From contig VHBA01000001.1 in assembly GCA_016872175.1 (NCBI GenBank), forward strand, positions 66,757-101,033: a stretch of DNA of 34,277 nucleotides. Reading direction: 5' to 3'. Under the pieces are notes generated by a model. That model was not told where the DNA came from and ran no database searches. It worked only from the letters and a program-made list of their open reading frames with translations. This DNA is from Sphingomonadales bacterium. Lineage in GTDB: Bacteria; Bacteroidota; Bacteroidia; NS11-12g; UBA955. Positions 1-34,277 of this stretch are shown here, piece after piece (within the stretch, counting starts at the first letter, position 1; each line of letters begins with the position of its first letter). The position numbers were made by a program, and so were the translations under genes.

Positions 1-396
1 GTTGCCAAGCCATTTCATAAATTCAATATCATCTTCTATGTGCTCAATAACATCAAGTAGCAACACTGCCCCAGCTTTTTTATCACCCAGAAATTGCTGA
101 GCATCATCCATGGTTTTGAAAACACTGATGTTGGAACCAGCACGTTTTTCCTTAAAGTAAGCCAAGTCCTCTTCGGTGAAAAGGATGTCTACCGCCACCA
201 CCTGTATTTTGGGGTATTTTTGGGATAGTTGTTCGATGAACCATGTATCTCCGCATCCTACATCCAGAAGAAAACCTCCATTTTCATTAAGTTGGTTAAG
301 TACTTTGCCTGATAGCTTGCATACTATCTCAAAACGCGCCAACTCCCAGGGGTGTCGCAGCAGGCTACTGTTTAATTTTGCTTCAACCAGATCCAT
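1..396 (-). CDS. class I SAM-dependent methyltransferase (partial, C-terminus outside window)
   Basis: This is a 132-residue N-terminal fragment that reads out of the left edge of the window. It shows the S-adenosylmethionine-binding core of a class I methyltransferase: motif I FLLDVGCGDTWF (residues 42-53), the acidic end of strand 2 at VVAVD (66-70), and motif II/post-II LLLDVIEHIED (112-122), as in the Methyltransf_11/23 families. The start ATG at 394-396 is supported by a perfect TAGATTTG promoter element ending 7 bases upstream. The substrate cannot be told, because the specificity region of such enzymes lies in the missing C-terminal part. It is transcribed divergently from the tRNA-Leu gene. 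The fold is certain; the role is unknown. Confidence 0.9.
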   Translation of the reverse strand, partial: MDLVEAKLNSSLLRHPWELARFEIVCKLSGKVLNQLNENGGFLLDVGCGDTWFIEQLSQKYPKIQVVAVDILFTEEDLAYFKEKRAGSNISVFKTMDDAQQFLGDKKAGAVLLLDVIEHIEDDIEFMKWLGN

Positions 397-403
397 TTCC
401 ACG

Positions 404-434
404 CAAATCTAACCCAAAGGACCGAAGAGGCAAG
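404..434 (-). promoter_or_regulatory. promoter of the methyltransferase gene
   Basis: On the minus strand CTTG (434-431) is followed after exactly 19 bases by TAGATTTG (411-404). This matches the Bacteroidota housekeeping sigma consensus TTTG-N19-TAnnTTTG (perfect -7, three of four at -33). The start codon follows 7 bases after the -7 element, so the 5' leader should be only a few bases. Confidence 0.7.
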
Positions 435-517
435 GGGTTAAACAGTGAAATTGATGGAATTTAAGGGTAACTGTTCCATTTGATTATTTCTGCACTGTCT
501 TTTTAAATTGTTTGTCA

Positions 518-525
518 TACCTTTG
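518..525 (+). promoter_or_regulatory. -7 promoter element of tRNA-Leu
   Basis: TACCTTTG is a perfect match to the Bacteroidota -7 consensus TAnnTTTG and ends 10 bases before the mature tRNA 5' end. No clean TTTG is seen 19 bases upstream (ACTG at 494-497 is the nearest candidate). Confidence 0.65.
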
Positions 526-535
526 CACCCGCGTT

Positions 536-621
536 GCCCGGGTGGCGGAATAGGTAGACGCGCAGGACTTAAAATCCTGTTGTCAGCAATGGCAGTACGG
601 GTTCGATTCCCGTCCCGGGCA
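536..621 (+). tRNA. tRNA-Leu (anticodon UAA)
   Basis: This is a class II tRNA of 86 bases. The acceptor strands GCCCGGG (536-542) and CCCGGGC (614-620) pair perfectly and A621 is the discriminator. The anticodon stem CAGGA/TCCTG (563-567/575-579) encloses the loop CTTAAAA with anticodon TAA at 570-572. A long variable arm follows, as expected for leucine, and the T arm ACGGG-TTCGATT-CCCGT is canonical. CCA is not encoded (ACA follows the acceptor stem), so the 3' end must be added enzymatically. Confidence 0.97.
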
Positions 622-625
622 CATT

Positions 626-656
626 AAAAGCTGTGCAAGGCGTAGCTTTTTTATTT
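626..656 (+). terminator. intrinsic terminator after tRNA-Leu
   Basis: AAAAGCTGTGC (626-636) can fold back on GCGTAGCTTTT (640-650) as an 11-bp stem with two G-U pairs and a three-base AAG loop, followed by a T-rich tail. It lies 5 bases behind the tRNA and separates it from the TPR gene. Confidence 0.75.
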
Positions 657-717
657 AGCATATCAGTTGTTTTTGAATTATTGCAGGCAGCTGATGGATT
701 GCAAGCTTTGCACAGAT

Positions 718-725
718 TAACTTTG
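718..725 (+). promoter_or_regulatory. -7 promoter element of the TPR lipoprotein gene
   Basis: TAACTTTG is a perfect TAnnTTTG element whose last base lies 4 bases before the ATG at 730. With the usual spacing from -7 element to transcription start, the mRNA would begin at or next to the start codon. Confidence 0.6.
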
Positions 726-729
726 CATA

Positions 730-1743
730 ATGTTTTTCAGAGTTTTACTTTTTGTCACCGTTGTTTTAATGGTCATTTCTTGTAAACAAGAAATCCTTGG
801 TCGTTTTATCAGTGAAACCGATACGGCTTACAGCAAGGATATCAGGGATATTTCAGCCAAAATCAATAAAGATCCTTTCAATGCAGATTTGTATTACAAA
901 CGAGGCAATACTTTTTATTACCAAAAGAAACTTGGTGATGCGATACTGGATTTTGAGACAGCTGTAAATCTTGACAGTAATAATGCTGTTTACCATTTTA
1001 AACTCGGGGAGACATGTCTTTTGCAGGATTCTGCCAATCCTATCAAAACCTTACAGCACCTGCAGAAAGCCACAATGCTAAAAAAAGATTTTTACGAAGC
1101 AGAATTTGCCTTGGCTAAACTTTATCTATACAGGCAGATGTATGAAAAAGCCATTAAATCTTTCGAAAAACTTGAAAAGCAGTCTGAATATGCCGATAAC
1201 GCCATTTTTTATAAGGGGATGGGATACAAAGAGCAAAAAGATACACTGAGGGCAATGCAGCATTTTGAGAAAGTTCTTCAGATTAATCCGCAGCACTATC
1301 ATGCTGTGATGCAGATAGCGTCTATGTATGCAAGCAGGGGAGATGATCTTGCTTTGCAGTATTATGACAGGGCGCTTGCTGTGAATGAGGCATCCGATGA
1401 AGCATGCTATGGAAAAGGTTATTTTTACCAGCAATTAGGTGATTACCCTAAAGCCTTGGGGATGTATGACAGAGCTCGTCTAATAAATCCGGCGCACAAG
1501 CTGGCACTATATAATTCTGCATTTATTGCATTGGACAACAAACAATACGAAAAATGCCGTGATTTATGTAACAACTACATTGAAATGGATGGCAATAATG
1601 CCAATTCTTTTGCCATGAGGGGAACTGCCTATGAAAAAATGGGTAATAAAAAAGCGGCACTGCAAGATTACAACGCCGCTTTAGGTATAGATCCGAAGAA
1701 TAATACTGCCTTAGCCGGCAAGCAAATCCTTACAGGGAATTAA
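730..1743 (+). CDS. TPR-repeat lipoprotein
   Basis: The product has 337 residues. The N-terminus is a lipoprotein signal peptide with a hydrophobic stretch and lipobox VISC (Cys18), so the mature protein should be anchored in the cell envelope. From about residue 50 to the end it is a run of about seven or eight tetratricopeptide repeats, recognisable by units such as AMQHFEKVLQINP, ALQYYDRALAVN, ALGMYDRARLINP and ALQDYNAALGIDP. TPR arrays act as protein-interaction scaffolds; no catalytic domain is visible and the partner is unknown. It is a single gene between the tRNA terminator and a convergent lipoprotein gene that begins on the very next base after its stop codon. Confidence 0.9.
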   Translation: MFFRVLLFVTVVLMVISCKQEILGRFISETDTAYSKDIRDISAKINKDPFNADLYYKRGNTFYYQKKLGDAILDFETAVNLDSNNAVYHFKLGETCLLQDSANPIKTLQHLQKATMLKKDFYEAEFALAKLYLYRQMYEKAIKSFEKLEKQSEYADNAIFYKGMGYKEQKDTLRAMQHFEKVLQINPQHYHAVMQIASMYASRGDDLALQYYDRALAVNEASDEACYGKGYFYQQLGDYPKALGMYDRARLINPAHKLALYNSAFIALDNKQYEKCRDLCNNYIEMDGNNANSFAMRGTAYEKMGNKKAALQDYNAALGIDPKNNTALAGKQILTGN

Positions 1744-2190
1744 TCAAGGTCTGGTGAGAACCACTTTCTGAAAATGTTGCTCTGAGCCGTTAACAATTCT
1801 CCAGAATATAAGTTGAGTATTACTTTTTGATTTTAACTCCCACTCATTTCCATCGAAAAAGGTTACAAGCGGCGAATTATCTGAAGGCATAGAATAATCT
1901 ACTTCATAGTCAGAAGGGTAGCATTTAGTTGCATTTTCTTTTACCAGGTATTTTGTGTTGCTGAAAAAGCTGTAAACGTCATCCTTCATACATGGATCCA
2001 TTTCATCTGTCCATTTGGTGTCGTTTTCGGCACTATCTGCCCAGGCGCTGAATTTCCAGTCCTGCATCATCAGGATTTGTCTTACTGTTTTACCCGAAAT
2101 GTCCGGGTAATTGGGGCCGTCTGATTTCTTGTCGCATGCTACTGCAAACATGATGATGCTTGCAGAAAGTAGGAAGATGGATTTTTTCAT
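1744..2190 (-). CDS. small lipoprotein, lipocalin-like
   Basis: The product has 148 residues with a lipoprotein signal peptide (lipobox AVAC, Cys19). The mature part has the pattern of Bacteroidota lipocalin-like lipoproteins: an early WKFSAWADS strand, a pair of cysteines around MDPCMKDD and ATKCYPSD, and a terminal beta-strand ending VVLTRP. This assignment is by resemblance only. It lies 40 bases downstream of tcdA on the same strand and may be co-transcribed, but has its own weak promoter. Its stop codon abuts that of the convergent TPR gene with no bases between them, so the two mRNAs must overlap at their 3' ends. Confidence 0.75.
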   Translation of the reverse strand: MKKSIFLLSASIIMFAVACDKKSDGPNYPDISGKTVRQILMMQDWKFSAWADSAENDTKWTDEMDPCMKDDVYSFFSNTKYLVKENATKCYPSDYEVDYSMPSDNSPLVTFFDGNEWELKSKSNTQLIFWRIVNGSEQHFQKVVLTRP

Positions 2191-2213
2191 TTCTATTTCT
2201 TGATTGTCGATTG

Positions 2214-2246
2214 CGAATATACGAAAATTTCTAAGCTTCCCTCAAA
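2214..2246 (-). promoter_or_regulatory. possible promoter of the small lipoprotein gene
   Basis: TTTG (2246-2243), 21 bases, TATATTCG (2221-2214) on the minus strand; seven of eight match TAnnTTTG. It overlaps the 3' end of tcdA and lies 23 bases before the ATG. Confidence 0.4.
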
Positions 2247-2956
2247 TCGTTAATGATTTCTGCCGCCATTCTAAGCCCGAAAAGGGCAGGCATGAATGAA
2301 ATGGTGCCGTAAAACGACTTTTTGAAATTTGAACCGTCGGTAAGTTTCAGGCTGTTTTTATGCAAGGGACCGTGATTATATACCACCTTAAAACCACGGT
2401 AAATACCATGTCGGTGCAATCTTTTTCTTACCAGTCTTGCAAACGGACAGTTGTAGGATTCGCTTACATCGCCTACTGTCACAGCTGAAGCATCCGTTTT
2501 TCCGCCTGCGCCCATACTGCTGATAAAACGCTGTTTGTTTTCTACGCAGCTTCGAATCAGATATACTTTCGGAGAAATGCTGTCAATACAGTCCATAACG
2601 TAATCATACCTGTTTTCATAGATCATGGCGGTGGTGTCTTCCGGGCGTTGGAAGGTGTCTATAATCGTCAAATTTAGTTGTGGATTAATGTCCAGCATGC
2701 GCTGTGCCATAATTGCCGCTTTCGATTTGCCGACCGTGCTGTTGAGCGCGGGTAATTGTCTGTTTTTATTGGTTACATCCACTATATCACCGTCAACTAT
2801 GGTAATGTTTCCAATGCCGGCGCGGCATACAAATTCTGCCGCATAACTGCCAACACCACCAAGTCCTACTATCAATACGCGCTTGCTATTTAGTCTTAAG
2901 AGTTGCTCTTCTCCAATCAATAACTGCGTTCTTTCCAGCCATGATAAATCAGTCAT
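2231..2956 (-). CDS. tcdA: tRNA threonylcarbamoyladenosine dehydratase (TcdA/CsdL, ThiF/E1 family)
   Basis: The product has 241 residues, typical for the family. It carries the E1/ThiF nucleotide-binding loop GLGGVGSY (31-38), the acidic pair in VDGD (54-57) and the N-K-N-R-Q signature (63-67) that contact ATP, then DCIDSISPKVYLI and FISSMGAGGKTD, which are characteristic of TcdA rather than ThiF, MoeB or HesA. The enzyme uses ATP to cyclise t6A at position 37 of ANN-decoding tRNAs to ct6A. No ubiquitin-like partner gene is nearby, as expected for TcdA. The ATG at 2954-2956 is supported by a perfect -7 element 4 bases upstream. It is divergent from the lysozyme-like gene. Confidence 0.93.
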   Translation of the reverse strand: MTDLSWLERTQLLIGEEQLLRLNSKRVLIVGLGGVGSYAAEFVCRAGIGNITIVDGDIVDVTNKNRQLPALNSTVGKSKAAIMAQRMLDINPQLNLTIIDTFQRPEDTTAMIYENRYDYVMDCIDSISPKVYLIRSCVENKQRFISSMGAGGKTDASAVTVGDVSESYNCPFARLVRKRLHRHGIYRGFKVVYNHGPLHKNSLKLTDGSNFKKSFYGTISFMPALFGLRMAAEIINDLREA

Positions 2957-2960
2957 TTGA

Positions 2961-2968
2961 CAAAGGTA
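2961..2968 (-). promoter_or_regulatory. -7 promoter element of tcdA
   Basis: On the minus strand TACCTTTG is a perfect TAnnTTTG, 4 bases before the ATG at 2956. It lies within a 38-base gap shared with the promoter of the divergent gene. Confidence 0.6.
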
Positions 2969-2982
2969 AGACGCAAATTTGC

Positions 2983-2990
2983 TATTTTTG
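2983..2990 (+). promoter_or_regulatory. -7 promoter element of the lysozyme-like gene
   Basis: TATTTTTG is a perfect TAnnTTTG ending 4 bases before the GTG start at 2995. TTTG at 2956-2959 could be a -33 element, though the spacing (23) is longer than usual. Confidence 0.55.
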
Positions 2991-2994
2991 AAAG

Positions 2995-3651
2995 GTGGGT
3001 TCGCAATCCAATAAAGGACTTGGGCTGTTTTTTACAGTAGTAATAGTATTGATATGCCTCACGCTTGTTTTTTTTCGTGGCTACTGGTGGCGAAGTTTGG
3101 CAGATGGCCCGATGGGGGAATATTTTGGCAAACAGGCCGTTATAGACAACTACGGAGATGCTTTCAAGAAACTAGGCAAGGAATTTAAAATTGCTCCCGA
3201 ATACCTGGCTGCTTTGTGTATGCTCGAATCAGGAGGTAGAAAGCCGGCAGGTTCAAGGTATGAAAAACATGTATATGCCAGGCTGCGGCTGGTTAAAATG
3301 GGTTTAAAAAGGCAATATGAGCATGTGAAGACAACTGATCTGGAAACTGCTGAGGATGAGGCATTGCAAAACCTGGCTACAAGCTGGGGGCCATTTCAAC
3401 TGATGGGATATAAGTGCCTTTTATACGATATCAAAATCAAAGATTTGCGTGAAGAAAACGGAACCTACTGGGGTGTTAAATGGATTGATGAAGCTTATGG
3501 AAAGTTTCTCAGAAAAGGGGATTACAAAAACGCTTTTCATATTCACAATACCGGCAGAACCTTTCCGGCCAGCGGAATTAGCAAAACCCATGATCCTAAC
3601 TATGTGAAAAAAGGGCTGGAGTTGATGAAATATTTCAAGAACAAATTGTAA
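2995..3651 (+). CDS. membrane-anchored lysozyme/transglycosylase-like protein
   Basis: The product has 218 residues and starts at GTG; the next in-frame ATG would remove the membrane segment. Residues 8-28 form one N-terminal transmembrane helix without a cleavage site. The rest resembles lysozyme-fold muramidases: a helix ending in LCMLESGGR with a candidate catalytic Glu78, then TSWGPFQLMGYK, the equivalent of the G-x-x-Q-h-M motif, then HNTGRTFPASGISK near the C-terminus. It would face the periplasm and cut peptidoglycan; family placement (DUF3380-like or SLT-like) is inferred from motifs. It shares a very short promoter region with divergent tcdA. Confidence 0.75.
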   Translation: MGSQSNKGLGLFFTVVIVLICLTLVFFRGYWWRSLADGPMGEYFGKQAVIDNYGDAFKKLGKEFKIAPEYLAALCMLESGGRKPAGSRYEKHVYARLRLVKMGLKRQYEHVKTTDLETAEDEALQNLATSWGPFQLMGYKCLLYDIKIKDLREENGTYWGVKWIDEAYGKFLRKGDYKNAFHIHNTGRTFPASGISKTHDPNYVKKGLELMKYFKNKL

Positions 3652-3700
3652 CGAAGAAGTAAAATCAGCTGGGTGAAATTCAAACCGCACGATTTTATCC

Positions 3701-3708
3701 GAAATTTG
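3701..3708 (+). promoter_or_regulatory. possible -7 promoter element of the subtilisin gene
   Basis: GAAATTTG matches TAnnTTTG in seven of eight positions (first base differs) and ends 5 bases before the ATG at 3714. Confidence 0.35.
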
Positions 3709-3713
3709 CTGTC

Positions 3714-5951
3714 ATGCTAAAAAAAGTAGGCCTGTCATTTTTTATGGTTCTGTTTTATATTGTTGTTTTTGCACAACAAAAAATAGAAAAGCCATTAAGT
3801 AGCGTGTTGTCCCCAATGGCGGCATTGTTTTTTGAGGAAGGTCCGGGCAGGCTGTTTCCATCTGATTATGAGGGAAAACACTGGATTACAATTCAATGGA
3901 AAACAAGAGATTGTATTATACCCAATACCGGAAGTATTTATTCAAATATACAGTTCTTAAATATTGATTATAATGAATTTAAAGATTTAATATCAAATCC
4001 TTGCATTGCGTATTGCGATGTTGCTGGCAGATTGAATTCTCCTAGATTGCTGAATGATACTGCCAGGGTTCACAGTCGTGTAAACCAGGTACACGATGGG
4101 TTGAATAATGGCTTACCGGCAGCTTTTAAGGGCAAAAATGTAATCGTAGGTATTGTGGATATTGGTTTTCAAACCAATCATCCTACGTTTTACAATGCTG
4201 ATGGAACGGTGTATAGGGTAAAAAAGTTCTGGCATCAAAACAATGGCAGTGGTGCCGCACCGAAAGGTTTTGCGTATGGTACCGAGTTTTCCATTTCCTC
4301 AACTATTCAATCGGCAAGAGACGATGATGGCACACACGGTACACATGTCGCAGGCATTTCCTCCGGATCGGGCTTTACTACTCCCCAGCAAAAATTTCGC
4401 GGCATGGCGCCGGAATCCGATCTGGTATTTGTAACTATTAAATACAGCAATGACACCCTGAAAGGAAGTGCATTGGGCGATTATGTAGTTGCCAATCCCA
4501 CCATAATTGATGCCTATAAATATGTTTTTGATTACGCTGCGGCAGTAAAAAAGCCGGCAGTAACAAACCTGAGCTGGGGTATGCATACAGGGCCACATGA
4601 TGGAACTTCTATTTTTGATAAAGCGGTGGAAACGCTCTCGGGTAGAGGAAAAATCATGGTGGGCGCCAATGGAAATGATGCAGGCAACCAGATGCATGTT
4701 ACAACTACATTGAAGGGAGATACTGCCTACACATTTGTGGTTGACAGAAACCGGAAAGATTATCCCGATGAAAGCGTATACTGCGACTTATGGGGTGCGC
4801 CGGGCGAAAATCTGGGCCTTAATATTTCTTTGTTTGATACGCTGGGAAATCTATTGATTGAGGAACCTTATGTTTTTGCTTCAGGAGCTCCGGTGGTGAA
4901 GCGCACAATCGCAAAAGGCTCTGATACTATTTCGTATGTGTTTTCTTGCCAGAAAAGCTATGTAAACAACCAAAAACCCAATATTTTGGCCCTGATTAGA
5001 TGTTCCAATTCGTCGAAATGCAGGATCAGGTTGGGAATTACCGGTAAAGGAACCATTCATGGCTGGAACAGTGGGCAGGTATACCGCTGGACCAGTGGAT
5101 CGTTTTTGGATAAAGTGAAAGGTAATGATTATTCCGGTAAATATCTTGCCGGAACAGCCTCCGGAAGCATGGGTGAAAATGGCGGTACAGGCAAGCAAAC
5201 GCTATCTGTGGGTTCCTATGTGAACCGCAATAACTGGATTGACTATACAGCTACTTATCGCGCTCAGAACTGGCTTAAAACAGGAGAAGTTTCCGTATTC
5301 AGCAGCCGGGGACCCACGGCAGATGGTCGTATGAAACCGGATATTGGTGCACCCGGTCAAATGATAGCTTCGGCAGTAAACAACAAGCAATTTGCAGGCT
5401 GGATGGGCGATTATACACTTTACCAAAGCCAGTTTAACGGTGAAACCCAATACTGGACAATGTTTAGCGGAACCAGCATGGCAGCTCCGCATGCGGCAGG
5501 TATTGTAGCATTAATGCTCGAGGCTAATCCAAGCCTGAATCTGAATGAGGTAAGGCAAATTTTGCGTGCAACAGCCATTCTTGATGATCTGACAGGCAAT
5601 GACAGCAACAATAACTTCGGATATGGACGCATCAATGCATTTGATGCGGTAAAGTTAGCTTTAAGCATGAATCATACACAAAACATAGGTTCAGTGGACA
5701 ATAAATTTATTCTATACCCCAATCCCTCCGCCGGTTTTATTTACATCAGAGCGATGGAGCCGGTTTCGCAATTGTTTAATGTGCAATTAACAGATTTGCA
5801 AGGCAGGAATGTGATGAACACATTCAGCGCGCCGTTTGGTGGTGGTACTATAAAAGCAGATATTTCCGGGCTAAGCAATGGAATTTATTTGTATACCATA
5901 ACCTGTATGGGATACAAACAAACCGGAAAGCTTATTGTGCAGCGTCCATAG
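3714..5951 (+). CDS. secreted subtilisin-like serine protease (S8) with T9SS type A sorting domain
   Basis: The product has 745 residues: signal peptide 1-21 (cut before QQK), a region of about 120 residues that may act as a propeptide, an S8 catalytic domain, and a C-terminal T9SS domain. The triad is visible: Asp149 in IVGIVDIGF, His208 in DDGTHGTHVAG, Ser588 in SGTSMAAPHAAG. The oxyanion Asn lies in MVGANGND. Between His and Ser there is an insert of about 380 residues with beta-rich character (YTFVVDRNRKDYP onward), as in other Bacteroidota S8 proteases. Residues from about 663 (FILYPNPSAG) to the end (GKLIVQRP) are the type A sorting domain, so it should be exported across the outer membrane and anchored or released. 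Its 3' end overlaps the convergent acyltransferase gene by 20 bases. Confidence 0.93.
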   Translation: MLKKVGLSFFMVLFYIVVFAQQKIEKPLSSVLSPMAALFFEEGPGRLFPSDYEGKHWITIQWKTRDCIIPNTGSIYSNIQFLNIDYNEFKDLISNPCIAYCDVAGRLNSPRLLNDTARVHSRVNQVHDGLNNGLPAAFKGKNVIVGIVDIGFQTNHPTFYNADGTVYRVKKFWHQNNGSGAAPKGFAYGTEFSISSTIQSARDDDGTHGTHVAGISSGSGFTTPQQKFRGMAPESDLVFVTIKYSNDTLKGSALGDYVVANPTIIDAYKYVFDYAAAVKKPAVTNLSWGMHTGPHDGTSIFDKAVETLSGRGKIMVGANGNDAGNQMHVTTTLKGDTAYTFVVDRNRKDYPDESVYCDLWGAPGENLGLNISLFDTLGNLLIEEPYVFASGAPVVKRTIAKGSDTISYVFSCQKSYVNNQKPNILALIRCSNSSKCRIRLGITGKGTIHGWNSGQVYRWTSGSFLDKVKGNDYSGKYLAGTASGSMGENGGTGKQTLSVGSYVNRNNWIDYTATYRAQNWLKTGEVSVFSSRGPTADGRMKPDIGAPGQMIASAVNNKQFAGWMGDYTLYQSQFNGETQYWTMFSGTSMAAPHAAGIVALMLEANPSLNLNEVRQILRATAILDDLTGNDSNNNFGYGRINAFDAVKLALSMNHTQNIGSVDNKFILYPNPSAGFIYIRAMEPVSQLFNVQLTDLQGRNVMNTFSAPFGGGTIKADISGLSNGIYLYTITCMGYKQTGKLIVQRP

Positions 5952-6885
5952 TTCCTGATATATAATCAAGGTATGATTTTATGTGCCTGTCCTTTTTGGA
6001 AGGATAGATATCCTCAATATTTACCATGATCCCGGTTTCTTCTACATCACCAAAGTGATGGTTGATGGCCGTGCCAAAAGTGCGCATACTGGGGCTGAGG
6101 TTCATGTATGAGTTGAAAAGCGGCGGGATGTTTTCGCCCAATTCCCTCACTTTCTGATTTATTAAGCGGTGGCCTTCTTTATATGGGAGTTCAGAAATTT
6201 CTGATAGAAAAGCACTACAGTCTGTTTCAGCAATTACCGGATTTGGCACTTTTACCAGCTTTTCCTTGTCAGGAAAGTAATGATGCATAAAACACAGTAT
6301 CAGGTCTCTGGCAGTTCTGTTAAAATGGGTATACATGGTAACCTTGCCAAAAAAGTATCGTATATGCGGATAGATTACCACCAGTGCACCAAGTCCGTCC
6401 CACAGATTATCCAAAGAAAATAAACCTTTTCGGTTTTCAGCGCTGGGCTGGTAATGTGGCTGTACGAAACTTCTGCCGAGTTCGATGGTGTAAGGGAAAT
6501 ATTGAGATTTAAGGGTATCGCTGAATTCAAATATTTCAGTAGTGCTTAGGTGAAATGTGCCGTCTGTTATACGGGCATTATCGCAAACCTGAAAACGATA
6601 TCCGCCCACTATTTCTTTGTCTTCAGGGTTCCATACAATCAATTGTTTGTATGGCTTGTCACCCTCATCAAATTCATCTATATCTGTTGATTTTCCGCTT
6701 CCGCCGCCAGCTTCCCGGAAACTCCATTCCCTGAGGCGGCCAACCTCTCTCATTAGAGCAGGTTTTTCATTTCCGTCAAAAATATAAATGTGGTTGCCAA
6801 TGTTATTGGTTGGCCTAATTAAAATATCTGCTGTCAGTTCTTTCAGCAGCTCTTCTTTGAGCACTTTTTCAATAATCGGCAACAT
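5932..6885 (-). CDS. glsB: GNAT-type N-acyltransferase, GlsB/OlsB-like (glycine or ornithine lipid synthesis)
   Basis: The product has 317 residues of the Acetyltransf_5/hemolysin-like GNAT family. Recognisable parts are ALMREVGRLREWSFREAGGG (46-65), the strand NPEDKEIVGGYRFQ, and ELGRSFVQPHYQ with KGLFSLDNLWDGLG. Relatives (OlsB; GlsB of Bacteroides) transfer a 3-hydroxyacyl group from acyl carrier protein to the amino group of ornithine or glycine, making lyso-amino lipids at the membrane. The gene lies 35 bases behind the PlsC-like acyltransferase, as in the glsA/glsB pair of Bacteroides. Glycine as substrate is inferred from that context and taxon; ornithine or serine remain possible. The 3' end overlaps the convergent protease gene by 20 bases. 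Confidence 0.8.
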   Translation of the reverse strand: MLPIIEKVLKEELLKELTADILIRPTNNIGNHIYIFDGNEKPALMREVGRLREWSFREAGGGSGKSTDIDEFDEGDKPYKQLIVWNPEDKEIVGGYRFQVCDNARITDGTFHLSTTEIFEFSDTLKSQYFPYTIELGRSFVQPHYQPSAENRKGLFSLDNLWDGLGALVVIYPHIRYFFGKVTMYTHFNRTARDLILCFMHHYFPDKEKLVKVPNPVIAETDCSAFLSEISELPYKEGHRLINQKVRELGENIPPLFNSYMNLSPSMRTFGTAINHHFGDVEETGIMVNIEDIYPSKKDRHIKSYLDYISGTMDAAQ

Positions 6886-6920
6886 CTTGTTTGCAAGTTT
6901 AAGAAAGAAACACCAAACGG

Positions 6921-7775
6921 CTATGAATTTTTCGCAACAAAGGTTTCAAAATCGGTAGGGTTATGCCTCAAAGTGTAGACATAATCTCTGAGTAATTGCG
7001 CCCATTGGTGCTGACTGTGTCTATTGTCAAAAACGGTATGGGGGATGGGCTGCCCAAAACGAACATGTATTTTTTTGTCTTTTTGCTTAAACATTTCATC
7101 CGCCAGGTAAAACATTTCTATATTGGCCTTTAATCCCAGGCACTTTCTGAAATTAGCCAGTTTGTAAAACCAGTTTGAATTTTGCCCTGTAACATGGGTG
7201 GGAATTATTGGTTTTTGGTATTTAATGGCCCTGCTGATGAATGCTTTGTTCCATTCAAGGTCTTTCACAACACCCTTATTACGACGTGAACATAGTCCGG
7301 CAGGGAAAATCAATACCAATCGGTCAGAGGCATATACCTCTTCAATTTTTTTTAGTTGCTCGCGTCCCTTGGTGCCGGTTTTGTTTACACCAATAAAGAC
7401 ATCATTAAACTGAGGCAGGTTTAGCAAAATATCGTTCACAATAAAACTCACATCCTGCCTTGCTCGCGCCGCCTGACACAGAATTATCATGCCATCCATT
7501 CCGCCCAGCGGATGATTGGCAGCCACGATGGCTCCACCTTCAGCAGGCAAGTACTTATGACCGTCACCATCGTGGTGTACACCAAAAGCACTTAGAATAT
7601 TGCAAGCAAAAGCAACGCCTGTAGTGGATTTTTCTTCTCGTAAAAACCCGTTTATCTCAGATTCATGAAGTGTTTTCTTTATCCACCGAAACACAAATCC
7701 GGGAATGTGTCTTGCAAGTCTTGGGTTTTTTGTCCTGAAAATCTTTTCGACATCTATCTGTACCGGCTCATTCAT
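6921..7775 (-). CDS. glsA: lysophospholipid-type O-acyltransferase, GlsA-like
   Basis: The product has 284 residues from the chosen ATG at 7775. An ATG at 7835 in the same frame would add 20 residues, but they overlap the upstream gene and look uncharacteristic. It shows LPLAT/PlsC motifs in a hemolysin-like form: AANHPLGGMDGM (86-97, His88 and Asp94), GVNKTGTKGREQL, IFPAGLCSRR in place of FPEGTRS, and PIIPTHVTG. Such enzymes esterify the hydroxyl of the N-acyl amino acid made by the GNAT partner, so with the next gene this forms a two-enzyme pathway to diacyl amino lipids. A TATCATTG element (7790-7783) could give it its own promoter. Confidence 0.82.
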   Translation of the reverse strand: MNEPVQIDVEKIFRTKNPRLARHIPGFVFRWIKKTLHESEINGFLREEKSTTGVAFACNILSAFGVHHDGDGHKYLPAEGGAIVAANHPLGGMDGMIILCQAARARQDVSFIVNDILLNLPQFNDVFIGVNKTGTKGREQLKKIEEVYASDRLVLIFPAGLCSRRNKGVVKDLEWNKAFISRAIKYQKPIIPTHVTGQNSNWFYKLANFRKCLGLKANIEMFYLADEMFKQKDKKIHVRFGQPIPHTVFDNRHSQHQWAQLLRDYVYTLRHNPTDFETFVAKNS

Positions 7776-7782
7776 CTGTTTG

Positions 7783-7790
7783 CAATGATA
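7783..7790 (-). promoter_or_regulatory. possible internal -7 element before glsA
   Basis: On the minus strand TATCATTG matches TAnnTTTG in seven of eight positions and ends 7 bases before the ATG at 7775. It would allow the acyltransferase pair to be transcribed apart from the upstream genes, but could be chance. Confidence 0.3.
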
Positions 7791-7807
7791 ATTAATAGCC
7801 TGTGATA

Positions 7808-8728
7808 TTACCAGTAAAGCGGGTGAAAAACCCACTGCTTATTACCATTGTATTCAATAACTGGCAATGGCAGTCTAATTTTATCGGTAATATGTGCTAA
7901 AACTCTTACGGCTTTATTGGGATGATTTTTTAAATAACCCAATGAAATACTAGGGCCGAGATAGTATTGCCTGTAACGTTTTATATAGCTGTAATCGTAA
8001 ACCTTGCCGTCAGATCCCTTCCAGATATTATCATCACCACCCAGCATTCCTTCAGCACCATAACCTAGGTTTAAACCAAGCCAACGTGGCCAGAAATTTG
8101 GTCTCATCCTTATTCTCTCGGGGTTTAGGTCTATCCAGTAGGTTTGTCCGTTATAATCTTTTAAAATTCTTTCAGCAACGCTGCTTCCCAGCATATTCGG
8201 ACGATAATGGGCATAAGATGATTTATGAAATGTGACCCGAATAGGGATTCTAGGCTTGCCCCAGAACCAGTTTTGTAAACCTGCTGCCAATGTTCCTGTT
8301 GCATTGGCTATCATATCGCCACTACTGGCACCCCAGGCTCTGCTTTTTCCATCAAAATATTCAATAGGCATTTGAAAGGCAAGACTGAAAACACTTCCCA
8401 ACAGCGCGCTCTTTTTTCTGCTGTAACCGGAATAACGAAAGACCGCCGAGGTTGCGGTAGCAGAGAAATAAGCACCAAAAACATGTCCGACTTTGTCCAT
8501 TTGCTTCCAGCTGTGGTTGTCATTAATCCAGTGAAACGGACTCATTGGCTCGTTTTTATACCAAGTATGGTATAAAATGGCATGAGTTCCCACAGTGGCT
8601 GAACTCAGTAAAATCCAACTTTTTTGCTGACGTTTTAGAATGCTGGAGCAGGTGTCCTGTGATAGTAAAGTATTTATTGATATAAATATCAATAAAACTA
8701 TGGTTGATATAAATTTACGTTTTTTAAT
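7808..8728 (-). CDS. DUF2279 exported protein, probable ATT start
   Basis: The domain QMDKVGHVFGAYF, then FQMPIEYFDGKSRAWGASSGDMIANATGTL, identifies DUF2279 (YfiM-like), a family of envelope proteins of unknown function. The only conventional start is TTG at 8692, which leaves a crippled leader lacking positive charges. Reading upstream in frame gives ATT followed by KKRKFISTIVLLIFISI, then NTLLSQ: a textbook signal peptide with basic n-region, hydrophobic core and cleavage before Gln. Upstream of ATT there is only TCT and then the in-frame TAA that ends the mutase gene. I therefore place the start at ATT 8728 (306 residues); with TTG it would be 294 residues. It is probably co-translated with the mutase. 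Confidence 0.72.
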   Translation of the reverse strand: MKKRKFISTIVLLIFISINTLLSQDTCSSILKRQQKSWILLSSATVGTHAILYHTWYKNEPMSPFHWINDNHSWKQMDKVGHVFGAYFSATATSAVFRYSGYSRKKSALLGSVFSLAFQMPIEYFDGKSRAWGASSGDMIANATGTLAAGLQNWFWGKPRIPIRVTFHKSSYAHYRPNMLGSSVAERILKDYNGQTYWIDLNPERIRMRPNFWPRWLGLNLGYGAEGMLGGDDNIWKGSDGKVYDYSYIKRYRQYYLGPSISLGYLKNHPNKAVRVLAHITDKIRLPLPVIEYNGNKQWVFHPLYW

Positions 8729-8731
8729 AGA

Positions 8732-10132
8732 TTAGTTTAGAATAGCGTTTTTTACCGCATCTAATATGGAAAATGCAGCAGCTGAATTTACAGATTCTGC
8801 ATATACCCTAAGTACAGGTTCTGTGCCGCTGGGACGTATCATAACCCAACCTGCGTCGCCAAGGCGAAACTTGAAACCATCGGTATCTTCAATAGATTGG
8901 ACTATGTAGCTTCCAAATGTGGCATAATCTCCGGCCTTACACTGATTCACAATATTATCTTTGGTTTCGGGATCCAGGTGAAGGTCGTAGCGTTCTACGG
9001 CAAATGAACCTATTGCATTGTAGATATCAGCAATTAAAGCCGAAATTGTTTTTCCGGTTTTTGCCATGTATTCCATCAATACGAGTCCCATCCAGATTCC
9101 ATCTCTTTCAGGAATATGACCTTTTATAGCGATACCACCACTTTCTTCTGCCCCAATAAGAACATCATCTGTTACCATGCACTCACATATATATTTGAAT
9201 CCGATTTTGGTTGTAATGCTGTCCAGTCCTTTTAGTTTGCAAAGGTGCTCTACTTTGTCACTTACACTAAAACTTTTAACGACCTTGCCTGAAAAACCTT
9301 TGTATTCTGTCAAATAATTAATCAAAAGCAATATCAGGTGGTGGCTATCAACAAATCTTCCTTTTTCATCAAAAAAACCTATTCTGTCGGCATCTCCATC
9401 AGTAGCCAGACCGCATATAAACCTATCATTATTGGCAACCATTTCAGCAATTTCAGGCAGGTTTTTCAAAATGGGTTCCGGTGCGCGGCCTTCAAACCCC
9501 GGATTATGCGTAGCATGAAGCAATGTGGCATCGGGCAGTAACTTTTTAATAACGTTTTGACCTGCGCCATACATAGCATCATAAACCAACCCAGAAGAAA
9601 TAGATTGCAACGCATCCATATCAAATTGACTGCGCACATGATCCATATACATGGTTTCTAGGTCAACCCAAATAATTTCTCCCATTTTTTCATAATGCTT
9701 CAATGGGAGTGCCGACGATATTTCCCGTTCACCAATATAGCTTTCTACTTCATCAATAACTGCTTGTGTAGCAGGTCCACCATAACCTGCCTTGATCTTA
9801 AAGCCATTATAAGTAGGAGGGTTGTGGCTGGCTGTGATAATCACTCCTCCATTTGCCTTGAGCTGTTTAGCCCCCAGGCTTACCATAGGTGTACTTACTA
9901 TACCTTTTGCCAAATGCACGGTTATGCCCTGTGAAGCCAGAATTCGTGCTGTTTCTTCGGCAAACATCTCACCGCCAAAACGGCAGTCGTGGCCTACAAC
10001 ACAAACCGGTTTATCTGACAGCCTTTGCAGCCATTTGGCCGTGGCCATGGCCACTTTACGAACATTGGCAGAAGTGAATTGGTCGGCAATGATTTCACGC
10101 CAACCATCGGTTCCAAATTTGATTTTATACAT
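8732..10132 (-). CDS. phosphoglucomutase/phosphomannomutase (alpha-D-phosphohexomutase)
   Basis: The product has 466 residues from ATG 10132, where the family N-terminus MYKIKFGTDGWREI begins; the frame is open further upstream but that part overlaps the preceding gene and is unlike the family. Four signature loops are present: phosphoserine TASHNPP (Ser102), metal loop ATDGDADR (Asp245, 247, 249), sugar loop GAEESGGIAIKGHIPE (Glu329, Glu330), and phosphate loop RPSGTEPVLRVYAES. It interconverts hexose 1- and 6-phosphates in the cytosol; glucose, mannose or glucosamine specificity cannot be fixed by eye, though EESGG favours glucose/mannose over glucosamine. It is 17 bases behind an unknown secreted protein gene, and its stop codon is in frame with the next gene, separated by a single codon. 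Confidence 0.9.
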   Translation of the reverse strand: MYKIKFGTDGWREIIADQFTSANVRKVAMATAKWLQRLSDKPVCVVGHDCRFGGEMFAEETARILASQGITVHLAKGIVSTPMVSLGAKQLKANGGVIITASHNPPTYNGFKIKAGYGGPATQAVIDEVESYIGEREISSALPLKHYEKMGEIIWVDLETMYMDHVRSQFDMDALQSISSGLVYDAMYGAGQNVIKKLLPDATLLHATHNPGFEGRAPEPILKNLPEIAEMVANNDRFICGLATDGDADRIGFFDEKGRFVDSHHLILLLINYLTEYKGFSGKVVKSFSVSDKVEHLCKLKGLDSITTKIGFKYICECMVTDDVLIGAEESGGIAIKGHIPERDGIWMGLVLMEYMAKTGKTISALIADIYNAIGSFAVERYDLHLDPETKDNIVNQCKAGDYATFGSYIVQSIEDTDGFKFRLGDAGWVMIRPSGTEPVLRVYAESVNSAAAFSILDAVKNAILN

Positions 10133-10149
10133 GTTTGAATTATCGATTT

Positions 10150-11250
10150 TTAATAAAATTGAACATATCTGCTTACCTGTGACCAATTGTAAACATTCAG
10201 TGCTTTCAGGTATTTGTGCGAATCCCATTCGGGAATCAATGTGCTGTTGATGCGGGTAAGAACCATATCGTATGACTTCTCCTGTATTAAATCTTCCATC
10301 GTTTTAAAACGATAAAGCAATCCCCATTCATAAACAACATCGGCAGTTATTCTATTCAGGGGTTTGTTGTTGATGTATATAACAATGTCTTTTACTTCAT
10401 ATTCAATGACCTTACCACGCTGTTTCCATTCTTCATGAAACTCAATACCTGTAACCAGCACATCATTTTTTAAGGTTTTATAATCGTGGTAATTATCTGC
10501 ACCCAGGTTGAATAATACATCTTTATTTTCATTAAAAAACCGTTGCATATTTGTCATTATCATGTTGCCTGGATCGTCTAAATCATCAGTGTGAGCAACA
10601 ATTTTATAATAAACATCTTTAGATTGAGGGATGGAAAACAATCCTTCAATATCGCGTTTCCCATAAAAGGCTTTGTCTCTTATTTGGATTACATTTTCTG
10701 GCTTTTTAGCAAATTGTCGCTTTCCGAACTGAACCACATTGAAATTGTAATTACGGCTATACAAAGCATCGGTAAGCTTGATCTCAGACGGTCCGTTAAC
10801 ATTGCATTCCAGTATAATTGAGGAGAGTGTGTTCCAGCTTTCCTTGAGGTCTATATAGCCGTAGCTAACTTTCCCTTTTTTACCATCATTTATAAATGAA
10901 ATACCTACAATGGTGAAAGTTGTTTTATTTCGACCGCTGCTCCAGAATTCATGAAAAAAAACATTGGCCGTTTTATTAAAATGCGTTTCTGATGATTGCT
11001 CAATTGCTTGCAAAGCACTGGGCGAAATACGAATATTTTTTTGCGGAGAATCCCAAAGCTTGAGTGTCCCGGCCATTATATGCTTGTAACAATGGTTCTG
11101 CAATTCATAAACCATGTTAAATCCCATAGAGTCGCTTTGCCTGTTGATGTTGAGGTTAACAAGTACAGGTTTGTTTGTGTAACCGCATACCTCTGTTGCA
11201 AGCAGCACTCCAACAAATACAAAACAGCGATATGGGTTTAGAGACAGCAA
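10150..11250 (-). CDS. secreted protein of unknown function
   Basis: The product has 366 residues. The start is TTG at 11250, 10 bases after the dehydrogenase stop; no ATG or GTG exists nearby in frame. Residues 1-23 form a signal peptide (CFVFVGVLLATEVCG), so the protein should be exported. The mature part is mixed alpha/beta with no motif I recognise. It has few cysteines and carries paired acidic clusters such as AHTDDLDDPGN. The last 60 residues (YRFKTMEDLIQEKSYDMVL onward) look helical. Nothing ties it functionally to the flanking metabolic enzymes except tight co-orientation. It may be a lineage-specific family. Confidence 0.7.
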   Translation of the reverse strand: MLSLNPYRCFVFVGVLLATEVCGYTNKPVLVNLNINRQSDSMGFNMVYELQNHCYKHIMAGTLKLWDSPQKNIRISPSALQAIEQSSETHFNKTANVFFHEFWSSGRNKTTFTIVGISFINDGKKGKVSYGYIDLKESWNTLSSIILECNVNGPSEIKLTDALYSRNYNFNVVQFGKRQFAKKPENVIQIRDKAFYGKRDIEGLFSIPQSKDVYYKIVAHTDDLDDPGNMIMTNMQRFFNENKDVLFNLGADNYHDYKTLKNDVLVTGIEFHEEWKQRGKVIEYEVKDIVIYINNKPLNRITADVVYEWGLLYRFKTMEDLIQEKSYDMVLTRINSTLIPEWDSHKYLKALNVYNWSQVSRYVQFY

Positions 11251-11260
11251 TATGAACCTA

Positions 11261-12478
11261 TCAGGTAAATGCGTTTTCGCCGGTAATTTCGTGTCCCAAA
11301 ATTAGCAGGTGTATGTCGTGTGTGCCTTCGTAGGTAACCACGCTTTCCAAATTGGCCATATGGCGCATTATGGGATATTCGCCTGTAATGCCCATACCGC
11401 CGAGGATTTGGCGGGCTTCACGGGCTATGTTCAGGGCAATTTCTACGTTATTACGCTTGGCCATTGAAATCTGAGCAGGGGTTGCTTTTCCGACATCCAT
11501 AAGTTGACCCAGGCGCCAAACCAGCAACTGCGCTTTGGTGATTTCGGTAATCATCTCGGCAAGTTTCTTCTGCTGAAGCTGAAAACCGGCAATAGGACGA
11601 CCAAATTGCTGTCTTTGTTTGCTGTAGCGCAAAGCAGTATCGTAGCAGTCCATGGCAGCACCCAACGCTCCCCAGCTTATACCATAGCGGGCGCTATTGA
11701 GGCAGGTGAGGGGGCCTTTTAGACCGGTTACACCGGGTAAAATATTTTCTTTGGGAACTTTCACATCATTGAAAACCAGTTCGCCCGTAGCACTCGCCCT
11801 TAAACTCCATTTATTGTGCGTTTCGGGGGTGGTGAAACCTTCCATGCCACGCTCTACGATCAAACCGTGAATTTTGCCGTCTTCATTTTTTGCCCAAACT
11901 ACTGCCACATCGGCAAAAGGGGCATTGGAAATCCACATTTTAGCCCCGTTCAAAATGACGTGATCACCGGCATCTTTAAAGTTTGTGGTCATACCACCAG
12001 GATTGCTGCCATGGTCAGGTTCTGTAAGGCCGAAACAACCCATCATTTCGCCGGATGCAAGTTTTGGAAGGTATTTGCGCTTCTGCTCTTCACTGCCAAA
12101 CTTATATATTGGGTACATCACCAGGCTACCCTGAACGCTGGCCGTGCTTCTGATACCGCTATCGCATCTTTCAAGCTCCATCATGATAATGCCGTATGTG
12201 GTGTAATCCATGCCTCCGCAACCATATTCAGCGGGCAATTGAGGACCAAAAGCCCCAACACCGGCCAGTCCGGGTAATATTTGGTGCGGGAATTCAGCCC
12301 GCTGCGCATAATATTCTATTATGGGTGAAAGATCTTTTTTTACCCAATCGCGAACCGAACCGCGAATAAGCTTTTGTTCTTCCGTCAGTAAATCGTCCAC
12401 GCCCATAAAGTCGGGCGCCTGATAGTTGTCTTTTCCTCTGTTGGAGGCGTACAGTTCATCGAGATTTTGTGCCTGCAT
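11261..12478 (-). CDS. gcdH: glutaryl-CoA dehydrogenase (acyl-CoA dehydrogenase family)
   Basis: The product has 405 residues from ATG 12478. It follows the mitochondrial and bacterial glutaryl-CoA dehydrogenase sequence closely: GIRSTASVQGSLVM with Arg110, which in the family binds the gamma-carboxylate of glutaryl-CoA, then MGCFGLTEPDHGSNPGGM (FAD/acyl binding), WSLRASATGELVF, CLNSARYGISWGALGA, and the catalytic base Glu384 in VTYEGTHDIHLLILGHEITG. The Arg plus YEGTHDIH ending separates it from straight-chain acyl-CoA dehydrogenases. It converts glutaryl-CoA to crotonyl-CoA and CO2 in lysine, hydroxylysine and tryptophan breakdown. It is the first gene of a long minus-strand run and is divergent from folB. 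Confidence 0.95.
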   Translation of the reverse strand: MQAQNLDELYASNRGKDNYQAPDFMGVDDLLTEEQKLIRGSVRDWVKKDLSPIIEYYAQRAEFPHQILPGLAGVGAFGPQLPAEYGCGGMDYTTYGIIMMELERCDSGIRSTASVQGSLVMYPIYKFGSEEQKRKYLPKLASGEMMGCFGLTEPDHGSNPGGMTTNFKDAGDHVILNGAKMWISNAPFADVAVVWAKNEDGKIHGLIVERGMEGFTTPETHNKWSLRASATGELVFNDVKVPKENILPGVTGLKGPLTCLNSARYGISWGALGAAMDCYDTALRYSKQRQQFGRPIAGFQLQQKKLAEMITEITKAQLLVWRLGQLMDVGKATPAQISMAKRNNVEIALNIAREARQILGGMGITGEYPIMRHMANLESVVTYEGTHDIHLLILGHEITGENAFT

Positions 12479-12494
12479 TTCGTTTATTTGTTTG

Positions 12495-12502
12495 CAAAGG
12501 TA
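12495..12502 (-). promoter_or_regulatory. -7 promoter element of gcdH
   Basis: On the minus strand TACCTTTG is a perfect TAnnTTTG, 16 bases before the ATG at 12478, and is preceded by an A-tract. It probably serves the whole six-gene run down to 5932. Confidence 0.6.
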
Positions 12503-12548
12503 CATTGTTCCGTTTTTTTGTACATCAATACTTAACTACATTGGCAGC

Positions 12549-12905
12549 ATGTTTTTTGTTTTTTTAGACAGTCAGGAAGTGAATTGCCCTATTGGGGTGC
12601 ATGAGTTTGAGAGAAAAGAAGGGGTAAAGCTTTTTATCAGCGTTAAGGTGCAACTTAGTCATGTACCTGACATGGATCATATTTATCACGCCCTGGATTA
12701 CACGCAGCTGGTGGATATTGTTAACGAAGTTTCAAGCCAGGAAAGGCAATTGCTGGAAACCCTTGCGGCCGATATTGCGGCAGAAATAAATACAAAATCT
12801 TCAACAGCTATAGAGAATATCCATATCCGCATCGAAAAGCCTCAGATTCCGCATGATCGTTATAATGCGAAAAGTTGTGGAATCGAGTACATCTTGAATT
12901 GTTGA
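12549..12905 (+). CDS. folB: dihydroneopterin aldolase (FolB)
   Basis: The product has 118 residues, the usual length. The frame is open further upstream, but the family begins at MFFVFLDSQEVNCPIGVHEFER. Features are IGVHEFER with Glu21 (the GVxxxER motif), ALDYTQLVDIV with the substrate-binding Asp-Tyr (50-51), LLETLAADIA with Glu70 and IRIEKPQIP with Lys97, the active-site lysine of the KP motif. The enzyme releases glycolaldehyde from 7,8-dihydroneopterin in folate synthesis as a cytosolic octamer. No other folate gene is nearby. A TACATTGG at 12537-12544 may be a weak -7 element. The TonB receptor gene follows after 30 bases but has its own promoter. Confidence 0.92.
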   Translation: MFFVFLDSQEVNCPIGVHEFERKEGVKLFISVKVQLSHVPDMDHIYHALDYTQLVDIVNEVSSQERQLLETLAADIAAEINTKSSTAIENIHIRIEKPQIPHDRYNAKSCGIEYILNC

Positions 12906-12923
12906 CAATATGAATTAAATTTG
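12893..12923 (+). promoter_or_regulatory. promoter of the TonB receptor/DUF4249 operon
   Basis: CTTG (12893-12896), exactly 19 bases, then a perfect TAAATTTG (12916-12923). The ATG follows at 12936. The -33 part lies in the last codons of folB. Confidence 0.7.
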
Positions 12924-12935
12924 AATACTCTTAGT

Positions 12936-15275
12936 ATGAACTTTAAATGGAGATTTGTTTTTGTGTCGCTTTTGTTTTTCCAAAAAATTTATGGACAGCA
13001 AAACATACCCGGTATTTATGGCTGGATAGAAGATAAGGAGACCGGTGAGCGTATTGAGAACGCACTCGTCATTGACAGCAGTGACTTGCAATACACCTAC
13101 TCCAACAGAGATGGCTATTACAACATGGGTATTGGCAGCGGCAGGCATGTATTGCTCTTTGCGGCAGCCGGTTATTATGCAGTGAGGATGGTGGAAGATG
13201 TTTATTCATCAACGCCTTTCAATATTCAACTAAAGCCCCTGGAGGAAAATATTGACGATACAACCTGGAATAAATACCACGCCATTTTTGATCTGCGCGG
13301 CGGTCATGTGAGTCCCACTCGAAAGCAGACATTGCAGATGAATTCACTGCTTAGTATTCCCGATCCTGTTAAGCTGTTGCAGTTTTTACCCGGAGTATCC
13401 GGCGGTATTGAAGGATTAAGCGGCATGTATGTGAGAGGTGGTAATAGCGACCAAAACCTCATGATGATGGACGGATTGCCCATTTACGGCAATGGTCATA
13501 TTTTTGGTTTTTTAAGTTCATATAACCCCGAATTGCTCGGAAGCACTGAGTTTTACCGCGGTGTGGCACCGGCACGTTATGGTGGCAGGGCGGGAGCCGT
13601 GCTGGATGTGGGCATAACAGAAGGTAATACAAAGACTTGGACCGGCTCATATAGCCACGATTTACTGCTTTTTAATGCTGCGGCCAATGGCCCCTTAAAC
13701 CAAAGCGGATCGGTTACCGGAAGCTTTGGACTAAGACGCACATGGCTGGATATGTTGCTGCCCAAGGATGGAGATGTGTATGCATATTATGGCCTATATG
13801 ATTTAAACGGTAAAGTAACCTGGAAGGTGGATGAGCGCAATAAACTAAGTTTTTTTGCCTACAGTGGCCGGGATAAATTGGCATCAGCAATCAGCACCAG
13901 CGATGTTGACTCTCTAAACAGACAACTTGATTTTAATCTTAAATTGGGTTTTAACTGGCAAAACAACCTATTTGGTATCAACTGGGCAAAGAAAATAAAT
14001 AACCGGCATTATGGAAATTTCATGGTGGGTATGACCAGAGCTTCATATAGGGTCCCTTTTGAAATTGGCAGCAGCATTAAGTCGGACACTTCGTTTTCGT
14101 CATTTCAAATAAAAACAGAAAATTCGAATGCAATTACCAATATCATTGGAAAAGCAAATTTTGAATATCGTCTCAGAACCAATGCGCACTTGCGATATGG
14201 TGGAGAAGCGGTATTGCATTCATTCAATCCTTCCATACTGTATATTTCTTTGAGTAGCGCAGGTTCAACAGGCTTGGATACCACTTTTGGGCTCGATAAT
14301 AAGAGTATTGCTCCGGAGATAAGCGTGTATGGAGAATATGAAAAAAACCTGGGTGCAGGTCTGAAGGTTAATCTGGGTGGACGTATTTGGTCATTCATAG
14401 GTGATGGGAAAACCTGGATACGTCCCGAGCCACGCATCCTCATAAGTCAGATATTACAGGATCAAAAAGCGCTTAAACTGGGTTTTAGTATAGCCAACCA
14501 GGGGGTGCACAGGCTTAGCAGTGTTAATGCCAATTTACCAGGAGATATCTGGTTCCCAACGGGTGGGATTATTCGACCGCAACGCACTTTGCAGATTACG
14601 GGCGGATTTTATCAGCCATGGAAGAAAGGGTTGGAATTTAGTATGGAACTATATCTTAAATCCTTTGACGGCATCACAGACCTAACCGGTCAGGATGAAA
14701 ATGATTATGAACCTCGCTATTGGGAGAGAATGCTGGCGCAGGGTACAAGCAGGGCTTATGGGATAGAATTTTTGTTGATGAAAAAGATTGGAAGACTTAA
14801 TGGAATGGCTGGATATACCTTGTCTCGCAGCGATCGCAATATTCAGGACATTAACTTTGGTGAATCCTACCCATTTCGATGGGACAGACGGCACAAAATA
14901 TCGTTTCAAGGGGTGTATGCCCTTCAAAAAAACTGGACTATTCAATTTAGTGGCGTTTGGATGACCGGCAATGCTGTAACGGTACCCACCGGTCAGTATT
15001 TATCTGCCGATGGCATACTAGTGCTGGATTACACTGCTAAAAATAATTACCGTATGCCTTTCTACAGTCGCTTTGATTTTGGATTTACAAAGAAATTAAA
15101 ACCGTACCTGCGCAGGTCTTATAATTCGTATTACGGAGTGAATATTTACAATATCGCAGCCCGAAATAATCCGCTGCTGGTAAGGGTTGATCAGCCGGCA
15201 GGCCAGGCTGTCCAGGCTTTTGGTATTTCCTATTTTCCATTCATTCCATCAGGATTTTACAGGGTAGTTTTCTAA
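12936..15275 (+). CDS. TonB-dependent outer membrane receptor with CarboxypepD-like N-terminal domain
   Basis: The product has 779 residues from ATG 12936 (a TTG at 12921 lies inside the promoter). A signal peptide ending IYGQ is followed by a carboxypeptidase-regulatory-like beta-sandwich (about 20-105, IYGWIEDKETGERIENALV), then the plug (about 140-230: VKLLQFLPGV, MYVRGGNSDQNLMMMDG, FYRGVAPARYGGRAGAVLDV), then a barrel of about 22 strands ending in the aromatic GFYRVVF, as required for BAM insertion. There is no SusC signature and no SusD; the partner is a DUF4249 lipoprotein three bases downstream, a pairing common in Bacteroidota. The ligand is unknown; no iron or vitamin B12 regulation is visible. 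Confidence 0.92.
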   Translation: MNFKWRFVFVSLLFFQKIYGQQNIPGIYGWIEDKETGERIENALVIDSSDLQYTYSNRDGYYNMGIGSGRHVLLFAAAGYYAVRMVEDVYSSTPFNIQLKPLEENIDDTTWNKYHAIFDLRGGHVSPTRKQTLQMNSLLSIPDPVKLLQFLPGVSGGIEGLSGMYVRGGNSDQNLMMMDGLPIYGNGHIFGFLSSYNPELLGSTEFYRGVAPARYGGRAGAVLDVGITEGNTKTWTGSYSHDLLLFNAAANGPLNQSGSVTGSFGLRRTWLDMLLPKDGDVYAYYGLYDLNGKVTWKVDERNKLSFFAYSGRDKLASAISTSDVDSLNRQLDFNLKLGFNWQNNLFGINWAKKINNRHYGNFMVGMTRASYRVPFEIGSSIKSDTSFSSFQIKTENSNAITNIIGKANFEYRLRTNAHLRYGGEAVLHSFNPSILYISLSSAGSTGLDTTFGLDNKSIAPEISVYGEYEKNLGAGLKVNLGGRIWSFIGDGKTWIRPEPRILISQILQDQKALKLGFSIANQGVHRLSSVNANLPGDIWFPTGGIIRPQRTLQITGGFYQPWKKGLEFSMELYLKSFDGITDLTGQDENDYEPRYWERMLAQGTSRAYGIEFLLMKKIGRLNGMAGYTLSRSDRNIQDINFGESYPFRWDRRHKISFQGVYALQKNWTIQFSGVWMTGNAVTVPTGQYLSADGILVLDYTAKNNYRMPFYSRFDFGFTKKLKPYLRRSYNSYYGVNIYNIAARNNPLLVRVDQPAGQAVQAFGISYFPFIPSGFYRVVF

Positions 15276-15278
15276 ACC

Positions 15279-16133
15279 ATGAAAAAAACAATATTTTTAA
15301 CAATTATAACTTTAGTTCTGGCGGCGTGCGAGACAAAACTTGACCTCAGCGAAGTTAGCGGACGCACCAGGCTGGTGGTTAATGGCCTTATCAACGATCA
15401 GGATAAGGTAGAAATACAGGTTAGTAAAAGTATTCCTTTGGGCAGTACCGGTGCGGTAGAGTTTATTAACAACGCTGTAGTAACTATGCGAGATGAAAAC
15501 GGGAATGCAACAGGATTTACCTACAACGTGGGTACCGATAAGTATGAAAACCTTGTATTTAGGGCTTTTGCAGGTAAATATTACAGCATAAGTGTGAAAG
15601 CGCCCGGGTTTGATGAGGTCTTTGCTGAATTGGTAATGCCTGATAAAGCATCTAAAACGCCCTCTTCATGGAAAGATTCTACCGATCTTGATTCTTCAGG
15701 TTATCCTACCGGAACTTTAACTGTAAACATAAATGACAAGGGGATATCAAACAATTATTACCGCATTTCTTTGTTTTATTACGATAATATAACTGCTACC
15801 TGGAATTCACTAAAGCCTGTTACAAAAGATGCAGCTATTGAAAATGAAGCTATTGAAAGCGATAATGGATTATGGGTTTTTTCCGATAGGAGTTTTAATG
15901 GACAGCCAAGGAGTATTCCGTTTATCACGCCATTCGGGTATGCACTGGGAACACCAAAATATCTGGTGGTGACTGAAAGTTTGAGTGAACAGTACTTTAA
16001 GTATTTCAAAAGTATAGAGGACTATAAAAAAGGTGCCGGTGTTTTTGGTGAGGCTACGCCCGTATTTTCTAATATTCGAAACGGAGTTGGTATCTGGGCA
16101 GGTAGCAGCATAGCTCGCGACACAATTCAGTGA
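15279..16133 (+). CDS. DUF4249 lipoprotein, partner of the TonB receptor
   Basis: The product has 284 residues with lipoprotein signal peptide MKKTIFLTIITLVLAAC (Cys17). The mature N-terminus (LVVNGLINDQDKVEIQVSKS) and the beta-rich body with AFAGKYYSISVKAPGF match DUF4249, a family encoded next to TonB receptors and presumed to sit on the outer leaflet or periplasmic face as a substrate-capture or plug-associated subunit. The start codon follows the receptor stop by three bases, so the two are co-translated. The end of the gene is followed by a T-rich 74-base gap before uvrA. Confidence 0.85.
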   Translation: MKKTIFLTIITLVLAACETKLDLSEVSGRTRLVVNGLINDQDKVEIQVSKSIPLGSTGAVEFINNAVVTMRDENGNATGFTYNVGTDKYENLVFRAFAGKYYSISVKAPGFDEVFAELVMPDKASKTPSSWKDSTDLDSSGYPTGTLTVNINDKGISNNYYRISLFYYDNITATWNSLKPVTKDAAIENEAIESDNGLWVFSDRSFNGQPRSIPFITPFGYALGTPKYLVVTESLSEQYFKYFKSIEDYKKGAGVFGEATPVFSNIRNGVGIWAGSSIARDTIQ

Positions 16134-16182
16134 TTTTTTTGTGATTTTTAATTGTTTTTAACCCGTTTGGTTTAAAATAAAC

Positions 16183-16190
16183 GACCTTTG
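16183..16190 (+). promoter_or_regulatory. possible -7 element of uvrA
   Basis: GACCTTTG matches TAnnTTTG in seven of eight positions, 17 bases before the GTG at 16208. The 74-base gap from 16134 also holds an imperfect inverted repeat TTTTAACC/GGTTTAAA (one mismatch) that might form a weak hairpin. No LexA-type operator was recognised. Confidence 0.3.
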
Positions 16191-16207
16191 CGATTTCTGT
16201 TCAAATC

Positions 16208-19006
16208 GTGTCAAAACAACCTGCCATACATCTTAAAAATGCGCGTCAGCATAACCTCCGTGGGGTAGATGCTACTTTTCAGCACAATAGTTTTACGGTG
16301 GTTACGGGTGTTTCGGGTTCAGGGAAAAGCAGCCTGGTTTTTGACACGCTTTTTGCTGAAGGTCAACGCCGCTATGTAGAAAGCCTGAGCAGCTACGCCC
16401 GACAGTTTATGGGCAGAATGAAAAAGCCTGAGGTTGATTATATACTCGGTCTTTGCCCTGCTATTGCAATAGAACAGAAGGTAAATACGCGAAATCCACG
16501 CAGCACCGTAGCTACATCATCCGAAATTTACGATTACCTCAAATTGTTATTTAGCAGAATCGGACATACCTATTCGCCCGTGAGCGGTATGGAGGTGAAG
16601 TGTGATAATGTTACGGATGTGCTGCAATTTGTGCAGGGATTGTCTGCCAATACCGCTGTGCTTATTCTATCGCCATTAAACGATAAAGAATTAAGAAAAG
16701 ATAAACTTGAGCTATTGCGACAGAATGGTTTTAGCAGGGTTTTGGTTAACGATAACATGCGGAAAATTGAGGATTTGCTCGAAAAGGGGCACGGCGAAAC
16801 CGGCGATAATTTTCTGGTGCTGGATCGCCTTACTGTTGATTTGCAGGACGAAGAGTTTTTGAGCCGGCTTACGGATGCTGTGGAAACGGCTTTCTGGGAA
16901 GGGCAAGGCGAATGTGCCATTAGGCCGGAGGACGGGAGTCTTCATGTTTTTAACAACCGATTCGAACGTGATGGAATCACATTTGAAGTTCCTACACGCG
17001 ATTTTCTGAGCTTTAACAACCCTTATGGCGCCTGTCGCAAGTGCGAAGGTTTTGGCAGTGTGCTGGGTATTGATGAAGATCTTGTTATTCCCGACAAATC
17101 ACTGAGCGTCTATGAGGGCTGCGTAGCCCCCTGGAAAGGAGAAACCATGGGAGCGTGGCGTGAGGATTTTATTCGGCTGGCTCTGAATGCGGATTTTCCC
17201 ATTCATAAGCCCTACAAAGAACTGAGCAAGGAACAGCGAAAGCTACTTTGGGATGGTACCAAAACACTGCCCGGTATTCATGATTTCTTTCGCTACGTGG
17301 AGGAAAAATCCTATAAAATTCAATACCGTGTTCTTTCTGCCAGATACCGCGGAAAGACACAGTGCCCGGAATGTATGGGTACACGGTTGCGCAAAGAAGC
17401 AGGGTATGTAAAGCTAAGGGCAATCAATCCAGGAGAAGCCGTTCCTGAGCGAATAAATCTTCAGGAAATTCTGCTAATGAATGTAGATACAGCGTATTTG
17501 TATTTTACATCGGTAAAATACGATGAAACTGAAACAGAAATTTCCAAGCGGATCCTGAACGAAATAATAACCCGGTTATTGTTTATGAAAAATGTGGGAC
17601 TGGGATATTTGAGCCTTAATCGTTTGAGTAATACACTCAGTGGCGGGGAAAGCCAACGCATTAACCTGGCCACCAGTCTGGGCAGTAACCTTACCGGCAG
17701 TATGTATATTTTGGATGAACCCAGCATTGGTCTTCACAGCAGAGATACAGAAAGGTTAATCAGTGTGCTGAAATTGCTTCAGAAAGAAGGCAATACAGTT
17801 ATTGTTGTTGAGCACGACGAAGAAGTAATGAAAGCAGCTGACCAGGTAATTGATATGGGGCCTTTTGCCGGTGCATTGGGCGGAGAAGTGGTTTTCAGTG
17901 GCAATTATCAGTCGCTTGTTGCAGATGAAAACAGCCTTACAGGTAAATACCTGTCGGGCAGAGAGGCTATAGAAGTGCCCAAAAATCGCCGTAAATGGAA
18001 ACACAGCATTAAAATTCTGGGCGCTGAAGCCAATAACCTGAAAGAAGCCGATGTAGAATTTCCGCTGGAGGTGTTTACCGTTGTTACCGGTGTTAGCGGA
18101 AGTGGCAAGACCAGTTTGGTGAAGCAAATTCTGTATCCGGCCCTCAGCAAGGAGATTGGACAGTATATAAGTACCAAAACAGGCAGGCACATGGCTTTGG
18201 AAGGCGCTAAGAAGCTGGTAAAAGCGGTTGAGATGGTGGATCAGAATCCCATTGGCAAAAGTAGCCGTAGCAATCCTGTTACCTATGTGAAGGCTTATGA
18301 TGAAATCAGGGAGCTCTTTGCCTCACAGCAGTGGAGCAAATTTAAAGGGTTTAAACCGGCTCATTTTTCCTTTAACGTGGATGGCGGGCGTTGCGATACA
18401 TGTCAGGGAGAAGGGGAAACTGTCATTGAAATGCAGTTTATGGCCGACATTAAGCTTCCATGCGATGCATGCGGCGGAAAACGCTTTAAAAATGATGTTC
18501 TTGAGGTTACCTACAAGGATAAAAACATCCATGAAATTCTGCAGCTTACTGTAGATGAAGCCATATCGTTTTTTGCCGATGAAAAACCGATATATGAGAG
18601 ACTCAGGCCATTACAGGATGTTGGTTTGGGTTATATTACCCTCGGGCAAGGCAGTCATACCCTTTCCGGTGGTGAGGCTCAGCGTGTGAAACTGGCATTT
18701 TACTTAAGCAAAGCCAATCCGCATAAGGATGGTGGTACTGTGTTCATCTTTGACGAACCCACAACTGGCTTGCATTTTCACGATATAAAAAAGTTGATGA
18801 ACAGCTTTAATGCCTTGATTGATAAAGGGAACACCATTATTTGCATTGAACACAACCTGGATGTGTTAAAGTGCGCCGACTGGGTGCTGGATTTAGGTCC
18901 GGAAGCAGGTGAAAATGGGGGAGAATTGCTGTTTGCAGGCTTGCCCGAAGATTTGATTAAAGAACCTAAAAGCTATACAGCTAAATACCTGAAAGACAAA
19001 TTATAA
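16208..19006 (+). CDS. uvrA: excinuclease ABC subunit A (UvrA) paralogue, incomplete zinc site 1
   Basis: The product has 932 residues and starts at GTG; the family N-terminus (IHLKNARQHNLRGVD) lies directly behind it. Two ABC modules are present: Walker A GVSGSGKSS (34-42) with LSGGESQRINLA and YILDEPSIGLHSRD in the first half, and GVSGSGKTS with LSGGEAQRVKLA and FIFDEPTTGLHFHD in the second. The UvrB-binding region (about 120-245) is present. CPECMGTRL and the second-half zinc module CDTCQGEGE...CDACGGKRF are intact. The first zinc module keeps only its second pair (Cys276, Cys279 in GACRKCEGFG); the first CxxC of E. coli UvrA is replaced by NNRFERDGITFE. UvrA dimers scan DNA for bulky damage and load UvrB. 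Many Bacteroidota have more than one UvrA, so this may not be the main one. Confidence 0.93.
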   Translation: MSKQPAIHLKNARQHNLRGVDATFQHNSFTVVTGVSGSGKSSLVFDTLFAEGQRRYVESLSSYARQFMGRMKKPEVDYILGLCPAIAIEQKVNTRNPRSTVATSSEIYDYLKLLFSRIGHTYSPVSGMEVKCDNVTDVLQFVQGLSANTAVLILSPLNDKELRKDKLELLRQNGFSRVLVNDNMRKIEDLLEKGHGETGDNFLVLDRLTVDLQDEEFLSRLTDAVETAFWEGQGECAIRPEDGSLHVFNNRFERDGITFEVPTRDFLSFNNPYGACRKCEGFGSVLGIDEDLVIPDKSLSVYEGCVAPWKGETMGAWREDFIRLALNADFPIHKPYKELSKEQRKLLWDGTKTLPGIHDFFRYVEEKSYKIQYRVLSARYRGKTQCPECMGTRLRKEAGYVKLRAINPGEAVPERINLQEILLMNVDTAYLYFTSVKYDETETEISKRILNEIITRLLFMKNVGLGYLSLNRLSNTLSGGESQRINLATSLGSNLTGSMYILDEPSIGLHSRDTERLISVLKLLQKEGNTVIVVEHDEEVMKAADQVIDMGPFAGALGGEVVFSGNYQSLVADENSLTGKYLSGREAIEVPKNRRKWKHSIKILGAEANNLKEADVEFPLEVFTVVTGVSGSGKTSLVKQILYPALSKEIGQYISTKTGRHMALEGAKKLVKAVEMVDQNPIGKSSRSNPVTYVKAYDEIRELFASQQWSKFKGFKPAHFSFNVDGGRCDTCQGEGETVIEMQFMADIKLPCDACGGKRFKNDVLEVTYKDKNIHEILQLTVDEAISFFADEKPIYERLRPLQDVGLGYITLGQGSHTLSGGEAQRVKLAFYLSKANPHKDGGTVFIFDEPTTGLHFHDIKKLMNSFNALIDKGNTIICIEHNLDVLKCADWVLDLGPEAGENGGELLFAGLPEDLIKEPKSYTAKYLKDKL

Positions 19007-19007
19007 A

Positions 19008-19021
19008 AGATATTTATATCT
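19008..19021. terminator. weak hairpin between convergent uvrA and rqcH-like genes
   Basis: AGATA-TTTA-TATCT forms a 5-bp stem with a 4-base loop in the 19-base gap, followed on the plus strand by an AT-rich tail. It is too weak for confident assignment, but it is the only candidate signal here. Confidence 0.25.
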
Positions 19022-19025
19022 ATTA

Positions 19026-20411
19026 TTACTTTAAGTAAACATCTGTTACTTTTTCCTTCAAAACAGCTACTTCTCCCGGAGCTGCATTTCTCGGTTTACT
19101 GACGTACCTTCTTTCCGTATAAATGACAGGTACCATCTTCTGGGTTTTGGCTTTGCTGTTTCTGGCAGCCAGTTCGGCAGCTTTCTGAATTACCGATTCC
19201 GGAAAATTCGGGCCTTTCTTTTTGATGATCACATGCGATCCGGCATAACCGCGCACGTGCAGCCATAAATCCTGCTTGGAGGCAAGTTTTAGCATGTTGT
19301 CATTATCTGCGGCACTTTTACCAATCCAGACCTCAAAGCCATCAATAGTATGCAGCTTATAAGGTTTACCTTCAGGCTGCTTTTCCGTTTGGTTAGGTGT
19401 GAGCGGTTTTATACGTTCTTCGCCTGAGGTGCTTAGCAGCGCATGCAATTCTGATTCGGCTTTATGCAGTGCAAATTCTGTTTTACTAAGATTATCAAGC
19501 AAATGCGATTTTTCAAGCCCTTCGTTCTTGGCCTTACGGTAAAAGCGAGCTGCATTTTCAGCCGCATCCATGTCCGGATTCAGCTTGATTCGTATGGGTT
19601 TATTGGTAAAAAAATCTTGCAAAAGTGCAGTGCCTACTCCTTTTTTGATTTGGTGGACGTGGGCAAGCACAATATCGCCAAGTTCTCTATAGCTGCGTCT
19701 GCTCTCAATTTCGGCTATCTGTTCCTTTAACTTAATTATCCTGGCCTTGTGCATGCTGATTTGTTTAAGCCAGTGGCTTTCCCATTGTTGTTTGGTTTGT
19801 TTTTTTCGTTGGTTTTTAACAAAATCGCGGGCAAAGGCAAACAGCCCCTCAGCGCCGGTTCCAAGTAACGCACTGCCATCTGCAGGTTTGTCAAATAATT
19901 TGGAATTGTCAGAAAAAATGCTTATATTGAGTATCGCAGTGCATTGAACCTGGTTCGCTTTCCCCAGTAAATCATTCACATTCAGTTCCCTGTCATTTTT
20001 AAGAGATAGCCTGAACATAGCCGTAGGAAAGGATATGTCATTTTCCAGCATCAGCACATTGCTCATGCGTCCAAAACCTTTTATAAGCAATTGGTTGTTC
20101 GCTTCCAGTTGAATCAATATAAGCCTCTCATTTTCAAATACAACTACATCGGTTATTTGCATTCCATGAAGAGCCTTAAACTGGCTAATGGATTTTCGAC
20201 CTGGTTGTAAATTATTCTCAGGATTTAAAAAGTAAAGGTTGCCATCCACAAACTGCATAAGCAGTTGGAATATGCGCTTGTCGGCTGTTTTAAATACCAG
20301 CAGCAGTGCGTCTTTATGGCTGCTAAACGCGTCTATGAGCCTCGCGCCCTGCAATTGCTGTTTCAGGAAACAGCCTATAATCTGATAAGTGAGGGCGGAT
20401 GCGTATTGCAT
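19026..20411 (-). CDS. NFACT family protein, short RqcH-like ribosome quality control factor
   Basis: The product has 461 residues, shorter than Bacillus RqcH (about 570). The N-terminal NFACT-N region spans about 1-170 (IKGFGRMSNVLML at 110-122), a helical/coiled-coil middle region with KKQTKQQWESHWLKQ and IKLKEQIAEIES follows, and an NFACT-R (DUF814) domain spans about 350-455 (HTIDGFEVWIGKSAADND, DLWLHVRGYAGSHVIIK, and a C-terminal YTERRYVSKPRNAAPGEV). RqcH binds split 60S/50S ribosomes and adds alanine tails to stalled peptides. The key Asp-Arg pair (97-98 in B. subtilis) is Glu95-Arg96 here by position. ATG 20411 has a TAATTTCG element 7 bases upstream. It is often mislabelled a fibronectin-binding protein. 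Confidence 0.85.
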   Translation of the reverse strand: MQYASALTYQIIGCFLKQQLQGARLIDAFSSHKDALLLVFKTADKRIFQLLMQFVDGNLYFLNPENNLQPGRKSISQFKALHGMQITDVVVFENERLILIQLEANNQLLIKGFGRMSNVLMLENDISFPTAMFRLSLKNDRELNVNDLLGKANQVQCTAILNISIFSDNSKLFDKPADGSALLGTGAEGLFAFARDFVKNQRKKQTKQQWESHWLKQISMHKARIIKLKEQIAEIESRRSYRELGDIVLAHVHQIKKGVGTALLQDFFTNKPIRIKLNPDMDAAENAARFYRKAKNEGLEKSHLLDNLSKTEFALHKAESELHALLSTSGEERIKPLTPNQTEKQPEGKPYKLHTIDGFEVWIGKSAADNDNMLKLASKQDLWLHVRGYAGSHVIIKKKGPNFPESVIQKAAELAARNSKAKTQKMVPVIYTERRYVSKPRNAAPGEVAVLKEKVTDVYLK

Positions 20412-20418
20412 TGGCCTA

Positions 20419-20426
20419 CGAAATTA
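20419..20426 (-). promoter_or_regulatory. possible -7 element of the NFACT gene
   Basis: On the minus strand TAATTTCG matches TAnnTTTG in seven of eight positions and ends 7 bases before the ATG at 20411. Confidence 0.3.
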
Positions 20427-20438
20427 CGCAGCTTACTG

Positions 20439-23400
20439 CTAATTCTTCGGCCTTAACAACAATACACACCCCTTATCCTGCCTGTTGGGGGTTTTTCTGC
20501 CCTTGAAGTTGATTCGATAGGCATATACACCTTCCTGACAGGGATTGCCATTAAAGGTGCCGTCCCAAAATTGTGTAGGGTTTTCACTCCTGAATACAAT
20601 TTGTCCCCAGCGGTTATAAATAAGCATCTCAAACTCTACCGCACCAATTACCACAGATTCCAATTTATCATTGAACCCATCATTGTTGGGCGTAAAAGCA
20701 TTCGGAATATAATAAACTACCGTATCTCGATAGCAATATTCGGCTTCAACACTGTCTTTGCATCCACCGGCATTTTGCACAACAAGCTTCACCGTATAGC
20801 GATTCTTTTCTCCCGTGTAATTGTGTTTAGGACTCACAGCCGGATCAAATGCCTCACTGCTGCCATCGCCCCAGTACCAGGCGCCGGAAGATGCACCAAC
20901 ACAGTTATTGAAAATACGCAATGTGGGATAAATAGGACTTAAACAAGGCGCTCCATTGGGAATACTGCCAATAAATGCGGCCGTGATGGCTTTGTATCCG
21001 GGTATTTCTATGCTGGTATCTACAATACAGCTGGTTTTTAGGTTTACTGCTGTAACACGATAAATGTTTCCGCTCAATGCATTGAGAGAATCGCCAATAT
21101 ATACAGGGCTCACATCCCATGTAAAACGATAGGGGTCGGCATCTTTCATGCGCAGTTTTATCCAGCCTTTTTGCCCAAAGCAAACAGGAGAGGAGGTTGC
21201 TGGTGAAAAATAGGGCTTGGGATGCCTGTAAATGGGAACAGCAGCCGTAGCCGGCTCACTGCATCCATCCGTAACTGTAACCATGTAAATGGTAGTCGTA
21301 GTTGGACTCACAAATGTTCCGTTGCCGGTTTGACCATTGCTCCACGAAAAGAAGTATGAGTACTTGTCTCCACCTGTCGCTGAAGCCCTCAGCCAAACAA
21401 TTTCGCCAGGGCAAATGGTATCTGTTGGAGGATTTACTTTTACCTTAAGTGTATCAATTACATTTACATCAAGCGAGGTTGTGGCGGTACATGCCCCGGA
21501 AACCAAGGTATATGTAAGCGTGTGTTTACCACTGCCTGCTAAATAGGGATTAAAACTATTTCCTGTAATTCCTTTTCCGGTAAATGTTCCTCCGGGCAAA
21601 TTAGCCGTTAGCAAATAGGGCGTGTTTTTAAAACAGTAATCCGTTACAGGATTAACAAACCATAGGGTTGGGGATGCGTCCACACGAATGTTGAAATTAA
21701 CAGTACAACCCCATTTGTTTCGGAAAGTGATGGTTTTTGTTCCGGTTCCGGCCACAGCAGGGTTAAATGTACCAAGTGTAGCATTGGTAATGCCTGTTCC
21801 GCTAAAGGAGCCTCCTTTTTCGCCTGCCCGGCAATTGAAGGGTGCTGTATTTATACAAACAGCCGTATCTGCCTGTGCAGTGGGTTTGGGTCTAACGAAT
21901 GCATTGATGGTGTCTGTACATCCGTTTTTGTTGTAAACAAGCTTATGGTTGCCAAAGCCGGCAAGTGAAGCCGTAAAGCCATTACTACCCGTAATTCCGG
22001 GACCAGTCCAAAAACCACCATCAGGATTTAGACCGAGCAGTGCGTTGTTCAACACCCGCAAGGGCGTTTCAATACAGAAAAACTGCGTGTCTTTTTTAAT
22101 TATTTTGGTCGGAATGAGATATACGAACTTACGGTCTGAGCAAACCCCGTTGCGAATAGTAAGGGTGTCGATATAGGTTGTTCTGCCCAATGAAAAGAAA
22201 AAGCCGGGATCGTAATCGGGTAAATTAGGATTCACAATGCCCCTGCCTTTCCAGGTGTAGTTGGCTGATGGCCTGAAATTGGACAGTACTTTTTTACCTG
22301 CGGCCGGACAAAAAGTATCATTGGGACCTGCTTCACAAGGCAGTACGTTTAATCGGGTGGTATCTTTACAACCGCCACCATTCCAAATTATCAACTTGGT
22401 GCCTGCTCCGCCCATTTGACTGGGATTGTACCAGCCCCAGTAAGAATTGGTTAATCCGGGAAACCAATTGGGGTATATTCCTTTTGGCGAAAAAGCAAGC
22501 GTATCGGAGGTTCTGGATTCGCAGGTGGTGTCAAACTTGGGAACTACCATGTTTTCAACCCTTATGGTTTTTACACTTTTGCAGCCCTTCCATGTGTAGG
22601 TATCCTGATAAATGCCCGGAACATCGGGGTTGAATATACCGGCAGACGTTATTTTTGGCCCACTCCATGTTCCCCCAAGCGGACCATACCACCAAACGGC
22701 CTGGGGTGGTTTTCCGGGACAAAAAACATTTTCCAGATTCCACGGAGCGGTAGTATTAACAAAAACGGTATCTGAACAACTGCCAACCTGATACCATACT
22801 TTGCATTTTCCCCAGAATACAGAAGGCTTGAACTCACCGGTTGTTGAGTTTACAATTCCGGTCCCCATCCATTTGCCACCGGCTGGCGTCGCTCTCAGGA
22901 AAATATTGGGGCCATAGTAGCAAATTTCGGTATCTGCCATTGCCACGGGCGGGTCCAGAACGACAATATCTACCGTGTCAGCCGAAGGTATGGAGGAGCC
23001 ATCGGTTACCCTAAGAATATATCTTGTATTGGTATTGGGGCAAATTCTGTGAGGGCCTGCACCGGAAAGGGTGGGTGTCCAGGTATATACGTATTTAGAT
23101 GTATTTCCTCCACTGACAGTAGCGCGCAGCCAGGTACAGCTGCCTTTACAAATGGTGTCGGAATCAGCTTTAAGAATAACTTTAAGTGGACAATCAGATA
23201 CATTGAAAATCAGTTTACTGGTTGTTAAGTATACACTATCGCAAAAATCTTTCCAATAAACATTAAGCTGAAACGTATAACTTCCATTTAGGAACAACGG
23301 ACCATTTGTGTTTACCGAGAATATAGTGGCTTTCCCTCCGGTGCAGTTGTCGGGCGTGATAGACGTGATTCCTAAGCCGCCAAAGGGACCTGTTAACGAT

Positions 23401-23933
23401 CCAAGCAATGCTTTTATACTGTCACACGGGATATTTCGGTTGCTATTTACTTTAAAGGAAGTTGCATTGCATTTTACTGTGCCATTTAATGTGAACAATG
23501 GAGTGGGAGGCGGAACAATGGTAGTAATAATATCGGCTTCCCAGCCATAGCAGGCAACACTTTTATCGCTTTTGAAATGAATGGTTATAAAACTGTCCTT
23601 ACTTACAATGGTCTCCGGCCCCTTACTGCCACTCCATTTTCCCAGCAAGGTGGCAAATGTGTCTTTGCCATCGAAAATACGGAGAATATCATTGTCCTTT
23701 TCTGTGCAGAACGATTTGAATTTCAGCGTAATGCTTTTGGCACCCGGAACACTTAAGGTAAGTGTGTAATTTTCATTATGGTCATAATCGCCTTTGGTTC
23801 TACCCTTTTCACTATCCTTGAAAACACCTTTGCACACCCTTACGCGGCCATTTTGCATAAAAACTTCCGTTTGGGCTGCCGAAAAGTGCGCCCAACCTGT
23901 CAAAAACAATATGCAGGCCAGCTTATTAAACAT
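20439..23933 (-). CDS. giant CUB/Ig-like/PKD cell-surface protein with T9SS type B (gliding-associated) C-terminal domain
   Basis: The product has 1164 residues. Order of parts: signal peptide 1-20; CUB-like domain about 34-138 with four cysteines (CKGVFKDSEKG, FCTEKDND, DILRIFDG, CYGWEAD); linker PPPTP; a domain 145-250; Ig-like module type A at 255-326 (DTICKGSCTWLRA); six or seven degenerate modules type B between 337 and 830, each with GG-x-(W/F)-x-G-x-G-I and a terminal Cys (for example GGKWMGTGI, GGSFSGTGI, GGTFTGKGI); a second type A module at 838-905 (DTICPGEIVWLRA); a PKD domain about 985-1068 (WYWGDGSSE); and the CHU_C/type B sorting domain 1072-1164 (IPNAFTPNNDGFND, YNRWGQIVF). It should be exported by T9SS and held on the surface as an adhesin or binding protein. 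Its ATG overlaps the stop of the upstream gene (TGATG). Confidence 0.92.
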   Translation of the reverse strand: MFNKLACILFLTGWAHFSAAQTEVFMQNGRVRVCKGVFKDSEKGRTKGDYDHNENYTLTLSVPGAKSITLKFKSFCTEKDNDILRIFDGKDTFATLLGKWSGSKGPETIVSKDSFITIHFKSDKSVACYGWEADIITTIVPPPTPLFTLNGTVKCNATSFKVNSNRNIPCDSIKALLGSLTGPFGGLGITSITPDNCTGGKATIFSVNTNGPLFLNGSYTFQLNVYWKDFCDSVYLTTSKLIFNVSDCPLKVILKADSDTICKGSCTWLRATVSGGNTSKYVYTWTPTLSGAGPHRICPNTNTRYILRVTDGSSIPSADTVDIVVLDPPVAMADTEICYYGPNIFLRATPAGGKWMGTGIVNSTTGEFKPSVFWGKCKVWYQVGSCSDTVFVNTTAPWNLENVFCPGKPPQAVWWYGPLGGTWSGPKITSAGIFNPDVPGIYQDTYTWKGCKSVKTIRVENMVVPKFDTTCESRTSDTLAFSPKGIYPNWFPGLTNSYWGWYNPSQMGGAGTKLIIWNGGGCKDTTRLNVLPCEAGPNDTFCPAAGKKVLSNFRPSANYTWKGRGIVNPNLPDYDPGFFFSLGRTTYIDTLTIRNGVCSDRKFVYLIPTKIIKKDTQFFCIETPLRVLNNALLGLNPDGGFWTGPGITGSNGFTASLAGFGNHKLVYNKNGCTDTINAFVRPKPTAQADTAVCINTAPFNCRAGEKGGSFSGTGITNATLGTFNPAVAGTGTKTITFRNKWGCTVNFNIRVDASPTLWFVNPVTDYCFKNTPYLLTANLPGGTFTGKGITGNSFNPYLAGSGKHTLTYTLVSGACTATTSLDVNVIDTLKVKVNPPTDTICPGEIVWLRASATGGDKYSYFFSWSNGQTGNGTFVSPTTTTIYMVTVTDGCSEPATAAVPIYRHPKPYFSPATSSPVCFGQKGWIKLRMKDADPYRFTWDVSPVYIGDSLNALSGNIYRVTAVNLKTSCIVDTSIEIPGYKAITAAFIGSIPNGAPCLSPIYPTLRIFNNCVGASSGAWYWGDGSSEAFDPAVSPKHNYTGEKNRYTVKLVVQNAGGCKDSVEAEYCYRDTVVYYIPNAFTPNNDGFNDKLESVVIGAVEFEMLIYNRWGQIVFRSENPTQFWDGTFNGNPCQEGVYAYRINFKGRKTPNRQDKGCVLLLRPKN

Positions 23934-24382
23934 CAGCGGGTTATAGTGATTTCAGGGGTTTTGATGGGGTTACTCCAATTTCCTGCGCGGTCTTTAATCC
24001 TTACTGTAAATGATGTTGTTTCTATGTTTCCGGTGCCCAATAAAAACACATTCTTTAGGTTCATCATCATTTGACCTTTAATGCGAATTTTAGCATCCAC
24101 AGGTGCCATGGGCGGAACATAGTAAAAATCAGCCTTGGCGAGCCTTTCATCCTGCACTTCCAGGCTGTTGATGTCGGCATTGTCATGGCCCAAATCACCG
24201 TCTCCATCTTCGTAATTGAAAGTGATTTTAAGTGAATCAGTAAATTGTTCGACCTGGGTAGGTTCAATTTTAACCAGGGCTATTCTCGGAATTGGATTAC
24301 CCGTTGTATTTACCACTTCCTTACAACTGTTCAGTATTGGAAATGCAAACAGGATCAATATGCTGAAAAACACAATTCTCAT
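23933..24382 (-). CDS. small lipoprotein of the DUF1501 operon
   Basis: The product has 149 residues with lipobox LNSC (Cys20). The mature part is a predicted beta-sandwich: IALVKIEPTQVEQFTDSLKI, then an acidic turn YEDGDGDLGHDNADINS that looks like a calcium-binding loop, then FTVRIKDRAGNWSNP, which resembles Ig-like/FN3 strands. No family recognised. ATG overlaps the stop of the preceding gene as ATGA and its own stop overlaps the next start as TGATG, so its translation is coupled on both sides. It was probably retained for a stoichiometric complex with its neighbours (inference). Confidence 0.82.
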   Translation of the reverse strand: MRIVFFSILILFAFPILNSCKEVVNTTGNPIPRIALVKIEPTQVEQFTDSLKITFNYEDGDGDLGHDNADINSLEVQDERLAKADFYYVPPMAPVDAKIRIKGQMMMNLKNVFLLGTGNIETTSFTVRIKDRAGNWSNPIKTPEITITR

Positions 24383-25329
24383 GGTATTCTAAGGGCAAAG
24401 TATTTTTTAAGGAAGAACATGCTGTTGGTGTTAGGCAGCTGGTAATTGTTGTTGACATTATCGCTGCAGGTAATACGGAACCAAACCACATCATAAGACT
24501 GCATGCCTGAGGTTGAAAAGGGATAATACCATACATAGGGTGTAGAAGTTGCATACAAACCGGGGAGGGTTTTCGGCGTTCCTTTCACCAGTGGTTTTTC
24601 GTTGGCAGGGTCAAAATTCTCAGGGTTAGTAGACCAGTTTATGCTCATTCCTGTCAGGTTGTCCTGATTTAGCACATCGTCTGCAAGAGCAAACCAAAGC
24701 TCCAGGTTTTGGCCTGCCTGTGCAACCATGGGTTCATACTTACCACCTCTGCCAATGGGAGAGCCATTTAACAAAGCCTGCACGCCCATAATCTGCGGAG
24801 GAAAATTCACCGGACCGGGCTTATTGCCCTTGGAATCGGGAGCGCCTTTGTTAATCCACTGTTTCAGGTTGTTGAGTAATTTATCTTTTACAGCCGGATA
24901 ATTACTTCCCGGATCCAATACAAGTGGCATTATGCCTGAGTTTCCACCCAAATCCACAGTCATTCGGTATGTGATGATGCTTGCATCCGCATTGCCAGGT
25001 AATACACGGGCGTTAAAGGTGCCGGCTTGGTCGTTTTTAATGGGTTTGACGTTCACTAAAGAAGCGAAGGAGCTTTCAACGGTTCTGAAATCCGGCTCGA
25101 AAGTGCCGTCATGGCAACCACTATTGGCGCAGGTCGGTGCGAACAAATCTCTGTGCAAGCCCTGAATACTGGTAGCATCGGCAGATGAATCGCGGGAGCT
25201 AGTAGTATCCCTGTTTATCTTAATAGGTTTGCCATAAGGATTATCGCTAAGAGAACCTTCTTTTTTGCATGCAATTCCAAAGACAAGCAAGGAAGATAAA
25301 ACTGCCGGTATTATATGCCTCTTTTTCAT
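24379..25329 (-). CDS. cytochrome c-like lipoprotein with CX4CH haem motif
   Basis: The product has 316 residues from ATG 25329; a GTG one codon earlier is the alternative start. The lipobox is FGIAC. A single haem-type motif CANSGCHDG gives Cys68-x4-Cys73-His74 (numbered from the GTG) in the context LHRDLFAPTC. Downstream, SGIMPLVLDPG followed by LLNNLKQWINKGAPDSKG matches the axial-Met and last-helix pattern of class I cytochromes (MPP...WIxxGA). The C-terminal half (about 175-317) is beta-rich (IMGVQALLNGSPIGRGG, VVWFRITCSDN). Known CX4CH sites exist in some multihaem cytochromes; haem attachment here is inferred. The gene overlaps the DUF1501 gene (TGATG) and the small lipoprotein gene (ATGA). 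Confidence 0.85.
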   Translation of the reverse strand: MKKRHIIPAVLSSLLVFGIACKKEGSLSDNPYGKPIKINRDTTSSRDSSADATSIQGLHRDLFAPTCANSGCHDGTFEPDFRTVESSFASLVNVKPIKNDQAGTFNARVLPGNADASIITYRMTVDLGGNSGIMPLVLDPGSNYPAVKDKLLNNLKQWINKGAPDSKGNKPGPVNFPPQIMGVQALLNGSPIGRGGKYEPMVAQAGQNLELWFALADDVLNQDNLTGMSINWSTNPENFDPANEKPLVKGTPKTLPGLYATSTPYVWYYPFSTSGMQSYDVVWFRITCSDNVNNNYQLPNTNSMFFLKKYFALRIP

Positions 25330-26672
25330 CACATTCTCAGAAATAAACTTTTAGACTGAGGGTCGAGATACGGACTGGCCTTAACTTCATCGTAAACACC
25401 AAATATATCTGCAATGGTTGGGACAATATCCGTGAGCTTGCCTACTTTATTGTTTTCAGAGCCTACTGTCATTTTGGGGACATTCTTGCCTACCATTACC
25501 GACCAAACACGCATGGCATTGGCATCGCTATGGTCATAGGCATACCAGTCATTTTCGTCCAAAATAGGGTTGGGGTTGAGGTTCCTGCCACATTCCGGTG
25601 CAATGATCATGATGGTTTTTCCCGACATTTCCGGAATATTGTTTTGAATATAATTCCATAGCCAGCCCACAGAATGATCAGCCCTGTGCAGACTGCGCAA
25701 GTAACCGGTAAAATTGCTATGACAACCGTCTACAGCACTCATATTCAAGGTGAGGAACTTGGGCTTAAAGTGACGCAAAACCTCGGCGGCATAGCTTATG
25801 GTAACTGCATCGCCGTTATCGGAAACCGGAGGACGTGGAATAAGCCCCTGATCCTGCCGCTGAAATACTGCACGGATAAATTCCTTGATTTTGGTTTTTT
25901 CTTCGTCCGTATTTTTTATGGTTTCCAGTTGATCCACGGATAAACCAAAACTCTGGTCCAGGAAGTTCTTCATAAAATACATGGGTTCCAGTTCGGCCCG
26001 AGAGTATGGCTTGCCATTACCTAATATTTCTCTGCCAACTCCACCGAAAGTATAAGGGGCAGCAAACATATTGCCGCCATATTGAAGTCCGTAATCCGCA
26101 TTTTTACTGCTGTTCAGCAGGGGAGTGCTGTTGCCTAGGCCATTGGCAATAAACCACGTATCAAGAGCCGCAAAACCGGCATGTTTTCTCAGGTATTCAA
26201 AAATGGTGGGGTATTTGGGTCTTGTTTTAAGGCCCTGTGCCGTGCCTAGGCTTCCTGTAATGAGGGTGTTGAGACCAACATAATGTCCTGCTGAAATGGC
26301 CGACATTTCTTTAAAAACCGTTCCTGTATCTTCCATGCTTTGGCTCAGAATTCTGGGAATGGGTTCACTTCCTCGGGTGGCACCGCCTCCGGGGTCTGTA
26401 CCATAAACAATTTTACGGTCTGGGGCGATTCCGGTAAACAGGTTGGGCATGATGTTACCGGCTGCACCTGTCACTTCCTGGCTGTCGTCCAGATAACGCT
26501 GCAAAACACTTTCTTGCTGCCGAACACCACCGGCAAACATCACCATAACTACATATTCGGCTTTGGGTGCATTGGTCCTGGCAAACATTCTGCCGGTGGG
26601 CAAAATGTAAGGGGCTGCAACCGTACCGGCCGTTACCATTCCGGTTTTCTTGAAAAAATCTCTTCTGTTCAT
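25329..26672 (-). CDS. DUF1501 domain protein with Tat signal
   Basis: The product has 447 residues. The leader MNRRDFFKKTGMVTAGTVA carries the twin-arginine motif RRDFFKK, so export should be folded through Tat, perhaps with a bound metal. The body matches DUF1501, an alkaline phosphatase/sulfatase-superfamily branch abundant in Planctomycetes and Bacteroidota: YVVMVMFAGGVRQQESV near the N-terminus, LTLNMSAVDGCHSNFTGYLRSLH in the second half, TIMIIAPECGRNLNPN and YDHSDANAMRVWSVMVG, then LTDIVPTIADIFGV. The His/Asp residues of these blocks sit where metal ligands lie in the superfamily. The substrate is unknown. It lies 9 bases behind one lipoprotein gene and overlaps the cytochrome-like lipoprotein gene. 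Confidence 0.9.
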   Translation of the reverse strand: MNRRDFFKKTGMVTAGTVAAPYILPTGRMFARTNAPKAEYVVMVMFAGGVRQQESVLQRYLDDSQEVTGAAGNIMPNLFTGIAPDRKIVYGTDPGGGATRGSEPIPRILSQSMEDTGTVFKEMSAISAGHYVGLNTLITGSLGTAQGLKTRPKYPTIFEYLRKHAGFAALDTWFIANGLGNSTPLLNSSKNADYGLQYGGNMFAAPYTFGGVGREILGNGKPYSRAELEPMYFMKNFLDQSFGLSVDQLETIKNTDEEKTKIKEFIRAVFQRQDQGLIPRPPVSDNGDAVTISYAAEVLRHFKPKFLTLNMSAVDGCHSNFTGYLRSLHRADHSVGWLWNYIQNNIPEMSGKTIMIIAPECGRNLNPNPILDENDWYAYDHSDANAMRVWSVMVGKNVPKMTVGSENNKVGKLTDIVPTIADIFGVYDEVKASPYLDPQSKSLFLRM

Positions 26673-26681
26673 GGTTGTTTA

Positions 26682-27182
26682 TTAATAGTACTGGTATTCA
26701 TCGCTCACGGAAAAGGCAGTGTAAACCATCTCGACCGATACGTTAGGATTGCTGTTTATGTAATTGATAAAAAAGGTCTTTTCTCCCTCAGAAGGATACC
26801 TCAGAAAAAAGCGCTTATAGCATTTTTCTACAAATGCGGCTACATCGGCTCGCATCTCGCTGTCTTTAGGGATTTTTAGCGTTGATGTATTGAAATAGTT
26901 ACTCAAAACCATTTCATTGGCAACATTGCGATCTCCTATGCTGTATACAACATTCTGTGTTTTATAGAGCCGAGTGGGAGAGATAGGCACCTGATACAAG
27001 TTTGTGTAAAGAATGGAAATGTATTCCGCATCAGATTTTCGTTTGGTTTTTAGGCTTTTATCTTCATAAACAACCTTGTCATTCACTCCATAGGAAACGT
27101 TTTTCTCCTTGGTGCATCCGGAGAACAGTAGAAATGCAGAAAAAATGACGGGGATGATTTTACCTGAACTGTGCATATTCAT
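26682..27182 (-). CDS. lipoprotein with paralogous C-terminal module, DUF1501 operon
   Basis: The product has 166 residues. The lipobox is LFSGC (Cys23). ATG at 27182 (or 27176) overlaps the end of the upstream gene by 23 (or 17) bases. The last 50 residues, CYKRFFLRYPSEGEKTFFIN to DEYQYY, align with the last 45 of the upstream lipoprotein, VYYLLLQRDANTQEVINLLG to DEYAQFR. Both resemble the helical DUF1549/DUF4214 type of repeat. The first half (YISILYTNLYQVPISPTRLY) may be a second copy of the module. No catalytic residues are seen; a structural role beside the DUF1501 protein is the likeliest reading. Confidence 0.8.
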   Translation of the reverse strand: MNMHSSGKIIPVIFSAFLLFSGCTKEKNVSYGVNDKVVYEDKSLKTKRKSDAEYISILYTNLYQVPISPTRLYKTQNVVYSIGDRNVANEMVLSNYFNTSTLKIPKDSEMRADVAAFVEKCYKRFFLRYPSEGEKTFFINYINSNPNVSVEMVYTAFSVSDEYQYY

Positions 27183-28074
27183 CGGTTTTGATTACGGCTT
27201 TTTGTACTTCCTGTAAATTGTTGCTGCGTATGTAGTTGCCCAGCAGATTGATAACTTCCTGTGTGTTGGCATCTCTTTGCAGCAGTAAATAATAAACCCA
27301 TCGTATTTGTGCTTCATAGAACTCAGGTGTATGGGTTAAGACATCACAATATTCATTTTTGTTGGCTGCCCATCGACCAAAAATTTGTCTGGGTATGTTT
27401 TTATCAATAATATCATATGCAGCCGAGAACTCATCTTTGATAGGCTGGCGCTGAAACAGATCATCAAAACTGGCATTTACATAATTGAAGCTGTTCATAT
27501 TGATTTGGTCATAAATAGAGTTATTCAGCATGGCAGCGCACATGTCACTGTATGTGGCCTTGTTTTTTAGTAGTTTATACCTGCTGTTCAACACATCTCT
27601 GTATTGCTTTTGGGCTGCTTTGGCTGAGTATACACCAACCGAATCCCCATTTAAACGGGAAATTGTTATGCTAAACTCAAGAATGCCAATATTCTGTGCG
27701 ATATCAGCGTCGCTGGCTCCTTCCAGAAATCGGGCTTTACTCAAATCATAAATACGCTGTATGGCAGCATGCCGGTAAGTGGAATCCCCGGGGTGATAGG
27801 TTGTATCATACAACAGCTTGCTAACCAATGTGTCCCGGGCATGGATGCTTAGTTTGTTCCTCTTTAGGAATTCAGTGTGGTAAACCCGCTCTGTATCGGT
27901 TGGCTCACGCCCCAACAGATCAATAAAATAACGGTTTACATAATTCTCAACTTTGATGGTGGGCACAGACCGGTAATCCGGCGGCTGATTGCCGGAAATG
28001 AGAATGTCTTCAGTTTTCGTGCACGAAGAAATCAGCAGAAAAACCAGGCTGAGGGGGAGGGTAAACTTCAACAC
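27160..28074 (-). CDS. lipoprotein with DUF1549-like helical modules, first gene of DUF1501 operon
   Basis: An ATG at 28131 would place a junk leader across the promoter, so I prefer GTG 28074 (TTG 28071 is equally possible), directly behind the TTTG-N19-TAACATTG promoter. The signal peptide is then VLKFTLPLSLVFLLISSC, with lipobox Cys18 (304 residues). The region YVNRYFIDLLGREPTDTERV followed by LVSKLLYDTTYHPGD resembles the DUF1549 pattern (LDLxGRxPT...LLxSxxY) that accompanies DUF1501 in Planctomycetes. The C-terminus repeats a related module (LLLQRDANTQEV to DEYAQFR). This gives the operon a planctomycete-like pairing, but as separate small lipoproteins. Family assignment is by eye. Confidence 0.78.
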   Translation of the reverse strand: MLKFTLPLSLVFLLISSCTKTEDILISGNQPPDYRSVPTIKVENYVNRYFIDLLGREPTDTERVYHTEFLKRNKLSIHARDTLVSKLLYDTTYHPGDSTYRHAAIQRIYDLSKARFLEGASDADIAQNIGILEFSITISRLNGDSVGVYSAKAAQKQYRDVLNSRYKLLKNKATYSDMCAAMLNNSIYDQINMNSFNYVNASFDDLFQRQPIKDEFSAAYDIIDKNIPRQIFGRWAANKNEYCDVLTHTPEFYEAQIRWVYYLLLQRDANTQEVINLLGNYIRSNNLQEVQKAVIKTDEYAQFR

Positions 28075-28079
28075 TATCA

Positions 28080-28110
28080 CAATGTTAAACAATAAAATTG
28101 ACAATTCAAA
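28080..28110 (-). promoter_or_regulatory. promoter of the six-gene DUF1501 operon
   Basis: On the minus strand TTTG (28110-28107), exactly 19 bases, then TAACATTG (28087-28080), seven of eight at -7. This is the best full-consensus promoter in the window. The predicted transcript start is at about 28075, next to the GTG at 28074. Confidence 0.7.
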
Positions 28111-28140
28111 GAAATTGATACATATTGGCAATAGTTAAAT

Positions 28141-28200
28141 ATAGTTATAATATTAATATACAATCATATAGAATTATATATTAAAATCTTTTATTGATTA
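28141..28200. other. very AT-rich intergenic stretch with inverted repeat
   Basis: Only 6 of these 60 bases are G or C. It contains a perfect 8-base inverted repeat TTAATATA (28153-28160) and TATATTAA (28177-28184) separated by 16 bases. It lies between two divergent promoters. It could be a flexible or easily melted element or a regulator site; no gene is seen between 28075 and 28280. Confidence 0.55.
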
Positions 28201-28219
28201 TATTGCATCAAAAGCTTTT

Positions 28220-28228
28220 TGTGGATAA
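28220..28228 (-). promoter_or_regulatory. perfect DnaA box
   Basis: TGTGGATAA on the plus strand is the exact reverse complement of the DnaA consensus TTATCCACA. It is the only perfect copy noticed in the window and lies 20 bases from the AT-rich stretch and 26 bases upstream of the hmgA -7 element. A lone box is not enough to call an origin. Confidence 0.45.
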
Positions 28229-28253
28229 AACAATAGATTTTCCTGGCTTTACT

Positions 28254-28261
28254 TATATTTG
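28254..28261 (+). promoter_or_regulatory. -7 promoter element of hmgA
   Basis: TATATTTG is a perfect TAnnTTTG, 19 bases before the ATG at 28281. There is no TTTG at the expected -33 position. Confidence 0.55.
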
Positions 28262-28280
28262 TGCTGATTAACTAATAGAA

Positions 28281-29438
28281 ATGGCGTTTTATCATAAATC
28301 TGGACAAATTCCCGCAAAAAGACACACCCAGTTTCGCAAGCCCAACGGAGAGTTGTATGCAGAGGAACTGGTTAGTACTGAAGGCTTTAACAGTATCTAT
28401 TCACTGATCTACCATTGCCATCCACCCACACTGGTCAGTCATATCGGCGATCCTTTCAGTATAGAGCCAAAAATTGCCATGCCTAAAAATATGCAGCACC
28501 GCAGTTACTTGACCTGGAATGTGCCTTCAAAAGCCGATTACATAGAAAGCCGGAAGGTCTTATTGATGAATCATGATATCCATATTGGAGTTGCAGCTCC
28601 CACTGAGAGCATGAAAGACTATTTCTTTAAAAATGCCGATGGTGATGAGGTGCTATTTATTCACGAAGGAGAGGGATTTCTTGAAACCATATACGGTCGC
28701 ATTGATTTTGAGTATGGCGACTATCTCGTAATTCCCCGCGGAACCATATATAAGCTGCATTTTAACGGCACAAGCAACCGAATATTTTTTGTAGAATCGC
28801 CTAGTCCTGTTTACCCTCCCAAACGCTACCAGAACAGCATGGGTCAGTTGCTGGAACATTCGCCCTATTGCGAGCGGGATATAAAACTGCCTCACAGTAT
28901 TCAAACCCATGATGAAATGGGGGAGTTTAAGGTAATGATTAAAAAACAGGAATCCATTTGGCCATATACCTATGCTACACACCCTTTTGATGCGGTAGGT
29001 TGGGACGGATTTTTGTACCCTTTTGGATTTAGCATTCATAATTATGAGCCCATTACCGGCAGGCTACACATGCCGCCACCTATTCATCAAACATTTGAAG
29101 GCAGGGGATATGTGATTTGCAGTTTTGTACCACGGCTTTACGATTACCATCCATTGAGCGTTCCTGCACCTTACAACCACAGCAATGTGGACAGCGATGA
29201 GATTCTGTATTACGTTGACGGCGATTTTATGAGCCGCAAACATGTGGAACGCGGCATGATTACACTGCATCCAAAAGGCATTCCTCACGGACCGCATCCC
29301 GGAACAGTGGAAAAGAGCCTGGGGCAGAAAGAAACCCGCGAACTGGCCGTGATGATTGATCCTTTTTCTCCCTTAATGATTACAGAAGAAGCCTTAAAAC
29401 TGGAAGACCCTACTTACTGGAAAAGTTGGGTAGAATAA
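28281..29438 (+). CDS. hmgA: homogentisate 1,2-dioxygenase
   Basis: The product has 385 residues. It is shorter than the human enzyme (445) but typical of the bacterial short form. Conserved blocks: ADGDEVLFIHEGEGFLETIYG (cupin strand), FEYGDYLVIPRGTIYKLHF, MPPPIHQTFEGRGYVICSFVPRLYDYHP with the catalytic His of PPPxxHQTFE, then PYNHSNVDSDEILYYVDGDF, which supplies the metal-ligand His300 and an acidic ligand (Asp306/Glu307), and HPKGIPHGPHPG, which supplies the third ligand. The enzyme opens the ring of homogentisate with O2 using Fe(II), the central step of tyrosine and phenylalanine breakdown. No fumarylacetoacetase or maleylacetoacetate isomerase gene is adjacent. It requires aerobic life. 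Confidence 0.95.
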   Translation: MAFYHKSGQIPAKRHTQFRKPNGELYAEELVSTEGFNSIYSLIYHCHPPTLVSHIGDPFSIEPKIAMPKNMQHRSYLTWNVPSKADYIESRKVLLMNHDIHIGVAAPTESMKDYFFKNADGDEVLFIHEGEGFLETIYGRIDFEYGDYLVIPRGTIYKLHFNGTSNRIFFVESPSPVYPPKRYQNSMGQLLEHSPYCERDIKLPHSIQTHDEMGEFKVMIKKQESIWPYTYATHPFDAVGWDGFLYPFGFSIHNYEPITGRLHMPPPIHQTFEGRGYVICSFVPRLYDYHPLSVPAPYNHSNVDSDEILYYVDGDFMSRKHVERGMITLHPKGIPHGPHPGTVEKSLGQKETRELAVMIDPFSPLMITEEALKLEDPTYWKSWVE

Positions 29439-29445
29439 ATTATTA

Positions 29446-29453
29446 TATACTTG
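29446..29453 (+). promoter_or_regulatory. possible -7 element of the Asp-box T9SS protein gene
   Basis: TATACTTG matches TAnnTTTG in seven of eight positions and ends 3 bases before the ATG at 29457, in the 18-base gap after hmgA. Confidence 0.4.
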
Positions 29454-29456
29454 AAA

Positions 29457-32400
29457 ATGAAAACTTTGAAACTTTTAAGCATCCTTATTTTAGGGTGTGT
29501 TTTTATCACATTGCAGGCACAGACAGGCCCCAATAACTATAGCAAAAAGGTAAATAAAACGTATAAAAAGCTGGTAAAAGCCGCATCGAGGCAAAACCAC
29601 ATGCTTGAAGGGGACAAGCAGGCCACCCCAAATCTTTTCTGGGCACAGGAATATATTGCTACCATGGATCCTGCCACAGGCAAACCAACCCCTGAAAACA
29701 TACTGACGGCAATACAACAAAGCGGAGCCACTAAAAATTTGAGCCGCAGGGCCATGCCTGGCATGAGCGTTACTCCCTGGGTTGAAAGAGGTCCCAATAA
29801 TGTAGGCGGTAGAACCCGCGCTCTGTCATGGGATCCCATTGATCCTACAGGTAAAAAAGTTTGGGCTGGTGCTGTTACCGGCGGATTATGGTACAACAAT
29901 GATATTACGGATGCAAATAGCAAATGGGTTCAGGTAAGCGGCTTATGGAGCAACCTCACTGTAAGTTGTCTGGCGTGGGATCCAAATGCGCCGGGAACCG
30001 GCTATGCAGGAACAGGAGAGGGTTTTGGTACCAGCAGCAGCACCTCCAGAGGGTTTGGTATTTGGAAAACTACAGATTCAGGTAAAACATGGAATCAGCA
30101 ATCGTCCACCACCACCTTCTATTATGTACTGGATATAGTAGTGAGAAATGAAAGTGGCAGCAGTGTGGTTTATGCTGCCATTGATGCCAATACTTACCAG
30201 GGAACTACATTTGGTTTGAGCAATTATGGCCTGCATCGCAGTACCAATGGTGGCAGTAGCTGGACCAATGTAATATCCAGTGCCCCTAACGGGCAAAAAT
30301 TTGCGGTAGCTGATATTGAAATAGCTGCTGATAACCGAATCTGGATTGGCACGCGCAACAATCCTTATGCAGGCACCGATAGGGGAGCCGGTCGTGTAAT
30401 GTATAGCGACAATGGCACAACCTGGACTACCAGCTATACACATACCAACAAAACCGGCCGGGTAGAAGTGGCCACAGCGCCGGGAAAACCCAGAACTATT
30501 TATGCCATGATTGAGCACAACCTGACTGTGGATGCCATCATCGCTACCTACGACAAAGGAGCCAACTGGACGTCAAGAACCGAGCCTGATGATGCCGACA
30601 ATGGCATTCCCAATACGGATTTTTCGAGAGGTCAGGCCTGGTATGATTTGATTTTGGCTGTTGATCCCAATGATTCCATGATTGTGTATGCAGGTGCTAT
30701 CAATATATTCAGAAGCGCCAATGGTGGTAGTTCATGGACACAGATTAGTAAATGGGCAAATAATGCCAATATGAACACCCTCAATTGTCCGTATGTTCAT
30801 GCAGATCAACATGCATTTGTTTTCAAACCCGGCAGCAGCACAACCTGTATTATAGGTAATGACGGTGGTGTATTCTATAGCAATAATATTGGCTCAGCTG
30901 CTACCAGTTCAACTGCCATTGCAGAGCGCACATACGATTACAGCACCACGCAGTATTACTGGGGCGATATGGCGCAAACTTCAGGTTCCAACCTCATGAT
31001 TGCGGGCGCCCAGGACAATGGAAGCCACCGATTTACCACAGCTGGTAAAAATGCCGTAGGTGGGCTCACAGGTGGTGATGGTGCTTATTGTTTTATATCG
31101 CAATCCAATAGCAACAAACAAATTACTAGTTATGTGTACAATCAGTATTACTACACACTGGATAACTGGACAACACCAACAGCTTTTACGTTAAATAATG
31201 ATGGTGCCACCGGTCGTTTTATCAATCCTGCAGAATGGGACGATAACGGTAGTGGTTTATTTTCTGCAAAAGGAACCGGAACTTTGTATAGACGCACTCT
31301 GACAACAGCCCCGGGTACGCTTCAAACCATCACATTTGGCGGCAGCAATTATGCCAGTGCTATAAAAGCCTATAAATTGGGTACAGGTAAAACCAGATTA
31401 TGGGTAGGGAATGAGGCCGGCAAATTGTATGTAACGGATGATGCCTGGGCTACAATGCCTACATTCACAGATAAAACCGGGACCATCAATGCAGGTAATA
31501 TTTCCGATATAAATGCACTTAGAGGAGGAGATACAATGGCTGTAACCTTATCTAATTATGGTATTCGCAATATATACCTAAGCTTAAATGGCGGTACTAC
31601 ATGGACACAAAAGGAAGGCAACCTGCCTGATATTCCGGTATGGAGTATTTTACTGAACCCAATCAAACTGGGCGAAGCTATTATTGGTACTGAAACCGGC
31701 ATTTACGGCACCGACAACATATTTGCTACAAGTCCGGTTTGGACAGCCTATACCACAGGGATTGGTTTCGTGAAAATGCGCAACCTTCGCTACAGACCCG
31801 CTGATAAAATGATTATGGCGGTGACGCATGGGAGAGGAGTGTTTACCAGCGATGCCTGGGCTAAAAACCGGCCCATTCCGGCTTTCGGAACCAGCAGCCG
31901 CGACGTATGTACCAATCAGGGTGTTACTTTTACAGATAGTACACTGAATGATCCAACTGCCTGGAGCTGGACAATTACACCGCGCAATATGGTTTACTTA
32001 TCTGGTACAGACAGTACCAAAAAGAATCCGGTGGTGCGTTTTACCAAGGGCGGAGTTTATCAGGTGAAACTGACTGTCACCAACAGCATTGGCAGTAATT
32101 TCATTGTGAAATCAAGCTGGGTAACTGTTACAGACACTGTTCCATTTACTGCTACTGTGAATATGAGTCGCACCAGCTTTTGTAATGGCGATACATTTAC
32201 ATTGTCCGTGAGTGTACCTACTGCTTTACAGGGAACCATAACTTCCTATTCCTGGAGAAGAAATACAGCCAACACAGTTTCAACGGCAACCTATAACCTG
32301 GCACCTATAAAAAACGACAGTTTTAGTGTTTTGCTCAGCAGCAACAAAAAGTGTGTATCACCGACCAGCTATCGCACAGCAGTAGTGAAACCAACAGTTT

Positions 32401-33128
32401 TTGATATTGTGAATGCATCGGCAAAAATGTCTGCAGGAACCGGATGTACAGGACGACCATTAACACTGAGTGTTACAGGAACAAATACCGACAGCAGTCC
32501 AAGCTGGAACTGGTTTAAAAATGGTAATCCTGAATCAGGTAATTTACCCACACTAAGCATACCATCACCAGCAAATGGCGATAAATACTGGGCTACGGTA
32601 AATGTAAGCGGGCCATGTGTGAGACCGACCAATTTGATTAATTCGGATACGGTTAGTTTGGTAATCAATAATACGCCTGCATCGCCACAGGTAACCAGAA
32701 ATTTTGATACCTTGTTTGCGCAAAACATGGGCAGCGGAACCTATCGGTGGTTCAAAGCAGGTGTTCTGGCGGGTAATGGCATGATTTTCAGGGCAACTTC
32801 CAATGGAAATTATCGTTGTGTTTACACCGAAAATGGCTGTGCCAGCGATACCAGCCAGACACTAATTTTCAACAGCCTGAGATTGCAGGATATCGGTAAT
32901 TTGCAGGTGCTGTATCCAAATCCTGCGTCATTGTTTGTTATGTTGCCTGCTGAATCATCCGTAAACAGTTATGCGGTTATTTTAGACAGCAAAGGTAGTT
33001 TGGTGAAGACTGTAACATTAAAGAATGCAGTCAATTATGCTTTTAAGGTTGATATTAAAGAGTTAAAACCTGGCAGTTATTTTATCCAAACGGTTACCGG
33101 AAAGTCATACAGATTTATTAAAGAATAA
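29457..33128 (+). CDS. secreted Asp-box (BNR/VPS10-like) propeller protein with PKD domain and T9SS type A sorting domain
   Basis: The product has 1223 residues from ATG 29457 (TTG 29451 lies in the promoter element). Signal peptide MKTLKLLSILILGCVFITLQAQ. Residues about 100-800 form beta-propeller repeats with Asp-box motifs: KTTDSGKTWNQ, RSTNGGSSWTN, YSDNGTTWTT, RSANGGSSWTQ, LSLNGGTTWTQ; the opening RGPNNVGGRTRALSWDPID is typical of Bacteroidota VPS10/sortilin-like proteins. A PKD domain follows (FTDSTLNDPTAWSWTITP to VYQVKLTVTN), two Ig-like modules with paired Cys, and the type A sorting domain (LQVLYPNPASLFVM to SYRFIKE). A glycan- or polymer-binding role is possible; sialidase catalytic residues were not recognised. 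It lies 18 bases after hmgA. Confidence 0.92.
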   Translation: MKTLKLLSILILGCVFITLQAQTGPNNYSKKVNKTYKKLVKAASRQNHMLEGDKQATPNLFWAQEYIATMDPATGKPTPENILTAIQQSGATKNLSRRAMPGMSVTPWVERGPNNVGGRTRALSWDPIDPTGKKVWAGAVTGGLWYNNDITDANSKWVQVSGLWSNLTVSCLAWDPNAPGTGYAGTGEGFGTSSSTSRGFGIWKTTDSGKTWNQQSSTTTFYYVLDIVVRNESGSSVVYAAIDANTYQGTTFGLSNYGLHRSTNGGSSWTNVISSAPNGQKFAVADIEIAADNRIWIGTRNNPYAGTDRGAGRVMYSDNGTTWTTSYTHTNKTGRVEVATAPGKPRTIYAMIEHNLTVDAIIATYDKGANWTSRTEPDDADNGIPNTDFSRGQAWYDLILAVDPNDSMIVYAGAINIFRSANGGSSWTQISKWANNANMNTLNCPYVHADQHAFVFKPGSSTTCIIGNDGGVFYSNNIGSAATSSTAIAERTYDYSTTQYYWGDMAQTSGSNLMIAGAQDNGSHRFTTAGKNAVGGLTGGDGAYCFISQSNSNKQITSYVYNQYYYTLDNWTTPTAFTLNNDGATGRFINPAEWDDNGSGLFSAKGTGTLYRRTLTTAPGTLQTITFGGSNYASAIKAYKLGTGKTRLWVGNEAGKLYVTDDAWATMPTFTDKTGTINAGNISDINALRGGDTMAVTLSNYGIRNIYLSLNGGTTWTQKEGNLPDIPVWSILLNPIKLGEAIIGTETGIYGTDNIFATSPVWTAYTTGIGFVKMRNLRYRPADKMIMAVTHGRGVFTSDAWAKNRPIPAFGTSSRDVCTNQGVTFTDSTLNDPTAWSWTITPRNMVYLSGTDSTKKNPVVRFTKGGVYQVKLTVTNSIGSNFIVKSSWVTVTDTVPFTATVNMSRTSFCNGDTFTLSVSVPTALQGTITSYSWRRNTANTVSTATYNLAPIKNDSFSVLLSSNKKCVSPTSYRTAVVKPTVFDIVNASAKMSAGTGCTGRPLTLSVTGTNTDSSPSWNWFKNGNPESGNLPTLSIPSPANGDKYWATVNVSGPCVRPTNLINSDTVSLVINNTPASPQVTRNFDTLFAQNMGSGTYRWFKAGVLAGNGMIFRATSNGNYRCVYTENGCASDTSQTLIFNSLRLQDIGNLQVLYPNPASLFVMLPAESSVNSYAVILDSKGSLVKTVTLKNAVNYAFKVDIKELKPGSYFIQTVTGKSYRFIKE

Positions 33129-33131
33129 CCA

Positions 33132-33977
33132 TTGCGCATAAGAATAGGCGGTGTACCTGAGCATTTTAATCTGCTATGGCAAATGCCATATACCAGGGAA
33201 GTGTTCAGAAGCAGAGGCATCACCTATGAATGGTTTGATTTTCCGGGCGGGACCGGAGCAATGTCTGAGGCCTTAAAAAACAGGGAAATTGACATTGCTG
33301 TTATGCTTACAGAAGGTGCCATTGCTGCCATAGCTGGAGGAGAAGATTTTGCCATACGGTTACCATTTGTCATGTCGCCGTTAATCTGGGGCGTATTTGT
33401 GAATGCAAACAAAACAAATGAAGAACTTCCTGTATTGCAGCAGGCCAGGTTTGCGGTAAGTCGTTTGCAAAGTGGAAGTCATTTGATGGCTAAGTTTTTT
33501 GCCAATCGAGAGGCTGGAATTACGCTCAGTGATGAACCGTTTGTTATCACTCAGCATATAGATGGAGCGAGAAAAGCATTGGCTGAGGGCAATGCAGATT
33601 ATTTTCTTTGGGAAAAATACATGACTTCCATTTGGGTTGATAAGGGAGAATTTAGGCAAATTAGTGAAATAACCGCACCATGGCCGGTATTTGTATTTGT
33701 AACCCAAAAACATGATCTGGCTGATTTTATTATGTTAGCCGAATCCTTACAACAATCTTTGGAGAATTTCTATTGTGGCAATATTATGGATTGGATTGTA
33801 CCATTATCAGAAAAATACAATATATCAGAAGAGAACGTAAGGCATTGGCTGTCTAGAATAAAATATTATGATGGCAATGGTTATTGGCCTGACAGAATAT
33901 CGGCAGCAGCTTTGATTATGAAGGCAAATGGTATGTTAAGAACTTTACCTAAGCGCACAGATTTAATCGTTACATAA
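33132..33977 (+). CDS. orphan periplasmic-binding-protein-like protein (PBP2 fold, Ca3427/NMT1-like), cytosolic
   Basis: The product has 281 residues. The start must be TTG 33132: the stop of the previous gene lies one codon upstream in the same frame, and the family N-terminus (IRIGGVPEHFNLLWQMPY) follows at once. It has the two-lobed type 2 binding fold of NMT1/THI5-like substrate-binding proteins: GGTGAMSEALKNREIDIAVMLTEG, FAVSRLQSGSHLMAKFFA, FVITQHIDGARKALAEGNADYFLWEK. There is no signal peptide and no ABC permease or ATPase nearby, as in the soluble group that includes Candida Ca3427. It may bind a small pyrimidine-like ligand in the cytosol; the ligand is unknown. It follows the T9SS gene by three bases. 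Confidence 0.85.
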   Translation: MRIRIGGVPEHFNLLWQMPYTREVFRSRGITYEWFDFPGGTGAMSEALKNREIDIAVMLTEGAIAAIAGGEDFAIRLPFVMSPLIWGVFVNANKTNEELPVLQQARFAVSRLQSGSHLMAKFFANREAGITLSDEPFVITQHIDGARKALAEGNADYFLWEKYMTSIWVDKGEFRQISEITAPWPVFVFVTQKHDLADFIMLAESLQQSLENFYCGNIMDWIVPLSEKYNISEENVRHWLSRIKYYDGNGYWPDRISAAALIMKANGMLRTLPKRTDLIVT

Positions 33978-33989
33978 TTTACATTATGT
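33972..33989 (+). other. AT-rich hairpin at the stop codon
   Basis: ACATAAT-TTAC-ATTATGT is a perfect 7-bp inverted repeat that begins inside the last codons (stop at 33975-33977). It may help transcription end or protect the 3' end, upstream of the stronger hairpin. Confidence 0.35.
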
Positions 33990-34006
33990 TAAGTTATAGT
34001 TTTAAA

Positions 34007-34039
34007 AATAAAGGGAATCTCTTCCCTTTATTAGTTTTT
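34007..34039. terminator. bidirectional intrinsic terminator
   Basis: AATAAAGGGAA (34007-34017) and TTCCCTTTATT (34022-34032) form a perfect 11-bp stem with loop TCTC. A T run follows on the plus strand (34035-34039), and the run of As at 34004-34008 gives Ts on the minus strand. It lies exactly between the convergent binding-protein gene and the partial gene at the right edge. Confidence 0.88.
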
Positions 34040-34277
34040 ACTTAATAGACTCAAGGTTTTTTATCTGTGCACTATAAGCCTCGGCGGATGCCTTATCTCC
34101 CATCTCAACAGCGCACTGTTTGAGTGCTTTGTAAATATTTATTTGGTCGGCAATACCATAAGCTGAGTTCTCACTGGCTTTTTCCAAATGACCTCTTGCA
34201 CGACCAAACAAAGAAATCAGACTTGCGTTCAATTCCTTCATTTTAGCTGCATTAGCCCTGGACATTTGATCATAATA
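34038..34277 (-). CDS. C-terminal fragment of a helical, TPR-like protein (5' part outside window)
   Basis: The frame stays open through the right edge (YYDQMSRANAAKMKELNAS), so this is the last 79 residues of a longer protein; the ATG at 34265 is probably internal. The sequence is fully helical, and its final part (IADQINIYKALKQCAVEMGDKASAEAYSAQIKN) has the A-x-x-x-G-D...A-x-A/Y spacing of a last tetratricopeptide unit. Similar tails occur in Bacteroidota TPR proteins, but identity cannot be decided from this fragment. The stop codon overlaps the T run of the bidirectional terminator. Confidence 0.7.
   Translation of the reverse strand, partial: YYDQMSRANAAKMKELNASLISLFGRARGHLEKASENSAYGIADQINIYKALKQCAVEMGDKASAEAYSAQIKNLESIK

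Follow-up and report, generated by a model that had tools for sequence, protein, structure and literature searches.

An envelope gene cluster conserved across Bacteroidia joins an alkaline-phosphatase-fold protein to a predicted cytochrome and linker-like lipoproteins

Introduction

A study of gene content in PVC bacteria, published in 2012 and cited in PMC4960237, reportedly described a DUF1501 module. PSCyt genes, which are abundant in these bacteria and of unknown function, have sulfatases in their vicinity, and CBM domains occur in some of them (PMC5615132); DUF1501 and DUF1800 genes accompany chitin synthase in some Proteobacteria (PMC5122149). Here we analyse a six-gene operon in a window (the whole stretch of DNA under study) of 34,277 nucleotides, and found no published description of this operon in the open-licence literature. 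Its host is a freshwater bacterium. As in the PVC loci that combine PSCyt1-PSCyt2-PSD1 with DUF1501 (L171/L146), a cytochrome c domain, a helical partner with an LxGRxP-like motif and a Tat-exported protein of the DUF1501 branch are gathered in one cluster. In PSCyt1-PSCyt2-PSD1, however, one large polypeptide unites a CxxCH cytochrome with its partner, whereas here the parts are separate lipoproteins, the cytochrome motif is CX4CH and the gene order is A-B-C-D-E. Two products, E and F, are without counterpart in PSCyt/DUF1501 systems, and the Pfam models DUF1549 and DUF1501 miss the window copies, unlike those of canonical loci. The host's own genome also holds a DUF1800-DUF1501 pair (L071 8405-11689) in which a helical partner gene again stands immediately upstream of a DUF1501-branch gene, but which lacks a cytochrome and lipoproteins.

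Results and Discussion

An ORF check of the window recovered all six minus-strand ORFs where the preliminary description had placed them:

28080..28110, minus strand: promoter of Bacteroidota type, TTTG-N19-TAACATTG, upstream of A (one mismatch; motifs and their distance conserved in four genomes)
27160..28074 (longest ORF to 28131), minus strand: A, lipoprotein with a phycobilisome-linker/DUF4214-like fold and weak similarity to PSCyt2 (DUF1549)/PSD1 (DUF1553) (AlphaFold, structural alignment, DUF4214 profile)
26682..27182, minus strand: B, smaller lipoprotein with a DUF4214-like C-terminus (DUF4214 score just below cut-off)
25329..26672, minus strand: C, Tat-exported alkaline-phosphatase-superfamily protein of the DUF1501 branch (fold, DUF1501 profile, signature residues)
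24379..25332, minus strand: D, lipoprotein with a predicted class-I-like c-type cytochrome domain and a C-terminal domain (invariant residues, PSCyt1 profile match)
23933..24382, minus strand: E, small Ig-like lipoprotein with a conserved Y-x-D-G-D-G-D-L-G acidic loop (invariant residues)
20439..23933, minus strand: F, T9SS type B surface protein with CUB and Cys-paired Ig/PKD-like repeats, found in branch 1 only (CHU_C, TIGR04131, length, Cys)

Spacing between consecutive ORFs is -23 (A/B), +9 (B/C), -4 (C/D), -4 (D/E) and -1 (E/F), the C/D value becoming -1 if D begins at the ATG immediately after its GTG; these values agree with those of the preliminary description. The promoter, previously called full-consensus, departs from TTTG/TAnnTTTG by a single mismatch in TAnnTTTG; it remains a credible promoter, since four genomes retain TTTG, the 19-base spacing, TA and ATTG although the rest of their upstream sequence has diverged. 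Scans for sigma-70 promoters and terminators were uninformative. The true start of A is probably a codon near 28071 (TTG in the window, ATG in the relative L054), in which case the message would be nearly leaderless. The lipobox cysteine is invariant in A (C37), B (C23), D (C22) and E (C20), each across 35-36 sequences, and the Tat-type leader of C reads RR in 58 and RK in 14 of 74 loci. Together with the T9SS domain of F, these signals and junctions confirm a coupled operon of exported proteins. Pfam and NCBIfam named almost nothing among the window proteins beyond F and a weak DUF4214. As most copies of A, B, D and E do not match the strict K-(D/E)2 surface export signal of lipoproteins (PMC5080379) in full, that signal leaves the location of these proteins undecided.

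Nearly all of the sufficiently well assembled loci examined within class Bacteroidia show the order A-B-C-D-E; they fall into two branches, the first comprising A-E with F and the second A-E alone. Under strict gap limits the order is kept in 54 of 57 branch-1 loci and all 17 branch-2 loci, and F lies immediately downstream in 53 of the former and none of the latter; the exceptions in branch 1 are explained by a broken contig, by ORFs called from too early a start and by one locus where F lies elsewhere. Among 396 genomes C is present in 90, A in 89 and both in 88 (P=6e-85), with A lying upstream of C, in the same orientation, at 99 of the 107 places where C occurs. Roughly one in four of the sampled Bacteroidia has the operon, usually as one copy per branch. 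The preliminary description had staked its proposal on gene order reaching beyond this strain, a test passed by A-E, whose order is conserved far beyond it and across the class; the six-gene unit it proposed stands as a constant core of A-E, and not with F as a general member. Full-length F (>1200 bits) occurs in 6/6 branch-1 genomes, 0/34 branch-2-only genomes and 0/40 others, and in one genome (G384) it persists about 1 Mb from A-E. F thus tracks branch 1 even when unlinked, and we rule it out as an ordinary secreted neighbour.

Bacteroidota export many lipoproteins and CHU_C proteins, so a run of unrelated secreted-protein genes might arise by chance or mere co-regulation, but a gene order that hardly varies within the class and an almost complete co-occurrence leave this explanation barely credible, and the neighbourhood data refute it for what is a conserved unit. 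Within-genus dN/dS of ~0.01-0.05, where computable, is a rough figure because dS is saturated; with the order kept across the class, it likewise argues for more than chance. Since these genes reappear throughout a bacterial class with hardly any change of order, A-E (with F, where present) almost certainly form one machine. Some relatives have only a C-like gene, so C can persist without the other operon genes; most signature residues are retained in these copies, which rules them out as pseudogenes. All 46 operon-bearing genomes tested contain both SprA and a cytochrome c assembly gene, so that the export and heme-attachment needs of the operon are provided for, although the SprA and CcsA tests do not discriminate, as SprA is found in 79/80 and the assembly gene in 80/80 genomes of the sample.

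C is an alkaline-phosphatase-superfamily protein that lies outside the Pfam DUF1501 model. Its AlphaFold model (pLDDT 84.2) has the alkaline-phosphatase fold, aligning with PafA (5tj3) at a VIA Z of 26.1 over 293 residues and giving 425 Foldseek matches at E<0.001; sequence searches of C and D against solved structures returned nothing significant. Pfam DUF1501 (PF07394) has no match in window C and matches one of 36 relatives (E 0.003), and the sole DUF1501 match in the host's own genome is C33. Against the DUF1501 profile, C nonetheless reaches an hhalign probability of 95% over 336 columns, and a comparison of conserved columns (24 DUF1501 and 36 C sequences) finds the same signature in the same order: Tat RRxF, GG, a lone His, D-x(1-2)-H, E-x-G-R and DH. 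The designation 'Tat DUF1501' therefore holds for leader and kinship, and fails for membership of the Pfam family, from which C is too divergent. H130, D315, H318, E360, G362, R363, D372, D380 and H381 do not vary among 36 sequences whose identity falls as low as 31%. Although C has the fold of PafA and the sulfatases, His130 appears to take the place of their nucleophile, GG[VL]R replaces the first-strand Asp, and E-[C/H]-G-R replaces the D-H pair. As judged from the sequence, C is predicted to lack the Ser/Thr/Cys nucleophile and, with the first Asp missing, the two-metal ligand set. Because the usual nucleophile and the second-metal-site acids are absent, C may be catalytically altered or inactive.

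The structural neighbours of C include LtaS, LtaP and phosphonate hydrolases, which is compatible with envelope-glycan modification, whereby C would transfer or remove phospho- or sulfo-groups on LPS, capsule or a T9SS-anchored glycan, in the manner of LtaS-type enzymes, while F and the lipoproteins position it. The association of DUF1501/DUF1800 with chitin synthase points the same way, but no conserved glycan genes adjoin the A-E core in the loci examined and the cytochrome would be left without a role, so that we regard this as distinctly unlikely.

In D, CX4CH (C68..C73-H74), M135-P136, W159 and G163 are invariant across 35 sequences, giving the c-type cytochrome hallmarks of CXnCH, a distal Met and a WI..GA helix. 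D matches the PSCyt1 region at an hhalign probability of 96%, with low scores for negative controls. The earlier reading of D as a CX4CH cytochrome-like lipoprotein is borne out, and D would be expected to carry heme.

The AlphaFold model of A (pLDDT 93.7) aligns best with phycobilisome linkers, which fill ranks 1-33 (VIA Z 11.2 to 3ohw). A shares the fold of these linkers (PF00427) and of DUF4214 at about 10% identity, yet is lipoprotein-anchored and occurs in non-photosynthetic bacteria. DUF4214 matches 23/36 A members and 20/36 B members (E up to 0.01); window A has no Pfam match, and window B scores 22.1 bits against the Pfam cut-off of 23.2. Similarity of A to PSCyt2 (DUF1549)/PSD1 (DUF1553) is weak (hhalign 63% in one direction, 18% in the other), as it is to the DUF1800 profile (18%), and B reaches 7% with the DUF1549/DUF1553 profile. 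Pfam matches to DUF1549/DUF1553 occur in 3/36 A members (best E 3e-4) and in neither window protein. Of the 'twin DUF1549-like lipoproteins' once proposed, then, the lipoproteins remain and phycobilisome-linker/DUF4214-like is the better name; kinship to DUF1549/DUF1553, as seen in profile comparisons, is only suggestive.

E has invariant Y57, D59, G65, D78, R80, D131 and S137, with D63 nearly so, and may bind calcium. F carries a T9SS type B domain at its C-terminus (CHU_C 64.7 bits, TIGR04131 49.7 bits), is of nearly fixed length (1152-1194 residues) with about 29 invariant Cys, and is probably displayed at the surface; SprA in the host's own genome is consistent with its export by this route, and its description as a giant T9SS type B surface protein is sound. 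A CUB/Ig rod of this kind, the linker fold of A, whose known members are assembly scaffolds, and the residues missing from C would suit a structural adhesion or surface-layer complex, in which A, B, E and F scaffold and bind, C is a ligand-binding pseudo-enzyme and D holds a redox-sensing or structural heme. The nine invariant residues of C exceed what the fold needs, however, and with the invariant CX4CH and Met-Pro of D they make this reading unlikely.

These comparisons support a module at the cell envelope that belongs to a divergent branch of PSCyt/DUF1501 type, its parts encoded separately. The earlier proposal of a compact Bacteroidota version, its partner split into small lipoproteins, holds in outline through the DUF1501 and PSCyt1 kinships, but its DUF1549 link is weak. 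A canonical PSCyt/DUF1501 locus (G108 C71) and the DUF1800/DUF1501 pair (C33, own genome) each coexist with the operon in the same genome, which marks the operon as a separate branch and suggests a different job for it. That it is a rearranged copy doing the same job as canonical systems of Planctomycetes, Verrucomicrobia and some Bacteroidota, for which action on carbohydrates is proposed, gains from the identity of the three ingredient types and from the sulfatase and CBM associations of PSCyt genes; given this coexistence, and with F and E unmatched in canonical systems, we consider it improbable.

From the co-conservation, gene order, export signals, folds of C and A and residue signatures computed here, we give about an even chance to a redox-linked hydrolase or transferase complex of the outer envelope; the module is well supported, and its chemistry and substrate are conjectural. 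After folding in the cytoplasm and export by Tat, C would work as an alkaline-phosphatase-superfamily hydrolase or transferase that depends on metal, with one putative metal site (D315, H318, H381) preserved and His130 at the position that Ser, Thr or formylglycine occupies in relatives. Its substrate may be a sulfated or phosphorylated polymer. A and B may be membrane-anchored, linker-fold scaffolds that hold C, D a one-heme cytochrome lipoprotein supplying a redox step or redox switch, and E a calcium-binding, Ig-like spacer. In branch 1, F would be exported through the type IX system as a rod that disulfides stiffen and whose length hardly varies; its CUB end may bind the target or a neighbouring surface polymer. 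More tentatively, and with doubt prevailing, this may be an undescribed complex, widespread in Bacteroidia, that combines an alkaline-phosphatase-fold protein bearing His at the nucleophile position, a CX4CH cytochrome, linker scaffolds and a fixed-length T9SS arm into a new redox-coupled hydrolase or transferase.

Conclusions

The operon isolates parts related to PSCyt and DUF1501 as small, separate proteins, each of which could be expressed or deleted alone, so that the open question of PSCyt function becomes testable. As one branch has the surface rod F and the other lacks it, the two constitute a natural experiment on what F adds.

Conservation and layout of the operon

The six minus-strand genes A-F almost certainly constitute a conserved module, and apparently one undescribed so far. 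The genes, and the pair upstream of them, are as follows:

20439-23933, minus strand: F, T9SS type B surface protein
23933-24382, minus strand: E, small lipoprotein
24379-25332, minus strand: D, CX4CH lipoprotein
25329-26672, minus strand: C, Tat-exported alkaline-phosphatase-fold protein
26682-27182, minus strand: B, DUF4214-like lipoprotein
27160-28131, minus strand: A, linker-fold lipoprotein (longest reading frame)
28281-33128: homogentisate-dioxygenase-like gene (divergent), then a large PKD/T9SS type A protein

When the window was re-examined, its six reading frames, tight junctions and export signals all agreed with the preliminary description; the C/D junction is -4 if D begins at GTG, or -1 if it begins at the following ATG codon. 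The promoter at 28080-28110, earlier given as a full consensus, is credible but carries one mismatch to the Bacteroidota consensus, and its block (TTTG-N19-TAnnATTG) is retained in four genomes in which the flanking DNA has diverged. A probably starts at codon 28071 (TTG in the window, ATG in the related locus L054), which would place promoter and start so close together that the message is nearly leaderless. All six genes are under strong purifying selection, with saturated dS making the ratios rough.

The window's genome comprises 2.26 Mb in 91 contigs (98.7% complete), and the named relatives are metagenome-assembled throughout, commonly with lake or pond sample names. Within the order, 74 of 108 genomes carry C, with full-length copies sharing 57-98% identity, and the A-B-C-D-E-F arrangement is repeated among relatives at near-zero spacing. 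At class level, 396 genomes were compared: 90 carry C, 89 carry A and 88 carry both (P=6e-85, a value that ignores shared ancestry). A lies upstream of C on the same strand at 99/107 C places; at the other eight, the A match is on another contig or missing at a contig end, or the genome has a C-like gene only. The phylum sample (n=118) gave two strong matches, the window's own genome and G167, both inside the class.

Two branches can be distinguished: branch 1, in which C scores above about 450 bits and F is present (roughly 52 genomes), and branch 2, in which C scores about 290-410 bits (roughly 53 places) and A-E stand without F among unrelated neighbours. Sixteen genomes hold both. Among the loci read, A-E order is kept in 54/57 of branch 1 and 17/17 of branch 2, whereas F follows directly in 53/57 and 0/17, respectively. 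Full-length F was found in all six branch-1 genomes tested, and not in 34 branch-2-only and 40 other genomes; the best of the other matches is a contig-end fragment (325 bits) in G221, a genome in which a second fragment of A likewise lies at the end of a contig. In genome G384, F is retained about 1 Mb away from A-E; this large genome has 13 PSCyt2 places besides its branch-1 operon.

Natural loss is seen at several related loci (L066-L070), where A, B, D, E and F are missing and a shorter C-like gene is left between unchanged flanks. That gene, like those of L144 and L145 in genomes without A, retains most signature residues of C, which implies that C can act without its partners, or has another role there. 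At L066-L070 it sits between a homogentisate-dioxygenase-like gene and an NFACT gene; the 28281-33128 pair and the NFACT gene border the site even where relatives have lost most of the operon.

Predicted properties of the products

A structure search with the AlphaFold model of A (pLDDT 93.7) returned phycobilisome linker domains at all of ranks 1-33. The best Z score, 11.2 over 118 residues, falls below the value of about 13 under which helical folds need care; the unanimity of these ranks, together with DUF4214/PBS_linker_poly profile matches in A members, supports the linker-fold assignment. DUF4214 also matches 20/36 B members. Matches of A to PSCyt2/PSD1 are weak, both in single sequences (three members, best E 3e-4) and between profiles (63% or 18%, depending on direction).

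The model of C (pLDDT 84.2) matches the alkaline phosphatase PafA (Z 26.1 across 293 residues), followed by sulfatases, phosphonate hydrolases and LtaS-type proteins. The Pfam DUF1501 model does not recognise C; when profiles of C and of 24 DUF1501 proteins from Bacteroidota were compared, they matched at 95% across 336 columns, against <1% for negative controls. Both families conserve residues of the same kinds in one shared order, namely RRxF, GG, a lone His, D-x(1-2)-H, E-x-G-R and DH. A sequence argument, in which residues are counted backwards from the T-G after the sulfatase nucleophile motif, places invariant His130 of C at the predicted nucleophile position, and likewise the SHF His of DUF1501. 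We somewhat favour C being a working metal enzyme.

In 35 D sequences, C68-x4-C73-H74, M135-P136 and W159-I-x-x-G163 are invariant. D matches the PSCyt1 portion of canonical PSCyt proteins (96% profile match), with CX4CH falling on the CxxCH of PSCyt1, and a published genome survey counts CX4CH as a heme site (PMC5566968); D is likely to carry heme. E conserves its lipobox Cys invariantly, and an acidic loop, DGDGDLG. Across 28 sequences of F, about 29 cysteines are invariant and the length hardly varies (1152-1194 residues); as identity falls to about 29% among 20 aligned sequences, this constancy suggests that length is important.

Relation to known systems

What the PSCyt genes of PVC bacteria do is not known, although a role in carbohydrate chemistry has been proposed (PMC5615132), and proteobacterial DUF1501/DUF1800 pairs lie alongside chitin synthase genes (PMC5122149). 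The A-E operon shares its ingredient types with PSCyt/DUF1501 systems, but permuted and split among small proteins. One genome (G108) holds a canonical PSCyt-DUF1501 locus together with both branches of the operon, and in the window's own genome a DUF1800-DUF1501 pair lies apart from the operon (L071, contig C33, 8405-11689); this coexistence argues that the operon is a distinct lineage of its own. The DUF1501 protein of the L071 pair bears its own T9SS type A sorting tail.

That the operon products form one physical complex seems somewhat more probable than not; the specific redox-linked mechanism proposed is doubtful. Overall, the best explanation, on which our confidence is evenly balanced, is that the operon may represent a split, divergent module of the PSCyt/DUF1501 kind at the cell envelope.
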